DNA of 64,000 nt from Flavobacterium aquicola (GTDB taxonomy: Bacteria; Bacteroidota; Bacteroidia; Flavobacteriales; Flavobacteriaceae). Within the stretch, counting starts at the first letter, position 1. Every line of letters begins with the position of its first letter. The notes under the pieces are model-generated. The model was not told where the DNA came from. It ran no database searches and was given only the letters and a program-made list of their open reading frames with translations. The stretch lies in NCBI RefSeq assembly GCF_003385115.1, contig NZ_QUNI01000004.1, positions 124,001 to 188,000 on the forward strand, read 5' to 3'. Positions 1 through 64,000 of this stretch are shown in pieces. The position numbers and the translations under genes were made by a program.

Positions 1-93
1 AATTTGTATCACATCTTTCGCCTTTTGTATATCTAACAAGAGTGTTTAACTCCCCAACTTTGCATCATCATTTAACAACAAAAATTTTAAATA

Positions 94-1227
94 ATGAGCA
101 AGAGAACAGATACAAAAAAAATATCCGAAACGTTTACCTTTAAAAACGGAATAGAAACCAAAAACAGCATTGCGATGGCACCCATGACAACTTGGGCAAG
201 CAATGATGATTATACCATATCTGATGATGAAATAAAACACTACGAAGCTCGAAGCGGAAACGTTGGCTTGGTAATAACTGGCTGCACCAGAGTAATGGCA
301 AACGGCATTGGCTTTAACAATGAATACGCTTCTTATGACGATTCGTTTTTACCGGGACTTAAAAAGCTGGCCACAGCCGCAAAAAAAGGAGGTGCACCTG
401 CCATACTTCAAATTTATCATGCGGGAAACAAAGCCGTTTTAGACCTTATTCCAGATGGTATTGCCGTGAGTGCAAGTCCTGTCGCATTAGTACCTTCAGC
501 ATTTTATGCAGGTGGGATCGCATCTCGTGAACTATCTCACGAAGAAATTTCGGAAATGATTAAGGCTTTTGGAGAAACTACGCATAGAGCAATAAAAGCT
601 GGTTTTGATGGAATAGAGTTGCACGGAGCTCACGGTTTTTTACTGCAAAATTTCTTTTCACCTTATTACAACCAACGAACCGATTATTGGGGTGGAACTG
701 CCGAAAAACGAATGAATTTTGCCCTAGAAGTAATCAAAGAAATTCAAGATGTAATCAAAAAATATGCAGACAGACCATTTCTTGTAGGTTTCCGAATTTC
801 GCCAGAAGAACCTGAAAGTTACAGAACTAAAGATACCTTTCCTCTGATAGATAAGTTGATAGAAAGCGGTATGGATTACCTACACCTATCACTTGGCAAT
901 GTGCTTGCACAAAAACCAATGGATGATGAAAATGGGGAGGTTACTATTTTAAATTTGATACTAAATCACGTGCAACAAAGAGTACCTGTGATTGCTGCTG
1001 GAGGTATCAAACAAGCGGATGATGCAACAGAAGCATTAAAAACAGGCCTATCATTGGTGGCAGTAGGTCACGGTCTTATCATCAACCCGAATTGGGTGGA
1101 ACTTGCAATAAATGGGGAAAAAGCGAATGAAGTTTTGAGTATGTCTAAGGCTGATGAACTTGTAATTCCTAAAAAGCTTCAAGGATTTATCAAGATAGCA
1201 ACAGGCTTTTTTCAGGTAACGGATTAA
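94..1227 (+). CDS. NADH:flavin oxidoreductase, Old Yellow Enzyme family
   Basis: A 377-residue single-domain FMN-dependent ene-reductase type protein, expected to reduce activated C=C bonds (enones, nitro compounds) in the cytoplasm with NAD(P)H. The TIM-barrel signatures are visible: QIYHAG at residues 106-111, the substrate-binding HGAHG pair at 177-181, and NQRTDYWGG at 193-201, followed by the FMN phosphate-binding region near the C-terminus (AAGGIK, then VGHGLI). It lacks the C-terminal FeS/FAD domains of dienoyl-CoA reductases, so it is the short OYE/YqjM-like class. It is followed 40 bases later by an NmrA-like gene and then an AraC regulator on the same strand, suggesting one unit. 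The exact substrate cannot be told from sequence. Confidence 0.93.
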   Translation: MSKRTDTKKISETFTFKNGIETKNSIAMAPMTTWASNDDYTISDDEIKHYEARSGNVGLVITGCTRVMANGIGFNNEYASYDDSFLPGLKKLATAAKKGGAPAILQIYHAGNKAVLDLIPDGIAVSASPVALVPSAFYAGGIASRELSHEEISEMIKAFGETTHRAIKAGFDGIELHGAHGFLLQNFFSPYYNQRTDYWGGTAEKRMNFALEVIKEIQDVIKKYADRPFLVGFRISPEEPESYRTKDTFPLIDKLIESGMDYLHLSLGNVLAQKPMDDENGEVTILNLILNHVQQRVPVIAAGGIKQADDATEALKTGLSLVAVGHGLIINPNWVELAINGEKANEVLSMSKADELVIPKKLQGFIKIATGFFQVTD

Positions 1228-1267
1228 CCTTCCTATTTCTTACAAATTAATCAAAAATAAAATAAAA

Positions 1268-2125
1268 ATGAGTAAAAAAATAACAGTAATTGGAGCAACA
1301 GGTATGATAGGAAAACCTGTAACCAAAGAATTAATTAAAGCAGGTTTTGAAGTAACTGCTTTTGTAAGAAGTATTGATAAAGAAAAGCATATCTTCCCAT
1401 CAGGGGTTACTTTTTTTGAAGGCGACCTAAAAAGTAAATCTAATATTTCCGAAGCGATCAAAGATGCAGATGCCGTTTACATCAGTATTTCAGCTTCACC
1501 AAGCAATAAGGAAGGCGAATTTAATCCTGAAAAAGAAGGTATAGAAAATATTGTATCGGCATTACAAGGTTCTTCTGTAAAGCAAGTAGGTTATCTTTCT
1601 TCGTTTTTAGCCCGAAATTATACCGGTAATTGGTGGGTTATGAATGCCAAGAAACAAGCTATAAATAAAATAAAAAACAGTGGTATTCCTTATACAATCT
1701 TTTATCCATCAAATTTTATGGAAAATTTTAATGGCGGTATGAGAGATGGCAATAAAATAAACATTATTGGTACTTCAAATGAAAAATCTCGATGGATAGC
1801 TGCGTCTGATTTTGGCAAACAAGCAGCTAAATCTTTTGAAACTGAGAAAGCTTTAAATAGAGAATATGCCGTTCAAGGATTAGAGTCTTTGACAACTGAA
1901 GAAGCATCAAAAATTTATATTGAAAACCATACAAAAGACAAATTAAAAATTGCAAAATTACCAATGGGAATGGCGAAGTTTTTATCTTTGTTTATAAAGC
2001 CTTTGAAATTTGCAGTGCCTTTGATTGATGTAATGAACAAGAATAAAGAAACATTTGAAGCTCAAAAAACTTGGGACGAATTAGGCAAGCCAACTATTAC
2101 ATTAAGCCAATATGCAAAAATGTAA
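1268..2125 (+). CDS. NmrA-like NAD(P)-binding protein
   Basis: A 285-residue atypical short-chain dehydrogenase of the NmrA / NAD(P)H-binding type. The Rossmann dinucleotide motif GATGMIG lies at residues 9-15, followed by the ELIKAGFEVTAFVRS strand-helix and a conserved YLSSFLARN segment near residue 110. The family includes redox sensors and quinone oxidoreductases (QorB-like), and the exact role here is unknown. It sits 40 bases after the OYE gene and 31 bases before an AraC regulator gene, so co-transcription is likely. The C-terminal 80 residues are basic and without a recognisable motif. Confidence 0.85.
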   Translation: MSKKITVIGATGMIGKPVTKELIKAGFEVTAFVRSIDKEKHIFPSGVTFFEGDLKSKSNISEAIKDADAVYISISASPSNKEGEFNPEKEGIENIVSALQGSSVKQVGYLSSFLARNYTGNWWVMNAKKQAINKIKNSGIPYTIFYPSNFMENFNGGMRDGNKINIIGTSNEKSRWIAASDFGKQAAKSFETEKALNREYAVQGLESLTTEEASKIYIENHTKDKLKIAKLPMGMAKFLSLFIKPLKFAVPLIDVMNKNKETFEAQKTWDELGKPTITLSQYAKM

Positions 2126-2156
2126 ATAAGTAAACCTAATTTAAAATAAATGCAAG

Positions 2157-3053
2157 ATGACACATTACAAAACAATAAGCGAATTACTTAAAGCCAACGG
2201 ATTTCCACCACCTGAGAATCCGTTATTGGGTATATTGACTTTTGAAGAAGATGAAAAATGCACATTTTTAGAAAAAGAATTTACGACGGATTTTTATACC
2301 ATTGCTTTTACAAAATTAAAATCGGGCTCTTTTCAGTACGGCAAAACAAAGTACGACCACGACAATGGCTCAATGGCATTTTTAAAACCGCATCAAAAAA
2401 TCACATTGAATGGCATAGAAAACAGTGAAAAAGGTTTTTTACTATACCTTCACGAAGATTTTTTGGTAAGCCATAACCTATATAAAGAAATAAAAAAATA
2501 TGGTTTTTTTGATTATGAGGTAAACGAAGCGTTGCATTTATCTCCCAAAGAAGAAACTATACTTTGGGAGCTATTCAATAAAATTAAAGGTGAATATTAC
2601 AACAATCAAGATGAGTTTAGTCGAGATATTATGCTCACCCATATTGATTCTATTTTGAAATATTCGCAACGGTTTTACAAAAGGCAATTTTTAAATAGAG
2701 CTGTTTTATCGGGTTCAATCACTTCAAAGTTTACCGAGATATTAAATTTATATTTTGAAGAAGGACAACTCCAAATAAAAGGCTTGCCAACAGTAAAATA
2801 TATGGCAACCCAATTAGCCTTGTCGGCAAGTTATTTAAGTGATTTATTGAAACAAGAAACAGGCAAAACTACTTTAGAGCATATTCACATAGCCCTAGTT
2901 TTGGAAGCCAAAAATATTTTGATGAGTACAGATAAAACGGTTGCAGAAACAGCCTACCAATTGGGTTTTGAAAATCCACCTTATTTTTCAAGACTTTTTA
3001 AAAAAGAAGTTGGAATTACACCTACGGAATATAGGGAGCAGTTTTTGAATTAA
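2157..3053 (+). CDS. AraC family transcriptional regulator
   Basis: A 298-residue regulator with an N-terminal cupin-like sensing half (about residues 20-180) and a C-terminal double helix-turn-helix (about 200-298). The latter has the classic AraC signature near the end: the AETAYQLGFENPPYFSRLFK block followed by a GITPTEYR tail. It follows the OYE and NmrA-like genes by 31 bases and is their likely local regulator (inferred from position). A broken AraC C-terminus at 12720-12970 is closely similar to this protein over the same helix-turn-helix, which suggests duplication or a shared source of the accessory genes in this region. Confidence 0.92.
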   Translation: MTHYKTISELLKANGFPPPENPLLGILTFEEDEKCTFLEKEFTTDFYTIAFTKLKSGSFQYGKTKYDHDNGSMAFLKPHQKITLNGIENSEKGFLLYLHEDFLVSHNLYKEIKKYGFFDYEVNEALHLSPKEETILWELFNKIKGEYYNNQDEFSRDIMLTHIDSILKYSQRFYKRQFLNRAVLSGSITSKFTEILNLYFEEGQLQIKGLPTVKYMATQLALSASYLSDLLKQETGKTTLEHIHIALVLEAKNILMSTDKTVAETAYQLGFENPPYFSRLFKKEVGITPTEYREQFLN

Positions 3054-3194
3054 AAAAAATGTGTAGCATTGGAGTTTAGACAGTTGTTTAACTGATTAAA
3101 ATGATAAACAATAGGGCACGACTGTATCGTACCAAAATAGAATTAGTAAAAATATCTTGATGAGGAGAATAAAAACACTCCCTTAAAAAAAGTT

Positions 3195-3551
3195 ATGGAT
3201 ATAGAAGCGTTAAGGACATTTTGTTTATCATTTCCTGATACACACGAAGGGATGCCATTTGCAGGATTTTTCAAAAATTCGAGAGCTATCTTGGTATTTT
3301 ATGTAGGCAAAAAAATGTTTTGCTTTTTTGATATTGATCGATTTGATTATTGCACCTTAAAGTGTGATCCTGAAAAGATTGAGGAACTCAGTGATCAAGA
3401 AGGTTTTGAAAGGCCTTTTAATTTGAGTCGGAAATACTGGATAAATGTTGAATTGCAGGGCAAAGTTTCCGAGGAAGTGTTAAAAGATTTGGTTGAGAAA
3501 TCATATAAATTGGTTGTTGCTGGTTTACAAAAGAAACCCAAAACAAAATAA
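3195..3551 (+). CDS. MmcQ/YjbR family protein
   Basis: A 118-residue protein of the MmcQ/YjbR (CyaY-like fold) family. The N-terminus MDIEALRTFCLSFPDTHEGM is the family hallmark (LR..CLS.PG..E..PF), and the C-terminal half has the expected NLSRKYWINVEL and LVEKSYKLVVAGL segments. Members are small and widespread; some are described as DNA-binding, but no catalytic role is established. It stands alone with 140 bases of non-coding DNA upstream, and no operon partner is visible. Confidence 0.85.
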   Translation: MDIEALRTFCLSFPDTHEGMPFAGFFKNSRAILVFYVGKKMFCFFDIDRFDYCTLKCDPEKIEELSDQEGFERPFNLSRKYWINVELQGKVSEEVLKDLVEKSYKLVVAGLQKKPKTK

Positions 3552-3617
3552 AAAAAACAGCTATGTCGGTTATCTGGAATTTATGGTACGATCGGCAATG
3601 AAAATGAAATGGAATTT

Positions 3618-4159
3618 TTACTTTTCAGCTAATTTTGCGGATTCAACGATTGCATCTCCGTCAATATAACGGACAGCATTGTCATCTTCAGACCGCCAAG
3701 CGCCACTTGAGGATTCATAAACAGCATTCTGGGCTCCTAATATCATCTTTTGCGAACGTGATTTCATAAGCAGAAAGGAACGCAATAAAAGCACCAATAA
3801 TGCTAAACTTGCATAAGGTCCCGTTTTTAATACAAGGTCAAGATCAGCTTCTGTTATATCTTCCAAAAAGTATGTCATACAGCTATGGCATTATTAACTA
3901 AGATGAAAACGTCTCCAAGCTCATTCTAAGTTTTCTTTACCGCATCAAAGATCATTGCGGTTACTGATATCACGTTACACAGCAACCACTTTTCCTCCAA
4001 AATCTTCAGTTTCTTTTACAGCTTCCTGCGCAGCCTCAAGGTTAATATCAACCGCTCCTATGCTTGCATCAGATTTAGCCAACGCTATTGCCACGCCTTT
4101 TTTCCAATACCTTGACCAACTCCAGTCATAATTGCTACTTTACTTTCAAGCATTTTCAT
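3618..4159 (-). pseudogene. Decayed short-chain dehydrogenase/reductase
   Basis: Read on the minus strand from 4159, the DNA encodes a typical SDR start: MKMLESKVAIMTGVGQGIGK, then, after a one-base frameshift in an A-run, GVAIALAKSDASIGAVDIN and a GGKVVAV block. An in-frame TAA follows it, then another frameshift, an additional stop, and LGDVFILVNNAIAV, which is the SDR NNAG motif. The last piece (3618-3878) is an 86-codon open frame starting TYFLEDITEADLDLVL. That piece fits the SDR helix after NNAG for about 45 residues and then ends in a tail I cannot place. At least three frameshifts or stops and the loss of the YxxxK region show the gene is dead. It lies downstream of the flavoprotein gene on the same strand and was probably its operon partner. 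Confidence 0.8.
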
Positions 4160-4186
4160 ATTTTTGAAATTTAATTAATTAACTTT

Positions 4187-4855
4187 TTATTCTTCTATTT
4201 GTACTGTTGGCATTACCAATTTGCCTTCTATTACAAGTTTTACCAAAAGTTCACCTGCTCCAATCTGGCCTATTTCACCTAATTTTTTATCGTAGATCTG
4301 ATCTACGAATTCTATTGCTTCTACCAAATATTGAGCTCTTTCCTGATCGGTAGCTCTTGGAACGCCTTGGAAATATTTTACTGCAATATCTTTGAAACCT
4401 ACCATTGAAAAAATATTGTCCCATAGGTATTCAATGCCTTTATATTGATTTGCAAGGGTTAGATAAGGATCTTTAGAACCAAAGGTAAAAAGCGAAAAAA
4501 CTCTCTTGTTCTGTAATAAACCACCGGTATAGTCATAACCAAAACCGGTAATAAAAACCTTATCGAAATAGGCTTTCAGAAATCCAGGTACTGATCCAAA
4601 CCAAATAGGACAAATGGTAACAATCGCATCTGCCCAAAGAACATCCTTCTGTTCTTGTTGTACTTCAGCAGTATAGGTTTTTGTTACAGTGGCCTTTAGA
4701 TCTTCCGGTCTCATTGTTGCATCGAAATTCATTTTAACGAGATCCTTTACTTTCACGTTTGCTCCTCTGGCTTCCATCGCTGGTACGACAGTATCTAATA
4801 TGCCTTTACAAAAACTGCCATCGTATGGATGGGCATAAATTACTAATATGTTCAT
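4187..4855 (-). CDS. NAD(P)H-dependent flavodoxin-fold oxidoreductase (NQO-like)
   Basis: About 222 residues with the flavodoxin_2 fold of NAD(P)H:quinone reductases. It starts MNILVIYAHPYDGSFCKGIL (FMN phosphate loop) and has DAIVTICPIWFGSVPGFLKA, the conserved P-W-x-G-x-P-x-x-L-K segment near residue 100. It probably performs two-electron reduction of quinones or azo/nitro compounds. An ATG six bases further upstream (4861) is possible, but 4855 matches family starts and leaves a longer leader behind the mapped promoter. It is divergent from an HxlR regulator, the classic arrangement for quinone or aldehyde stress control, and an SDR pseudogene follows it. Confidence 0.9.
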   Translation of the reverse strand: MNILVIYAHPYDGSFCKGILDTVVPAMEARGANVKVKDLVKMNFDATMRPEDLKATVTKTYTAEVQQEQKDVLWADAIVTICPIWFGSVPGFLKAYFDKVFITGFGYDYTGGLLQNKRVFSLFTFGSKDPYLTLANQYKGIEYLWDNIFSMVGFKDIAVKYFQGVPRATDQERAQYLVEAIEFVDQIYDKKLGEIGQIGAGELLVKLVIEGKLVMPTVQIEE

Positions 4856-4873
4856 AATCATCTATTTTTAATT

Positions 4874-4905
4874 AAAATTTAAACTTTACTTTTGTTAGTT
4901 GCAAA
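4874..4905 (-). promoter_or_regulatory. Promoter of the NQO-like gene
   Basis: On the minus strand TTTG (4905-4902) is followed after exactly 20 bases by TAAATTTT (4881-4874), close to the Bacteroidota consensus TTTG-N19-21-TAnnTTTG. It predicts a start a few bases before the gene. Its -33 element abuts the -33 element of the opposite promoter. Confidence 0.55.
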
Positions 4906-4929
4906 ATTAAGTGAAGTTGTATACATTTG
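4898..4929 (+). promoter_or_regulatory. Promoter of the hxlR-type gene
   Basis: GTTG at 4898-4901 and a perfect TACATTTG at 4922-4929 are 20 bases apart, matching the Bacteroidota sigma-A promoter. Because the promoter covers the GTG at 4911, translation must start downstream, at the ATG of 4956. Confidence 0.6.
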
Positions 4930-4946
4930 CAATAACTATACAAATG
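4924..4946. promoter_or_regulatory. Candidate HxlR operator (inverted repeat)
   Basis: CATTTG (4924-4929) and CAAATG (4941-4946) form a perfect 6-base inverted repeat with an 11-base centre. It overlaps the -7 element and predicted start of the regulator gene. Position and symmetry fit an autoregulatory operator of a dimeric winged-helix protein; no binding data are available here. Confidence 0.4.
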
Positions 4947-4955
4947 GTTAGTATC

Positions 4956-5309
4956 ATGTTTGAACATAATGACAAAACATTTCCTTGCGCTACAAGCTTA
5001 ACAATGAGCTCTATAGGAGGTAAATGGAAAGCGGTGATTTTAATGTATTTAATTTCAAAAAAGAGACGTTATAGTGAACTTCATCAGGGAATGAAGAGTA
5101 TTTCTGAGCGAACTTTAAGTCTGCACCTGAAGGAAATGGAACGTGATGGCCTTGTTAAAAGAAAAGTCTATTCAAAAAAACCTCCGTTGAAAGTGGAATA
5201 CGAATTAACAGAATTCGGGAGAACCTTGATACCTGTACTTAACGCCATTTATGATTGGGGTACGGCTGTAGGCGAAGCAGAAAATAAAGTTAAAAAGGTT
5301 TCTATTTAA
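4956..5309 (+). CDS. HxlR family winged-helix transcriptional regulator
   Basis: About 117 residues of the HxlR/MarR-like family: CATSLTMSSIGGKWKAVILM is the family core, followed by the RRYSELHQGMKSISERTLSL recognition region and the wing residues KPPLKVEYELTEFG. A single cysteine at residue 11 sits where YodB- and HypR-type members carry their redox-sensing cysteine, so quinone or electrophile sensing is plausible (inference). The start at 4956 is preferred over an upstream GTG at 4911 because a promoter occupies 4898-4929. It is divergent from the NQO-like reductase gene and likely controls it. Confidence 0.9.
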   Translation: MFEHNDKTFPCATSLTMSSIGGKWKAVILMYLISKKRRYSELHQGMKSISERTLSLHLKEMERDGLVKRKVYSKKPPLKVEYELTEFGRTLIPVLNAIYDWGTAVGEAENKVKKVSI

Positions 5310-5331
5310 TTTGTTTTTATTATAGTTTATA

Positions 5332-5418
5332 ATGGTTCCATTCGAACAAACAAAGGATGCACTTGTATACTTAGAATCAGGTCGATCAAAAGAGAAAGTG
5401 GTTATCAAAATGAAATAA
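5332..5418 (+). pseudogene. C-terminal remnant of a zinc-type alcohol dehydrogenase/quinone reductase
   Basis: A 28-codon open frame beginning MVPFEQTKDALVYLESGRSK and ending KVVIKMK matches the invariant C-terminus of MDR-type (zinc alcohol dehydrogenase / quinone oxidoreductase) proteins, which close with E-A-x-x-Y-x-E-S-G-R-x-x-G-K-V-V-I-K. Nothing else of the roughly 330-residue enzyme remains upstream, where the HxlR gene ends at 5309. This is the stump of a deleted gene, a further sign that the region is decaying. Confidence 0.65.
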
Positions 5419-5525
5419 ATTACTTTTTATGTATTAAAATTGATGACACTGAATAGAAACTCAGTCGTTAAATCGCTAATTATTTCCTCAAAACCCAAAG
5501 AATAATTAAAAAATACAAACCATAA

Positions 5526-5570
5526 AAACGCAGTAAAACAAAGGCTTTTGGATTACTGCGTTTATTTTTT
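5526..5570 (+). terminator. Rho-independent terminator
   Basis: AAACGCAGTAA (5526-5536) and TTACTGCGTTT (5553-5563) form a perfect 11-base stem with a 16-base loop, followed by a T-rich run to 5570. It separates the HxlR and remnant region from the TetR/efflux unit. Confidence 0.75.
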
Positions 5571-5580
5571 ACAAAAAAAA

Positions 5581-5593
5581 TGAACGTTGTTCA
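5581..5593. promoter_or_regulatory. TetR operator, site 1
   Basis: TGAACGTTGTTCA is a perfect palindrome with 5-base arms and a 3-base centre. It lies about 12 bases upstream of a perfect -7 element TACATTTG (5606-5613), in the -33 region of the tetR promoter. The same architecture recurs at 6269-6281, before the efflux operon. It is probably bound by the TetR protein encoded immediately downstream. Confidence 0.65.
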
Positions 5594-5630
5594 AAAAAAA
5601 ATACATACATTTGCAAAAGAAATTATAGTT

Positions 5631-6248
5631 ATGAGTGTAGCAGATAGAAAAGCCAGAGAAAAAGAAGCATTAAAAACTCTTATCCTAAAAGGAGCAAAAA
5701 AGCTTTTTATAGAAAAAGGCATTGAGCAGACCACCATTAGAAATATTGCCGATGAAATTGATTATAGTGTTGGGACAGTATATGTCTATTTCAAAGATAA
5801 AAACGCGATTTTGCACGATTTACATTCCATAGGTTTTCAGGAATTGGGTGGTTATTTTCAGGAATTGTTTACTATTGAAGATCCAATGGAACGCATCCGA
5901 AAAATGGGATTCATGTATATAAAATTCGCTTTAGAAAATTCTGAAATGTATGATTTGATGTTTAACCTCAAAGCACCAATGGAATTTCTGGAAAACTCTA
6001 ATAATGAAGATTGGGATGAAGGTGTAAAAACATTTGGTCTCGTTAAAAAAACAATTCAGGAATGTATTGATAAAGGGCATTTCGTCGGACATAATGTAGA
6101 ACCGCTGTCATTCATGGTTTGGAGTTTAGTTCACGGTATGTGCTGTCTCCAAATTCGTCAGAGAATCACAGGCGTTAAGTTTACAAATCCAGAAACCATT
6201 CTTTTTGACGGCTATAATGAGTATTTAAAAATAATAGAAAAACTATAA
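5631..6248 (+). CDS. TetR/AcrR family transcriptional regulator
   Basis: About 205 residues. The N-terminal helix-turn-helix is clear: IEQTTIRNIADEIDYSVGTV followed by YVYFKDKNAILHDL at roughly residues 30-65, and the rest is an all-helical ligand domain. The ATG at 5631 is chosen over the upstream ATG at 5580 because a -7 promoter element and a palindromic operator lie at 5581-5613. The gene is followed by a TolC/adaptor/RND pump operon whose leader carries the same palindrome, so it most likely represses both itself and the pump. Confidence 0.92.
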   Translation: MSVADRKAREKEALKTLILKGAKKLFIEKGIEQTTIRNIADEIDYSVGTVYVYFKDKNAILHDLHSIGFQELGGYFQELFTIEDPMERIRKMGFMYIKFALENSEMYDLMFNLKAPMEFLENSNNEDWDEGVKTFGLVKKTIQECIDKGHFVGHNVEPLSFMVWSLVHGMCCLQIRQRITGVKFTNPETILFDGYNEYLKIIEKL

Positions 6249-6268
6249 TATTTTTTTGACTAAAAAAA

Positions 6269-6281
6269 TGAACAATGTTCA
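6269..6281. promoter_or_regulatory. TetR operator, site 2
   Basis: TGAACAATGTTCA has the same 5-base arms and 3-base centre as the site at 5581-5593. It sits between the tetR stop codon and the tolC-type gene, just after a TTTG (6255-6258) that could serve as a -33 element, and 17 bases before the chosen ATG. Binding here would block transcription of the pump operon. Confidence 0.65.
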
Positions 6282-6297
6282 ATTTAATAACAATGTA

Positions 6298-7632
6298 ATG
6301 ATAAAAAAAACACTATTTCTGACACTAATCTTATCAGGATATCTGGGATATTCACAGACTAAGCTTGACGGTTATATTGAAACCGGATTAAAAAATAACG
6401 AAGTAATAAAGCAACATAATTTTGATATTAACAAAAGTATGTATGCTTTAAAAGAAGCTCGATCCCTCTTCTACCCTACTGTTTCTTTAAATGGAAATTA
6501 TACAAAAGCAGACGGAGGAAGAACAATTGACATTCCTGTAGGCGATATGCTGAATCCTGTGTACAGCACACTGAACCAGATAACCAATTCGAATGCTTTC
6601 CCTTCTTTGCAAAATCAGTCTGTTTTGATTAATCCCGATAATTTCTATGATGCAAAAATTCATACTACAATGCCTTTGCTGAATTTTGAAATTATCTACA
6701 ACAAGAGAATTAAAAACCAGCAGACTTCATTGCAAAAAATTGAACTGGAAATATACCAAAGGGAATTAGTCAAGGATATAAAAATTGCCTACTACAAATA
6801 CCTTCAATCGGTTGAAGGAATTAAAATTTATCAGGAAGCATTAGTATTGGTTAAGGAAAACAAAAGAGTAAATCAATCATTGTATAAAAATGACAAGATA
6901 AACCGTACCGCTGTTCTGCGAAGCGATAATGAGGTAATACGCATTGAGGCAAATTTAGAAACGGCAAAACAAGTCAGTAAAAACGCTCAATCGTATTTTA
7001 ATTTTTTGCTGAATCAAAAATTAGATACTCCAATTGAAGTGGATGAAAGTAAATCGCTGCCAACTGAGGCATTATCAGAGAATACCCAAAACAGGGAAGA
7101 ATTACAAAAACTGACTCAGGTAAAAGAAATAAATGAAACTGTCGGCAAACTCACGCAATCCTATTGGTTTCCGAAACTTGGCGGTTTTGCCGATGTTGGA
7201 TTTCAGGATTTTGATTTTAACGTAAATAAAGACTCACGCTATTATTTCGCAGGAGTAAGTTTAGAAATGAATATTTTTTCGGGAAATAAAAACAAATACA
7301 AACTGAAACAGGTCGAAGAAGACAGTAAAAAAATAAGTTCACAGACAGACAATGTGAGACAACAATTATTGCTTCAGTTTCAGGTTGCACAAAATAATTT
7401 GAAAGCTGCTTTAGAACAATACAATGCCAATAAAAATCAAAAGGAATCTGCCAAAAAATACAATGACGATATAACCAAATTGTATAAAGAAGGTCAGGCC
7501 ATCTACATTGAACTTCTGGATGCACAAAACCAATGGGTAAATGCCCAGCTTAACACTAATATATCGCTCTATATTTCTTGGATAGCTTATGCCGAATTAG
7601 AAAGAGCCAATGCCACTTTTACTTTAAAATAA
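6298..7632 (+). CDS. TolC family outer membrane efflux protein
   Basis: About 444 residues. The start at 6298 gives a clean signal peptide (MIKKTLFLTLILSGYLGYSQ), whereas upstream TTG/ATG codons lie in the operator. The mature part has two TolC-like repeats of long helices (YLQSVEGIKIYQEALVLVKE and, near the C-terminus, AALEQYNANKNQKESAKKYN with LYKEGQAIYIELLDAQNQWV), typical of OEP proteins. It forms the outer membrane exit duct for the RND pump encoded directly downstream, with the adaptor 18 bases away. Confidence 0.93.
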   Translation: MIKKTLFLTLILSGYLGYSQTKLDGYIETGLKNNEVIKQHNFDINKSMYALKEARSLFYPTVSLNGNYTKADGGRTIDIPVGDMLNPVYSTLNQITNSNAFPSLQNQSVLINPDNFYDAKIHTTMPLLNFEIIYNKRIKNQQTSLQKIELEIYQRELVKDIKIAYYKYLQSVEGIKIYQEALVLVKENKRVNQSLYKNDKINRTAVLRSDNEVIRIEANLETAKQVSKNAQSYFNFLLNQKLDTPIEVDESKSLPTEALSENTQNREELQKLTQVKEINETVGKLTQSYWFPKLGGFADVGFQDFDFNVNKDSRYYFAGVSLEMNIFSGNKNKYKLKQVEEDSKKISSQTDNVRQQLLLQFQVAQNNLKAALEQYNANKNQKESAKKYNDDITKLYKEGQAIYIELLDAQNQWVNAQLNTNISLYISWIAYAELERANATFTLK

Positions 7633-7650
7633 CTTTAAAAAGAAACTATT

Positions 7651-8694
7651 ATGAAAACAACAAAAATACTGATATGCCTTCTTGCCATTCCACTTTTTTA
7701 TGCGTGCAAGGAAGAAAAAAAAGAGAACCCATTCGAAACAGCTGATATTATTCCAATAAAAACGGCTACTGTTCAATCTTTGGCAATGGCAGGAAATATA
7801 AGTGCATCGGGTTTAGTAACAACAGAAAACCAAGCGCATTATGGTTTTAAAATTGGCGGTGTCGTTAGCCGAATTTATGTAGAAGAAGGTCAGTTTTTTA
7901 AAAAAGGCCAGCTGTTGGCAACTTTGGATGAAACTGAAATTAATGCCGGTTTAAACCAAACCGATCTGAACGTAAAAAAATACGAGCGCGATTACAACCG
8001 TGCCAATAATCTCTACAAAGACAGCGTATATACTTTGGAACAGCTTCAAAACACAAAAACTGGTCTGGACATTGCCAAAAAACAGAAAGATGCCGTTGCT
8101 TTTAATGCCCGTTATGCCAAAATATATGCTGCTGCCGATGGGTTTGTTTCCAGTAAAATAGCTAATGAAGGAGAAGTTGTCGGACCTGGATCCCCTATTT
8201 TGGCCATAAACGAAACAAGTAAAAACAACAATTATTTATTAAAAATAGGTCTGACAGATACAGAATGGGCATCGGTTAAAATCGGTCAGAAAGCAACAGT
8301 TACCCTTGACGGATTTCCTGATACCCTTTTTGAAGCTTCCATTTTTAGAAAATCACAGGCAGCAGATGCTGCACTGGGTTCTTTTCAGGTAGAATTAAAA
8401 CTGGATATGAAAAACAGTAAACCGGCTGTGGGTATGTTTGGAAAAGCAGACATACAAGCGAATAAAGCCGAAGATTTTATCATCATTCCTTATAACTCAC
8501 TTTTAGAAGCCGACGGAAATAAAGCTTTTGTATTTATCGTAGTCAATAACAAAGTAAAACGTCAGCCTGTTACGATAACTAAATTTGAAAACAACAAGGT
8601 ATTCATAAAAGACGGTCTTCAAAAAACAGATCAGATCGTCATATCCAACAGCGCTTATCTAAACGAAGAATCAACGATTAAGATCATTAAATAA
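7651..8694 (+). CDS. RND efflux periplasmic adaptor (membrane fusion protein)
   Basis: A 347-residue HlyD/AcrA-like adaptor. The N-terminus has a lipoprotein signal with the acylated cysteine at residue 19 (LFYAC). A biotinyl-lipoyl-like half motif (KIGGVVSRIYVEEGQFFKKG, then QLLATLD) precedes a short helical hairpin, the second half motif (YAAADGFVSSKIANEGEVVG) and a beta-barrel domain. It links the inner membrane pump to the TolC-type duct and lies between their genes with 18- and 8-base gaps. Confidence 0.93.
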   Translation: MKTTKILICLLAIPLFYACKEEKKENPFETADIIPIKTATVQSLAMAGNISASGLVTTENQAHYGFKIGGVVSRIYVEEGQFFKKGQLLATLDETEINAGLNQTDLNVKKYERDYNRANNLYKDSVYTLEQLQNTKTGLDIAKKQKDAVAFNARYAKIYAAADGFVSSKIANEGEVVGPGSPILAINETSKNNNYLLKIGLTDTEWASVKIGQKATVTLDGFPDTLFEASIFRKSQAADAALGSFQVELKLDMKNSKPAVGMFGKADIQANKAEDFIIIPYNSLLEADGNKAFVFIVVNNKVKRQPVTITKFENNKVFIKDGLQKTDQIVISNSAYLNEESTIKIIK

Positions 8695-8702
8695 TTAATA
8701 GT

Positions 8703-11700
8703 ATGAAAATCACGAACTTTTCAGTTAAGAATTATCAGTTTACACTGATTCTCGCTCTTTTGGTTGCTGTGGTAGGAGTCCTTACCTTATTCACGATGCC
8801 AAGAGCAGAAGATCCTGCAACACATCCTCCACAATATCTGATTACGGTTATTTATCCTGGAACCAGTCCAAAAGATATGGAAGAACAAGTCGTAAAACCT
8901 ATTGAAAATAAAATTTATGGCTTAGAAAATATCGAAAAAATACTCACGACTGTAGAAGATGGTGTAGCCGCTTTTCAGGTAAAATTCAAATACGGAGTTG
9001 ATGTTGATAATAAATATCAGGAAATCTCTACCGAAATGAATGCACTGAAAAACAGTGAACTTCCAAAAGATATTTATCAGATAAAAACAGAGAAAATTTC
9101 GTCTTCGGATGTAAAAATTCTTCAGATCGCATTGGTTTCCGAAAATGCATCTGACAAAAAAATGCAGGATGAAGCGGATAAACTAAAAACCAGAATTGAA
9201 AAGATAACCAATCTTAAAGATGTAAAATACTCCGGAATTCCGGAACAGGAAATCCGAGTGGATTTGAATTTAGAAAAATTGGCACAATTAAAAATCCCAT
9301 TGAATGTAGTAATGGGAAGTTTGCAAAGTGAAGCTGCCGATATTCCCGGTGGAAGTATTGATTTGGATACCAAAGTATTTAATGTAAAAACCAGCGGTAA
9401 ATTCAAAAATGCAGATGATGTTGCCAATACGGTTGTTTACAATGCCAATGGAAAAATCATCTATATGAAAGATGTATCCGAAGTAAGCTACAAATCTGAA
9501 GTAGCATATCATATTACAAGAATCAATGGATACCGTTGCGTTTTGGTTACTGCCGGAATGAAGGACAATGTAAATATTAGTGATGTTCAGAAAGAATATT
9601 TACCTATAGTAGAGGCATTCTCTAAAGACTTGCCTGCTAACATTAAACTGGTAAAAAACTTTGACCAAGCCGATATGGTATCAAAACGTTTGGGACATTT
9701 AGGTTTTGATTTTGGATTGGCCATTCTTTTGGTTGTCATCACATTAGTGCCATTAGGTGGAAGAGCATCTGCTATTGTTATGATTTCCATTCCTTTATCC
9801 TTGGCTTTGGGATTAATTGCAATGAATGCTTTAGGCTATTCTTTAAACCAATTGAGTATTGTAGGGTTGGTCGTTGCTTTAGGACTGTTGGTTGACGACA
9901 GTATTGTGGTGGTCGAAAATATCGAGCGATGGCTTCGAGAAGGTCATACCAAAATGGATGCCGTTTTAATGGGAACAAAGCAAATAGGTATTGCTGTTGT
10001 CGGCACTACAGCCACTTTGGTTATAGCCTTTATCCCATTAGCTTTTCTTCCAGATATGGCAGGTGAATTTATCCGAAGTTTGCCAATGGCGGTAATCACA
10101 AGTGTATTGGCTTCTATGATTGTTGCTTTGACATTGGTGCCGTTTTTGGGAAGTCGCTTCTTGAAAACACACGAACACGGTGAAGGAAACATTTTTCTTC
10201 AGTATTTGCAAAAATTCCTTACGAGAGCCTACAGGGATATTATGCCCAAAGCATTAAAATTTCCAAAAACTACGATTGCCATTTCAATATTTTTAAGTGT
10301 TATTGCCTTTGGATTGTTTTCGGTAGCCGGATTTAAGTTATTCCCAACTTCGGAAAAACCAATGTTTTTAATCAACATAAAAATGCCCCTTCAAGCCAAT
10401 ATTTCGGAAAGTGACAGGGTAACAAAACTTGTGGAATCTGAGTTAAAAAACCACAAAGAAATTGTGTATTTCACTTCAAATGTGGGACACGGAAACCCGC
10501 AGATTTACTACAACGTGCATCCACAAGATAGAAAATCTGATTTTGCTCAGATTTTCGTGCAATTGGAAGATGAAGCTACACCTACTGAAAAAACGGCTTT
10601 GATTGAAAAATTGCGTGATATCTTTAAAACAATGCCTTATGCTAAAGTGGAGGTAAAAGATTTTGAACAAGGAACACCATTGGAAGCCAATATCGTTGTG
10701 CGTTTATTTGGCGAAGACCAAGAAGTTTTACGCAAATTATCTTCTCAGGTAGAAACTATTTTACGAAATCAAGAAGGAACGGTTTACATCAACAACGAAT
10801 TAAATACATACAAAACCGATGTCAAAGTAAAAATTAATAAAGAGAAAGCGAGAACATTGGGCGTACTGACAAGTGAGGTCGATAAAGTTATCCGTCTTGC
10901 TGTTGCAGGTTTAACAGTTGGGGATTATATAGATGACCGTGGCGATGCAAGAAATGTAACCATCACTTTACCAAGAAATAAATTCTCTAATCTTGATGCG
11001 CTGAAAAATTTATATGTAAATAATGTTCAGGGAACACCAATTGCATTAAATCAAATTGCAACCGTGTCTTTTGAAACGGCGCCTACAGCCATAAATCATT
11101 TCAACAAATCACGTTTTTCAAAAGTCAGTGCCATGTCAAAAAAAGGTTATTTAGCAAATGACCTGCTGGTAGATATTATTCCAAAATTGAATAAACTCAA
11201 AATGCCAAAAGGATATTATTACAAACTGTCTGGAGAAAAAGAGTCAGAAGGTGATGCATTGGGAGGCAATTTCCTGTCCGTAATTATATTGAGTGCCTTT
11301 TTGTTTATTGCGGTTTTATTGCTTCAATTTAAAACGTTTAAAGGAATCATCATTGTTATGTCCATCATCCCTTTAGGAATTTTAGGAGGTGTATTATTTT
11401 TAATAGCTACAGGAAACCCAATGTCACTGGTTTCTATTATCGGTTTCATCGGATTGTCTGGGATTCAAGTGAAAAACTCTCTTCTTCTGGTTGATTTTAC
11501 AAACCAATTACGACAAGAAGGAAAATCCATTGATGAAGCAATTGCTATTGCTGGTGAAACTCGTTTCCTGCCCGTAGTTTTAACATCTGTAACTGCAATC
11601 TGTGGACTGATTCCGCTGGCAGTAAATCCGAATCCACAAATATCTCCGCTGGCTATTGTATTAATTGGAGGGCTTATAAGTTCAACCATTCTTGCAAGAA

Positions 11701-11771
11701 TTGTAACTCCGGTAATGTATAAACTGATTCCGCCATCAATCGAAATTGAAAATAAAGAACCGCTTAATTAA
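8703..11771 (+). CDS. RND efflux transporter permease (HAE1-like)
   Basis: A 1022-residue proton-driven inner membrane pump of the AcrB/MexB superfamily. It has an N-terminal membrane segment with the family signature of a short loop (TMPRAEDPATHPPQ), large periplasmic loops, and twelve predicted membrane helices. The proton relay aspartates are present in transmembrane helix 4 as GLLVDDSIVVVENIER, with D398 and D399. The C-terminal half repeats the fold (IIGFIGLSGIQVKNSLLLVD). The length is normal. Gene order tetR-tolC-adaptor-pump and the paired operators indicate an inducible drug or solvent extrusion system; the substrate is not deducible. Confidence 0.95.
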   Translation: MKITNFSVKNYQFTLILALLVAVVGVLTLFTMPRAEDPATHPPQYLITVIYPGTSPKDMEEQVVKPIENKIYGLENIEKILTTVEDGVAAFQVKFKYGVDVDNKYQEISTEMNALKNSELPKDIYQIKTEKISSSDVKILQIALVSENASDKKMQDEADKLKTRIEKITNLKDVKYSGIPEQEIRVDLNLEKLAQLKIPLNVVMGSLQSEAADIPGGSIDLDTKVFNVKTSGKFKNADDVANTVVYNANGKIIYMKDVSEVSYKSEVAYHITRINGYRCVLVTAGMKDNVNISDVQKEYLPIVEAFSKDLPANIKLVKNFDQADMVSKRLGHLGFDFGLAILLVVITLVPLGGRASAIVMISIPLSLALGLIAMNALGYSLNQLSIVGLVVALGLLVDDSIVVVENIERWLREGHTKMDAVLMGTKQIGIAVVGTTATLVIAFIPLAFLPDMAGEFIRSLPMAVITSVLASMIVALTLVPFLGSRFLKTHEHGEGNIFLQYLQKFLTRAYRDIMPKALKFPKTTIAISIFLSVIAFGLFSVAGFKLFPTSEKPMFLINIKMPLQANISESDRVTKLVESELKNHKEIVYFTSNVGHGNPQIYYNVHPQDRKSDFAQIFVQLEDEATPTEKTALIEKLRDIFKTMPYAKVEVKDFEQGTPLEANIVVRLFGEDQEVLRKLSSQVETILRNQEGTVYINNELNTYKTDVKVKINKEKARTLGVLTSEVDKVIRLAVAGLTVGDYIDDRGDARNVTITLPRNKFSNLDALKNLYVNNVQGTPIALNQIATVSFETAPTAINHFNKSRFSKVSAMSKKGYLANDLLVDIIPKLNKLKMPKGYYYKLSGEKESEGDALGGNFLSVIILSAFLFIAVLLLQFKTFKGIIIVMSIIPLGILGGVLFLIATGNPMSLVSIIGFIGLSGIQVKNSLLLVDFTNQLRQEGKSIDEAIAIAGETRFLPVVLTSVTAICGLIPLAVNPNPQISPLAIVLIGGLISSTILARIVTPVMYKLIPPSIEIENKEPLN

Positions 11772-11777
11772 ATTCAA

Positions 11778-12575
11778 ATGAAAAATATAGTAATTACAGG
11801 AGCTTCAACTGGTTTTGGGCTCCTTTTGGCCACAAAGCTTCATGAAAAGGGTTTTAATGTTATTGGAACCAGCCGTGAGCCGGAAAAATACAAAAACAAA
11901 ATTCCTTTTAAACTGCTTAGTCTTGATATTTCAGATGACAATTCTATATCTTCCTTTACAAAAGAGCTTTACACCCATATCGATAAACTGGATGTTCTGG
12001 TTAATAATGCAGGCTTTTTTGTTATGGGAATTGCTGAGGAAACCCCAATTAAAATAGGATTACAGCAGTTTGAAACTAATTTCTGGGGGACTGTTAAACT
12101 TACCAATGCACTGCTTCCAAAAATGAGAAACCAAAAAGAAGGCAAAATTATCACTGTTGGTTCTTTTTTAGGATTGATTGGTCATCCAAATTTAAGTTAT
12201 TATTCGGCTTCAAAACATGCATTAGAAGGCTATTTTAAATCACTGCGTTTTGAAACCCATCAGTTTAACATCAAAATCAGTGTAATTGAACCTATGTTTC
12301 ACAAAACAAATTTTATTAATAATGCTGTTGCCACTCATGGAAATATTAAAGAGTATGATATTTTTAGACAAAAGCTTCAATCCTTCTATAACAATGAACT
12401 TCAAAAAGCACCACTGCCGACTGCGGTGGCTGATACCATCATTAAAGTTATTAATTCAAGAAATCCAAAATTCAATTATCCCATTGGAAAAGGCACATCA
12501 ATGATTCTCGCTCTTCAGCAGTTTTTATACAATGCTTTTGAAAGTGTTGTTTTAAAAGGAGTTGAGAAGCACTAG
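11778..12575 (+). CDS. SDR family NAD(P)-dependent oxidoreductase
   Basis: A 265-residue classical short-chain dehydrogenase: cofactor motif GASTGFG at the N-terminus (residues 7-13), NNAGFF near residue 76, and catalytic S-Y-x-x-x-K in the segment SYYSASKHALEGYF. It starts 6 bases after the RND pump stop codon, so it is almost certainly the last gene of the efflux operon. It may modify a compound that also induces or is exported by the pump (inference). The substrate is unknown. Confidence 0.9.
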   Translation: MKNIVITGASTGFGLLLATKLHEKGFNVIGTSREPEKYKNKIPFKLLSLDISDDNSISSFTKELYTHIDKLDVLVNNAGFFVMGIAEETPIKIGLQQFETNFWGTVKLTNALLPKMRNQKEGKIITVGSFLGLIGHPNLSYYSASKHALEGYFKSLRFETHQFNIKISVIEPMFHKTNFINNAVATHGNIKEYDIFRQKLQSFYNNELQKAPLPTAVADTIIKVINSRNPKFNYPIGKGTSMILALQQFLYNAFESVVLKGVEKH

Positions 12576-12719
12576 TAAGCAATAAATCTCAAAGGATTTA
12601 TTTTAAGTTCAGTAAAAAACGTTTCATTATTACCCACTTTTGTATCATAATAAAGAACAAGAATAAAGTGAGATTTATATCAATATTTAAAAAAAATAGT
12701 ATAAAAAAAAGTCAGTTAC

Positions 12720-12970
12720 ATGACTAAAAATCTGAATGTTTACCAACACTATCTAACCTATTTGCTTAAGCAGGAAACCGAAAAAACTGTATTGGAACTT
12801 ATTCATCTCTATTTGATTTCATAAGCAAAAAATTTATTGAAAGAGGAAAAAATGAATATTACTGAAATTTCTGTTTCGCTGGGATTCGAAAACCCAACTT
12901 ATTTTCCCGTTTATTTAAAAAAGAAGTTGGAATTACGCCCAAAATATTTAGAGAAGAAAGTTTAAATTAA
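12720..12970 (+). pseudogene. AraC family regulator, C-terminal remnant
   Basis: The frame starting at 12720 encodes the AraC helix-turn-helix: YLLKQETEKTVLELIHLYLI, then an in-frame TAA (where an E is expected), then AKNLLKEEKMNITEISVSLG and FENPTYF. A one-base shift follows, after which RLFKKEVGITPKIFREESLN completes the domain. The first two thirds of the protein are missing. It resembles the C-terminus of the intact AraC protein at 2157-3053. The 12576-12719 stretch before it shows no coding signal. Confidence 0.8.
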
Positions 12971-13050
12971 ATAATCAAGTCAGAAATCAAATCTTTTTGG
13001 ATTGCTTAATTAATTACTTCAGTTCTTTGTTGTAAATCCACTTTTAAAAG

Positions 13051-13085
13051 TCCGTCCCATTAAACCCATGGCGTCATGGGACGGA
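13051..13085. terminator. Inverted repeat, possible terminator
   Basis: TCCGTCCCAT (13051-13060) and ATGGGACGGA (13076-13085) form a perfect 10-base stem with a 15-base loop, between the AraC remnant and the convergent fucosidase gene. The following tract (TTGCTTT) is only weakly T-rich, so termination in either direction is plausible but not certain. The rest of 12971-13195 holds nothing recognisable. Confidence 0.45.
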
Positions 13086-13195
13086 TTGCTTTAAATAATA
13101 AGTCAGTAGGCTTCTTAGAAAAAAACAGCATGGATTTTAATCTTTACAATTTGTCCTATAGCGCATGAGATTCCTTTACAAAAGGCTATTTCATA

Positions 13196-14839
13196 TTAAA
13201 TTATCTCCAAAGCATTAGCATAAGAAGCTTCTGGTTTTTGACTAGGGAAGTACACTTCAAGCACATCTGAATTCTGCTTGAATTTCAATTTCTGGCCTGT
13301 GCTGACTAATTTGATCTCTGTTATTTTCTCTCTATGATACGAATTAGATTCTCCTAAGTTTTTAATAACTGCAGTCCCTTTTTCGGGCCAGCCCATTACA
13401 AAAGCATACAGTATTTTATCTTTTTGCACAAAACGAATGTCCTTGGATGTAAAAGGTTTTCCTTTTCCTTCGTTAAAACCCTGAGCTTTTAAAGCTCCTG
13501 CACTTCCCAGCTGAGGACCTTCTCCAAATATTTTCCAAGGACGCGTACCGTAAATACTTATGCTGTTAAGTTTCATCCAGACACCTATTTCTTTCACAAC
13601 CTGACGTTCTAATTCGTCTATGCTTCCATCCCCTCTCACTGGAATATTAAGCATTAAATTACCATTTTTACTTACTGCATCTATCAGGGTATGAATCACT
13701 GTTTTAGCCGACTTATACTCTTTTCTTTCGTAAACTCCACGGTCATAATGCCAGTTTCCTAAACAGGTATCTGTCTGCCAAGGCAATGGTTCAATATCAT
13801 TTCCCTGCCCCTTTTCGATATCCCAAACAATAGCTTTCTTTTGCTGTTCGTCCAGTATTTTACCCGTAATTACTGTCTGAACAGTTTTATTTTTCTGAAA
13901 GCTTTTATTGTACATATGTGCTGCTATACGCAAACCCGCATCACTAACAGGCCATAACGGTAATGCAGTATCGTCAAAATAAATCATATCCGGATTGTAT
14001 TTATCAATCAGATCAATGGTTCGGTCGTGAAAATTTTCCACATAAGCTTCTGATGGCTTTGCAACTCCATTTCCCCAGTTCCACTGGCTGTGTATCGTGC
14101 CATCATCCAAACTATTTTTACTTAATGGATGATTTTGTGCATATAACTCCTCAGGATCTAATCCTTCCCACCACGTTCCTTTTCCATCCGCTTTCGTTAG
14201 TTTTCCATCATAGGGAACTCCGGCAAGCGCTCCTTTTTTATCTGAACGCTGTGAAGTTTCAAACCAGCTCCAGGCATGTGCCGCGTGAACACTAACCGCA
14301 AAAGGAAGACCTGCTTTGCGGGCAGCTCTCTCCCATCCTGCTATAATATCTTTTTTCGGCCCCATTTTGGTCGAATTCCAATTCGGCTGATATTTGCTGT
14401 CATAAAGATCCAGATTATCATGGTGATTGGCCATTGCCATAAAATATCTTGCTCCCGAATCTTTATATAAATTAACTAAGTCTTCTGGATTCCAACTGTC
14501 TGCTTTCCATGTATTGATAACATCTTTAAAACCAAATTTTGAAGGATGGCCATATTTTTCAATATGATATTTATATTGCCAGGAACCCTCCTGATACATT
14601 CCTCTCGCGTACCAGTCACCTGCTTCGGGTTCGCACTGAGGCCCCCAATGCGCCCACATTCCAAATTTAGCATCACGAAACCAATCAGGAACCTGATACT
14701 TTTCAAGCGAATCCCAAGTTGGTTCGAAAGGTCCTTTGAAGGCAGGAGCATTAAGAACCTTGATTTGTCCTAATAAAGGCGATAGGTAAAGTCCTGCCAA
14801 GGCGGCTGTGCCTAATTTTAAAGCATTTCGTCTGTTCAT
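13196..14839 (-). CDS. Alpha-L-fucosidase, glycoside hydrolase family 29
   Basis: A 547-residue exported GH29 enzyme releasing alpha-L-fucose from glycans. The N-terminus MNRRNALKLGTAALAGLYLS is a twin-arginine-like signal. The catalytic barrel follows with GH29 hallmarks: WFRDAKFGMWAHWGPQ, YFMAMANHHDNLDLYDSKY, and the nucleophile region MIYFDDTALP, where the family nucleophile should be one of D289/D290. A C-terminal beta-sandwich ends the protein. No SusC/SusD pair or other glycosidase is adjacent, so it is not part of a full polysaccharide utilisation locus here. It is divergent from an AraC regulator gene (15087), which probably controls it. Confidence 0.9.
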   Translation of the reverse strand: MNRRNALKLGTAALAGLYLSPLLGQIKVLNAPAFKGPFEPTWDSLEKYQVPDWFRDAKFGMWAHWGPQCEPEAGDWYARGMYQEGSWQYKYHIEKYGHPSKFGFKDVINTWKADSWNPEDLVNLYKDSGARYFMAMANHHDNLDLYDSKYQPNWNSTKMGPKKDIIAGWERAARKAGLPFAVSVHAAHAWSWFETSQRSDKKGALAGVPYDGKLTKADGKGTWWEGLDPEELYAQNHPLSKNSLDDGTIHSQWNWGNGVAKPSEAYVENFHDRTIDLIDKYNPDMIYFDDTALPLWPVSDAGLRIAAHMYNKSFQKNKTVQTVITGKILDEQQKKAIVWDIEKGQGNDIEPLPWQTDTCLGNWHYDRGVYERKEYKSAKTVIHTLIDAVSKNGNLMLNIPVRGDGSIDELERQVVKEIGVWMKLNSISIYGTRPWKIFGEGPQLGSAGALKAQGFNEGKGKPFTSKDIRFVQKDKILYAFVMGWPEKGTAVIKNLGESNSYHREKITEIKLVSTGQKLKFKQNSDVLEVYFPSQKPEASYANALEII

Positions 14840-15002
14840 AATTTGTGATTATGTAAATAATTTATATATTTCCGATTATTATCGATATTCTTTAATTTGT
14901 TTATTTTAAAAGATAAGCTTACTGTTTTACTATTATTTCATCTTTTAATATATAAATTGATCATTAGTTTTTTTTTGTTATTAATTTCAGAACAATCAGC
15001 AA

Positions 15003-15010
15003 CAAATATA
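15003..15010 (-). promoter_or_regulatory. -7 element for the fucosidase gene
   Basis: On the minus strand 15010-15003 reads TATATTTG, a perfect match to TAnnTTTG, pointing toward the fucosidase gene and implying a leader of about 160 bases. No good TTTG lies at the usual distance, which fits an activator-dependent promoter. Confidence 0.4.
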
Positions 15011-15033
15011 ACTTAGCTTATATCTTTTTTTTT

Positions 15034-15065
15034 ATTCAAAAACGAGTTTTTATTATTCAAAAGCG
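15034..15065. promoter_or_regulatory. Direct repeat, candidate AraC-type binding site
   Basis: ATTCAAAAACG (15034-15044) and ATTCAAAAGCG (15055-15065) differ at one base and are phased exactly 21 bases apart (two helical turns). They lie in the divergent interval, just upstream of the fucosidase -7 element and of the AraC start. Tandem half-sites of about 21-base period are the typical arrangement for AraC family proteins. Confidence 0.5.
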
Positions 15066-15086
15066 GTATTTCACAACAATCTCATT

Positions 15087-15968
15087 ATGCCCAGCACTAC
15101 TTTTAAATATTCTTTTTCATTATTACATATCGATCATGTAAAACTCAATCATAAGTGGAATTATAGTAATGTAATTAGCCCTTACTATCGAATTTATTAT
15201 ATAGATGAAGGAAATGGTTTTATTTCAGACAATTCGGCTCGATGGGCTTTAGAACCAGGCAATATCTATATAGTTCCCAGCTTCACGATGTGCAATCTAA
15301 GCTGTGAATTGTATTTAAGCCAATATTTCATTCAGTTTTTTGAAGAATTTCCAGACGGAATTTCTCTATTCAATAATAATAGAAAAATAATTCGATTAAC
15401 AGCAACAGACCTTGATGTACTGCTTATCAAAAGAATGCTGCAAAACAATCCGGGACGAGGCATTAACAGATCAAACGATCCTAAAGTATACGAAAAAGAA
15501 GCTTTTTATAAAGAATACCGCTCGTTAAATAATGGAATAAAAGCTCATCTAAAATTTGAAAATCAAGGGATTCTTTTACAGTTAATTTCCAGATTTCTAA
15601 ATGCTAAGGATTTTAGTTCAGACAAACCGCAAATTACATCTTCAAAGATATTGGATGCAATGAGTTATATACAGATTCACTTGAACAAAAATATTACAGT
15701 ATCACAATTAGCCCAGAGAGCCAATCAGAATCATGATTATTTTTCTAAACAATTTCTGGCTCATACAGGTCAAAGACCTTTAACCTATATACACGAAAAA
15801 AAAATCGAAAGAGCACAATACCTTATTGCTGCCACTGACAAAACGTTTCTGGAAATAGCTTTAGACACGGGCTTTTCAAACTTACCTCATTTTTCGAAAA
15901 TCTTTAAAAAAATAGTGAACCTTACTCCTGGTGAGTACCGGCATAAGAACAATACTATGTCTATGTAA
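15087..15968 (+). CDS. AraC family transcriptional regulator
   Basis: A 293-residue regulator. The N-terminal half has a cupin AraC-binding pattern (YYRIYYIDEGNGFISDNSAR, EPGNIYIVPSF). The C-terminal 100 residues hold two helix-turn-helix units: KNITVSQLAQRANQNHDYFS and the signature FLEIALDTGFSNLPHFSKIF with the closing LTPGEYR. It is divergent from the GH29 fucosidase, with 247 bases between the start codons containing a 21-base-phased direct repeat, so it is the probable sugar-responsive activator of that gene (inference). Confidence 0.92.
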   Translation: MPSTTFKYSFSLLHIDHVKLNHKWNYSNVISPYYRIYYIDEGNGFISDNSARWALEPGNIYIVPSFTMCNLSCELYLSQYFIQFFEEFPDGISLFNNNRKIIRLTATDLDVLLIKRMLQNNPGRGINRSNDPKVYEKEAFYKEYRSLNNGIKAHLKFENQGILLQLISRFLNAKDFSSDKPQITSSKILDAMSYIQIHLNKNITVSQLAQRANQNHDYFSKQFLAHTGQRPLTYIHEKKIERAQYLIAATDKTFLEIALDTGFSNLPHFSKIFKKIVNLTPGEYRHKNNTMSM

Positions 15969-16142
15969 TTTCATCAAAAAAAGGGTTATCTACGATCACC
16001 GCGAGCAGTCTAATAATCAAAAAAAATGATTCATTTAAAAACTAAACTAAATTTTCCAGTCCAAAAGCTCTGATCAATCATCGCAAAAGAGAAAGATATA
16101 GCATTTTTTTACTCCTAGGCCAAACAAACAATCCAAAAACAT

Positions 16143-16173
16143 TTTGCTTTATAAATTTCATGGCATATATTTA
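16143..16173 (+). promoter_or_regulatory. Promoter of the metY leader
   Basis: TTTG (16143-16146) and TATATTTA (16166-16173) are 19 bases apart, a good fit to the Bacteroidota promoter. Transcription should start near 16180, giving a leader of about 208 bases before metY. The interval 15969-16142 shows no gene or structure that I can support. Confidence 0.5.
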
Positions 16174-16197
16174 CATAGCAGTTACAATCGAACTATG

Positions 16198-16333
16198 TAG
16201 TCAGAAACTTTCAATTAGTTTTTGATTAAATGTAAGAACTGACTAGAGAGCGAACATATTAACAGCAGAAATGTGTTCGAAAAGATACAAATTCCTGTCC
16301 GATGAAATTTAAATCACAAGTAATACTGCTTGT
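16198..16333 (+). promoter_or_regulatory. Structured 5' leader of metY, unassigned
   Basis: The predicted leader contains successive hairpins: TAGTCAG/CTGACTA (16198-16204 with 16239-16245); CGAACATATT/AATGTGTTCG (16251-16260 with 16270-16279, one G-U pair); and ACAAG/CTTGT (16316-16320 with 16329-16333). It does not show the conserved cores of SAM-I or SAM-II riboswitches. A regulatory role for methionine biosynthesis is an inference from position. Confidence 0.35.
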
Positions 16334-16384
16334 ATAATCGTCATTTCTTATTCTATTGTAAATTTTTTAACAATTTAATTATAA

Positions 16385-17695
<1,311 letters not shown>

Positions 17696-17727
17696 TCTGA
17701 ATTTTAACGAAATATCAGTAACAAAAA

Positions 17728-17760
17728 AAAGCCTGCAGAATATAACTGCAGGCTTTCTAT
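17728..17760 (+). terminator. Rho-independent terminator of metY
   Basis: AAAGCCTGCAG (17728-17738) and CTGCAGGCTTT (17746-17756) make an 11-base perfect stem with a 7-base loop, 32 bases after the metY stop. A-rich and T-rich flanks would allow function on both strands, serving the convergent lipoprotein gene as well. Confidence 0.75.
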
Positions 17761-17841
17761 ATAAATATCATATGCAGGAACTAAAAATTTAAGCTGTATT
17801 TAAAAGCTGATTCTGTACTATTTTTTATAAAAATGACATTA

Positions 17842-18864
17842 TTATTTTTCTAGATAAAGGTAGCTTGTACCACCACTCCCCGTCTTTCTCAAGCGTATTT
17901 TTGAATTATTAAACTCTAATAATTCCCAGTTAACAGCATTCAGTTCTCCAAGTGATCCTGAACTGAAATTTATTTCTAACTGCTGTACTCCATACACAGA
18001 AGTAATTTCCCATTGACCTGTTTCCGAAACACTTTCTTTTGAAGCAACAACTGATTTATCACTTTTAAATACAAATGAATAACCGCTGTAAGATGAAGTT
18101 TTATCGGAATCTGCAAAGAAATACGGTATTATCCAAGAACCCATTGAGAGTGTCTGCGCAAAATTATATGAAGCAATATTATTTTCCGGACAGTTAGCTA
18201 TTGCATATTTAATAGCATTTTCGAAATCAAGATTACTTGTAATTGATTTTGTCTGATTATTATAATCTTTTATCGAAATTGGATACTGCAGGGAAATATA
18301 TTGGTTGTCATTCATGTTTTTTATAAAACTAAAAAATGACTGATCACTTACTATTGAAACAGAACTTCCTATCTGATTGGAACTGTTATAAATATTTATA
18401 GTTATAGGATATTTAATATTTAGTCCGTTGATTTTTGCCAAAAGATCAGGATAAAGATTCCAATAATCAATCAAGTCATTAAAATCAGCTTGATTGGGAA
18501 TAAATTTTTCGATGTAATTATAATACACCATTGTTACCGGAAAATCTATTTTTACAATATCATCATCTGCGCCACTGGCATTTATATTATCCAATACTTT
18601 TTGATAATCGGCTGAAGAATTAAGTGCAATCTGTTCATTATTGACAGTAACCGTATATGGAAACTTAATCGTGCAGTAACTAGAATCATCAATTACATTG
18701 TCCTGCACAGTAGGAACCATAGCAACTCTCTGCAGATACGTTGTTAATGGAGAAACGTTCGTTACTGTGTCCTGTGTATTAGTAGTCTGCTCATCGATTT
18801 CATTTTGACAAGAGAATAAAAACAGAAAGATAAGTATAGAAAAATATTTTTTCAAAGACAGCAT
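17842..18864 (-). CDS. Putative lipoprotein, function unknown
   Basis: About 340 residues. The ATG at 18864 is preferred over one at 18975 because it gives a lipoprotein signal directly (MLSLKKYFSILIFLFLFSCQ, lipidated at the cysteine). The mature part contains three imperfect repeats of a pattern like IKFPYTVTVNNEQIALNS followed by a Y-x-x-V/A-L-x-x-I segment (also IDFPVTMVYYN and LQYPISIKDYN), and ends in a lipocalin-like beta-rich region (GQWEITSVYGVQQLEINF). I do not recognise a named family. It is divergent from the ECF sigma gene and is preceded by a copy of the motif also found before fecR and the OB-fold gene, so it likely belongs to that regulon. Confidence 0.75.
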   Translation of the reverse strand: MLSLKKYFSILIFLFLFSCQNEIDEQTTNTQDTVTNVSPLTTYLQRVAMVPTVQDNVIDDSSYCTIKFPYTVTVNNEQIALNSSADYQKVLDNINASGADDDIVKIDFPVTMVYYNYIEKFIPNQADFNDLIDYWNLYPDLLAKINGLNIKYPITINIYNSSNQIGSSVSIVSDQSFFSFIKNMNDNQYISLQYPISIKDYNNQTKSITSNLDFENAIKYAIANCPENNIASYNFAQTLSMGSWIIPYFFADSDKTSSYSGYSFVFKSDKSVVASKESVSETGQWEITSVYGVQQLEINFSSGSLGELNAVNWELLEFNNSKIRLRKTGSGGTSYLYLEK

Positions 18865-18987
18865 ATTTATATTTTTACAAAGGTAGTAAATTTTAAAGAA
18901 ACTGGTTTTCAATAAATTCAGCAGCAGGAATTTCTTTCTACCTTTCAATACTAAATTATCAAAAGCCAATAACATTTTATTCTTTTA

Positions 18988-19016
18988 TAAAACAATCGGC
19001 TTTGCTTTTACCCTAC
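18988..19016 (-). promoter_or_regulatory. ECF-type promoter, copy 1 (toward the lipoprotein)
   Basis: Read on the minus strand: GTAGGGTAA (19016-19008), 12 bases, TTGTTTTA (18995-18988). The same two boxes with the same 12-base spacing occur at 19582-19610 and 23140-23168 on the plus strand. It points away from the sigma gene toward the lipoprotein gene; the distance to its ATG is about 124 bases. Confidence 0.65.
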
Positions 19017-19031
19017 TTAAATAAAAACAAA

Positions 19032-19039
19032 TACTTTTG
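19032..19039 (+). promoter_or_regulatory. -7 element for the ECF sigma gene
   Basis: TACTTTTG matches TAnnTTTG and lies 25 bases before the sigma factor ATG, suggesting housekeeping transcription of the sigma gene itself. No well-placed -33 TTTG is seen. Confidence 0.4.
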
Positions 19040-19063
19040 TATTTTACAAACTGTTAAAACTAA

Positions 19064-19585
19064 ATGCCAAATAACCCCGAATCAAATACTTGTGACGAAA
19101 TCATTTTTTCGTCTTTTTTCAAAAGTCATATAAAAGCACTTCGCAATTTTCTTTTTTACAAATTTGGTAATTTAGAGAAAGCAGAAGATGTGGCGCAGGA
19201 AGCTTTTGTAAAACTTTGGCAAAACTGTTCTGCTGTACCACTGGAAAAAGCAAAATCATATGTTTATACGATTGCAAATAACAGCAGTCTCAATGAAATT
19301 GCACATCAGAAAGTAGTTTTGAAATATGAAAAAGATTTCAGCGGTTTGGATAGAACAAACCAGAATCCTGAATATTTATTGGAAGAAAAACAATTTCAGG
19401 ACAAACTTCTGAAAGCCATTGGAAACTTAAACGAAAAGCAGCGAACGGCCTTCTTAATGAATCGGATTGACGGAAAGAAATACAGCGAAATTGCCACAGA
19501 TTTAAATATAAGCGTAAAAGCTGTTGAAAAACGTATTCACTTGGCTTTAGTAAGCTTACGCAAAGAAATTGATCTATTAAAGTAG
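19064..19585 (+). CDS. ECF sigma-70 factor (FecI-like)
   Basis: A 173-residue ECF sigma factor. Region 2 is seen in FYKFGNLEKAEDVAQEAFVK and LWQN (core binding and -10 recognition), and region 4 in LNEKQRTAFLMNRIDGKKYS followed by the helix-turn-helix EIATDLNISVKAVEKRIHLA. It is followed by a FecR anti-sigma gene and a TonB receptor, the standard cell-surface-signalling order. The stop codon TAG lies inside a GTAGGGTAA box, so a promoter for fecR begins at the very end of this gene. Confidence 0.94.
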   Translation: MPNNPESNTCDEIIFSSFFKSHIKALRNFLFYKFGNLEKAEDVAQEAFVKLWQNCSAVPLEKAKSYVYTIANNSSLNEIAHQKVVLKYEKDFSGLDRTNQNPEYLLEEKQFQDKLLKAIGNLNEKQRTAFLMNRIDGKKYSEIATDLNISVKAVEKRIHLALVSLRKEIDLLK

Positions 19586-19610
19586 GGTAAATTTAGTTCT
19601 AACTGTTTTA
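19582..19610 (+). promoter_or_regulatory. ECF-type promoter, copy 2 (before fecR)
   Basis: GTAGGGTAA (19582-19590), 12 bases, CTGTTTTA (19603-19610), ending 20 bases before the fecR ATG. The first box overlaps the sigma gene stop codon. It is identical in layout to the copies at 18988-19016 and 23140-23168. Confidence 0.7.
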
Positions 19611-19629
19611 ATTACATAATACCAGCACA

Positions 19630-20529
19630 ATGGAAAAAAATCACTTATTGGCTAAATGGCTTAACGATGATTTATCTAAAGATGAATTAGCAGCATTTGA
19701 AGCGAGTCCTGATTTCGAAAAATATCAAAAAATAAAAAACTATACTAATCATCTGATTGTTGATGATCTGGATGAAAACAGTATGCTCTCCAATATTCTT
19801 AAACAGAAAAAAGAGGTTCCAAAGGTAATTCCTTTGTATAAAAAATGGGTTTTTAGAGCTGCCGCTGTTTTTGTACTTGCACTTGGAATTACATTTGCAT
19901 TTAAAACTCTGGGGCAACAGACAGAAACTGCTGATTTTGGAAAAAAAACAACTTTCTCATTACCTGATAATTCTGAAGTGGTGCTAAATTCTGGTTCAGA
20001 AATACAGTATAAAAAATGGAACTGGGATAATCACCGTCATCTTGAACTCAAAGGAGAAGCATATTTTAGAGTATCAAAAGGAAGACGTTTTGAAGTACAG
20101 ACCAGATTAGGGAAAGTATCAGTTTTAGGAACTCAATTTAACGTTAAAACCAGAAAAAACAGGTTTGATGTAGTTTGTTATGAAGGACGTGTCAAAGTAA
20201 ATTATGCAAATACTGAAATCCTTTTAACACATGGACAAGGCGTTAGTTTTGAAAACGGAAAACAGCTTAACCTGAAAATATCCTCATTGAAACCGGAATG
20301 GATTGACAATCAAATTTGTTTTTACAAGGACAACATTACAACTCTTTTAGAAGAAGTGGAAAGACAATACAATATAGACATTCAATTAAACACAAAGGAT
20401 ACCACTTCATTATTTACAGGAAAACTGCCCGCTAAAAATTTGGATACAGCTTTGCATATTATTGCTGTAACCTATCATTTGAAGGTTCAAAAAGTCTCAA
20501 AAAACAAAATAATTATTGACGAACAATAA
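19630..20529 (+). CDS. FecR family anti-sigma factor
   Basis: A 299-residue single-pass inner membrane regulator. A short cytoplasmic sigma-binding part (about residues 1-75) is followed by one membrane segment near residues 78-96 (FRAAAVFVLALGITFAF). The periplasmic FecR domain follows (TTFSLPDNSEVVLNSGSEIQ, then GEAYFRVSKG and VLGTQFNVK), and then a C-terminal DUF4974-type domain (LLEEVERQYNIDIQLNTKD). It relays the state of the TonB receptor to the sigma factor. It directly abuts the receptor gene (stop codon then ATG with no gap). Confidence 0.94.
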   Translation: MEKNHLLAKWLNDDLSKDELAAFEASPDFEKYQKIKNYTNHLIVDDLDENSMLSNILKQKKEVPKVIPLYKKWVFRAAAVFVLALGITFAFKTLGQQTETADFGKKTTFSLPDNSEVVLNSGSEIQYKKWNWDNHRHLELKGEAYFRVSKGRRFEVQTRLGKVSVLGTQFNVKTRKNRFDVVCYEGRVKVNYANTEILLTHGQGVSFENGKQLNLKISSLKPEWIDNQICFYKDNITTLLEEVERQYNIDIQLNTKDTTSLFTGKLPAKNLDTALHIIAVTYHLKVQKVSKNKIIIDEQ

Positions 20530-23064
20530 ATGTTGCTGCCCAAACAATTTCATTTTTTGTTTATCCTATTTTTCTTTGTCCTTGGTCTTTATGCTCAGGA
20601 CGAAGAAAAAACTGTGCCTATTAATAAAGTTATAAATGATATTGAAAAGCTGCATCAGGTGAGTTTTAATTATCTGGAGGGTGATATTGCAGGGCTTCAA
20701 TTAACTCCTCCAAAAAAAACACTTTCTTTAGATCAAAAACTGCATTATCTGGCAAAAAAAACAAATTTGTCTTTTGAAAATATTGGAAACAAATTTATTA
20801 ATATTTATAAAAATAAAACTGAGGCCCAAATATTATGCGGTTACATATATTCTGCTGCAGATCGAAAACCTATTGAAGATGCCAATATAATTTTAAACAG
20901 CAAAATCCAGATAACAACGGATTCTAAAGGATATTTTGAATTCAAAAAAGAGAACACAAACACACTTTTAATCAGCCATATCGGATTTACAGCCAAAAAA
21001 ATTTCGGCTGACAACCAAGATTCGAAAAGCTGTCTTCAAATTGTATTAGAACCCGAAATCACAGAATTAAAAGAAATAAAAGCTAATTCAATTCTTGCCT
21101 CGGGTATTTCAAAAAACACTGACGGCGCGTTTGAAATTAAGCCTAAAAAGTTTGGTATTTTACCTGGACTTATAGAACCCGATGCTTTGCAGGCCATGCA
21201 GCAGATTCCCGGCGTGAACAGTATCGATGAAAGTGTTTCAAGCATCAACGTGCGCGGCGGTACACATGATCAGAATCTATTTTTGTGGAATGGAATCCGA
21301 ATGTATCAAACGGGGCATTTTTTCGGATTAATATCTGTTTTTAATCCTAATCTGGCACATACTATTTCTATTTATAAAAACGGAAGTTCAGCATTTTTTG
21401 GAGAAAGCGTGTCGAGTGTCGTAGCTATTTCTTCAACACCCGAAACGCTGGAAAAAAATAGTTTCAGTGCTGGAATAAATATGATTAATGCTGATGTTTA
21501 TGGGAAGTATAACCTTTCCAAAAAGAGTTTTATCGAAATTTCGGCACGTAAATCCATTACTGATTTCGCAGAAACATTAACATATAAAGAATATTTCGAT
21601 AAAGTCTTTCAAAATACAACAATCACTGATTTTGCGAAGAATCAAAATGTAGATTATCAGAGCGATAAAAAATTCGGCTTCTATGATGCTACTTTCAAAT
21701 ATGCTCAAAAAATAGGCAATAAAGACCAAATTATACTCGATTTAATAACGATTCAAGACAAGCTGAAAGTTTTTCAGAGTGCAACGGCAAATAATATATA
21801 TAAATCTGAAAACAATACACTGCGTCAGCAAAATTATGGCGGTAATCTGTCGTGGAAAAGAAACTGGAACAGTTTTAACACCACAAAAATTAATATTTAT
21901 AATTCCGCCTACGCACTTTTGGGTAATCAAAACAACAGCGTCGGAAATCAAATCGTTATTCAGGAAAACACAGTTAACAATAATGGAGTTAATTTAGAAA
22001 ATCAGCATATTATCAGCTCGAAATTCAGTTTAAGTGATGGATACCAATTTAATGAAATGGGTATTACAAATTTAGAGCAGGTAACTAATCCGGATTTCTA
22101 TCGCAAAGTGAAAGACGTTCTGCGAACCCACGCCCTGATTGCAGAAGGAAAATACAGAGATACAATTGCCAGAATATATTTTAAGGCTGGGACAAGAATT
22201 AATTACATCGAAAAATTTAAAAAATACATTGTTGAACCCCGAATACAATTTAGTTACGGTATCAATAAAAATCTAAATTTAGAAATACTGGGAGAGCTGA
22301 AAAGCCAAAACTCTCAGCAGATTATTGATCTGCAGAAAGATTATTTCGGAATTGAAAAAAGACGCTGGATTGTTTCCAATAACACAACAATCCCTATCCA
22401 GAAAAGCAAGCAGATATCTTTTAGCCTATTTTATAAAAAAAATGACTGGCTTCTAGACATAGAAAATTTTTATAAAAAAGTTAACGGAATAACCACTGCC
22501 AGCCAGGGCTTTCAGAACCAGTTAGAATTTATCCGGACTACTGGTGATTATGAAATTTTAGGAACTGAAATATTAATTCAAAAAAAGCTGAATCATTTTC
22601 TTACTTGGCTGAGTTATACCTTTAACAACAATAATTATCATTTTGTGAATTACGAATTCAGCAGTTTCCCTAATAATTTTGAGTTAACTCACACTCTTTC
22701 ATGGGCGGTAACGTATGAAAAAAATAATTTCAAAATTGCCTTGGGGACAAAATGGTCTTCAGGCAGGCCAAAAACTTCTCCAGACATTTCAAAAATTGAT
22801 CTTTCGGATCCTGTAATAGTCTACAACAGGCCTAACAATACTAATCTGCATATTTTTTCGCAGGTTAATCTTTCCTCGACCTACAAATGGGAAACCGCAA
22901 ATGGGATTCAGTACAAAGTTGGGCTGTCTATTTTGAACATCTTAAACCGAAAAAATGAAATTAGCGAATACTACCGAATCAGTTCGTTAACAAATTCTAT
23001 CGAAGAAGTTGAAACTTTTGCACTGCAGAGAACTCCAAACATGAGTTTTAGAATCTCGCTATAA
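20530..23064 (+). CDS. TonB-dependent receptor with STN signalling domain (FecA-like)
   Basis: An 844-residue outer membrane transducer. Order: signal peptide (1-22, ending LYAQ), STN secretin/TonB domain (about 28-95), carboxypeptidase-regulatory-like beta-sandwich (about 100-180), plug (ALQAMQQIPGVNSIDESVSS, then INVRGGTHDQNLFLWNGIRM) and a 22-strand barrel ending in an aromatic strand (TPNMSFRISL). The STN domain contacts FecR and explains the adjacent sigma/anti-sigma pair. No SusD gene follows, so it is not a SusCD glycan importer. Ligand unknown; downstream genes are redox- and envelope-related. Confidence 0.92.
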   Translation: MLLPKQFHFLFILFFFVLGLYAQDEEKTVPINKVINDIEKLHQVSFNYLEGDIAGLQLTPPKKTLSLDQKLHYLAKKTNLSFENIGNKFINIYKNKTEAQILCGYIYSAADRKPIEDANIILNSKIQITTDSKGYFEFKKENTNTLLISHIGFTAKKISADNQDSKSCLQIVLEPEITELKEIKANSILASGISKNTDGAFEIKPKKFGILPGLIEPDALQAMQQIPGVNSIDESVSSINVRGGTHDQNLFLWNGIRMYQTGHFFGLISVFNPNLAHTISIYKNGSSAFFGESVSSVVAISSTPETLEKNSFSAGINMINADVYGKYNLSKKSFIEISARKSITDFAETLTYKEYFDKVFQNTTITDFAKNQNVDYQSDKKFGFYDATFKYAQKIGNKDQIILDLITIQDKLKVFQSATANNIYKSENNTLRQQNYGGNLSWKRNWNSFNTTKINIYNSAYALLGNQNNSVGNQIVIQENTVNNNGVNLENQHIISSKFSLSDGYQFNEMGITNLEQVTNPDFYRKVKDVLRTHALIAEGKYRDTIARIYFKAGTRINYIEKFKKYIVEPRIQFSYGINKNLNLEILGELKSQNSQQIIDLQKDYFGIEKRRWIVSNNTTIPIQKSKQISFSLFYKKNDWLLDIENFYKKVNGITTASQGFQNQLEFIRTTGDYEILGTEILIQKKLNHFLTWLSYTFNNNNYHFVNYEFSSFPNNFELTHTLSWAVTYEKNNFKIALGTKWSSGRPKTSPDISKIDLSDPVIVYNRPNNTNLHIFSQVNLSSTYKWETANGIQYKVGLSILNILNRKNEISEYYRISSLTNSIEEVETFALQRTPNMSFRISL

Positions 23065-23139
23065 CTCTTTCAATGCAAGATAGATAACAAAGTCCTGCTC
23101 TTCTTATTTTATTTTTTTTCAAAAAACAACAATTCTTTG

Positions 23140-23168
23140 GTAGGGTAATCTGCATCAAAGCTGTTTTA
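23140..23168 (+). promoter_or_regulatory. ECF-type promoter, copy 3 (before the OB-fold gene)
   Basis: GTAGGGTAA (23140-23148), 12 bases, CTGTTTTA (23161-23168), ending 25 bases before the ATG at 23194. Same boxes and spacing as the fecR promoter, so the downstream four-gene operon is probably driven by the same sigma factor. Confidence 0.7.
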
Positions 23169-23193
23169 CAATTGAATCAAATCAAAGAATAAA

Positions 23194-23589
23194 ATGAAAC
23201 AAAAAAAAACAGCAATCGCAATTGCAGTGCTGCTTATAGCTGTTTCCGGAGGCATTTATTTTTATTACGGCTTTCTTTTTAAAGAAGCCCGGAACATAGA
23301 GACTGAAACCCCGGATGTAAGCTTAACCGCAGCACAATTAATTGAAGTTTATAACTCCGATCCAGAAAAAGCGAATTCATTGTATCTCAATAAAACAATT
23401 GAATTAAGAGGACAGGTAACCAAGGAAGCTGATTCGGTTATTACACTTGATAAATCTGTTTTTTGTCTTTTTACCAAAAAAATAAAAAAACAGCTTTTAA
23501 ATAAAAATGCAGTTCTGAAAGGCAAATGCATCGGGTATGACGAATTATTTCAGGAAATCAAACTAGACCAATGCACCATTATTAAATAA
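23194..23589 (+). CDS. Membrane-anchored OB-fold protein (tRNA_anti-like)
   Basis: A 131-residue protein with an N-terminal membrane anchor (AIAVLLIAVSGGIYFYYGFL) and a small OB-fold resembling the tRNA_anti-like family: YLNKTIELRGQVTKEADSVI, then KNAVLKGKCIGYDELFQEIK. Such anchored OB domains occur in Bacteroidota next to DUF5777, YceI and cytochrome genes; their function is not known. It is the first gene of a four-gene unit (gaps of 16, 21 and 5 bases) preceded by an ECF-type promoter. Confidence 0.75.
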   Translation: MKQKKTAIAIAVLLIAVSGGIYFYYGFLFKEARNIETETPDVSLTAAQLIEVYNSDPEKANSLYLNKTIELRGQVTKEADSVITLDKSVFCLFTKKIKKQLLNKNAVLKGKCIGYDELFQEIKLDQCTIIK

Positions 23590-23605
23590 AACAATTAATC
23601 AATTT

Positions 23606-24448
23606 ATGAAAAAATTCCTAATCCCGCTCTGTCTTTTTTTTGCTGTAGCAGCACATTCGCAAGATGATTTACTAAAAAGTATTGATTCTTCTCAGGTAGA
23701 AGAAAGCTACTCTACAGCAACTTTCAAAGCCTTACAGCTTGTAACCCTGCAAACAACAAAAATGCCGGCAAAAAAAGAATTCTATTTTGTTGTTTCACAT
23801 CGCTTTGGTACTGTTAAAGATGGTCTGGACAGTTTTTTTGGTCTGGACAACGCTACTACTAAACTTGGAGGTATTTACGGAGTTACAGATTGGTTATCTG
23901 TCAGCCTTTCGAGACACACATTAAACAAAATGTATGAAACCGGAGCAAAATATCGAATGGCGAGACAAGACGCTCATTTTCCTGTAGACATTGTTGGTTA
24001 CAGCGTTGCGGATATTAATACTTTTTTGGAAGAAGATCAATATCCCGGTTTAGAATCTAAGCACCGCATGACCTATGTACAGCAGCTTTTGATATCCCGA
24101 AAAATTAGTCAAAAACTGTCATTGGAACTAGTACCGTCATTTATACATAAAAACCTTTACAATCCCGAATTAGAAAATGATAACCAGTTTTCTTTCGGAG
24201 GAGGCGGGCGTTATAAAATTACCAAAAGATTATCAGTGAATTTAGAGTACATGCACAACTTTGACAACCCTGGATTTTATGAAAACCCTTTATCGGTAGG
24301 TCTGGATGTAGAAACCGGCGGGCATGTTTTTCAGCTGATATTTACTAATTCACAATCTATGAGCGAGAGCGGATACCTCACAAATGCATCAGGTGAATGG
24401 AATAAAGGAGATTTCTTTTTTGGATTTAACTTATACAGAGTATTCTAA
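23606..24448 (+). CDS. DUF5777-like outer membrane beta-barrel protein
   Basis: A 280-residue exported protein with a signal peptide (MKKFLIPLCLFFAVAAHSQ) and alternating beta-strands through the length. Family features include KEFYFVVSHRFGTVKDGLDS, FFGLDNATTKLGGIYGVTDW and a terminal strand FFFGFNLYRVF, as expected for a small barrel. The GVTDWLSVSLSRHTLNKMYE region is typical of DUF5777. The role is unknown. It is encoded between the OB-fold protein and a CxxCH lipoprotein in the same operon. Confidence 0.8.
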   Translation: MKKFLIPLCLFFAVAAHSQDDLLKSIDSSQVEESYSTATFKALQLVTLQTTKMPAKKEFYFVVSHRFGTVKDGLDSFFGLDNATTKLGGIYGVTDWLSVSLSRHTLNKMYETGAKYRMARQDAHFPVDIVGYSVADINTFLEEDQYPGLESKHRMTYVQQLLISRKISQKLSLELVPSFIHKNLYNPELENDNQFSFGGGGRYKITKRLSVNLEYMHNFDNPGFYENPLSVGLDVETGGHVFQLIFTNSQSMSESGYLTNASGEWNKGDFFFGFNLYRVF

Positions 24449-24469
24449 TAACTATAAATAACAAATTTT

Positions 24470-24850
24470 ATGAAAAAAACAATTGCACTTACTATTTTAC
24501 TGGCTGCACTTGCCAGCTGCAGCGATTCTGATACTTATCAAGAGATCGAAAAACCGCCAACTGATCCAGGAACTGGAACACCTCCAGTAACTACAGTTAA
24601 TTATACCAAAAATATAAAATCAATTATTGATGCCAATTGTGTTCCCTGCCACTCAAATGGAAGAGCCGCCTCTTTTAGACCTTTAACAACCTATGCTGAG
24701 GTTAAAGCGGCTATTGAAACCGCAGGCTTATTAAACCGTATTCAGCTGCAGAACGGACAGCAGGGACTTATGCCTCAAGGAGGAAGAATGTCTCAGACAA
24801 ATATTGATTTAATTGTAAAATGGAATACAGACGGACTAAAAGAAAAATAA
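24470..24850 (+). CDS. Small c-type cytochrome lipoprotein
   Basis: A 126-residue lipoprotein: signal MKKTIALTILLAALASCSDS with lipidation at Cys17, then a Pro/Thr-rich linker. A single haem-binding motif CVPCH follows in IIDANCVPCHSNGRAASF, and LMPQGG near the end can supply the axial methionine. This is the pattern of the haem-c domains commonly fused or paired with Bacteroidota surface proteins. It probably transfers electrons in the periplasm or outer membrane; the partner is unknown. It lies between the DUF5777 and YceI genes. Confidence 0.82.
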   Translation: MKKTIALTILLAALASCSDSDTYQEIEKPPTDPGTGTPPVTTVNYTKNIKSIIDANCVPCHSNGRAASFRPLTTYAEVKAAIETAGLLNRIQLQNGQQGLMPQGGRMSQTNIDLIVKWNTDGLKEK

Positions 24851-24855
24851 TCAGA

Positions 24856-25410
24856 ATGAAAAAAACATTTATCAATTTCTTTGTATTACTGCTGATTACT
24901 GCAGTACATACAGATTGTTTTGGACAAAAGCTGATAACTAAAACAGGCAGTATAAAATTTCAGGCATCTATGCCCTCGTATGAAGAAGTTGCTGCCGAAA
25001 ATAAAAGTGTTTCTGCCGTTTTGGAACAGTCGACCGGCGATTTTGCCGCCTTGGTTCTCATAAAAGGTTTTAGGTTTAAAGTGGCTTTAATGGAAGAGCA
25101 TTTCAACGAAAATTACATGGAATCCGAAAAGTTTTCGAAAGCAACATTCAAAGGTAAAATAGAAGATTTTAATGTTTCTGAAATTACAAATACTGCTAAA
25201 AATTTTACTTTAAAAGGAGACCTTACCGTTCACGGAAAAACAAAAGCAGTATCCGTAATTGTAAAAGTTTCTAAAACCGCTAGCGGTGTCAATGCTGTGG
25301 GCTCATTTGAAGTAAAACCCGAAGATTTTGACATTGAAATTCCCAGTGTGGTGAGTAAAAAAATAGCAGACAAAATAAAGATTGCTTACAATTTTACATT
25401 GTCCAAATAA
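24856..25410 (+). CDS. YceI family periplasmic protein
   Basis: About 184 residues. The start at 24856 yields a signal peptide (MKKTFINFFVLLLITAVHTD) and avoids overlap with the cytochrome gene. The lipocalin-like YceI fold is recognisable from the N-terminal TKTGSIKFQASMP strand, FNENYMESEKFSKATFKGKI, the FTLKGDLTVHGKTKAVSVIV block and the closing VVSKKIADKIKIAYNFTL. Members bind polyisoprenoid-type lipids in the periplasm. It is the last gene of the ECF-controlled operon and is followed by a strong terminator. Confidence 0.92.
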   Translation: MKKTFINFFVLLLITAVHTDCFGQKLITKTGSIKFQASMPSYEEVAAENKSVSAVLEQSTGDFAALVLIKGFRFKVALMEEHFNENYMESEKFSKATFKGKIEDFNVSEITNTAKNFTLKGDLTVHGKTKAVSVIVKVSKTASGVNAVGSFEVKPEDFDIEIPSVVSKKIADKIKIAYNFTLSK

Positions 25411-25449
25411 ACCCGTCTCGATTTAAAGAATTGATTAGAAATTTATTAT

Positions 25450-25482
25450 GAAGCCGGTTTATTTTTGCCGGCTTCTTTTTTT
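25450..25482 (+). terminator. Rho-independent terminator after yceI
   Basis: GAAGCCGG (25450-25457) and CCGGCTTC (25468-25475) with a 10-base loop, followed by seven T residues. It closes the OB/DUF5777/cytochrome/YceI unit. Confidence 0.8.
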
Positions 25483-25504
25483 ATAAACCTTTAACTAAAT
25501 TAAA

Positions 25505-25906
25505 ATGATCTCTAAAAATTATACTGTTTCAGGGGAAGATGTAAATGATGTCATGATAATGGAAAGCAGCGCTTATAATTCGTACACTATAAGACTATTA
25601 TATAGTTTTTTATTTGATAACGGCTTTACGAGAGAGAAACTAAATTCTTTAAATTTAGGTTTACAGGAAGGACAGGAAGAATTTGTCTGTTATAAAAATC
25701 TAATGTTTACCGAATCTTTTTTCATCGAGATGAAATATTGTAAAATAGACGACAAAATCAGTGTTAAAAGCTCTTTTTTCAACTCTAAAAACGAACACTG
25801 TGCAGAAGTAACTAAAGAATTGCAATGGTATGATAACTTTAAAAAAGAAGTAATAACCACACCAGTTAAAATTCAGAATCATTTCAACTTAAACATAAGA
25901 GCATAA
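25505..25906 (+). CDS. Hotdog-fold thioesterase-like protein
   Basis: A 133-residue protein whose pattern fits an acyl-CoA/acyl-ACP thioesterase hotdog fold: MESSAYNSYTIRLLYSFLFD resembles the central-helix region, and the strands YKNLMFTESFFIEMKYCKID and DKISVKSSFFNSKNEHCAEV follow. The usual catalytic Asp of 4HBT proteins is not obvious. It is isolated, with a terminator before it and a 200-base non-coding gap after it. The assignment is by pattern only. Confidence 0.55.
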   Translation: MISKNYTVSGEDVNDVMIMESSAYNSYTIRLLYSFLFDNGFTREKLNSLNLGLQEGQEEFVCYKNLMFTESFFIEMKYCKIDDKISVKSSFFNSKNEHCAEVTKELQWYDNFKKEVITTPVKIQNHFNLNIRA

Positions 25907-25933
25907 ATTAAAAATCGGCAATTAGAAAAATCC

Positions 25934-26080
25934 CTATTCGCAATTTTTGCCCAGCTTAAAACAATCAAAACTTGATTCCAGTTTAGCAATTTCATACGCC
26001 CAAACGTCATTTCTCCTATCATGGCTTAAAATTATATAATAGAAAAATTCAATTATATAATAGAAAAAAAAGTATTCACT
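25934..26080 (-). pseudogene. Possible C-terminal gene remnant
   Basis: A 49-codon minus-strand frame without a start codon ends in a protein-like tail (HDRRNDVWAYEIAKLESSFD, then CFKLGKNCE and a stop). I do not recognise the family. Two 7-codon units (F-Y-Y-I-I...) at its upstream end reflect a tandem DNA duplication at 26031-26068. It may be the end of a deleted gene or a chance frame. Confidence 0.3.
26031..26068. repeat. Tandem direct repeat, 21-base period
   Basis: ATTATATAATAGAAAAA occurs at 26031-26047 and again at 26052-26068. The 21-base period is a multiple of three, and the unit contains the palindrome ATTATATAAT. It lies 42 bases before the DUF202 gene, in its probable promoter region. 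Confidence 0.6.
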
Positions 26081-26109
26081 TTAGTTTTGAAAGTGTAAAA
26101 TTTTAGGAA

Positions 26110-26496
26110 ATGAAACTCAAGAATGATCAGGATCTTATCAATGAATACCAATCTAATGAAAGAACATTATTAGCATGGATCCGTACTGGAATGGGAATAA
26201 TGGTTTTTGGTTTCGTAGCTGTTAAATTCTCATTATTTATAAAACAATTACCCGCAAAATATCTGCCGGACTCCACAGTACCAGGCAGTAATTTTAGTAT
26301 TTACATCGGTATTGGACTTCTTATTGCGGGAGCATTGACTATTCTCCTATCTTACTTCCGGTATATGCAGACAGTAAAACTGCTGCAGCAGGGCAAATTT
26401 CAATATTCGACCCGCCTGCTTACATTTATTGCAATGACTTTATTTTTTATGAGTATTGCACTAATAGCTTATTTGATTGTGGCATCGTATGAATAA
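26110..26496 (+). CDS. DUF202 family membrane protein (YidH-like)
   Basis: A 128-residue protein with the DUF202 N-terminal signature [20 protein letters not shown] and three predicted membrane helices (about residues 22-40, 60-82 and 100-122). Bacterial members are inner membrane proteins without an established function; eukaryotic relatives form the VTC polyphosphate complex membrane domain. It lies 23 bases before the Ku gene on the same strand, so the two may be co-transcribed. Confidence 0.85.
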
Positions 26497-26519
26497 TTAA
26501 TACTCTAAAAATTATTATT

Positions 26520-27296
26520 ATGAGATCAATATGGACAGGTTCTATTAGTTTTGGGTTAATAAACATTCCCGTGAAACTATTCTCTGCAGTACAGGAAAGT
26601 ACTCTGGATATGGATATGCTTGATAAAAGCGATCATTCGAACATAAAGTTTAAAAGAGTAAATGAAACGACCGGCAAGGAAGTGACATTTGCCAATATCG
26701 TAAAAGGATACAAAATAGATGATAAATATGTGATTCTGGATGACAAAGATTTTGAAGCAGCTGACGCCAAAAAAACTAAGACTATCGACATCCTTAATTT
26801 TACACTTGAAAAAGAAATCGACAGTCTTTACTATGAACAGCCATATTATTTGGAACCAGATAAAGGAGCTATGAAAGCCTATGCGCTGCTAAGGGATGCT
26901 TTACAGGCTTCGGGAAAAGTTGGTGTTACTAGTTTTGTTTTACGCAATAAAGAAGGATTGGCCATCCTAAAACCTTACAAAGACGTTATTGTTTTAAACC
27001 GAATCCGATTCCAGCAGGAAATTAGGGACACATCGGAATTGAAACTGCCTACTGTATCCAAAACAAAAGTCAAAGAAATGGATATGGCGCATAAACTGGT
27101 TGAACAGCTTACTGAAAAATTTGATATTTCAAGTTATAAAGATCAATACACTGATAAACTTCTACAGATCATTAAAGATAAGGCTAAAGGCAAAAAACAA
27201 GCCCCTCCAAAACTCAAAATCGTACACAAACAAAGTGATGATCTTATGAGTATGCTAAAAGCCAGCCTTGAAACCAAAAAGAAAAAATCTTCTTAG
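26520..27296 (+). CDS. ku: Ku protein, non-homologous end joining
   Basis: A 258-residue bacterial Ku that forms a homodimeric ring on DNA double-strand ends and recruits LigD. Family signatures: [20 protein letters not shown] at the N-terminus, [40 protein letters not shown], and [20 protein letters not shown]. The C-terminus is short and lysine-rich, as in minimal Ku proteins. No LigD ligase gene is within the window; one would be expected elsewhere in the genome. Confidence 0.95.
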
Positions 27297-27335
27297 CGGT
27301 TTCAAAGGTCTACGCATAAACACATAATAATTTGT

Positions 27336-27384
27336 ACCGCAGATTAGCAAATTTTACTAAAAAGTAAATCTGTGAATTTGCGGT
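27336..27384. repeat. Degenerate inverted repeat after ku
   Basis: ACCGCA (27336-27341) pairs with TGCGGT (27379-27384). The inner flanks (GATTAGCAAATTT against AATCTGTGAATT) also pair imperfectly, giving a stem of about 19 positions, followed by a T-rich stretch. It resembles intergenic repeats with ACCGCAGATT arms that I recall from other flavobacterial genomes and may act as a terminator for ku. The remaining 27385-27593 is A+T-rich with nothing recognisable. Confidence 0.5.
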
Positions 27385-27593
27385 TATTTTATAATATACC
27401 GCTATTTACCATATAAAATTATGACATACTTGAAATTATGTAATATTATACCAAAATATTATAAAAGCAAAATACGCTTTGCGTCTAGCTTTGTGATTAT
27501 GAAACAATTATATGAAATGCAAAACATATCATTTTTTTCGTGATAGAAAGATCTGTTTCATTAACTAACTAATCCATTCTGAAAATTATAACT

Positions 27594-28340
27594 ATGAATA
27601 CAGCACACATTATAAACGATACTGCAAGGAGAACCTATCCGCTGCCAAACAGAACTTGGAATTACTATCAGCAATGGCATGATTCGATATTTTTACATTG
27701 GAGTATTCCAGCAGAAAAAATTGAAGAACTTCTGCCTCCGGAACTCAAGCTTGATAAATTTGAGGGCAGAGCGTGGGTTTCGCTGGTTGCTTTTGAGGTG
27801 CAAAAAATGCGCGTTCATTATCTTCCTACATTCCCTTATATCTCTGATTATAAAGAAATAAATGTCCGGACATATGTAACCCATAAAGGCATCAGAGGCA
27901 CATATTTGCTTTCGATAGAAACTGATAAATTGATAGAAGTATTTCTAACCAAAGCCTTTATTGGTCTGCCCTATATTAAGTCGGATATAAAAACTTACAC
28001 CAAATCGGATGTGCCAAAAAAGGACACCAATTTTTTATCAATTAATGATGATAATGAATATTTCCTCGACATGTCATTTCAGCCAAACGGTTTATCAATG
28101 AAAAAAAAATCAGAGCTCGACTGCTGGCTTACTGAAAGACACTGTTTATTTACCTATCAGAATAATACGCTTTACAGGCACGATATTCATCATAAAGAAT
28201 GGGATTTTGAAGAAATAGATATTTCAATCTGGGATTTGGATTATGATTTTAAAAATTTATCTCTAAATATAAATCCAGATAAAATTCATTTTGCAAAAAA
28301 AACCGAAGTACTGTTATGGAGCAGAAAAATCATGGACTAA
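27594..28340 (+). CDS. DUF2071 (YqjF-like) family protein
   Basis: A 248-residue protein of the DUF2071 family. The N-terminal signature is visible as a W-H-x-S-I-F-x-H-W-x-I pattern (QQWHDSIFLHWSIPAEKIEE) followed by LPPELKLDKFEGRAWVSLVA and EINVRTYVTHKGIRGTYLLS. The fold is acetoacetate-decarboxylase-like in related families, but no activity is established. Stand-alone gene. Confidence 0.85.
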   Translation: MNTAHIINDTARRTYPLPNRTWNYYQQWHDSIFLHWSIPAEKIEELLPPELKLDKFEGRAWVSLVAFEVQKMRVHYLPTFPYISDYKEINVRTYVTHKGIRGTYLLSIETDKLIEVFLTKAFIGLPYIKSDIKTYTKSDVPKKDTNFLSINDDNEYFLDMSFQPNGLSMKKKSELDCWLTERHCLFTYQNNTLYRHDIHHKEWDFEEIDISIWDLDYDFKNLSLNINPDKIHFAKKTEVLLWSRKIMD

Positions 28341-28447
28341 ATTTGAAACGGTTCAGTAACAAAATCGGTATTGTGAATTATAAAATGCCCTGCCTTTTGT
28401 AAAAGTCTTGTCAAAATTTTAATCTATCAAAATTAAAACTAAATAGT

Positions 28448-28852
28448 ATGGAAACTTTAAATCACAACAACATTAAGCGCCATTTTAATTTCAATAAACT
28501 ATCAAACAGCAACCTGATAGAAGATAATTGCCCTTACACAAACGAATATAAAGATTGGGACGATGTTCTTAAATATGGCTATAGTGCTATACAAAAAATA
28601 GACGATCCTAATGGCAAACCCGAAATAAATGAGGAAGAAATTATTACAAATGATGAAGAGGAAGATATTATAACTAATGATGAAGAAAATTTAAATCGTG
28701 ATATTTTAAATGCTGTAGATAATAATGAATATGATGAAAATGCACTGCAGGACGAAGAAGATTACACAGACGATAATCCTGCTGAAGACGACATAAATAA
28801 TCCCGATGAAATAGATGAAAATGATCCGCTTATAAATTTAAAAAAATTATAA
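28448..28852 (+). CDS. Acidic low-complexity protein, function unknown
   Basis: A 134-residue protein, with about one third Asp/Glu plus many Asn. The first 50 residues are more ordinary (RHFNFNKLSNSNLIEDNCPY, then KDWDDVLKYGY). The rest is acidic and contains a direct repeat, EEIITNDEE / EDIITNDEE, near residues 60-80. There is no signal peptide or membrane segment, so it is probably cytoplasmic and largely disordered. It resembles small hydrophilic stress proteins of flavobacteria in composition only. A terminator follows 10 bases after the stop. Confidence 0.65.
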   Translation: METLNHNNIKRHFNFNKLSNSNLIEDNCPYTNEYKDWDDVLKYGYSAIQKIDDPNGKPEINEEEIITNDEEEDIITNDEENLNRDILNAVDNNEYDENALQDEEDYTDDNPAEDDINNPDEIDENDPLINLKKL

Positions 28853-28861
28853 TCATTTATA

Positions 28862-28899
28862 AAAAACCCGTTTTGGAAGATAATCCTAAGCGGGTTTTT
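28862..28899 (+). terminator. Rho-independent terminator
   Basis: AAAAACCCG (28862-28870) and CGGGTTTTT (28891-28899) with a 20-base loop, directly after the acidic protein gene. The A- and T-rich outer stem allows use from both strands. Confidence 0.65.
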
Positions 28900-29019
28900 A
28901 AATTAATTCTTCTTTACGATTATAATTTCATCTTCCCTGCCGGCATGAATAGATAATCCTGTTTTGAGTTTATACTCGAAAAGTCACACGTTCATTATTT
29001 TTTTTAAATGTAGAAAAAG

Positions 29020-30126
29020 TCATTTCAGCGAATTCATATCAACTACATATCGAAACCGAACTTCTTCATCTTTTAACTTTTCAAAAGCTCTATTGATATC
29101 CTTAATATCTATTATTTCGACATGAGGTAATATATTATGTTCTGCACAAAAATCAAGTACTTCCTGAGTTTCGGCTATGCCGCCAATTATGGAACCGGCT
29201 ATGGAGCGTCCGTATTTTGCAACTTCCATATTGTTTGTTGCAGATTTATAAGGTCCCAGCAACCCAACTGTAACAATAGTTCTTCCTCTGGGTGCCAGAA
29301 GATCTACATAAGGAGCTATATCAAAACTGTACGGAATGGTACAAAGCAAAAAATCAAAAGTGGTTTCCGATGCTTTCATAGCTTCTTCATCTTCAGAAAT
29401 CAATATAAAATCGGCACCAAGTTCATGCGCTGCCTGGCGTTTTTCTTCTTTGGTTGTAATAGCAGTTACCTTTGCCCCCATCGCTTTTGCAATCATAACG
29501 CTCATATGTCCCAGACCTCCAATACCTATTATTCCAACAGAATCCCCTTCTTTGATTCCCCAATGTTTTAACGGAGAATAAGTGGTTACTCCAGCACATA
29601 AAATAGGTGCTGCATTAGAGTATTTTAATGTTTTTGGAATTCGTAATACAAATGAATCTTTGACAACAATATGCGTAGAAAATCCTCCAAAAGTGTTGTA
29701 ATTGGAACCGTCCGGCTTGAAATAACCATTGTAAGTCATTGTTTGAGCAACCGGTCCAAGACAATACTGCTCTTCACCATTCATACACGATCTGCAGTTC
29801 TGGCAAGAATCTACCATACAGCCCACCCCCACAATGTCATCCAAATAAAATGCTGAAACTTCCATGCCTATTTCGATTACTTTCCCAATGATTTCATGTC
29901 CTGGAACACAGGAATAAATAGTATTTTTCCAATCATTATTTACCTGATGCAGATCGGAATGACACACACCGCAGTACATTATCTCTATAAGTACTTCGTC
30001 TGCTTTTGGTTGGAATCTTTCAACTTCGACCGGATGAAGTGTTTTTCCTCCAATAAGATTACCTGAAGCTCCATACCCTTTGGCGACAAACTTTTTAGTT
30101 TCATCATATATAATTGGATTTTTCAT
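29020..30126 (-). CDS. Zinc-dependent NAD(P) alcohol dehydrogenase (YahK/CAD-like)
   Basis: A 368-residue medium-chain dehydrogenase that interconverts aldehydes and alcohols in the cytoplasm. Catalytic zinc ligands are Cys52 in MYCGVCHSDLH and the GHE motif at 76-78. The structural zinc cysteines are at 108, 111, 114 and 122. The Rossmann motif is GIGGLGHM in the second half. The pattern fits the cinnamyl alcohol dehydrogenase / YahK branch with broad aldehyde specificity. It is monocistronic; the intervals 28900-29019 and 30127-30261 show nothing else. Confidence 0.93.
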   Translation of the reverse strand: MKNPIIYDETKKFVAKGYGASGNLIGGKTLHPVEVERFQPKADEVLIEIMYCGVCHSDLHQVNNDWKNTIYSCVPGHEIIGKVIEIGMEVSAFYLDDIVGVGCMVDSCQNCRSCMNGEEQYCLGPVAQTMTYNGYFKPDGSNYNTFGGFSTHIVVKDSFVLRIPKTLKYSNAAPILCAGVTTYSPLKHWGIKEGDSVGIIGIGGLGHMSVMIAKAMGAKVTAITTKEEKRQAAHELGADFILISEDEEAMKASETTFDFLLCTIPYSFDIAPYVDLLAPRGRTIVTVGLLGPYKSATNNMEVAKYGRSIAGSIIGGIAETQEVLDFCAEHNILPHVEIIDIKDINRAFEKLKDEEVRFRYVVDMNSLK

Positions 30127-30262
30127 AGCGAATGTTTATCAGTGAACAATGCAATTTATAAGTATTTTTAGCTTTTTAAAATTAACACATAATGCTACAG
30201 AGTATTTTACAGGATTTGTATTTGTTATTACAAAACTTCAATAATACTTCGCTAATGAATTA

Positions 30263-30283
30263 CCCCGAGGCAGAGCCTCGAGG
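30263..30283. repeat. IS200-like end hairpin (right end relative to tnpA)
   Basis: A 21-base hairpin, stem CGAGGC/GCCTCG with an AGA loop, extended by G-C pairs beyond one mismatch. An identical copy is at 30776-30796. Confidence 0.7.
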
Positions 30284-30290
30284 TATCGCG

Positions 30291-30746
30291 TTACTCAAAA
30301 GACAAGCGTAGCTGATTTTTGTTAAATGTTTTGTAGACAGTCTTTTCTTCTCCTTGATTTTGAATGTATTTCTGAATCACATCCTCATTACCATATTGAC
30401 CAACCGTATTTACATAATATCCACTCGTCCAAAAATTACCACCCCATAACTTACTTTTAACTTCTGGATGCAATCGAAAAAGCTCTTTGGCTGTAATACT
30501 TTTTACAGTCCTGACAATAATTTCAACAGAAATCTTGGGCACACTTTGTATCAAAAAATGTACGTGATTTTCATCTGCTCCTATTTCAACAAAATGAATT
30601 TCATACCGTTCTGAAATATTTCTGCAAACTTCAACTAAACTCATTTCAACATCATCTGATAAAACATTTCTTCGATATTTTATCGGGCAAACCAAATGGT
30701 AAAGCAACAAGCTTTTATTATGTCGTTTGAAAATGTGTTCACTCAT
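30291..30746 (-). CDS. tnpA: IS200/IS605 family transposase TnpA
   Basis: A 151-residue HUH-type Y1 transposase. The HUH metal motif is H61-V-H63 in ADENHVHFLIQSVP. The catalytic tyrosine and its helper glutamine fall at Y127 and Q131 in the segment VIQKYIQNQGEE, the same numbering as the well-studied IS608 enzyme. The GYYVNTVG segment typical of the family lies at about 109-116. ATG at 30746 is chosen over a TTG just upstream. All key residues are present, so it could be active. It copies single-stranded DNA in a peel-and-paste manner. Confidence 0.92.
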   Translation of the reverse strand: MSEHIFKRHNKSLLLYHLVCPIKYRRNVLSDDVEMSLVEVCRNISERYEIHFVEIGADENHVHFLIQSVPKISVEIIVRTVKSITAKELFRLHPEVKSKLWGGNFWTSGYYVNTVGQYGNEDVIQKYIQNQGEEKTVYKTFNKNQLRLSFE

Positions 30747-30775
30747 CAAACAAATATACTAATCTTTGAGCATCA

Positions 30776-30796
30776 CCCCGAGGCAGAGCCTCGAGG
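30776..30796. repeat. IS200-like end hairpin (left end relative to tnpA)
   Basis: Identical to the hairpin at 30263-30283. Between it and the tnpA start lies a minus-strand TATATTTG -7 element (about 30753-30760), a likely weak transposase promoter. Confidence 0.7.
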
Positions 30797-30837
30797 AATT
30801 CTTTTGATTAAAAGTGTTACTGTTCATACCAATAAAA

Positions 30838-30876
30838 AAAATCCCATCTTATTTTTTACAATAAGACGGGATTTTA
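30838..30876. terminator. Bidirectional terminator
   Basis: ATCCCATCTTAT (30841-30852) pairs with ATAAGACGGGAT (30861-30872) with one mismatch and an 8-base loop, flanked by A and T runs. It closes the minus-strand SIMPL gene and insulates it from the IS element. Confidence 0.7.
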
Positions 30877-30897
30877 AATTTCTAAAATCAATGAAAT

Positions 30898-31590
30898 TTA
30901 TTCCAATTTAAAACTCACGCTTACATTAGCTGTAATTTCAATTTCACCAACAGCCATTGTCTCTCTTGGTGCACTGCTGTCGGCTTTCATTTCCATATTT
31001 CTCATGGCGCCATAAACTGGCTGCGGATAGTAACTTTGCGAGTTATCAGTAATAACAGTGGCTAAACCTACTTTTTGTCCTAAAACAGACACATAGTCTT
31101 CTGCCTTCATTTTTGCATCTTTCATAGCCAATTTTCTAGCATCTGATTGGTATTGTGCCAATTTTGAAGATTGAAACGTTACATTGTCAATTCTGTTAAT
31201 TCCCTGATTAACCAAACCTTCCATCAATTCGTCATACTTTGACAAATCCTTCAGAAGAATTTCAATTGTCTGTGAGGCATTGTATGTATGCTTTTTTTTC
31301 TCATAATCATATTGCGGATTCAGAGACACTCTTTTTGTTTTATAATCAGCAGCAGGTAAATTCATGCTTTTAATTAATTTTATAACAGCTTCCATCTGCT
31401 GATCATTTTGCTTTTTGACATCTTTGGCATTAGTTCCTTTTGTCTCTACAGCTGCTACTATAGTCACCTGATCTGGTGCAATTTTAATCTTTCCTTCGCC
31501 AGAAACATTTATTTGAGGTATTAACTTTACTTCTTGGCTATACCCTATCATTGTAAATAAACAGACTAAGAATACAATTGATTTTTTCAT
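30898..31590 (-). CDS. SIMPL domain (DUF541) periplasmic protein
   Basis: A 230-residue exported protein: signal peptide MKKSIVFLVCLFTMIGYSQ, then the SIMPL/DUF541 domain with INVSGEGKIKIAPDQVTIVA, the SLNPQYDYEKKKHTYNASQT region and AMKDAKMKAEDYVSVLGQKV. E. coli YggE is a relative linked to oxidative stress, but the molecular role is unsettled. It is encoded 24 bases after the rhomboid gene on the same strand, so they may form a unit. Confidence 0.9.
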   Translation of the reverse strand: MKKSIVFLVCLFTMIGYSQEVKLIPQINVSGEGKIKIAPDQVTIVAAVETKGTNAKDVKKQNDQQMEAVIKLIKSMNLPAADYKTKRVSLNPQYDYEKKKHTYNASQTIEILLKDLSKYDELMEGLVNQGINRIDNVTFQSSKLAQYQSDARKLAMKDAKMKAEDYVSVLGQKVGLATVITDNSQSYYPQPVYGAMRNMEMKADSSAPRETMAVGEIEITANVSVSFKLE

Positions 31591-31614
31591 ACTTTTTTTA
31601 AAATTAAATTATTA

Positions 31615-32253
31615 TTACAGTTTACCCGTTTTTGCCATTCCAAATAGAATAACGATTGGTATTGCTAATAGAACGGTCATTAACGTATGTTCTTGTATTA
31701 ATTCAGGATTTCTTACCAGCGTAATTATATATCCTCCAATTGCTCCGCCAAAATGAGCTGTATGTCCTATGTTATCATTTTTGGCCCGCATTCCATAAAT
31801 TGAGTACAATAAATACAGGATTCCAAATAAATACGCAGGAACAGGAATTATAAAATATAGTCCCAGCATCATATCGGGCTGCAGTAAAATAGCCGAATAT
31901 AAAACTCCGGTTACAGCACCCGAAGCACCAACCGCTCTATATCCGTAATCATCCTTATGAAATACCATAGTCAATAAACTACCAAAGATTAAACTTCCAA
32001 GGTAAACAAGAACGAATGAAAAACTTCCCAAGAAACTAAAAACCACTGGTGCAAAAAAATAAAGCGTCAGCATATTGAAAAACAAATGTCCCATATCTGC
32101 ATGCAGAAATCCAGACGAAAGCATACGAATCTGTTCTCCTGCACGTATGCTTCCAACATGAAATTCATATTTTCTAAAAAAATAAAGATCATTAAACCCC
32201 TTATAACTAATTAATACATTGGCCACAATAACTGCAATCAGAATGATATTCAT
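31615..32253 (-). CDS. Rhomboid family intramembrane serine protease
   Basis: A 212-residue polytopic membrane protease with about six helices. The catalytic dyad is present: Ser111 in RAVGASGAVTG (G-x-S-G motif) and His167 in HTAHFGGAIGG. The oxyanion-region histidine and asparagine are also present in HADMGHLFFNM (residues 51-61). It cleaves transmembrane substrates; the substrates are unknown. The length and GASGA motif are typical for short bacterial rhomboids. The interval 32254-32459 ahead of it contains the divergent promoter of the acyltransferase cluster. Confidence 0.92.
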   Translation of the reverse strand: MNIILIAVIVANVLISYKGFNDLYFFRKYEFHVGSIRAGEQIRMLSSGFLHADMGHLFFNMLTLYFFAPVVFSFLGSFSFVLVYLGSLIFGSLLTMVFHKDDYGYRAVGASGAVTGVLYSAILLQPDMMLGLYFIIPVPAYLFGILYLLYSIYGMRAKNDNIGHTAHFGGAIGGYIITLVRNPELIQEHTLMTVLLAIPIVILFGMAKTGKL

Positions 32254-32436
32254 AAATTGATTTTTTTTTAAATTTTAGCGTAAAGCTACTATATTTTGAT
32301 TGACAAACTGAAATGTTTATTCAATGAATTAATGCAAGTTCATTGCATTTAAAGAGCTATTTGGACACAATTTTAAATTTAGGCATGAAAATTGATTAAA
32401 AATCGACAAAGTATATTAAAACATCGTTTAAAAAAC

Positions 32437-32444
32437 TATATTTG
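32437..32444 (+). promoter_or_regulatory. -7 element of the first acyltransferase gene
   Basis: A perfect TATATTTG lies 16 bases before the ATG at 32460. It shows that an in-frame upstream start at 32442 would fall inside the promoter, supporting the start at 32460, which also aligns with the paralogues. Confidence 0.5.
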
Positions 32445-32459
32445 GCCAAATTAAAAAAA

Positions 32460-33329
32460 ATGAAATATGTAATTTATCTACTAATTTATCCTTTTTTATG
32501 GTGTATTTCTATACTTCCTTTTCCGATATTATATCTTTTTTCAGATTTTGTATATTTAATTTTATACAGAACAATCGGATATAGAAAAAAGACCGTTCGG
32601 GAAAATCTACGCTTAGCTCTACCTCATTTATCTAAAAAGGAACGTTTAATTATTGAAAAGAAATTTTATAGTCACTTATGTGATATGTTTCTGGAAATGA
32701 TAAAAACAATGTCTATTTCAAAAGAAGAAATATGTAAAAGATATGTATTTAAAAATTTTGATTTATATCAAGAATTAGAAAAACAGGATAAAAGCATTGC
32801 TATAATGTGCGCGCATTATGCAAGTTACGAATGGGTCGTTTCTATGAACTATTATACAAATTTTAAAGGATACGGAATTTATAAAAAAATTAAAAATCCC
32901 TATTTTGATAAATTGGTGCACTCCATTCGTTCCAAATATAATGCGGCTTTGATTACAACCAAGGAAGCTATTCCGACTATTGCAAATAACTACAGAAACA
33001 AAATTTTGTCCACGTATGGATTTGCGAGCGACCAGTCTCCAAAAGAAAATGTTACTAATCACTTTTCAAAATTCATGGGGATTGAAGTGCCTGTTTATAC
33101 CGGAGCCGAAATGTTATCAAAAAAGTACAACATGAACGTAATTTTCCTGAAAACAAAAAAGGTAAAACGCGGTTATTATGAAGCAACTATGGAAATCCTT
33201 TCTGAAAATGCTAAAGAAGTTCCGAACTATGAAATTACAGATCAATTCTTAAGACTTGTAGAGCAGCAAATTTACGAAGCACCAGAATATTACCTGTGGA
33301 CTCATAAAAGATGGAAACATAAAAAATAA
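32460..33329 (+). CDS. LpxL/HtrB-like lysophospholipid acyltransferase, paralogue 1
   Basis: A 289-residue inner membrane acyltransferase of the lipid A late acyltransferase family. An N-terminal membrane helix (about 3-28) anchors it. The catalytic HX4E motif is HYASYE at 119-124, and YLWTHKRWK at the C-terminus is the usual W-x-H-R/K-R-x-K. It is expected to add a secondary acyl chain to lipid A, or to ornithine-type or other envelope lipids in this phylum. First of three tandem close paralogues; its 3' part shares a 50-base identical DNA run with paralogue 2. Confidence 0.88.
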   Translation: MKYVIYLLIYPFLWCISILPFPILYLFSDFVYLILYRTIGYRKKTVRENLRLALPHLSKKERLIIEKKFYSHLCDMFLEMIKTMSISKEEICKRYVFKNFDLYQELEKQDKSIAIMCAHYASYEWVVSMNYYTNFKGYGIYKKIKNPYFDKLVHSIRSKYNAALITTKEAIPTIANNYRNKILSTYGFASDQSPKENVTNHFSKFMGIEVPVYTGAEMLSKKYNMNVIFLKTKKVKRGYYEATMEILSENAKEVPNYEITDQFLRLVEQQIYEAPEYYLWTHKRWKHKK

Positions 33330-33427
33330 TAGTAAAAAACGATTATTAAATCTTACCTTAATGATAATTCTAAATTTTGAGAAATAAAAAATATTATCTG
33401 CTTAAGATTTAATTAAATTTTGACCGC

Positions 33428-34297
33428 ATGCAATACCTTATATATTTAATTGTTTATCCTCTTGTCTGGGGAATATCGATGCTGCCTTTTCGGTTATTAT
33501 ATATTTTTTCTGATCTAATTTATTTTGCTGCTTACAGAATAATTGGATACCGAAAAAAAACAGTCCGTGAAAATTTAGCTTTGGCACTTCCAAAACTTTC
33601 AGATAAAGAACGGCTGATTATCGAGAAAAAGTTCTACCATCATATATGCGATATGTTTCTTGAAATGATAAAAACAATGAACATATCAAAAGAAGAAATC
33701 TGCAGAAGATACGTTTTTAAAAATTTTGAAATCTTTACCGAATTAGAAAAACAAGACAAAAGCATTATTTTAATGTGCGCTCATTATGCAAGTTATGAGT
33801 GGGTTATTTCGATGAATTACTATATAAAGTTTCAAGGTTTTGGAATTTACAAACAAATTAAAAATCCTTACTTTGATAAATTAATACATTCAATTCGGTC
33901 AAAATTTAATGCACGCTTGATTACAACCAAAGAAACAATTCCAACAATAGAAATGAACTGCAAAAACCAAAACCTTTCTGTTTATGGATTTGCGAGTGAC
34001 CAGTCTCCAAAAGAAAATTGCGCTTACCACTGGGCCAATTTTATGGGACATGAAGTGCCTGTACATACCGGAGCTGAAATGTTATCGAAAAAATACGATT
34101 TGAATGTCGTTTTTCTTAAAACAAAAAAGATAAAACGCGGCTATTATGAAGCAACTATGGAAATCCTTTCTGAAAATGCTAAAGAAGTTCCAAATTATGA
34201 AATTACAGATCAATTTCTAAAACTTGTAGAACAGCAAATTCACGAAGCTCCAGAATATTATTTATGGACGCATAAAAGATGGAAACACAAACGATAA
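33428..34297 (+). CDS. LpxL/HtrB-like lysophospholipid acyltransferase, paralogue 2
   Basis: A 289-residue protein co-linear with paralogue 1: membrane anchor, RIIGYRKKTVRENLALALPK, catalytic HYASYE at 119-124 and YLWTHKRWK at the end. It differs from paralogue 1 mainly in the middle third. The stretch 34142-34191 is identical at the DNA level to 33174-33223, including all synonymous positions, while other regions are diverged. It is separated from its neighbours by about 100 bases on each side, so separate promoters are likely. Confidence 0.88.
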   Translation: MQYLIYLIVYPLVWGISMLPFRLLYIFSDLIYFAAYRIIGYRKKTVRENLALALPKLSDKERLIIEKKFYHHICDMFLEMIKTMNISKEEICRRYVFKNFEIFTELEKQDKSIILMCAHYASYEWVISMNYYIKFQGFGIYKQIKNPYFDKLIHSIRSKFNARLITTKETIPTIEMNCKNQNLSVYGFASDQSPKENCAYHWANFMGHEVPVHTGAEMLSKKYDLNVVFLKTKKIKRGYYEATMEILSENAKEVPNYEITDQFLKLVEQQIHEAPEYYLWTHKRWKHKR

Positions 34298-34374
34298 AAC
34301 TGCTGAATCACCTTTAAACGCAGAAGAGACGCTTATTCTGAATTTTCAAATTTTAAGAAAATAATTATTTTTCT

Positions 34375-34382
34375 TATATTTG
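34375..34382 (+). promoter_or_regulatory. -7 element of the third acyltransferase gene
   Basis: A perfect TATATTTG 16 bases before the ATG at 34399, the same distance as in paralogue 1. It indicates that the copies carry their own promoters rather than forming one operon. Confidence 0.45.
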
Positions 34383-34398
34383 CATAAATTTAGACTTA

Positions 34399-35280
34399 AT
34401 GCAATACATCATATATTTACTTGCTTATCCCTTAATTTGGGGAATATCGATGCTTCCTTTTCGATTATTGTATCTAACTTCAGATTTGGTTTACTTTGTT
34501 ACTTACAGAATAATAGGTTATCGCAAAAAGACTGTCCGTAAAAATTTAGCGTTAGCTCTTCCTAATTTATCAGATAAAGAAAGACTTAATATAGAGATAA
34601 AATTCTATCACCATATGTGTGATATGTTTCTTGAAATGGTTAAAACGATGAATATTTCGAAAGAAGAAATCTGTAAAAGATTTGTTTTTAAAAACATAGA
34701 GATGTACAAAGAAATCGAAAAACAAGGAAAAAGCGTCGCTATCATATGTTCCCATTATGCAAGTTACGAATGGATTATATCAATGAATTATTATTCAGAT
34801 TTTGTTGCATACGGAATTTACAAACAGCTAAAAAATCCTTATTTTGATAAATTAGTCCATAAAATACGTTCAAGATTTAATGCCAAATTAATTACTACAC
34901 GACAAACTGTACCAACAATAATCAACAACAATAAAAATAATATTTTGGCATTGTATGGTTTTGCCAGCGATCAATCTCCAAAAGCAAAAGGCGCACTTCA
35001 TTGGTCTACATTTATGGGAATTGAAGTTCCAGTCTATGTCGGTGCCGAAATGCTTTCGAAAAGATACAATATGAATCTGCTTTATCTTAATACAAAAAAA
35101 GTAAAACGCGGTCATTACGAAGCTACTCTGGAACTTCTTTCAGATAATGCAAAAGATGTTCCGGACTTTGAACTGACAAACCAATATTTACACCTTTTGG
35201 AAAAACAGATCTATGAAGCACCTGAGTTTTATCTGTGGACACATAAAAGATGGAAATACAGAAGAGAAGAAAGTATTTAA
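34399..35280 (+). CDS. LpxL/HtrB-like lysophospholipid acyltransferase, paralogue 3
   Basis: A 293-residue third copy with the same architecture: N-terminal helix, HYASYE at 119-124, and FYLWTHKRWKYRREESI at the C-terminus. It is the most diverged of the three (for example NMNLLYLNTKKVKRGHYEAT, where the others have F-L-K-T-K-K) and does not share the identical DNA tract of copies 1 and 2. All catalytic residues are kept, so subfunctionalisation, such as different acyl donor or position, is more likely than decay. Confidence 0.88.
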   Translation: MQYIIYLLAYPLIWGISMLPFRLLYLTSDLVYFVTYRIIGYRKKTVRKNLALALPNLSDKERLNIEIKFYHHMCDMFLEMVKTMNISKEEICKRFVFKNIEMYKEIEKQGKSVAIICSHYASYEWIISMNYYSDFVAYGIYKQLKNPYFDKLVHKIRSRFNAKLITTRQTVPTIINNNKNNILALYGFASDQSPKAKGALHWSTFMGIEVPVYVGAEMLSKRYNMNLLYLNTKKVKRGHYEATLELLSDNAKDVPDFELTNQYLHLLEKQIYEAPEFYLWTHKRWKYRREESI

Positions 35281-35324
35281 GATTTTAGAATTCAGATCGC
35301 AGGATTTAGAAATTTATATCAATA

Positions 35325-35369
35325 AAAAATCACCTAAATAAAACAACTTGTTTTGATTAGGTGATTTTT
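35325..35369. terminator. Bidirectional terminator
   Basis: AAAAATCACCTAA (35325-35337) pairs with TTAGGTGATTTTT (35357-35369). An inner AAAACAA/TTGTTTT pairing extends the helix almost to the loop. It lies between the convergent acyltransferase and aminotransferase genes and serves both. Confidence 0.8.
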
Positions 35370-35401
35370 TATTTTCTCAGTCGCTTAGAAATCTTAACAA
35401 C

Positions 35402-36889
35402 TTAAAAAGAAAACCAATTTTGCACTAATTTATCTTCAAATGCTTGTGCTTTTTTATGAACAAACTCATTGGTTTCTTTATTGTAATCATAATCCAGTGA
35501 CCAGCTTTTATGACTTTCAGCTAATGATTTTATGCTGCTACATACATATTCAATTTCATCAGTTGTAGTTGTTGGATGGATAGACATCCTGATCCAGCCT
35601 GGCTTTCTTATTAAATCACCTAAACTAATTTCATCAATTAATTTATTCGAAGCTTCCTGGTCTACATGCAGTAAAAAATGCCCATAAGTTCCTGCACAGC
35701 TGCATCCGCCGCGGGTTTGAATTCCAAATTTATCGTTCAATAATTTTACGCCAAGATTGAAATGCAAATCTTCAATAAAAAAGGAAATTACACCCAAACG
35801 ATTTTGATGCTGCGAGGCAAGAATTTTTATGTTTGAAACAGGATTCAATGTTTCAAAAACATACTCTACAATTTCATGCTCACGCTTAAGAATGTTACTA
35901 ATTCCCATTTGTTCTTTTAATTGAATGGCCAGAGCGGTTTTTATAACTTGCAAAAAGCCTGGAGTCCCACCATCTTCCCTGTCCTCAATATTGTCCAGAT
36001 ATTTATGCTCTCCCCACGGGTTCGTCCAAGAAACAGTTCCGCCTCCGGGACAATCGGGAACCATGTTATGATATAATTTTTTATTAAAAATTAAAACTCC
36101 AGAAGTACCTGGGCCACCTAAAAATTTATGCGGTGAAAAGAATATAGCGTCCAAATAACATTCAGGATCTTCAGGATGCATATCAATTTTCACATACGGT
36201 CCAGAACAGGCAAAATCGACAAAGCAGACACCATTGTGCTGATGTATAAGCTTTGCAGCTTCATGATAAGGAGTTGTAATTCCTGTTACATTCGAACACG
36301 AAGTTATTGAAGCAATTTTATAGGCTCTATTTTTGTGTTTCTCTAATAATGCAGCAAGATTCTCAAGACTGAAAAGACCTTCACTGCAGGAAGGAATCAC
36401 TTCTACGTCGGCAATGGTTTCCAGCCATGAAGTCTGATTAGAATGATGTTCCATGTGCGAAATAAAAACTATTGGCTTTTTTTCGGCTGGAATATTGAAA
36501 TATTTATTCAGGTTTTCAGGAACTTTTAAACCTAAAATTCGCTGAAATTTATTTACAACTCCTGTCATTCCAGTTCCATCTGTGATTAAAACATCATCAG
36601 AATTAGCGTTGACATGATTCTTAATAATATGGCGGGCCTGATGATAGGATTTGGTCATAGCCGTCCCCGAAACAGTAGTTTCGGTATGGGTATTGGCAAC
36701 AAAAGGACCGAACTCATTCATCAGTTTTTCTTCAATCGGGCGATACAAACGGCCGCTTGCTGTCCAATCTGTATAAATAATTTTTTGAGTTCCGTAAGAC
36801 GATTCAAACTCTTGATCGATTCCTATAATATTATTTCGAAATTTATCAAAATACTGTTCTAATTCTGAAGGAACTTTTGCTGTGGTCAT
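35402..36889 (-). CDS. Class V aminotransferase fold PLP enzyme (cysteine desulfurase-like)
   Basis: About 495 residues. Start at 36889 (MTTAKVPSELEQYFDKFRNN) is chosen because a -7 element lies just upstream and the further N-terminal 18 residues look non-homologous. Blocks of the selenocysteine lyase/cysteine desulfurase group: IIYTDWTASGRLYRPIE, SHMEHHSNQTSWLE, CFVDFACSGPYVKIDMHPED, PLP lysine K255 in SPHKFLGGPGTSGVL, and a cysteine-rich GGCSCAGTYGHFLLH. It is longer than typical SufS (about 405), with an extended C-terminal half. No SufBCD or IscU genes are nearby, so the physiological role is open. Confidence 0.85.
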   Translation of the reverse strand: MTTAKVPSELEQYFDKFRNNIIGIDQEFESSYGTQKIIYTDWTASGRLYRPIEEKLMNEFGPFVANTHTETTVSGTAMTKSYHQARHIIKNHVNANSDDVLITDGTGMTGVVNKFQRILGLKVPENLNKYFNIPAEKKPIVFISHMEHHSNQTSWLETIADVEVIPSCSEGLFSLENLAALLEKHKNRAYKIASITSCSNVTGITTPYHEAAKLIHQHNGVCFVDFACSGPYVKIDMHPEDPECYLDAIFFSPHKFLGGPGTSGVLIFNKKLYHNMVPDCPGGGTVSWTNPWGEHKYLDNIEDREDGGTPGFLQVIKTALAIQLKEQMGISNILKREHEIVEYVFETLNPVSNIKILASQHQNRLGVISFFIEDLHFNLGVKLLNDKFGIQTRGGCSCAGTYGHFLLHVDQEASNKLIDEISLGDLIRKPGWIRMSIHPTTTTDEIEYVCSSIKSLAESHKSWSLDYDYNKETNEFVHKKAQAFEDKLVQNWFSF

Positions 36890-36907
36890 TACATTTAAAT
36901 TTGACTT

Positions 36908-36915
36908 CAAATATA
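36908..36915 (-). promoter_or_regulatory. -7 element of the class V aminotransferase gene
   Basis: Minus-strand TATATTTG about 19 bases before the ATG at 36889. A -33 TTTG at normal distance is not evident. The rest of 36916-37111 shows no gene. Confidence 0.4.
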
Positions 36916-37111
36916 TTATTTTTTGAGTGAATTTAAATTTCAATCTTTACATTTTTGCAAATCTAACCACCAAAAACAATAATTATTCTCAAATTTATCT
37001 TTACAAGATTGTAATTTCCAACAAATATTCAATAAAAACCTGATTTTATTAATTTCCTATTTAACCTATTTAATCTATAGATTATAATAAATAGTCATAG
37101 TGAGATAGCAT

Positions 37112-37134
37112 AAAAAAACCCGACTTTCGTCGGG
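37112..37134 (-). terminator. Rho-independent terminator of the hexomutase gene
   Basis: On the minus strand CCCGAC-GAAA-GTCGGG (37134-37119) with a stable GNRA-type loop, followed by seven T residues. It lies seven bases after the stop codon of the mutase gene. Confidence 0.85.
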
Positions 37135-37140
37135 CTTCAA

Positions 37141-38529
37141 TTATATTTCAGCTACAGCTTTTATTTCATCGATAATTCGTAAAGCTAAATCATCAGCTAG
37201 TTTTTGAGAAGCGGCTTCGGTATAAATACGAATAATAGGTTCTGTATTTGATTTTCTTAAATGAACCCAATTTTCAGCGAAATCAATTTTCACTCCGTCA
37301 ATTGTGGTAATGTTTTCGTTTTTATATTTCTCAGTCATTGCAACAAGAATTGCATCAACATCAATCTGCGGAGTCAATTCTATTTTGTTTTTACTCATAT
37401 AATATTCAGGATATGAAGCGCGCAAAGCCGAAACTGATATTCTTTTGTTTGCCAAATGCGTCAAAAACAAAGCAATTCCCACCATACTATCGCGGCCATA
37501 ATGTGATTCTGGATAAATGATTCCGCCATTTCCTTCACCGCCAATAACTGCGTTGTTCTTTTTCATCAATTCCACAACATTCACTTCGCCCACAGCACTT
37601 GCTTCGTAGCTTCCGTTATGATTATTTGTTACATCGCGCAAAGCACGGGAAGATGACATATTAGATACTGTATTTCCGGGAGTTTTGCTCAATACATAGT
37701 CTGCACATGCTACCAAAGTATACTCTTCGCCAAACATTTCTCCGTCTTCGCTGATGAAAGCTAAACGATCAACATCGGGATCCACAACAATTCCCAAATG
37801 GGCTTTTTCAGAAACTACCAACTCCGAAATATCGGTTAAATGCTCTTTTAAAGGCTCTGGATTGTGAGGGAAATGACCATTAGGCTCACAATATAGTTTC
37901 ACTACTTCAACACCCATCAATTCAAGTAATCTAGGAACAATAATTCCTCCTGATGAATTTACACCATCAACCACAACTTTAAATTTTGCCGCTTTTACAG
38001 CTTCAACATCCACTAAAGGTAAGTTCAATACTTCGTCGATATGAATATCCATATAAGCATCGTTTTGAGTAATAGTACCCAAATTATCTACATCGGAAAA
38101 GTCAAAAGCTTCATCTTCGGCAATCTGAAGGATTTTTTCACCTTCAGCTCCATTTAGGAATTCGCCTTTTTCGTTTAATAATTTCAAAGCGTTCCATTGT
38201 TTTGGATTGTGAGAAGCTGTTAAAATGATTCCACCATCTGCTTTTTCCAAAGGAACAGCTACTTCAACCGTTGGTGTTGTAGACAATCCTAAATCAATCA
38301 CGTCAATTCCCAAACCGATAAGTGTATTAATAACTAGATTGTGAATCATAGGCCCCGAAATACGGGCATCACGACCAACTACAACTGTGAGTTTAGCTTT
38401 TTTTGAATAGTTTTTCAGCCAGGTTCCATAAGCCGAAGCAAATTTCACTGCATCTACAGGAGTTAAATTATCTCCTACTTTCCCTCCTATCGTCCCTCGA
38501 ATTCCGGATATTGATTTTATTAAAGTCAT
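37141..38529 (-). CDS. glmM: Phosphoglucosamine mutase / phosphohexomutase
   Basis: A 462-residue alpha-D-phosphohexomutase. The four active-site loops are intact: phosphoserine S106 in TASHNPKQWNALK, the metal loop DPDVDRLAF, the sugar loop GEGNGGIIYPE and the phosphate loop RKSNTEPIIRIYTEA. The N-terminal SISGIRGTIGGKVGDNLTP is typical of GlmM-type enzymes of Bacteroidota. It converts glucosamine-6-phosphate to glucosamine-1-phosphate for peptidoglycan and LPS; phosphomannomutase or phosphoglucomutase activity is the alternative. Monocistronic. Confidence 0.88.
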   Translation of the reverse strand: MTLIKSISGIRGTIGGKVGDNLTPVDAVKFASAYGTWLKNYSKKAKLTVVVGRDARISGPMIHNLVINTLIGLGIDVIDLGLSTTPTVEVAVPLEKADGGIILTASHNPKQWNALKLLNEKGEFLNGAEGEKILQIAEDEAFDFSDVDNLGTITQNDAYMDIHIDEVLNLPLVDVEAVKAAKFKVVVDGVNSSGGIIVPRLLELMGVEVVKLYCEPNGHFPHNPEPLKEHLTDISELVVSEKAHLGIVVDPDVDRLAFISEDGEMFGEEYTLVACADYVLSKTPGNTVSNMSSSRALRDVTNNHNGSYEASAVGEVNVVELMKKNNAVIGGEGNGGIIYPESHYGRDSMVGIALFLTHLANKRISVSALRASYPEYYMSKNKIELTPQIDVDAILVAMTEKYKNENITTIDGVKIDFAENWVHLRKSNTEPIIRIYTEAASQKLADDLALRIIDEIKAVAEI

Positions 38530-38681
38530 TTTATATTATTAAATGGTTATTTGTTACAAATATAAAAAGTTGTACAGTAACTAAGTGTCCCGATAACTAA
38601 GTTTTTGAAAAAAGATTCCTATTTTTACTAAACACAAAGCCTCAGAAGCTTTCATTTTTATTAATTCACTCTTTCAAAACG

Positions 38682-39266
38682 ATGAACTTTCTAGCCCATA
38701 TTTATTTATCTGAAGACCATGAGTTAATAAAAATTGGAAATTTTATGGCCGATGGAATTCGTGGGAAACAGTTTCATAGTTACCATTCAGAAATACAAAA
38801 AGGTATTGTTCTGCATCGGTTTATTGATACTTATACTGATGCTCATCCCATTTTTAGAAATAGCACCAAGCGTCTGCATCAGCAGTATCATCATTATGCC
38901 GGAGTTGTTGTCGATGTTTTTTATGATCATTTTTTAGCCAAAAATTGGAATCAGTATTCTGACGAAAAACTGGAACTTTACGTTGAACGTTTTTATCAAT
39001 CCTTAAAAGACAATTACGGTCTGCTTTCGGACAGAGCCAAAGGAATGATGCCGTATATGATTGAACGCAACTGGCTAGTAAGCTATAAAACAGTAGAGGG
39101 AATTCATCAGATTCTGACTCAGATGGACAGCCGGACAAAAAACGAATCAAAAATGCGATTTGCATCTAACGAACTAAAAGAACACTATACAGAGTTTGAA
39201 AACGAATTCACTGCTTTCTTTGAAGATATTAGAACTGAATCTCATCAAAAATTACTTTCCTTATGA
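38682..39266 (+). CDS. acpH: Acyl carrier protein phosphodiesterase
   Basis: A 194-residue AcpH: MNFLAHIYLSEDHELIKIGN, FMADGIRGKQ, and the HD-like metal region HRFIDTYTDAHPIF followed by DVFYDHFLAKNW. It removes the phosphopantetheine group from holo-ACP in the cytoplasm. The length matches the E. coli enzyme. Its stop overlaps the start of the gamma-glutamyltransferase gene by four bases (ATGA), indicating translational coupling despite unrelated functions. Confidence 0.9.
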   Translation: MNFLAHIYLSEDHELIKIGNFMADGIRGKQFHSYHSEIQKGIVLHRFIDTYTDAHPIFRNSTKRLHQQYHHYAGVVVDVFYDHFLAKNWNQYSDEKLELYVERFYQSLKDNYGLLSDRAKGMMPYMIERNWLVSYKTVEGIHQILTQMDSRTKNESKMRFASNELKEHYTEFENEFTAFFEDIRTESHQKLLSL

Positions 39267-40948
39267 AAAAAATAACACTCTTATTCATTGCTATAGTAAC
39301 AAATTGCCTGGCTCAAAATGAAGCTAAACATGTCACAGGTCTTATCGCAGATAAAGCGATGGTTGTTTCCGCGCGCGAAGAAGCTTCAAAAATCGGGATC
39401 GAAATTATGCGCAAAGGAGGAAATGCTTTTGATGCTATGGTTGCTACCGAATTAGCTTTGGCTGTTGCTTATCCTTACGCAGGAAACATTGGCGGAGGCG
39501 GTTTTATGGTATTTCGCAAAGCGAATGGACAGGCAGGATGTCTCGATTATAGAGAAATGGCACCTTTGGCATCAACCAAGACTATGTTTTTAGACAAAGA
39601 CGGAAAAGTTATTAAAGGAAAAAGTACTGAAACAGCTCTTGCAATTGGAATACCAGGCACCATCGCTGGCATGTTTGCAGTTAATAAAAAATACGGTTCT
39701 ATGCCAATGTCCGAAATTTTAAAACCTGTAATTGCATTGGCTGAAAAAGGAGTTATTGTTACCAAAAAACAAGAGCGTACACTAATTAATTATAGAGATG
39801 CTATCATTAAAGCAAATGCAGAAAATTCTACATTCAATACTAATTCTAAAGAAAATGATACGGTAAAATACCCCGCTTTAGCAGCAACTTTTAAGCGCAT
39901 TGCCAAAAACGGAAAAGATGAATTTTACAAAGGACAAACTGCAAAAACATTAGTAAAATATCTTCAGTCAAAAGGTGCTGTCATCACCATGAAAGATTTA
40001 GCAAAATATGAAGCAAAATGGAGAACGCCGCTGTCCTTTAACTATAAAGATTTAAAAGTTATTTCGATGTCTCCTCCAAGCAGTGGCGGTATCTGTCTGG
40101 CTCAAATTATGAAAATGACTGCTCCATTTGATTTATCAGTGATGGGACACAATTCGGCAGATGCTATACAAGTCATTGTAGAAACAGAACGAAGAGCTTA
40201 TGCAGATAGAAGTTATTTTCTAGGAGACCCAGACTTTGTAAAAATTCCGCTGAAACAACTAATGGATGATGATTATTTAAAACAAAGAATGTCAAGTTTT
40301 GATAAAAATAAAGCAACTTTATCATCTGACATTAAAGAAGGTAACATAAAATATAACGAAAGCACAGAAACGACCCACTACTCTATTGTTGATCAATACG
40401 GCAATGCAATAGCAGCTACCACCACTATAAATGATGCTTATGGCTCAAAGTATTATTGTGATGAATTAGGTTTTTTTCTCAATAACGAAATGGACGATTT
40501 TAGTGTCAAACCAGGCGAACCCAATATGTTTGGTCTTGTTGGTAATGAAGCCAACAGCATTGCACCGCAAAAAAGAATGTTAAGTTCCATGACTCCAACA
40601 ATTATCGAGAAAAAAGGAAAACTTTTTATGGTTGTTGGCTCGCCGGGCGGATCGACAATTATCACTTCGGTGCTGCAGACAATTCTTAATGTTTACGAAT
40701 ACAAACTTAGCATGCAGGAGGCAGTAAACGCACCAAGATTTCATCACCAATGGCTGCCTGATGTTATTACATTCGAACCCAATACTTTTGATACAGACAC
40801 TTTTGAAAAATTAAAAAATAAAGGATACATTATCAATGAAAAAACAACTCCTGTCATTGGAAAAGTTGATGCCATTTTGATACTTCCTAATGGAAAACTG
40901 GAAGGCGGTGCCGATTTTAGAGGTGATGATAAAGCTTCAGGCTTTTAA
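39263..40948 (+). CDS. ggt: Gamma-glutamyltransferase
   Basis: A 561-residue periplasmic Ntn-hydrolase precursor. Signal peptide MKKITLLFIAIVTNCLAQN. The self-cleavage site and nucleophile is the first Thr of TTHYSIVDQYGNAIA (T370), which becomes the N-terminus of the small subunit. Substrate-binding segments LNNEMDDFS and RMLSSMTPTI, and the VVGSPGGSTIITSVLQTILN helix, are conserved. It cleaves glutathione and other gamma-glutamyl compounds. It is translationally coupled to acpH upstream. Confidence 0.95.
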   Translation: MKKITLLFIAIVTNCLAQNEAKHVTGLIADKAMVVSAREEASKIGIEIMRKGGNAFDAMVATELALAVAYPYAGNIGGGGFMVFRKANGQAGCLDYREMAPLASTKTMFLDKDGKVIKGKSTETALAIGIPGTIAGMFAVNKKYGSMPMSEILKPVIALAEKGVIVTKKQERTLINYRDAIIKANAENSTFNTNSKENDTVKYPALAATFKRIAKNGKDEFYKGQTAKTLVKYLQSKGAVITMKDLAKYEAKWRTPLSFNYKDLKVISMSPPSSGGICLAQIMKMTAPFDLSVMGHNSADAIQVIVETERRAYADRSYFLGDPDFVKIPLKQLMDDDYLKQRMSSFDKNKATLSSDIKEGNIKYNESTETTHYSIVDQYGNAIAATTTINDAYGSKYYCDELGFFLNNEMDDFSVKPGEPNMFGLVGNEANSIAPQKRMLSSMTPTIIEKKGKLFMVVGSPGGSTIITSVLQTILNVYEYKLSMQEAVNAPRFHHQWLPDVITFEPNTFDTDTFEKLKNKGYIINEKTTPVIGKVDAILILPNGKLEGGADFRGDDKASGF

Positions 40949-41092
40949 GTGGCCGATCTAAATTTAACATGCCATAAAAAACTGATATACAATTAATTAA
41001 TTTTAATCTTTAAAATAATTATATTAAAATTATAGTTTCATAAAATTAAGTACGTTTTCTTTTACTAAATTTACTTCCAAAAAATTAGTAAA

Positions 41093-42250
41093 ATGTCGGA
41101 AAACAATACTTCAGAAGAAAAAAACAACTCAAATTTAATCACAACAAATACCAAATCCAGAAAAAAAAAAATGGCAGTAGGAGCTGCTATATTAATTGTT
41201 TTAGGAGTAATAATAATTCCTCGCGTTTGGGCAAAATTTCACAAGAAAGAAACTACATGTCTTAATAATCAAACCCAGATTTACGAAAAATATAAAGATG
41301 CTGTTGTCCTGGTAAAACATACTTACGCATTGCAGATTTCTATTAAGGGCTCAGAGCCATTCCAGATAGAAGTTGATGATAATTCATTTGAAGAAAAAAC
41401 AATTTCGGGAACTGGTTTTTTTGTTTCTGAGGATGGAAAAATTGTTACCAATCACCACGTAGCTGAACCATGGAAATATTCTGAACCAAAGACTGACGAT
41501 TTTACTGAACTAAAAAGTCATATTGCGGCTATTTTACCAGACTCGATTGATAAAAAAGATTATAAGACCTATCTGGAATCTCATTGGGATGATTATTACG
41601 GTGATGAAGAAGGTGATTATTCTGAAGAGGAAGCAGCTGCAGAAAACACTGCACCAGTTGCAAATGTAGATTCAACTAGCGTAAGCAGTGAAGTGAATGA
41701 TTTAATAGCTGATAATAAATCCGAAGAAACTGCTGTTACCAGCCAAGTTATTTATATGAATCCGGATGATATAGAAATTGTACCAAATACAATAGAAATC
41801 AGTATAGCACTGCATGGCTCAAAAGACGATTGGCTGCAATGTAAAGTTCTCAAGACTGCCGATGATGAGGAAGTAGATGTAGCAGTTTTACAGCTTACGA
41901 GTGAAAAATTACCTTCATCAGTAAATGACATTGTAGATTTAGACAATGCTGTAAATGATGACACAAGTTTAAAACCTGGTACAAATGCGATTTTGATTGG
42001 ATATCCGATGGGAATGCAGCTCGCAAATACCCGCAAAGGCATAAAAGTCCAAGTTTATGAAGGCCAAATAAATAAGGAATCTGACGGTGTAAGCGTACAG
42101 TATAATGTTACTTCTACACACGGTGCCAGCGGTTCGCCTGTGTTTAATGAATGCGGACAGCTCATTGCAGTAAATTATGCCGGATATGATCAGGCGCAGG
42201 GATATAATTTTGGAATTGTTGCCAAACACGCTATGACTTTGATGGAATAG
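41093..42250 (+). CDS. Membrane-anchored trypsin-like serine protease
   Basis: A 385-residue S1-fold protease. An N-terminal cytoplasmic tail and one membrane helix (AVGAAILIVLGVIIIPRVWA, about residues 25-45) precede the protease domain. The catalytic triad is H122 in VTNHHVAEP, D262 in DEEVDVAVLQL and S346 in THGASGSPVFNE. Between His and Asp is an unusual insert of about 90 residues that is acidic and low in complexity (YYGDEEGDYSEEEAAAENTA). No PDZ domain follows. It faces the periplasm. It is encoded 58 bases before the ClC channel gene. Confidence 0.87.
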   Translation: MSENNTSEEKNNSNLITTNTKSRKKKMAVGAAILIVLGVIIIPRVWAKFHKKETTCLNNQTQIYEKYKDAVVLVKHTYALQISIKGSEPFQIEVDDNSFEEKTISGTGFFVSEDGKIVTNHHVAEPWKYSEPKTDDFTELKSHIAAILPDSIDKKDYKTYLESHWDDYYGDEEGDYSEEEAAAENTAPVANVDSTSVSSEVNDLIADNKSEETAVTSQVIYMNPDDIEIVPNTIEISIALHGSKDDWLQCKVLKTADDEEVDVAVLQLTSEKLPSSVNDIVDLDNAVNDDTSLKPGTNAILIGYPMGMQLANTRKGIKVQVYEGQINKESDGVSVQYNVTSTHGASGSPVFNECGQLIAVNYAGYDQAQGYNFGIVAKHAMTLME

Positions 42251-42276
42251 TTTATCATTTTTTACAGTAAAAAGCC

Positions 42277-42284
42277 TATTTTTG
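42277..42284 (+). promoter_or_regulatory. -7 element of the ClC gene
   Basis: TATTTTTG fits TAnnTTTG and lies 24 bases before the ClC ATG, so the channel gene can be transcribed on its own. Confidence 0.35.
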
Positions 42285-42308
42285 TGATAAATCAATTCAA
42301 AATCTATT

Positions 42309-44102
42309 ATGATTAAAAAGTTTTTTTCAAAAATAGAATATTTACTCGCTTTATCACAGTCGGCTCTTACTCCAAAGCAATTTATTTTTTTGTCCAGTGT
42401 TATAGTTGGAATTTCATCAGCTCTGGCGGTAATCGTTTTAAAAACCTTTGCGCACTGGGTTTTCAGGTTTGCTACTTATGTTACCATTCACACCAATTTC
42501 TTTAATGTAGGAATTGTCAAAATAATGCTTCCTGTTATTGGGATTATGCTGACCGTATTTGTTGTCAACCGATTTTTAGGAGGTTCTATTGAAAAAGGCA
42601 CTTCTCAAATTTTATATGCTGTAGCCAAAAAAGCAAGTATTATTCCCAGAAAGCAAATGTATGCGCAAATCGCTACTAGTTCGCTTACAGTTGGTCTGGG
42701 AGGATCTGCCGGATTGGAAAGCCCAATTGTCATTACAGGAGCTGCTTTTGGTTCCAATTATGCCCAAAAATATAAATTATCATACAAAGACAGGACATTA
42801 CTTATAGGCTGTGGAGTCGCAGCCGGAATTGGTGCCGCTTTTAATGCACCTATTGCAGGAGTTTTGTTTGCTGTCGAAGTTTTATTGGTAGATGTCAGTA
42901 TTTCTGCATTTACACCAATAATGATTGCGGCTGCAACCGGAGCATTGGTTTCTGCCATTGCATTGGATGAAACTATTTTATTAAATTTCCCAACTAGGCA
43001 AACATTCGATTATCATAATATCTTTTATTATATATTTTTAGGCGTATTTACTGGATTTATTGGTGTTTATTATGCACGAAATTTTCAAAGAATCGAGCAC
43101 TATTTTGCGCATATGCGACTTTCATCTTATAAAAAAGCATTTTTTGGAGCATCAATTTTAGCATTGATGATATTTATTTTCCCAACGCTTTTTGGTGAAG
43201 GATATGAAACCATCAGAACGTTGTCTGAAAGTGATCCTGGTCAATTATTAGATGATACACTTTTTAAAAGTTTTAGAAATAACAATTGGGCTTTACTGGC
43301 TTTTGTTGGGTGTTCGTTTATGTTAAAGGCTTTTGCTTCGGGGATAACATTGGGTAGTGGCGGAAACGGAGGGAACTTTGCTCCTGCTCTATTTTTAGGT
43401 TCTTATGTTGGCTTTTTCTTTTCCAAATTATTAAATTTAACTGGATTGACTCATCTGCCTATCAGTAATTTTACAGTTGTGGGAATGTCAGGAATTCTGA
43501 GTGGTTTATTTCACGCACCTTTGACAGCAATATTTTTGATTGCAGAAATTACGGGAGGTTATGGCTTGATGATTCCTTTGATGATTGTTGCTTCCATTAG
43601 TTATGCAATTTCCAAACGATTTGAAGTACATTCATTGGATGTGAAGAATCTAGCCAAAAAAGGGCATGCCTTTACCAGTAATAAAGACACTAACGTGCTT
43701 TCGACTTTGGATACAAATTCAATCATTCAAACCGATTATCTAACCATTTCACCAGATGAGAATCTTGAAAAATTAGTGGATTTAATCTCTCATTCCAATC
43801 AGGTTATTTTTGCTGTGGTTTCATTGGATAAAAAATTATTGGGTATTGTTCATTTTAATGATATCAGGGAAATTATTTTCAATCCATATCGAGTAAAATA
43901 TACTTTAATCAAGGAGATTATGGTTCAACCCGTTGCTGTTGTTCACCCAACCAATAGCATGGAAATTGTAATGGATAAGTTTGAAACAACGAAAAAAGCA
44001 TTTCTTCCAGTAATTAGAGATGATAAATATTATGGTTTTATATCAAAATCCGTAGCACTTGAAGCCTATAGAACAAAATTAAAATCAATGACCATAGAAT
44101 AA
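42309..44102 (+). CDS. ClC family chloride channel/transporter with CBS domains
   Basis: A 597-residue ClC membrane protein (about residues 1-430) with two C-terminal CBS domains (about 455-590). Pore motifs: GLGGSAGLESPIVITGAAFG, where the usual G-R-E-G-P is G-L-E-S-P but the gating glutamate is kept; GIGAAFNAPIAGVLFAVEVL; and GSGGNGGNFAPALFLGSYVG for the second selectivity loop. It mediates chloride flux or Cl-/H+ exchange, and the CBS pair probably senses adenine nucleotides. A typical flavobacterial ClC. Confidence 0.94.
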   Translation: MIKKFFSKIEYLLALSQSALTPKQFIFLSSVIVGISSALAVIVLKTFAHWVFRFATYVTIHTNFFNVGIVKIMLPVIGIMLTVFVVNRFLGGSIEKGTSQILYAVAKKASIIPRKQMYAQIATSSLTVGLGGSAGLESPIVITGAAFGSNYAQKYKLSYKDRTLLIGCGVAAGIGAAFNAPIAGVLFAVEVLLVDVSISAFTPIMIAAATGALVSAIALDETILLNFPTRQTFDYHNIFYYIFLGVFTGFIGVYYARNFQRIEHYFAHMRLSSYKKAFFGASILALMIFIFPTLFGEGYETIRTLSESDPGQLLDDTLFKSFRNNNWALLAFVGCSFMLKAFASGITLGSGGNGGNFAPALFLGSYVGFFFSKLLNLTGLTHLPISNFTVVGMSGILSGLFHAPLTAIFLIAEITGGYGLMIPLMIVASISYAISKRFEVHSLDVKNLAKKGHAFTSNKDTNVLSTLDTNSIIQTDYLTISPDENLEKLVDLISHSNQVIFAVVSLDKKLLGIVHFNDIREIIFNPYRVKYTLIKEIMVQPVAVVHPTNSMEIVMDKFETTKKAFLPVIRDDKYYGFISKSVALEAYRTKLKSMTIE

Positions 44103-44140
44103 ATTAATATCGGATTTCAAATATTGTTCAAGAACCCGAT

Positions 44141-44275
44141 ATGGCTTACGGTCAGGAATACATTAGCCTACTGGCACGAACAGGCAAAATTGACGCCTAC
44201 AAAGAAGGCCGAAATTGGCTCACAACCCGTGAAGCAATTGAAGATTATATTGCCAACCGCAAAAGAAAACGCTAA
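44141..44275 (+). CDS. Small helix-turn-helix-like fragment
   Basis: A 44-codon frame, MAYGQEYISLLARTGKIDAY then KEGRNWLTTREAIEDYIANR and KRKR. This is the pattern of the recognition part of helix-turn-helix/excisionase-like domains (x-Y-I-x-x-L-A-R-x-G-K-I-x-A-x-K-x-G-R-x-W-x-T-x-x-E-A-I-x-x-Y). Only the C-terminal half is present; the frame is open but without a start for 11 codons upstream. It is probably a truncated regulator or excisionase remnant, followed at once by a terminator. Confidence 0.5.
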   Translation: MAYGQEYISLLARTGKIDAYKEGRNWLTTREAIEDYIANRKRKR

Positions 44276-44294
44276 CTTCGATTAGCGTTTTTTT
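44267..44294 (+). terminator. Rho-independent terminator
   Basis: AAACGCTAA (44267-44275) and TTAGCGTTT (44282-44290) with a 6-base loop (CTTCGA) and a seven-T tract. It overlaps the end of the small helix-turn-helix frame and insulates uvrA. Confidence 0.8.
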
Positions 44295-44352
44295 ATGGCA
44301 TATTTTAACACAAACTTCTATGGTGTTAGAGTAAAAGAATCAATCAAAATGG

Positions 44353-44360
44353 TAACTTTG
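44353..44360 (+). promoter_or_regulatory. -7 element of uvrA
   Basis: TAACTTTG matches TAnnTTTG 16 bases before the uvrA ATG. A TTAG at 44326-44329 is a weak -33 candidate at 23 bases. No LexA-like palindrome was recognised. Confidence 0.45.
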
Positions 44361-44376
44361 CTTTTTTGCAAAAATT

Positions 44377-47208
44377 ATGCTAGACACAGACAATATCATA
44401 GAAGTTCAAGGCGCACGCGTACACAATCTAAAAAACATTGATGTTTCCATTCCCCGTGAAAAATTGGTGGTAATTACAGGGCTTTCGGGTTCTGGTAAAT
44501 CTTCATTGGCTTTTGACACGATTTATGCCGAAGGTCAACGACGTTATGTAGAAACATTTTCGGCTTATGCAAGACAATTTCTAGGCGGTTTGGAACGTCC
44601 TGATGTCGATAAAATTGACGGTCTTTCTCCTGTAATCGCTATCGAGCAGAAAACCACCAGCAAAAGTCCTCGTTCTACTGTTGGAACGATCACCGAAATT
44701 TATGATTTCCTTCGTTTGCTTTATGCTCGTGGAGCCGATGCTTATAGTTATAATACAGGCGAAAAAATGGTTTCCTATTCTGATGAGCAAATTAAAGATT
44801 TGATTACAAAAGATTTTTCTGGAAAAAGAATTAATATTCTGGCACCAGTAATCCGCGCAAGAAAAGGTCATTATGCAGAGTTATTTCAACAAATAACTAA
44901 ACAGGGATTTTTGAAAGTTCGTGTAAATGGCGATATCCTTGACTTAGTTTCGGGAATGAAATTGGATCGTTACAAAACCCATGATATTGAAATTGTCGTA
45001 GACAGAATGGTCATAGAAGACAATCCTGACAATGACAAACGTTTATCCGAAAGCATCAATACAGCGATGCATCACGGAGAAAATGTTTTGATGGTATTGG
45101 ATCAGGATACGAATGAAGTACGTTACTTCAGCCGAAATTTAATGTGTCCTTCCACCGGCATATCATATCAAAATCCTGAACCCAATTTATTTTCTTTTAA
45201 CTCACCAAAAGGTGCATGCGACCATTGTAATGGTTTGGGAACAGTTAATGAAATTAATGTTGGAAAAATTATTCCAAATCCTAAATTATCCATTAAAACG
45301 GGCGGATTTGCTCCTTTGGGCGAATATAAATCATCATGGATTTTTAAACAATTGGAAATTATCGGTGAAAAATATGGTTTTAAATTGACTGATCCTATCG
45401 AAAATATTTCCGAGGAAGCTATGCAGATGATTTTGAATGGAGGTAAGGAAAAATTCACTATTAATTCCAAAAATTTAGGAGTTGCCCGTGACTATAAAAT
45501 AGATTTTGAAGGTATCTCCCATTTTATAAAAAACCAGCACGACGAAAGTGGTTCAACAACAATCAAACGTTGGGCTAAAGAGTTTATGGACGAAATAAAA
45601 TGTCCAGTTTGTGAAGGGTCCCGTTTGAAAAAAGAAGCCAATTATTTTAAAATTTTCGAAAAAAACATATCCGAGTTATGTGCAATGGATATTTCGGATT
45701 TGACGGCTTGGTTTTTGGATTTGGATAATCATTTATCGGATAAACAGAAAAAAATTGCAACAGAAGTCATTAAGGAAATCAAAGATAGACTCGCTTTCCT
45801 GATGAACGTTGGTTTGGATTATTTGGCCTTAAGCCGAAGTTCAAAATCGCTTTCGGGTGGTGAAGCACAGCGTATTCGATTGGCGACTCAAATTGGCTCG
45901 CAATTGGTTGGTGTATTGTACATTTTGGATGAACCAAGTATAGGTTTACATCAAAGAGACAACGAGAAATTGATTAATTCTTTGGAACAATTACGAGATA
46001 TTGGGAATTCGGTTATAGTGGTTGAGCATGATAAAGATATGATTGAACAAGCCGATTACGTGATTGATATTGGTCCAAAAGCAGGGAAATACGGCGGTGA
46101 AATCATCAGCATTGGAACTCCAAAAGAAACTTTGGCATCGAATACTATTACTGCACAGTATTTAAATGGAAAAATGAAATTGAATATTCCGGAAAAACGC
46201 CGAGAAGGAAACGGAAAATTCCTAAAACTAACTGGCGCAACTGGAAATAATCTAAAAAATGTTACTATCGATTTGCCTTTGGGTAAAATGATTTGCGTGA
46301 CAGGCGTTTCGGGGAGTGGAAAATCGACTTTGATTAATGAAACCCTCTACCCTATTTTGAACGCCTATTATTTTAATGGTGTTAAAATTCCAAAACCTTA
46401 TAAAAAAATTGAAGGTTTGGAGCATATTGATAAAGTGATTGATATTGACCAAAGTCCAATTGGACGTACACCTCGCTCCAATCCTGCAACATATACTGAA
46501 GTTTTTTCGGAAATACGAAACCTTTTTACAATGACTTCCGAGAGTATGATTCGCGGGTATAAAGCGGGACGTTTTAGCTTTAATGTTAAAGGCGGACGTT
46601 GCGAAACCTGCGAGGGATCTGGTGTGCGTACTATAGAGATGAACTTCTTGCCGGATGTTTACGTTGAATGTGAAACCTGCCAGGGAAAACGATTTAACAG
46701 AGAAACATTGGAAATTCGCTATAAAGGAAAATCCATTTCGGATGTTTTGAATATGACGGTTGACGAAGCGGTTCCTTTCTTTGAAAATATTCCAAAAATA
46801 TACCGCAAAATAAAAACAATTCAGGATGTTGGTTTGGGATATATTACACTTGGGCAACAAAGTACGACACTTTCGGGTGGTGAAGCTCAGCGTATCAAAC
46901 TGGCCGGTGAATTATCCAAAAAAGATACAGGAAACACTTTTTACATACTAGACGAACCTACAACAGGTTTACATTTTGAAGACATTAGAGTTTTGATGGA
47001 TGTGATTAACAAACTGGTTGATAAAGGAAATACTATCTTAATCATTGAACATAATATGGATGTAATCAAACTTGCTGATTACATCATAGATATTGGTCCT
47101 GAAGGCGGAAAAGGAGGCGGAACTCTTGTTGCCAAAGGAACTCCTGAAGAAGTTGCCAAAAATAAGAAAAGCTATACGGCTCAGTTTCTGAAAAAAGAGT
47201 TACTTTAG
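44377..47208 (+). CDS. uvrA: Excinuclease ABC subunit A
   Basis: A 943-residue UvrA, the damage-sensing ATPase of nucleotide excision repair. It has two ABC modules: Walker [10 protein letters not shown] (K41) with signature [16 protein letters not shown], and Walker [10 protein letters not shown] (K649) with [15 protein letters not shown]. Zinc-binding cysteine clusters are present ([23 protein letters not shown] with CETCQGKR). Full length. It loads UvrB at lesions; UvrB and UvrC are not in this window. Confidence 0.97.
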
Positions 47209-47237
47209 TTTAAAAAACAACTTCTTTTGAAAATTGA

Positions 47238-47318
47238 TGCCCTAGCCCTGATGGAAGCGACATCCTTTTGTGCCGGGGTTTGGCACAAAAGATACAGCGG
47301 ACAGCAGGAACTAGCTCC
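47238..47318 (+). ncRNA. Structured intergenic element, Flavo-1-like
   Basis: An element of about 80 bases in the uvrA-LOG interval with nested pairing: CTAG (47242-47245) with CTAG (47311-47314), CCTG (47247-47250) with CAGG (47305-47308), and an inner hairpin TTTTGTGCC/GGCACAAAA (47266-47274 with 47282-47290) extended by ATC/GAT. The conserved-looking single strands are GATGGAAGCGAC and CAGCGGACAGC. From memory, very similar elements recur between genes in Flavobacterium genomes, and I suspect the Flavo-1 RNA motif, whose function is undetermined. The family name needs a covariance search. Confidence 0.5.
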
Positions 47319-47340
47319 TAAAAATTAATACTAAACATAT

Positions 47341-48069
47341 ATGAAACTAGAAGATTTTGATAACGACGAAGACAAAGTAATTCAAGATAGTTTTAAACAA
47401 AAAACTTGGAATGAGATACGATCCAATGACAGTTGGGGAATTTTTAAAATTATGTCCGAGTTTGTTAATGGTTATGATACTATGGGGCGCATTGGTCCTT
47501 GTGTGACTATTTTTGGATCGGCGAGAATAAAACCTGAAGATCATTATTATTTATTGGCCGAAAAAATTGCTTATAAAATCAGTAAAGCTGGTTACGGCGT
47601 GATTACGGGCGGTGGTCCTGGAATTATGGAAGCTGGTAATAAAGGAGCACATTTGGGTGGAGGAACTTCGGTAGGACTGAACATAGAATTGCCTTTTGAA
47701 CAGCATTTTAACCCATATATTGACAGGGATAAGAACTTGAATTTTGATTATTTCTTTGTTCGAAAAGTAATGTTTGTAAAATATTCACAAGGATTTGTGG
47801 TAATGCCGGGAGGTTTTGGAACTTTGGATGAGTTATTTGAAGCAATTACCTTAATCCAAACCAAGAAGATTGGAAAATTCCCAATTATATTAGTTGGAAG
47901 TACATTTTGGTCAGGTTTGATTGATTGGGTAAAAGCAGTGCTTCTTGAAAAGGAACACACTATAAGCCCAGATGATTTGAATTTATTTAAGATTGTAGAT
48001 TCTGAGGATGAAGTGGTTGAAGTTCTTGATAAATTCTATAAAAAGTACGATTTAAGTCCTAATTTTTAA
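47341..48069 (+). CDS. LOG family protein (TIGR00730-like)
   Basis: A 242-residue Rossmann-fold protein of the LOG (lonely guy) family, likely a nucleoside 5'-monophosphate phosphoribohydrolase. Both signatures are present: GGGPGIMEAGNKGAH and PGGFGTLDELFEAITLIQTK (the PGGxGTxxE motif). Bacterial members hydrolyse AMP-like nucleotides, and some make cytokinin bases; the physiological role here is unclear. It is preceded by a structured intergenic element and followed by a strong terminator. Confidence 0.9.
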   Translation: MKLEDFDNDEDKVIQDSFKQKTWNEIRSNDSWGIFKIMSEFVNGYDTMGRIGPCVTIFGSARIKPEDHYYLLAEKIAYKISKAGYGVITGGGPGIMEAGNKGAHLGGGTSVGLNIELPFEQHFNPYIDRDKNLNFDYFFVRKVMFVKYSQGFVVMPGGFGTLDELFEAITLIQTKKIGKFPIILVGSTFWSGLIDWVKAVLLEKEHTISPDDLNLFKIVDSEDEVVEVLDKFYKKYDLSPNF

Positions 48070-48073
48070 TAGT

Positions 48074-48098
48074 AAAAGCCGTTTTCGAAACGGCTTTT
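48074..48098 (+). terminator. Rho-independent terminator of the LOG gene
   Basis: AAAAGCCGTTT (48074-48084), TCG loop, AAACGGCTTTT (48088-48098), then more T. It starts five bases after the stop codon. Confidence 0.85.
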
Positions 48099-48206
48099 TT
48101 ATTTCAACGTATTTCGGTGCATTTCGCCCCATTTAATACTGAACTTTTCTTAATTCTTTGTAAATTGTATTAGTTTTATACCTTAGTAAACTTATACAGT
48201 CCCAAA

Positions 48207-51032
48207 TTGAAAACTTTCGGTAAAATTATTCTGTTTCTTATTGTTTTTTTTATAAATCAAAAACAATATGCACAGCATCATTCTAAGATGGCTGTTGACG
48301 CCGATATGGATTCTAAAATTTTAAAAATTGATCAGGAAATTACTTTTTATAATCAGTCTCCCGATACTTTAACTTCAATTGTTCTGAATGATTGGAACAA
48401 TGCTTTTGCGGAAAGAGAAAGCCCAATGGGAAAAAGATTTTCTGATGAATTTTACAACAAATTTCATTTAGCCTCCGAAAAAGAACTTGGAGGAACATTT
48501 GGTTTAAGAATTGAAGACAATGATCAAAAATCTTTTACTTGGGAAAGAACAAAAAAAAATCCTGATTACATCACAATTCAGCTGGGTAAAAACTTACTGC
48601 CCAACGAAAAAATAAAACTTCATCTTACCTATACTGAAAAAATCCCTAGTGACAAATTTACTAAATACGGTTATTTTGAAAAGTATGGAATGCATCTTAA
48701 AAACTGGTTTCTTACACCGGCACGCTATGAGAACAGGCAATTTATAAAATACAGCAATGAAAATCTTGATGATATTGCCAATGCTGTTTCTGATTTTGAT
48801 ATAGAATTAAAAATTAATAGCAAAAATAAAATTACTACCGACTTAGCAATTGAACAGCTCAATCAGACTGCCAAAGAAACAAATATCAAATTAACGGGGA
48901 AAAACAGAAGTGATTTTGATCTTATTATAGAAAAAGAATCAAGTTATTCTAGTTTTAGAATTAACAATTTGGAAGTTTTTACAAATATTAAATCTGGAAA
49001 GTTTAATGATTCCCTAAAAAGCCAGATTATAAAAAGAGTTGTGGATTACAGCAGTAATAATATTGGGCAGTATCCATTTGAAAAAATAATAATTTCTGAA
49101 ACTGATTATGAAAAAAATCCTTTTTATGGACTTAATCAACTGCCTCATTTCATGCGTCCTTTCCATACTGATTTTCTTTTTGAGATAAAATTTTTAAAGA
49201 CCTATCTGAATAATTATCTCAAAAACAGCATGCGGTTAGATTCTAGAAAGGACAACTGGATTTATGATGGAATCCAAATATTTACGATGATGAATTATAT
49301 TGATGAATATCATCCTAATAGTAAAATGCTGGGATCTATTTCAAAATTCTTTTTACTGAGAAATTTTAAAATGGCTCAAACTGATTTTAACGAGCAGTAC
49401 AGTTATTATTATATGCTAATGGCTAGAAAAAATCTAGACCAGCCACTGAATGAACCTAAAAATGTACTTATAAAATACAATGTTCAAATTGCCAATAAAT
49501 ACAAAGCTGGACTTAGTTTTCATTATTTAGATGATTACCTCGGAGAAGATATTGTTTCATCTGGAATTAAGCAGTTTTATGCTCGTAATACGCAGGAACA
49601 AACTGGCAGAAGCGATTTTGAAGAGCTGTTAAAATCAAAAACTACAAAAAACATTAATTGGTTTTTTAATTACATTATAGACTCCAGAATGCCTATTGAT
49701 TATAAATTTGATGCCGTTACTAAAACCAAAGACAGTATTACTTTTTCTGTAAAAAACAAAGGAATACCATTAGTGCCAATGCCTATATTCGGAATCAGAG
49801 ACAAGCAGGTTATTTTCAAAAAATGGTTAGAAACCAAAGACATTGACACAGTTATAACTTTTGAAAGAAAGAAAATAGACAAGCTGGTACTTAATTACAA
49901 CAATGAAGTTCCCGAATTTAATTTGCGGAATAATTGGAAATCTCTAAATGCTTTTTCATTAAACCGTCCGCTGAAAATGACTTTTTTTGAAGATTTAGAA
50001 GACCCTCATTATTCACAATTGTTTTACGTGCCTACACTGTTTTACAACAAATACGACGGCTTTGCTCCTGGAGTAAGTTTATATAATTATAGTTTTTTTG
50101 ATAAACCATTCATGTTTATTTTAAATCCGATGTATTCTATCAATACGAAATCGCTTGTAGGCAGTTACACCTTTGCTTATAATCAATATTTAAGAGAAGG
50201 CAATTTATATAACATACGCTATTCATTAAATGGTTCTTATTATCATTATGCGTCAGATGCCGCTTATCTAAAATTATATCCAAGTGTATCTTTCTTTATA
50301 CGAGAACCAAATTATCGGGATAATAGAAAACAAGCAATAACTTTAAAATATAATATTATTTACAAAGAGCCGTCAGCAATTGTAATAGACAGTACAGACA
50401 ATTATTCTATTCTAAATTTAAAATATTACAATATAAAAACTGAGGTTACAAGCCATGTTAAATTCTTAACGGACGTGCAGTTATCCAGCCCTTTTGGTAA
50501 AATATCAGCAGAGATGGAGTACCGCAAATTATTCAATGACAACAGATATTTTAATGCTCGGATTTTTGCTGGAACTTTTTTATATAATACCAATAATAAT
50601 CAAAATTACAATTTTGGTATTTCCCGAGTAAATGATTACATGTTCGATTATGCTGTTTATGCGCGATCGGATACTACAGGAATATTAAGTCAACAGTATA
50701 TTCATGCCCAGGGAGGTTTTAAATCGTTTTTAAGTCCTCCCGAAGCCAATCAATGGTTAACAACAACAAATTTGAGTTATTCACTGCTATGGAACTGGGT
50801 TGATGCTTATGCAGATTTTGGTTTGGCAAAAAATAAAGGAATTTCGAATACGTTTCTTTATGACAGCGGTATTCGGTTAAATTTGGTGCAGGATTACTTC
50901 GAATTGTACTTTCCGGTATATTCTTCAAACGGATTTGAACTGTCAGAAAAAAATTATGGAGAGAAAATACGTTTTATCTTTATTTTTAACCCAAAATCAT
51001 TAATTAACCTTTTTACCCGAAAATGGTTTTAA
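48207..51032 (+). CDS. M1 aminopeptidase-like protein fused to an outer membrane barrel
   Basis: A 941-residue exported protein. It begins with a TTG codon: no ATG is available between the upstream stop at 48171 and the signal peptide (MKTFGKIILFLIVFFINQKQ). Residues about 25-240 resemble the N-terminal beta domain of M1 peptidases, and 260-500 the peptidase domain. The expected HExxH zinc site is absent: the corresponding stretch (about 320-355) reads FLKTYLNNYLKNSM, followed by DNWIYDGIQIF where M1 enzymes have W-L-N-E-G. The last 370 residues are aromatic-rich strands ending in NLFTRKWF, consistent with a beta-barrel. Probably a non-catalytic surface protein; function unknown. Confidence 0.7.
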   Translation: MKTFGKIILFLIVFFINQKQYAQHHSKMAVDADMDSKILKIDQEITFYNQSPDTLTSIVLNDWNNAFAERESPMGKRFSDEFYNKFHLASEKELGGTFGLRIEDNDQKSFTWERTKKNPDYITIQLGKNLLPNEKIKLHLTYTEKIPSDKFTKYGYFEKYGMHLKNWFLTPARYENRQFIKYSNENLDDIANAVSDFDIELKINSKNKITTDLAIEQLNQTAKETNIKLTGKNRSDFDLIIEKESSYSSFRINNLEVFTNIKSGKFNDSLKSQIIKRVVDYSSNNIGQYPFEKIIISETDYEKNPFYGLNQLPHFMRPFHTDFLFEIKFLKTYLNNYLKNSMRLDSRKDNWIYDGIQIFTMMNYIDEYHPNSKMLGSISKFFLLRNFKMAQTDFNEQYSYYYMLMARKNLDQPLNEPKNVLIKYNVQIANKYKAGLSFHYLDDYLGEDIVSSGIKQFYARNTQEQTGRSDFEELLKSKTTKNINWFFNYIIDSRMPIDYKFDAVTKTKDSITFSVKNKGIPLVPMPIFGIRDKQVIFKKWLETKDIDTVITFERKKIDKLVLNYNNEVPEFNLRNNWKSLNAFSLNRPLKMTFFEDLEDPHYSQLFYVPTLFYNKYDGFAPGVSLYNYSFFDKPFMFILNPMYSINTKSLVGSYTFAYNQYLREGNLYNIRYSLNGSYYHYASDAAYLKLYPSVSFFIREPNYRDNRKQAITLKYNIIYKEPSAIVIDSTDNYSILNLKYYNIKTEVTSHVKFLTDVQLSSPFGKISAEMEYRKLFNDNRYFNARIFAGTFLYNTNNNQNYNFGISRVNDYMFDYAVYARSDTTGILSQQYIHAQGGFKSFLSPPEANQWLTTTNLSYSLLWNWVDAYADFGLAKNKGISNTFLYDSGIRLNLVQDYFELYFPVYSSNGFELSEKNYGEKIRFIFIFNPKSLINLFTRKWF

Positions 51033-51184
51033 TTCAAAATAAAAACTTTAAAATATTAAACTATTATTAGAAAATTTTAGGTAAAATTATTTTTTTAATA
51101 AAAATACATTCGTTTTACTAAAAATTATTTGCCAAAAAAATATAAAAATACAGAATTGCACAATGCTATCTAGATAGTTTTAAT

Positions 51185-51192
51185 TAAATTTG
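51185..51192 (+). promoter_or_regulatory. -7 element of the E1 gene
   Basis: TAAATTTG matches TAnnTTTG 26 bases before the ATG at 51219. The -33 region is not well defined. Confidence 0.4.
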
Positions 51193-51218
51193 TCGCATTA
51201 AAGTTATACTTCTTAATT

Positions 51219-53627
51219 ATGATTACAGAAAAAGTCGATACTGGTTTAACATTTGAAGACTTCAAAACTGAGGTATTAAATGATTATAAAATTGCCCTAA
51301 TAAGCCGGGAATGCAGTTTATTAGGCCGTAAAGAAGTATTAACTGGAAAAGCCAAATTTGGTATTTTTGGAGATGGCAAAGAAGTTCCGCAGCTCGCCAT
51401 GGCAAAATGCTTTAAAAATGGTGATTTCCGTTCTGGTTATTATCGTGATCAGACTTTTATGATGGCGATTGGTGAACTAACCATCGAACAGTTTTTTGCC
51501 GGTTTATACGGACATACCGATATTGATTTAGAACCAATGTCTGCAGGAAGACAAATGGGAGGACATTTTGTAACCCATAGCTTAAATGAAGACGGATCAT
51601 GGAAAAACCTGACGCAGCAAAAAAATTCCAGCGCTGATATTTCTCCGACTGCAGGGCAAATGCCCAGACTGCTTGGACTGGCACAAGCTTCGAAAATTTA
51701 CAGAAACGTACCGAATATTCCAAATGCAGACCAATTCTCTGTAGAAGGAAATGAAATCGCTTGGGGGACAATAGGTAACGCAAGTACTTCTGAAGGATTA
51801 TTTTTTGAAACCATAAATGCAGCCGGAGTACTTCAGGTTCCAATGGTAATGAGTATCTGGGATGATGAGTACGGTATTTCAGTACATGCAAGACATCAGA
51901 CTACTAAAGAAAATATCTCTGAAATATTAAAAGGTTACCAAAAAGAAGAAGGTACTAATGGTTTTGAAATATTAAAGGTAAAAGGCTGGGATTATGTTGA
52001 TTTGGTTGCAACTTATGAAAAAGCTGCTGAAATAGCACGTGAAAACCATGTTCCAGTTTTAATCCACGTAAATCAATTAACGCAGCCACAAGGACATTCT
52101 AGTTCAGGTTCGCACGAAAGATACAAAAGCGCTTCCCGATTAGCATGGGAAAAAGAATTTGACTGTATCCGTCAGATGAAATTATGGATGATTGCCATCA
52201 ATATTGCTTCTCCTGAAGAACTTGATGCAATTGATCTGGATGCTAAAAAAGAAGTTTTTGAAGGTAAAAAAACGGCTTGGAATGCTTTTATCAATCCTAT
52301 TATTGAAGAAAAAAATGAATTAATTGCCATTTTAGAAAGAGCTTCAGAAGTTTGCGCTAAAAAGGACGAAATTCTAAGAAACATTTCAAGTTTAAAAAAC
52401 ATTAAATCTCCTTTAAAAAAGGAAATAATGATAATTGCCCGAAAATCACTTCGTTTAATTATAAATGAAAGAGACAAAGCAGAATTATCTAATTGGATTA
52501 CCTCTTACATCGCTATTACACAGCCAAAGTTTAGCAGTCATTTACTTTCGGAATCGGACAAAAACGTGTTTTCAGTAAAAAAAGTTCTACCTGAATATCC
52601 AAGTAATGCAGTTGCAGATACTGACGGAAGAATGATTTTGAGAGATAATTTTGATGCTCTTTTTTCTAAATATCCTGAAGCATTGATTTTTGGTGAAGAT
52701 GCCGGAAATATTGGTGACGTAAACCAAGGCCTTGAAGGAATGCAGGAAAAATATGGTGAGTTGCGCGTTGCCGATGCTGGAATCCGTGAAGCTACGATTG
52801 TAGGTCAGGGAATCGGAATGGCATTAAGAGGATTGCGTCCAATTGCCGAAATTCAATATTTGGATTACCTATTATATGCTATTCAAATCATGAGTGATGA
52901 TTTGGCCACTTTGCAGTACAGAACTGTTGGAAAGCAAAAAGCGCCTTTAATTATCCGTACCCGCGGTCATCGCTTAGAAGGCATCTGGCATTCAGGTTCT
53001 CCAATGGGAATGATCATCAACGCTGTCAGAGGAATTCATGTATTGGTTCCAAGAAATATGACGCAGGCTGCCGGTTTTTATAATTCATTATTAGAAAGTG
53101 ATGAACCTGCATTAGTAATCGAATGTTTGAATGGTTATCGTTTAAAAGAAAAAGCACCTTTAAATTATGGTGAATTTAAAACTCCAATAGGTGTTGTTGA
53201 AACATTGAGAAGTGGAACAGATATAACGCTTGTTTCGTATGGTTCAACTCTGCGGTTAGTAGAACAAGCTGCTAAAGAATTGTTCGAAGCAGGAATTGAC
53301 TGTGAGATTATCGATTTGCAGTCGTTGCTGCCATTTGATATCAATCATGACATTGTAAAAAGTATTGAAAAAACGAATCGATTATTAATCATAGATGAAG
53401 ATGTACCTGGCGGGGCAGCTGCTTACATTCTGCAGCAAATAGTTGAAGATCAAAATGCTTATATTCATCTTGACAGTAAACCGCAGACTTTGACTGCCAA
53501 GGCTCACAGGCCAGCCTACGGAACAGATGGTGATTATTTTTCAAAACCTTCTGCCGAAGATATTTATGAGAAAGTTTATGAAATAATGCATGAAGCGAAT
53601 CCTTCAAAATTTCCTTCTTTGTATTAA
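51219..53627 (+). CDS. Fused alpha/beta E1 component of a 2-oxoacid dehydrogenase
   Basis: An 802-residue thiamine diphosphate enzyme in which both E1 subunits are joined. The alpha-like part (about 1-330) has the cofactor region GNASTSEGLFFETINAAGVL and DEYGISVHARHQT. A helical linker spans about 330-460. The beta-like part (about 465-802) has FGEDAGNIGDVNQGLEGMQE, GLRPIAEIQYLDYLLYAIQI and HRLEGIWHSGSPMGM. Fused E1 enzymes of this kind in Bacteroidota are annotated as branched-chain 2-oxoacid or pyruvate-type dehydrogenases, feeding acyl-CoA (branched fatty acid primers). E2 and E3 are not nearby. Confidence 0.92.
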   Translation: MITEKVDTGLTFEDFKTEVLNDYKIALISRECSLLGRKEVLTGKAKFGIFGDGKEVPQLAMAKCFKNGDFRSGYYRDQTFMMAIGELTIEQFFAGLYGHTDIDLEPMSAGRQMGGHFVTHSLNEDGSWKNLTQQKNSSADISPTAGQMPRLLGLAQASKIYRNVPNIPNADQFSVEGNEIAWGTIGNASTSEGLFFETINAAGVLQVPMVMSIWDDEYGISVHARHQTTKENISEILKGYQKEEGTNGFEILKVKGWDYVDLVATYEKAAEIARENHVPVLIHVNQLTQPQGHSSSGSHERYKSASRLAWEKEFDCIRQMKLWMIAINIASPEELDAIDLDAKKEVFEGKKTAWNAFINPIIEEKNELIAILERASEVCAKKDEILRNISSLKNIKSPLKKEIMIIARKSLRLIINERDKAELSNWITSYIAITQPKFSSHLLSESDKNVFSVKKVLPEYPSNAVADTDGRMILRDNFDALFSKYPEALIFGEDAGNIGDVNQGLEGMQEKYGELRVADAGIREATIVGQGIGMALRGLRPIAEIQYLDYLLYAIQIMSDDLATLQYRTVGKQKAPLIIRTRGHRLEGIWHSGSPMGMIINAVRGIHVLVPRNMTQAAGFYNSLLESDEPALVIECLNGYRLKEKAPLNYGEFKTPIGVVETLRSGTDITLVSYGSTLRLVEQAAKELFEAGIDCEIIDLQSLLPFDINHDIVKSIEKTNRLLIIDEDVPGGAAAYILQQIVEDQNAYIHLDSKPQTLTAKAHRPAYGTDGDYFSKPSAEDIYEKVYEIMHEANPSKFPSLY

Positions 53628-53646
53628 TTTTAAAAATACTATTTCT

Positions 53647-53678
53647 AATCCCAATCTTGACGGTTGGGATTTTTTTTT
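53647..53678 (+). terminator. Rho-independent terminator of the E1 gene
   Basis: AATCCCAA (53647-53654) and TTGGGATT (53664-53671) with a 9-base loop and a run of T to 53678. An in-frame upstream start for the next gene at 53657 would fall in this hairpin and is therefore rejected. Confidence 0.8.
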
Positions 53679-53707
53679 ATCTTTATTCCAACTTATCATA
53701 TGCAGTA

Positions 53708-54385
53708 ATGAAATCCTTAGAAACATTATTTTTAGATTTAAAAGACATTAAAGTAATTGACAACTCAATCCCCTACTCTCTGTATACGCCTTTGGATCTG
53801 TCTCCATCCAATACTGATCTCGATCAACTGAATGTATCTGATGCTAATGAACTTCAAGAATATATCAACCAAATTTTAATCAATAATAATGCTAAAGCAG
53901 CTTACGGAGGTTATAATGAAGTTCGCAATTTGTACAAGAGAAGTACTGTTTTTAATGATTTAAAAACTGAAGAACGCAATATTCACATTGGCATGGATTT
54001 GTGGATTGAAGCTGGAACTTCAATATTAGCAGCATTGGATGGAAAAGTACATAGTTTTCAAAACAACAATAATCTTGGCGATTACGGACCAACAATTATT
54101 TTGGAACATCAATTAGAGAATTATGTTTTTTATACTTTATACGGGCATTTAGCACTAGAAAGTATTCAATCAATTAAAACGGGTGATTTTTTTGCAAAAG
54201 GACAGCAATTAGCATTACTTGGAAGTTCTGAGGTAAATGGAAATTATGCTCCTCACTTGCATTTTCAAATTATAAAGAACATTGAAAATAATTTTGGAGA
54301 TTATCCGGGCGTCTCCAGTAAAAGCAAATTAACTTATTATCTAGAAAACTGTCCCGATCCAAACCTGCTGTTGAAAATCTTCTAG
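53708..54385 (+). CDS. M23 family metallopeptidase
   Basis: About 225 residues starting MKSLETLFLDLKDIKVIDNS. The LytM/M23 zinc site is intact: HIGMD (H-x-x-x-D) in the first part of the domain and HLHFQ (H-x-H) near the end, with DGKVHSFQNNNNLGDYGPTI between. It should cleave peptidoglycan cross-bridges or stems. No signal peptide is seen, unlike many M23 enzymes, so its location is uncertain. The start is downstream of the E1 terminator. Confidence 0.85.
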   Translation: MKSLETLFLDLKDIKVIDNSIPYSLYTPLDLSPSNTDLDQLNVSDANELQEYINQILINNNAKAAYGGYNEVRNLYKRSTVFNDLKTEERNIHIGMDLWIEAGTSILAALDGKVHSFQNNNNLGDYGPTIILEHQLENYVFYTLYGHLALESIQSIKTGDFFAKGQQLALLGSSEVNGNYAPHLHFQIIKNIENNFGDYPGVSSKSKLTYYLENCPDPNLLLKIF

Positions 54386-54493
54386 ATAATTCAAAAAATT
54401 AAAATAAACTTTCAATTGAGCAGCATTTGCTGTAAAACAGTTCCTTTTTTTGTTTAGAAAAAATAACTATTTTTACTTTCTAACTTTATCAAA

Positions 54494-54967
54494 ATGAATT
54501 CAAACGAACAATTAATTCATAAATTTTATTCTGCTTTCGCCAGTGCTGATGCGAAGGCAATGTGTGAGTGCTACCACCCAAACATTCAGTTTCAAGATCC
54601 AGCTTTTGGTGTATTGAAAGGCAGCGATGCATGTCAAATGTGGAAAATGCTTTTGGAAAAAAGTAAAGGAAACATAAAAATTGAATTTTCAGATATTACC
54701 GCTGATGAACATACTGGAATCGCAAAATGGATTGCTACTTACAATTTCAGCAAAACAAATCGAAAAGTAGTCAATCTTGTTCATGCACAATTTCAGTTTC
54801 ATGATGGCTTAATTATAAAGCACACCGATTATTTTGACATCTGGAAATGGTCTAAACAAGCTTTTGGTTTTAAAGGATTTTTATTGGGATGGACTGGTTT
54901 CATGCAAAAGCAGATTCAAAAACAGGCTGTTGCTTCATTAAAAAACTATACAAAAACACAATCCTAA
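54494..54967 (+). CDS. NTF2/SnoaL-like domain protein
   Basis: A 157-residue protein with the NTF2-like cone fold: NEQLIHKFYSAFASADAKAM, CECYHPNIQFQDPAFG, and the strands KWIATYNFSKTNRKVVNLVH and DGLIIKHTDYFDIWKWSKQA. Such proteins are small enzymes or binding proteins, and the substrate cannot be predicted. Its stop codon overlaps the start of the DinB-like gene by one base (TAATG), so the two are co-translated. Confidence 0.87.
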   Translation: MNSNEQLIHKFYSAFASADAKAMCECYHPNIQFQDPAFGVLKGSDACQMWKMLLEKSKGNIKIEFSDITADEHTGIAKWIATYNFSKTNRKVVNLVHAQFQFHDGLIIKHTDYFDIWKWSKQAFGFKGFLLGWTGFMQKQIQKQAVASLKNYTKTQS

Positions 54968-55413
54968 TGACTGTAGAGATTTTAAGAACATTATTCAATC
55001 GCGATCTCAATAAGCTGAAATTGGAAATTGACTCCTACTCTGATGAGACTAAAATATGGCACATTGAAAAATCGATATCAAATTCCGGCGGTAACCTTTG
55101 TTTGCATTTAATAGGTAATCTGAACACTTATATAGGTGCACAAATCGGGAATACTAATTATGTTAGAAATCGGGACTTAGAGTTTTCTAATAAATTTGTT
55201 CCAAAAAACACGCTCATTGCTCAAATCGATGCTACAATTGTAATGATTAACAATACTCTTGATCAGCTTTTGGAAGAAGATTTAAAACATAAACACCCTT
55301 ATTTGGTTTTCGAAAATAAAACTTCTGTTGAATATTTATTAATTCACCTCACAACACATCTGGCTTATCATTTGGGACAGATTAACTATCACAGACGATT
55401 ATTGGATAATTAG
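54967..55413 (+). CDS. DinB-like (DUF1572) four-helix protein
   Basis: About 148 residues, starting MTVEILRTLFNRDLNKLKLE, exactly at the stop of the preceding gene; an in-frame upstream start (54889) would overlap it by 78 bases and is rejected. The DinB-like metal-binding histidines are visible in NLCLHLIGNLNTY and in the C-terminal HLTTHLAYHLGQINYHRR. The superfamily includes thiol-dependent S-transferases and damage-inducible proteins; the function here is unknown. Confidence 0.85.
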   Translation: MTVEILRTLFNRDLNKLKLEIDSYSDETKIWHIEKSISNSGGNLCLHLIGNLNTYIGAQIGNTNYVRNRDLEFSNKFVPKNTLIAQIDATIVMINNTLDQLLEEDLKHKHPYLVFENKTSVEYLLIHLTTHLAYHLGQINYHRRLLDN

Positions 55414-55753
55414 TGTTCTGAAAATTCAAGAAAAAACGTTTTGTAAAAATCATTATACATTATATTATTAGTAATTCTTTACATAATAAGAATAAATTTA
55501 TTTAAATATGTATATTTTAACAATATTAAACCGATTAAAAAGCAGTTGAATAAGTTTTCTCTATAACGTAATAGTCATAAAGAATAGTCATCAAAATAAA
55601 GAAAACTGTACACAAATAACTGGTTAGCTGTAAATACTTTAATTATTTTCTAAAAATAAACATCACCTTCCAAATGGTCTGAAAATTGCTTAAATTTACT
55701 AGTATAAAACAGATTAATAAATCAACACACGTTAACTAAATAATTTCTATAAA
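55414..55753 (+). promoter_or_regulatory. 340-base non-coding interval upstream of pflB
   Basis: No gene is supported. The interval is A+T-rich and contains a direct repeat AATAGTCAT at 55570-55578 and 55583-55591 (13-base phase), which may be a regulator site. I did not find a clear FNR/CRP-type palindrome (TTGAT-N4-ATCAA) or a complete -33/-7 promoter. Confidence 0.3.
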
Positions 55754-57988
55754 ATGAAAAGTACGATTGAAACAACAAATTTTAAAACAGGGAATTGGAA
55801 TAATGCAATTGATGTTTATGATTTTGTATTGCAAAATATTTCTCCGTATGAAGGTGATCAAAATTTCTTAGCTGGCCCGTCTGAAAAGACTAATAAGCTA
55901 TGGAATGTTTGTAAAGAGAATTTACTTGAAGAAAGAAAGAAAAACGGCTGTTTAGCCATTGATACCAATATTATCTCTAATCTTACCTCATTTGGTCCTG
56001 GTTATATTGATAAAGAGAATGAAGTAATTGTAGGTCTTCAGACTGATCAGTTATTAAAAAGAGCAATGAAACCTTTCGGAGGAATCAAATTAGTTCAGTC
56101 AGCAGTTGCTGAAAGAGGTTTGACAGTTTCTGATGAAGTAGTTAAAATATTCAATTATGCTAAAGATCATAACCAGGCAGTATTTAGTGCTTATGACAGC
56201 GAAATTAGAGCATACCGTTCAAAACACTTATTAACAGGACTGCCTGATAATTATGCTAGAGGAAGAATCATTGGTGATTTCAGAAGAGTTGCTCTTTATG
56301 GCGTTGACCGTCTCATCGAAGCTAAGAAAGAGGATTTTACCGCTGTTGCCGGCGAAATGACTGATCATAAAGTACGTCTTAGAGAAGAAATCACAGAGCA
56401 GATAAAAGCTTTACAAGATATGAAAATCATGGCCAATTCTTATGGTATTGATATTTCTGTACCTGCTGTAAATGCAAAAGAAGCTGTTCAATTTACTTAT
56501 TTGGCTTATTTAAGTGCCGTAAAAGAACAAGACGGAGCTGCAATGTCTTTAGGTAATGTTTCATCATTTTTGGATATTTATATTGAAAATGATTTGAAAT
56601 CAGGTTTAATAAATGAGGAAGAAGCTCAGGAATTTATCGACCAATTCGTCATGAAACTTCGTTTGGTGCGCCATTTACGTCCGGGCGCTTATGATGAAAT
56701 TTTTGGAGGAGATCCAACTTGGGTTACCGAAGCTATCGGCGGACAGCTTAACGATGGAAGAACAAAAGTTACCAAAACTTCTTTTAGATTCTTACAGACA
56801 TTATATAATTTAGGAGCTTCTCCTGAACCAAACTTAACTATTCTTTGGTCTCAAAGTCTGCCACAGGGTTTTAAAGATTTTTGTGCCAAAGTTTCTATAG
56901 ACACTTCTTCTCTTCAGTATGAGAATGATGATTTAATGCGTACCAACAGAGGTTCTGATGATTACGGAATTGCCTGCTGTGTATCTTATCAAAAAATTGG
57001 TAAAACAATCCAGCATTTTGGAGCTCGTGCAAATTTACCAAAAGCACTGCTTATGGCTTTAAACGGAGGACGCGAAGAAGACAAAGGATCTGTTGTTATT
57101 AAAAACATTCCTCAAATGGCTGATGGTGTTCTTGATTATGATTCAGTTATGGACATATTCAAAACTACCTTGGCAGAAGTGGCAAGAGTTTATGCAAAAT
57201 CAATGTATATCATTCATTATATGCATGACAAATACTATTATGAAAGAGCACAGATGGCTTTGATTGATAGTGACCCAAATATTGATATTGCTTATGGTGC
57301 AGCAGGAATTTCAATTATTGCCGATTCATTATCTGCAATTAAATATGCAAAAGTAACTCCAGTTAGAAACGACATCGGATTAACTGTAGATTTCAATATC
57401 GAAGGCGATTTTCCAAAATTCGGAAATGATGATGACAGAGTAGATACTATCGCTCAGGAAATCACAACCATATTTATTGATGAATTAAGAAAACATACCG
57501 CTTACAAAAATGCTACTCCTACCCTGTCTTTATTGACTATTACTTCAAATGTGATGTATGGTTCAAATACTGGTTCAACACCAGACGGAAGAAAAGGCGG
57601 TGAAGCTTTTGCACCAGGAGCAAATCCAATGCACGGCAGAGATACAAATGGAGCTATTGCTTCTTTAAACTCAGTAAGTAAATTAAAATATCAGGATGCT
57701 CAGGATGGTATTTCATATACTTTTACTATGGTTCCAAAATCTTTAGGATCTGATAAAGAAGAACAGGTTAATAATTTAACAACCATATTAAACAGTTACT
57801 TCGGAAGAAATGCGCACCACTTAAATGTGAATGTGCTGGATAAAGAAACATTAATGGATGCTTACAATCATCCTGAAAACTATCCGCAGTTAACAATAAG
57901 AGTTTCCGGATATGCAGTTAATTTCGTTCGATTGTCTAAAGCACATCAGCTCGAAGTTATCACCAGAACTTTCCACGAAAATTTGTAA
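55754..57988 (+). CDS. pflB: Formate C-acetyltransferase (pyruvate formate-lyase)
   Basis: A 744-residue glycyl radical enzyme converting pyruvate and CoA to acetyl-CoA and formate under anoxia. The adjacent catalytic cysteines are C408-C409 in [13 protein letters not shown], and the radical glycine is G719 in RVSGYAVNF, 25 residues from the C-terminus as in the E. coli enzyme. Other conserved blocks are [10 protein letters not shown]-like [20 protein letters not shown] and [20 protein letters not shown]. The genes for its activase and an OFA transporter follow. It implies a fermentative or microaerobic mode. Confidence 0.97.
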
Positions 57989-58021
57989 ATTAACCATTAA
58001 CCATAGATTATTAAACCAATT

Positions 58022-58072
58022 AACCTGTCTAAAAAAAACAAATCACGTTTAGTTTAGACAGGTTTTTTTTAA
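58022..58072 (+). terminator. Terminator between pflB and pflA
   Basis: AACCTGTCTAAA (58022-58033) pairs with TTTAGACAGGTT (58053-58064), 19-base loop, followed by a T run. Placed inside the presumed pfl operon, it probably reduces pflA expression relative to the much more abundant enzyme rather than ending the unit completely (inference). Confidence 0.75.
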
Positions 58073-58084
58073 ATCTTTTACAGA

Positions 58085-58867
58085 ATGTATTTTCCACAGC
58101 AACACTATACAGACGATTCAATAGACGCTCATAATCCTGACCTACTTCGAATACATTCAATTGAAACATTTGGAACTCACGATGGTCCGGGAATCAGAAT
58201 GGTTGTTTTTGTTCAGGGATGCCAGTTTAGATGTCTGTATTGCCAAAACCCCGATACATTGGATATTCATGGCGGTTCTTTTCTGCCTATTGAAGAACTA
58301 GTGGAAAAAGCACTTCATCAAAAATCCTATTTTGGCAAAAATGGAGGTGTTACCGTTTCCGGAGGCGAACCTTTACTGCAGAGAGAAAAATTAATTCATT
58401 TTTTTGACCGTTTACACGAAAACGGAATTCATACTTGTTTGGATTCTAATGGAAGAGTACTAGACTCTAAAACGGAACAACTGCTGGAAAGAACCGATTT
58501 ACTGCTATTGGATGTCAAACACATCAATAAAGAATGGCATAAAAAGCTGACTGGCGTAAAAAACAAAACAACTCTCCGATTAGCCGAATATAGAGAAAGT
58601 ACTGGAAAGCCTATGTGGCTGCGCTATGTTTTAGTGCCAGGCTGGAGTGATCAGGAAGAATATCTTCACGAATGGGGACAATATTTTACTTCTTATAAAA
58701 CAATAGAGAAAGTAGAAATTATTCCTTTCCATCAAATGGGAAAAAGTAAGTGGGAATTATTAGGCTTAGAATATCAGTTAGCAGATACAAAACCGCATAC
58801 AGCAGAAGAAGTAAACAAAGCTGCTGAAATATTCAGGCTGTACTTCAAAAATGTAAAAGTTAAATAA
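58085..58867 (+). CDS. pflA: Pyruvate formate-lyase activating enzyme
   Basis: A 260-residue radical SAM enzyme that installs the glycyl radical on PflB. The 4Fe-4S ligands are C46, C50 and C53 in GCQFRCLYCQNPDT. SAM-binding GGVTVSGGEPLLQ and LLLLDVKHINKEWHKKLTG follow. Length and motifs match PflA. It lies 96 bases after pflB, behind a terminator-like hairpin, with the OFA transporter 38 bases downstream. Confidence 0.96.
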   Translation: MYFPQQHYTDDSIDAHNPDLLRIHSIETFGTHDGPGIRMVVFVQGCQFRCLYCQNPDTLDIHGGSFLPIEELVEKALHQKSYFGKNGGVTVSGGEPLLQREKLIHFFDRLHENGIHTCLDSNGRVLDSKTEQLLERTDLLLLDVKHINKEWHKKLTGVKNKTTLRLAEYRESTGKPMWLRYVLVPGWSDQEEYLHEWGQYFTSYKTIEKVEIIPFHQMGKSKWELLGLEYQLADTKPHTAEEVNKAAEIFRLYFKNVKVK

Positions 58868-58905
58868 AATTCAAGACTATTTTTTACGATAAAAATTAAA
58901 CAATT

Positions 58906-60081
58906 ATGTCAAAAAACAAATATTTGATAGTATTGGCAGGAATGATTATGCAGTTATCGATCGGATCAATTTATGCATACAGCAAGTGGATCGAACCTTT
59001 AACCAAAGAATTAAACTGGGATGCTCACGATACCAAAACAGGATTCAGCCTTGCCATTTGTTTCCTAGGACTAACAGCGGCTTTCATGGGGAAATTTGCT
59101 CAGAAAATTGGCCCGATGAAATCAGGATTAATTGCGGCTTTGTTTTTAACAATCGGATTACTAGGCAGTGCTTTGGCTGTCAAAATAGATTCCATGAGTT
59201 TATTTTACCTGACATACGGAGTTTTACAAGGCATCGGTTTGGGATTTGGATATATTGCACCAGTCTATACAGTTGTAAAATGGTTTCCTGACCGTCCGGG
59301 ATTGGCTTCCGGAATTATTATTATGTCATTTGCATTAGGATCTTTATTGGCTTCTTTTTTAATTGGACCTTTATATACTTCAATGGGATTGTCTGGCGCA
59401 TTTACTGTTTTAGGAATCGGTTATGGAATCTGTATGCTTTTGAGTGCTTTATATTTAGCAAATCCAATGAGTACAGCTGAAAATGAGCAGGCACATATCG
59501 ATTTAACCCCAAAACAAATAGTAACAGACAGACGTTTTATCGCACTTTGGTTATTATTATTCCTGAACGTATGTGGCGGAATAGCTATAATCTCAAAAGC
59601 GGCAGTTTTAGGAGAAGAAGTTGTAGGGATGACTACAGCACAGGCAACTATCTTTGTCGCTATAATTGGCTTATTCAATGGAATCGGGCGTTTATTTTGG
59701 TCAAGTATTTCAGATAAAATTGGCTGTTGGTCTACTTTTATGATTTTCATTGGAATCAACGCAATTTGTTTTGCTTTGATCCCTACTTTTTCAACCAATC
59801 AAATTTCGTTTCAAACATTGACTTTCATTATTATTGCGGGTTATGGAGCTGGTTTTGCCACTATGCCTTCTTTTGTAAAAAGCATTTTTGGTGCTGAAAA
59901 ATACGGTCAGGTACTTGGTTACACATTAACCGCTTGGTCTGCAGCGGGATTTGCTGGTCCGTTGCTATTAGGATTAACTGCTGATATTTCAATTTTTTAT
60001 TTATTTGCAGTATTACTGCTCTTCGCTTTGTTTGTCGGACTATGGCTCAAGACATTATTGCTAAAACCTGTCACTGCTTAA
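58906..60081 (+). CDS. OFA family MFS transporter (oxalate/formate/lactate type)
   Basis: A 391-residue twelve-helix major facilitator. The N-terminus MIMQLSIGSIYAYSKWIEPL is the OFA subfamily hallmark (G-x-x-Y-A-W/Y-S-x-x). YGVLQGIGLGFGYIAPVYTV, KWFPDRPGLASGI (the MFS loop motif) and SAAGFAGPLLLGLTAD follow. Members exchange or co-transport small monocarboxylates such as formate, oxalate or lactate. Adjacent to pflBA, it most plausibly handles formate, lactate or pyruvate (inference). Confidence 0.9.
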   Translation: MSKNKYLIVLAGMIMQLSIGSIYAYSKWIEPLTKELNWDAHDTKTGFSLAICFLGLTAAFMGKFAQKIGPMKSGLIAALFLTIGLLGSALAVKIDSMSLFYLTYGVLQGIGLGFGYIAPVYTVVKWFPDRPGLASGIIIMSFALGSLLASFLIGPLYTSMGLSGAFTVLGIGYGICMLLSALYLANPMSTAENEQAHIDLTPKQIVTDRRFIALWLLLFLNVCGGIAIISKAAVLGEEVVGMTTAQATIFVAIIGLFNGIGRLFWSSISDKIGCWSTFMIFIGINAICFALIPTFSTNQISFQTLTFIIIAGYGAGFATMPSFVKSIFGAEKYGQVLGYTLTAWSAAGFAGPLLLGLTADISIFYLFAVLLLFALFVGLWLKTLLLKPVTA

Positions 60082-60086
60082 TATAA

Positions 60087-60121
60087 AAAAGGCTCAAACT
60101 AATCTAAGTTTTGAGCCTTTT
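60087..60121. terminator. Bidirectional terminator
   Basis: AAAAGGCTCAAA (60087-60098) and TTTGAGCCTTTT (60110-60121) form a perfect 12-base stem with an 11-base loop, between the convergent transporter and oxidoreductase genes. Confidence 0.85.
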
Positions 60122-60126
60122 AAATT

Positions 60127-60705
60127 TTATTTAAGCTGTGTTCCCAATTGAAAAATTTTATGCAGCCATTTTTCACGCTGTTTTTCATCAGAATTTTTAA
60201 CTATACCTACGTAAGTAACTTTTACAGGTTTCACTCCGCAAAATTCTAATACTGCCTTTTTTAATTGATTGACGCTCGGTTTTGAATTGAATAAATAATA
60301 ATACCAGCTTGGCTGATCGAGTGTAGTTATGATACGAGCCGTTTTTCCTTTCAATAATTTGTCCCACCAAACCGAATTTTCACGGTATTGAAAAGCCATT
60401 CCTGGCAAAAACAGCCTATCAATAAATCCTTTGGTAATCGCAGGCAGACCGCCCCACCAAACAGGATGTACCCATACCAGATGATCGGCTTTTTTAATTT
60501 TTTCCCAAGCCTCAATCAAGTCGGGCTCTAAATCTATTCTTTTTTGATAGCCGTAAGCTAAATTTGGATTGAAGTTCAAATCTGCAATGACAATGGTTTC
60601 AACATTTGCTTTTGCTTCCAAAGCGCCGTTTTTGTAGGATTCCGCTAAAGCAAAATTATAACTTGCAGCATTGGGATGTCCGTTTATTATCAAGATATTT
60701 TTCAT
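60127..60705 (-). CDS. NAD(P)H-dependent flavodoxin-fold oxidoreductase
   Basis: About 192 residues, start MKNILIINGHPNAASYNFAL (ATG at 60705, as in homologues; an in-frame ATG 18 bases upstream is possible). The flavodoxin_2 fold is recognisable by the N-terminal phosphate loop and WEKIKKADHLVWVHPVWWGG followed by LPAITKGFIDRLF. It is similar in type to KefF/MdaB/YwrO quinone reductases. A Crp/Fnr-type regulator gene is encoded 58 bases upstream on the same strand and may control it. Confidence 0.9.
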   Translation of the reverse strand: MKNILIINGHPNAASYNFALAESYKNGALEAKANVETIVIADLNFNPNLAYGYQKRIDLEPDLIEAWEKIKKADHLVWVHPVWWGGLPAITKGFIDRLFLPGMAFQYRENSVWWDKLLKGKTARIITTLDQPSWYYYLFNSKPSVNQLKKAVLEFCGVKPVKVTYVGIVKNSDEKQREKWLHKIFQLGTQLK

Positions 60706-60762
60706 AAAATTTATTTTTATCAAAAATATTTTATGCTGATTTAATACAACAGGACAAATGTC

Positions 60763-61326
60763 TTAAAATACAGCAGTCTGTCTTATTCTGCTCAAATGTC
60801 TTGTTGAAACTCCTAAGTAAGAAGCTAAATAAATCAGAGGAATATATTGGATATATTTCTGATGATTTACAAATAATGCTTCGTATCGTTCTATTGAAGA
60901 TCTTTTTTGCAAAGACGAGATGCGGTTGTGCAGATTGACGACTTCATTTTCGGCAATTCTCCTGCCAATATCAGCCCACCTGAAACTAGAACTAAAAAGT
61001 TTTTCGACAGCCGCTTTGTTAATTACTTCCAATTCACAATCAGTAATAGCCTGAATATTTTCATCCGTTGGACTCTGCGTAATGAAGCTCGAAAAAGCAG
61101 TCATAAATTCATTTTCAAAAGTAAAGCAGTTGGTTATTTCATCTCCTTTTGAATTGATAAAAAAAGAGCGCATAATTCCGGCTTTCACAAATACAATTTC
61201 ATTGCAGACCTCATTTTCAGAAATTAAATAATCCGATTTTTTAATTTTTCTGTAAGTGATTAAACTATTTAACAGCTGACATTCTTCTGAATTTAATTGA
61301 AATAAATATTGAAAAACTTCTATCAT
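60763..61326 (-). CDS. Crp/Fnr family transcriptional regulator
   Basis: A 187-residue regulator: N-terminal cyclic-nucleotide-binding-like barrel (YLISENEVCNEIVFVKAGIM, about residues 30-60) with a connecting helix (RRIAENEVVNLHNRISSLQK). The C-terminal helix-turn-helix is IPLIYLASYLGVSTRHLSRI. There is no cysteine cluster for an Fe-S cluster, so it is not an oxygen-sensing FNR. The short C-terminus is normal for the Bacteroidota group. It lies upstream of the flavodoxin-fold reductase, a frequent pairing in this phylum. Confidence 0.9.
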   Translation of the reverse strand: MIEVFQYLFQLNSEECQLLNSLITYRKIKKSDYLISENEVCNEIVFVKAGIMRSFFINSKGDEITNCFTFENEFMTAFSSFITQSPTDENIQAITDCELEVINKAAVEKLFSSSFRWADIGRRIAENEVVNLHNRISSLQKRSSIERYEALFVNHQKYIQYIPLIYLASYLGVSTRHLSRIRQTAVF

Positions 61327-61357
61327 TTTTGATTAATTCTGTTCAATTTTATTTCAA

Positions 61358-62248
61358 TTAAATTTTACCATAATACATCGCTTTCACAATACCGTCAGAA
61401 AGTCCAATTTTTGGAACATAAATTTGTCTGGCACCGCTCCATTTCATTGCATTTAGATAAATTCGGGTTGCCGGCACAATAACGTCTGCCCTATCAGGAT
61501 TAAGACCTAACTGCGAAATTCTTTGCTCATAAGTCAAGGAATTCAAATAAGCATATTGCGAATTTATATAAATGTATGACAAAGGTTTTTCCTGCAGCTT
61601 CCCTGACATTTTAAATAATTTATTGATATTCCCGCCTGAACCTATCAAAGTAACTTCTTCGTAATCGGCGGTGTTCTGCTTGATCCATTTTTCTATTTCT
61701 TCCCAGACAACATCACAAACCATTTCATTTAAGAGCCTAACAGTTCCTGCTTTGAATGATCTTGAATTCACCATTTTACCATTTGAAAACAATGTAAATT
61801 CGGTACTTCCACCTCCAACATCAACAAATAGGTACGTTTCGTCGGTTTTTAATAAATGATGCAAATCGGTTGAAGCAATTATAGCTGCTTCTTTTTTACC
61901 GTCAATAATTTCTATTTTGATGTCTGCTTTCTTTTTTATCAAAGACACAACTTCTTTGGCATTATATGCCTCACGCATAGCAGATGTAGCAAATGCCATA
62001 TAACGTTCTACTTTATGCACTTTCATTAACAAATTGAAAGCCTTCATTGCATCGACCATTCGGTCTATATTCTCAGGAGAAATTTCCCCAACTGTAAATG
62101 CATCCTGTCCTAAACGGATAGGAACGCGGACTAATGAACTTTTATTAAACTGTGGGTCTTTATCATCTTCTTCTACAATATTGGCAATCAATAAACGCAT
62201 GGCATTCGATCCAATATCAATAGCAGCATATTTTTTAATTTTAATCAT
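61358..62248 (-). CDS. ppx: Exopolyphosphatase (Ppx/GppA family)
   Basis: A 296-residue ASKHA-fold phosphatase: first phosphate motif AAIDIGSNAMRLLIANI, second FVDVGGGSTEFTLFSNGKMV, and the conserved GSGGNINKLFK. It corresponds to the short Ppx form without the C-terminal HD domain. It degrades polyphosphate or pppGpp. It follows the polyphosphate kinase gene by 42 bases on the same strand, coupling synthesis and degradation of polyphosphate. Confidence 0.92.
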   Translation of the reverse strand: MIKIKKYAAIDIGSNAMRLLIANIVEEDDKDPQFNKSSLVRVPIRLGQDAFTVGEISPENIDRMVDAMKAFNLLMKVHKVERYMAFATSAMREAYNAKEVVSLIKKKADIKIEIIDGKKEAAIIASTDLHHLLKTDETYLFVDVGGGSTEFTLFSNGKMVNSRSFKAGTVRLLNEMVCDVVWEEIEKWIKQNTADYEEVTLIGSGGNINKLFKMSGKLQEKPLSYIYINSQYAYLNSLTYEQRISQLGLNPDRADVIVPATRIYLNAMKWSGARQIYVPKIGLSDGIVKAMYYGKI

Positions 62249-62290
62249 ATTTCTCTAGGATGCGATTTAATTCTGTACGTTGTGTTTTTT

Positions 62291-64000
62291 TTAATCTTCT
62301 TTCAGTTCTTCAATCAATTCAGCTTTTCGCTGGTAATATTTATAGGTTTCCCATTGTGCTCTAAAAATTGGATTATCACCCCTGACCCTATATTTATTAT
62401 CTAATTTATAAGAATGAAATCTGGCTTTTACATTTCCTTTCCAGCCAATATCAAAATTATCTATCAGTTCATTTTTTATTTCCTGATCATAAATCGGACA
62501 GGTTACCTCAACTCTTGCATCGATATTTCTGGTCATTATATCGGCAGAGGAAATATAAACATCTGTAAATCCAGCATTGCCAAAAATATAAACTCTTGAA
62601 TGTTCTAAATAGTTATCAACTATACTAATAGCTTCAATATTTTCACTTAATCCTTTAACTCCGGGAATTAATGAACAAATACCTCTTACTTCTAACTGAA
62701 TTTTCACTCCAGCATTGCTAGCTTCATATAATTTATCAATCATAGCTAAGTCTGATAAGCTATTCATTTTTAATTTCATGTATGTTTTTCTTCCTGCCAA
62801 AGCATGTGCAATTTCTCTGTCTATTAATTTAATGAAACGGTTTCTAGTGTACTGCGGCGAAACAATAAGGTGTTTATAACGCTGCACTTTATAATTTGTA
62901 TCAAAAAAATCAAATATTTTAGAAATGTCTTTCAATATTTGAGGATGACATGTAAAAAGTGTCACATCGGTATAAATCTTTGCTGTAGATTCATTGAAAT
63001 TCCCTGTCGAAATAAAACCATATCTTTTGATTTTATTTTTTTCATGTCTTTCAATAACACAAACTTTACTGTGAACTTTTAATCCTTTTATTCCAAATAT
63101 AAGTTCGATGCCTTCGGTCTGCATCTGCTCGGCATAAGAAATATTTGAGGCTTCGTCAAAACGGGCCTGCAATTCGATCTGGACAATTACTTTCTTTCCA
63201 TTTTTAGCAGCATTAATCAATGAGCTGATAATCTGCGAATTTTTGGCTAATCGGTATAATGTAATTTTAATTGAACTCACCTTGGGATCCAAAGCCGCTT
63301 CACGCAAAAATTTAATTAAATAAGAAAACGATTGATATGGAGCATTCAATAGATAATCTTTCTCAGCAATTTTGCTTAAAATACTTCCTTCTAGACTTAG
63401 TCCTGGTACTGGAAGCGGATCATTTTTTTTATATAACAAATCAAATCTTCCTAGATTTGGAAAATCCATGTAATCTCTTCTATTGTGATATCTTCCGCCG
63501 GGAATAATACTATCGGTAGAATCAATATTCATTTTTTCAAGAAAAAATTTAAGGGTATCCTTGCTTATTTCCTGATCATAAATAAAACGCACCGGCTCCC
63601 CTATCCTTCTATCCTTTACACTCGTTGATATTTTTTCAAGCATACTTTTGCTCAAATCACTGTCAATGTCTAATTGCGCATCTCTTGTTATTTTTATCAT
63701 ATGAGCTGAAACGCTTTCATAATTAAAAATATTGAAAATACTGCTCAAATGCATTCTTATGACATCATCTATCAAAATAACATACTGCTTTTCATTGCTT
63801 GAAGGCAATACAACAAAACGGTTAACCATTTTAGGAATTTCAATAATGGCATAGCGTACTTCCTGATTTTTTTTCATCACGAGTTTTACGGCCAAATATC
63901 CTAATGAATCTTTCAAAACAGGAAATTCTGCTAAATCATTTAAAATAATCGTAACAAGTTCAGGGCTTAACTTTTGTATAAAAAATTCTTTTAGAAAAAC
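62291..64000 (-). CDS. ppk1: Polyphosphate kinase 1, 5' end cut by the window
   Basis: 569 codons are visible and the frame stays open to the window edge, so about the first 120-130 of some 690 residues are missing. The internal TTG at 63916 is not the start. The catalytic histidine lies in GLKVHSKVCVIERHE and the second conserved histidine in NYLEHSRVYIFGNAG. Also conserved are LLNAPYQSFSYLIKFLREAA, SSIKITLYRLAKNS, IQIELQARFDEASNI and YGFISTGNFNESTAKIYTD. It reversibly polymerises ATP gamma-phosphate into polyphosphate. Exopolyphosphatase follows in the same operon. Confidence 0.95.
   Translation of the reverse strand, partial: VFLKEFFIQKLSPELVTIILNDLAEFPVLKDSLGYLAVKLVMKKNQEVRYAIIEIPKMVNRFVVLPSSNEKQYVILIDDVIRMHLSSIFNIFNYESVSAHMIKITRDAQLDIDSDLSKSMLEKISTSVKDRRIGEPVRFIYDQEISKDTLKFFLEKMNIDSTDSIIPGGRYHNRRDYMDFPNLGRFDLLYKKNDPLPVPGLSLEGSILSKIAEKDYLLNAPYQSFSYLIKFLREAALDPKVSSIKITLYRLAKNSQIISSLINAAKNGKKVIVQIELQARFDEASNISYAEQMQTEGIELIFGIKGLKVHSKVCVIERHEKNKIKRYGFISTGNFNESTAKIYTDVTLFTCHPQILKDISKIFDFFDTNYKVQRYKHLIVSPQYTRNRFIKLIDREIAHALAGRKTYMKLKMNSLSDLAMIDKLYEASNAGVKIQLEVRGICSLIPGVKGLSENIEAISIVDNYLEHSRVYIFGNAGFTDVYISSADIMTRNIDARVEVTCPIYDQEIKNELIDNFDIGWKGNVKARFHSYKLDNKYRVRGDNPIFRAQWETYKYYQRKAELIEELKED

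Follow-up and report, generated by a model that had tools for sequence, protein, structure and literature searches.

Three copies of a two-box element next to a FecI-type ECF sigma gene in Flavobacterium aquicola very likely serve as -35/-10 promoters, used by polymerase that carries the sigma factor encoded at 19064-19585. The sites, their spacing, orientation and conservation and their tie to the sigma gene can be read directly from the sequence. The stretch of DNA that was analysed, called the window here, is 64,000 nucleotides long, and the features of the locus are collected in Table 1.

The locus and its three sites

The element GTAGGGTAA-N12-YTGTTTTA has three exact matches in the window, at the coordinates and on the strands given by the original prediction. 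The further claims that exactly 12 bases separate the boxes, that every site faces a gene start and that none is directed at the sigma gene all held when the window was searched. The end of the second box lies 123 nt from the lipoprotein ATG (18864), 19 nt from the fecR ATG (19630) and 25 nt from the ATG of the OB-fold gene (23194). Compared in pairs, the three spacers are identical at 4, 1 and 3 of their 12 positions, which is chance level. When the window was shuffled 100 times, the pattern at up to three mismatches was expected 0.68 times per window, with a maximum of three; 4 of the 100 shuffles reached three matches at this tolerance, compared with zero mismatches for the real three. The first box of promoter 2 overlaps the stop codon of the sigma gene, with GTAGGG starting at 19582 and the TAG at 19583-19585.

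Table 1. Genes and candidate promoter elements of the locus (window coordinates)
Feature	Position	Strand	Remarks
Lipoprotein, 340 aa	17842..18864	-	no Pfam family; C-terminal part possibly lipocalin-like barrel
Candidate promoter 1, GTAGGGTAA-N12-TTGTTTTA	18988..19016	-	toward lipoprotein gene; exact match; 72/72 named loci, spacer 12
TACTTTTG, candidate -7 element (TAnnTTTG) of a housekeeping promoter for sigma	19032..19039	+	
ECF sigma factor, FecI type	19064..19585	+	Sigma70_r2, Sigma70_r4_2
Candidate promoter 2, GTAGGGTAA-N12-CTGTTTTA	19582..19610	+	toward fecR; exact match; 72/72 named loci
FecR-type anti-sigma/signal transducer	19630..20529	+	PF04773 + PF16344
TonB-dependent receptor	20530..23064	+	plug + CarboxypepD_reg-like domain
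Candidate promoter 3, GTAGGGTAA-N12-CTGTTTTA	23140..23168	+	toward OB/DUF5777/cytochrome/YceI operon; exact match; 70/72 named loci
OB-fold (tRNA_anti-like) protein	23194..23589	+	PF12869
DUF5777 beta-barrel protein	23606..24448	+	PF19089
c-type cytochrome-like protein	24470..24850	+	Cytochrome_CBB3 23.8 bits, below cut-off 27; CVPCH in translation
YceI-like protein	24820..25410	+	PF04264

The sigma factor consists of regions 2 and 4 only. The FecR transducer is encoded directly downstream and the receptor gene adjoins fecR, an order kept in most of the orthologous loci mapped. At the N-terminus of the receptor, STN (13.7 bits, cut-off 28.4) and FecR_C (18.9, cut-off 24.4) scored below their cut-offs, one of the four receptor orthologs examined exceeded the FecR_C cut-off with 30.2, and a PDB comparison returned no relative below E 0.5. 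The structural model of the lipoprotein has a mean pLDDT of 58, with values above 70 mainly at residues 231-340. Its best PDB match is a DUF4847 protein (E 1.9e-4), lipocalins come next, and the sequence itself matches the same DUF4847 entry weakly (E 0.54); the model gives a hint of a lipocalin-like barrel in the C-terminal part.

Conservation of the sites and their link to the sigma gene

Across the whole 5.12-Mb genome the exact matches are few, namely these three, and all lie at the sigma locus within 4.2 kb. The wider pattern GTAGGGTWW-N13-TGTYWTA has five matches in the genome and its reversed form none. At the genome's other two FecI/FecR pairs, GTAGGG was absent from the stretches inspected. 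The sole one-mismatch match, G000:C15:93986, stands ~245 nt before hemA and within the first codons of a divergent gene, judged by eye to be of AraC type. Because this site sits in the start of that gene and recurs in two genomes (G139 and G146) that lack the sigma factor at 1e-25, it was dropped as a member of the regulon. Elsewhere, the candidate site G000:C10:77308 lies 95 nt before a gene for a 346-aa lipoprotein-like protein, a relative of which was found at 1e-40 in only 3 of 150 genomes, its own included.

Conservation was evaluated in 72 named Flavobacterium loci, which had been retrieved with the lipoprotein and not with the motif. At up to three mismatches, 72 had a site facing the lipoprotein gene, 72 one facing fecR and 70 one facing the cargo operon, the third site being absent in two loci, against 0, 0 and 4 of 72 on the opposite strands. 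All of these sites have a spacer of 12, though 7-17 was permitted, and zero mismatches to the box consensus were found for sites 1, 2 and 3 in 51, 65 and 51 loci. With sites of more than two mismatches left out, the information per column was 1.98 bits for the first box and 1.83-1.89 for the second, compared with 1.11-1.29 for the spacers and 0.69-1.35 for the flanks; counting against the distinction, the flanks upstream of sites 1 and 3 reach roughly the conservation of the spacers at those sites. In the named loci, spacer identity was 28% between the sites of one locus and 70% between corresponding sites of different loci, in keeping with the original observation that the three spacers do not resemble each other. 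In 48 of 50 fecR-facing sites the second box ended 16-22 nt short of the fecR ATG, and in the remaining two 5 and 8 nt short of it.

Sites were also counted at loci chosen solely by their sigma gene (n = 61, window included), where at up to two mismatches 41 had a site upstream, 36 downstream, 46 on either side and 31 on both. For a genus set of 84 sigma factors, itself partly retrieved by the motif, the two counts at up to three mismatches were 67 and 69, of which 65 and 68 had the 12-nt spacer, with controls of 4 and 1. Among loci of other genera, the 28 that scored best gave 21, of which 19 had the 12-nt spacer, and 13, all with it; the controls were 0 and 1. Loci without a site at three mismatches numbered 17 and 15 of 84 in the genus and 7 and 15 of 28 in the family; shared descent links most loci, and the counts are therefore not independent. 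Where OB, Lipoprotein_15 or Rieske follows the receptor, promoter 3 was present in 21 of 22 loci; 10 of the 84 loci, in which the retrieved stretch contained no complete receptor, are not part of this tally.

The sigma gene itself appears not to be under its own promoter, as sites facing it at three mismatches were seen at 4 of the 84 loci of the genus and at none of the 28 of the family. Of the 72 named loci, 51 have the TAnnTTTG motif, a candidate housekeeping element, directed at sigma and 6 have it on the opposite strand; a wider set gave 40 of 112 against 9 of 112. A -33 TTTG at the usual distance before the TAnnTTTG of the window was looked for and not found.

The presence of the motif follows the presence of the sigma gene. 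A match at one mismatch was found in 65 of 77 genomes that have the sigma factor, leaving 12 without, against 9 of 73 genomes that lack it, and the mean number of matches per genome was 2.10 and 0.14, respectively. In a related sigma clade the second box is mostly TTGTCTTA. All eight unlinked sites of the TTGTCTTA version that were retrieved carry this clade's own second box and stand before one orthologous gene, which argues for recognition in trans. Another related clade, of six sigmas, is without the motif (5-7 mismatches). The version of the second box mostly tracks the sigma clade, the exceptions being two sigmas outside the C clades (L138 and L104) with one TGTC site each. No residue in region 2 of sigma was found to co-vary with the T/C letter at the second box; the residue that best tracks this letter is position 141, in the region-4 domain.

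Alternative explanations and a proposed circuit

The boxes could instead be the operator of a DNA-binding regulator, co-occurring with the sigma gene through adjacency only. This is very unlikely given the asymmetric two-box form with its rigid 12-nt spacer, the direction of the sites toward gene starts with near-empty opposite strands, the narrow range of distances to the fecR ATG and the matching second box at all eight unlinked sites retrieved. Chance, or shared ancestry of functionless DNA, has a practically negligible probability: descent does relate most of the loci, but the genome's three exact copies are all at the sigma locus, the boxes are better conserved than spacers and flanks, and sites persist in other genera despite diverged spacers. 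That a different ECF sigma of this genome reads the promoters, or that the 19064 sigma shares them with others, is unlikely; this reading overlaps our preferred explanation. A TGT-type second box seems common to Bacteroidota ECF promoters, so that cross-recognition is possible, and nine genomes have a match without a sigma of the 19064 type. Against this stand the strong co-occurrence of motif and sigma, a second box that mostly follows the sigma clade and the lack of the first box at the genome's other FecI/FecR loci.

The original assignment of a -35/-10 pair that joins three units in one regulon of the 19064 sigma is supported by loci collected independently of the motif, in which a spacer of 12 emerges even when its length is left free. 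Sigma co-occurrence, the first box missing from the other two FecI/FecR pairs, the motif missing from the six-sigma clade and the unlinked sites with their matching second box point the same way. Recognition by the 19064 sigma is inferred, and so are where transcription starts, how the signal is relayed and what the signal is. Basal sigma would be made from a housekeeping promoter (the candidate TAnnTTTG at 19032) and held by FecR. Ligand at the TonB-dependent receptor would be relayed to FecR, and sigma would be released or activated. Active sigma would then transcribe the divergent lipoprotein gene, fecR with the receptor gene, and the OB/DUF5777/cytochrome c/YceI operon. Since sigma is off its own target list and its inhibitor and receptor are on it, the loop would heighten sensing and at the same time keep sigma in check.

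Relation to known systems and significance

FecI/FecR/TonB-receptor signalling is a known kind of system. Similar to FecI/FecR/FecA of E. coli, the Flavobacterium locus combines an ECF sigma, a FecR transducer and a TonB-dependent receptor, and the sigma gene is apparently not a target of sigma. According to one review, fecIR transcription is without autoregulation (PMC9249621), and FecI-like ECFs are described as exceptions to positive autoregulation in another (PMC8103513). Unlike E. coli Fec, the Flavobacterium locus has a sigma-type promoter between sigma and fecR, which would make the anti-sigma and the receptor themselves targets, and it adds the divergent lipoprotein and the redox operon.

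Promoter motif 2 and the SigW-1/SigH-1 promoters of Bacteroides thetaiotaomicron likewise have two boxes, a -30/-10 element. Excerpts of PMC7366714 and PMC12596196 propose this element for ECF sigmas and place TGTT near -10 at SigW-1 targets; the SigW-1 motif did not reach significance in its source paper. In contrast to the Flavobacterium sites, those excerpts nowhere give GTAGGG as a first box. Among 55 FecI/FecR loci from across Bacteroidota, 26 have TGTNWTA within the 90 nt that precede fecR, and 5 have it there on the opposite strand; GGGTA-N14-TGTNWTA, a pattern picked after looking, has 6 matches against 0. This set includes loci of F. aquicola's own genus and family, and the near-identical L210, L236 and L244, which have a match in common, enter the count separately. 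Promoters in the gap between sigma and fecR may be widespread in Bacteroidota. Compared with these other FecI/FecR loci, GTAGGGTAA-N12-YTGTTTTA and the redox cargo seem limited to the clade of the F. aquicola locus among the loci examined. The GTAGGGT-like boxes that the original prediction mentions at other Bacteroidota FecI/FecR loci were borne out in the nearest loci of the family, with looser relatives phylum-wide. Our literature search found neither the Flavobacterium regulon nor its consensus, and in the part of PMC7906972 that was available GTAGGG occurs in a primer only.

Bacteroidota can have ~50 ECF sigmas (PMC12596196), and no promoter was known for those of B. thetaiotaomicron according to a 2020 paper (PMC7366714). 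Few Bacteroidota ECF promoters appear to be defined, and the Flavobacterium sites supply a sharp, testable consensus, with the variants across genera a natural series for dissecting sigma-promoter matching. It is conceivable, if doubtful, that a FecI-type surface-signalling sigma clade kept its first box (GTAGGG) and spacer as the second box changed from TTGTTTTA to the TTGTC type in two separate branches, and that the controlled genes were exchanged, with an envelope redox operon in one branch and an unlinked His/Cys-rich protein in the other. The inhibitor would be among the targets, and surface sensing would steer electron transfer in the envelope and not the import of nutrients. Through one recurrent promoter, a surface-signalling sigma of Flavobacterium very probably switches on a lipoprotein, its own inhibitor and receptor, and a neighbouring redox operon. 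Surface signalling would then govern an envelope operon that has received little study, with genes for DUF5777, cytochrome c and YceI and sometimes also for Rieske or Lipoprotein_15.

Three exact sites and their co-occurrence with the sigma gene

The two-box pattern, a GTAGGG-type first box and a YTGTTTTA second box separated by 12 nucleotides, had been noted at three places around the gene for a FecI-type ECF sigma factor, and a pattern search of the window returned an exact match at each. Few genomic matches had been expected, and the 5.12-Mb genome contains no exact copy beyond these three. Shuffled windows gave a mean of 0.68 matches at up to 3 mismatches, and a wider form, GTAGGGTWW-N13-TGTYWTA, matched five times genome-wide versus 0 for the reversed pattern. 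In the stretches inspected at the genome's two other FecI/FecR pairs, GTAGGG was not found.

Features of the sigma locus (window positions)
Feature	Position	Strand	Description
Lipoprotein gene	17842-18864	minus	No Pfam family; diverges on other side of sigma
Site 1	19016-18988	minus	Exact two-box pattern; faces lipoprotein gene
Sigma factor gene	19064		Sigma70_r2, Sigma70_r4_2
Site 2	19582-19610	plus	Exact two-box pattern; faces fecR
FecR gene	19630
TonB-dependent receptor gene	20530
Site 3	23140-23168	plus	Exact two-box pattern; faces cargo operon
Cargo operon	after receptor		OB-fold, DUF5777, cytochrome c-like and YceI genes, in that order
133-aa ORF	25505-25906		After YceI; no Pfam family; retained in six of the mapped orthologous loci

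The cytochrome c-like gene scored under its family cut-off. The receptor N-terminus was STN/FecR_C-like below cut-offs, with one of four orthologs above that for FecR_C. Two further sites were seen in the same genome: a one-mismatch site (L053:5987-6015, equal to G000:C15:93986) within the 5'-terminal part of an AraC-type gene, ~245 nt before hemA, which recurs in two genomes without the sigma, and a motif-like site (L056:7309-7337, equal to G000:C10:77308) 95 nt upstream of a gene, rare in the genus, for a 346-aa lipoprotein-like product.

At up to one mismatch the pattern occurred in 65 of 77 genomes carrying the sigma versus 9 of 73 lacking it, with means of 2.10 versus 0.14 matches per genome when relatedness was left in; the reversed pattern averaged 0.25 and 0.11. 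A related clade of six FecI-type sigmas (L170-L172, L175, L181, L182) lacked the motif, the best sites having 5-7 mismatches. The next long ORF past the receptor is 511-526 aa in four of these six loci.

Conservation and placement of the sites

The sigma search gave 90 rows, spread over 77 of the 150 genomes of the genus; 84 loci were taken, the window among them. With spacers of 7-17 permitted, and part of the loci fetched by motif, an upstream site pointing away from sigma was present in 67 of 84 (65 with spacer 12) and a fecR-facing site in 69 (68 with spacer 12), against opposite-strand controls of 4 and 1. Among the 61 loci comprising the window and those chosen by sigma alone, with the spacer fixed at 12 and up to 2 mismatches, 41 had the upstream and 36 the fecR-side site; the same type of count found at least one in 46 and both in 31. 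Outside the genus, the 28 loci with the best scores had 21 upstream and 13 fecR-side sites (controls 0 and 1). In Flavobacterium loci fetched with the lipoprotein and not with the motif, sigma adjoins the lipoprotein in 72 of 73, and sites 1, 2 and 3 occurred in 72, 72 and 70 of those 72 loci, always with a 12-nt spacer, versus controls of 0, 0 and 4; these counts are not independent, since the loci are closely related. The boxes carried 1.83-1.98 bits per column versus 1.11-1.29 for spacers and 0.69-1.35 for flanks.

In 48 of 50 fecR-facing sites, 16-22 nt lie between the end of the second box and the fecR ATG, a distance that suggests a leader of about ten nucleotides. Sites facing sigma itself were rare (4/84 genus loci, 0/28 in other genera). 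TAnnTTTG, which PMC7366714 gives as a consensus of Bacteroides fragilis and Flavobacterium johnsoniae, pointed at sigma in 51 of the 72 lipoprotein-selected loci versus 6 on the opposite strand (40/112 versus 9/112 in a wider set). Two loci carry a 522-526-aa gene between sigma and fecR (L060:3991-5571 and L090:4108-5676), and there the second site points to the inserted gene. In the L060 copy, Pfam showed propeller-like repeats and a tail of the type IX secretion kind.

Of the 84 loci, 74 allowed the end of the receptor to be located. Where an OB, Lipoprotein_15 (PF03640) or Rieske gene follows, a site after the receptor was present in 21 of 22, all with spacer 12; among the remaining 52 loci it was found at 3 mismatches in 9, with spacer 12 in 3 of those, and the opposite-strand control was 1/74. 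Rieske genes preceded by a site lie at L071:4880-5302 and L076:9344-9763. In the lipoprotein-selected loci the gene order was Lipoprotein_15-OB-DUF5777-cytochrome-YceI in 37 of 72 and OB-DUF5777-cytochrome-YceI in 33; in L062, L081 and L082 the Lipoprotein_15-type and OB genes have separate promoter copies. As the cargo products are envelope-like and several belong to redox families, the operon may have an electron-transfer output.

Second-box variants and an apparently wider promoter architecture

In a clade of 15 sigmas the second box was TTGTCTTA on at least one side in 14 and TTGTCCTG in the remaining one. L165 and L166, apart from this clade, had TTGTCCTA, TTGTCCTT, TTGTCTTA and TTGTCTCA, while L138 and L104, outside both variant groups, had one TGTCTTA site apiece. 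No residue in sigma region 2 tracked the second-box change. Among the matches listed, 8 of 8 TTGTCTTA sites of the 15-sigma clade that are unlinked to sigma precede one orthologous gene (L329-L336, also L065, L068 and L085; eight genomes), encoding a 153-170-aa His/Cys-rich protein with 48-63% identity to a reference copy that is one of the eight. Its start looks signal-peptide-like by eye. In G036 and G051 the unlinked site shares a contig with sigma, over 0.5 Mb away. A purely local explanation does not account for these eight sites. On comparative sequence grounds, the observation and its reading as a candidate two-box promoter for this sigma both stand, the latter upheld by conservation, the link to sigma and the second-box variants.

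Among the matches listed, literature on Bacteroidetes ECF/FecI promoters and Flavobacterium FecR/YceI did not describe this regulon, and a group-level ECF motif may be published; in Flavobacterium/Bacteroidota sigma-factor literature, GTAGGG occurred in one of the listed matches, within a primer. The literature searched yielded nothing on DUF5777 or Flavobacterium FecI/FecR start sites. We also compared 70 mostly high-scoring FecR loci across the phylum, 55 of which had a sigma-like gene just upstream. TGTNWTA preceded fecR in 26 of these 55 versus 5 on the opposite strand; shuffling gave a mean of 6.8 and at most 14. GGGTA-N14-TGTNWTA did so in 6 versus 0. According to PMC7366714 and PMC12596196, B. 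thetaiotaomicron has a -30/-10 motif linked with ECF sigmas, with TGTT near -10. Given that motif and the TGTNWTA counts before fecR across the phylum, the two-box promoter is best placed as a sharply defined example of an apparently wider FecI-type promoter architecture in Bacteroidota.
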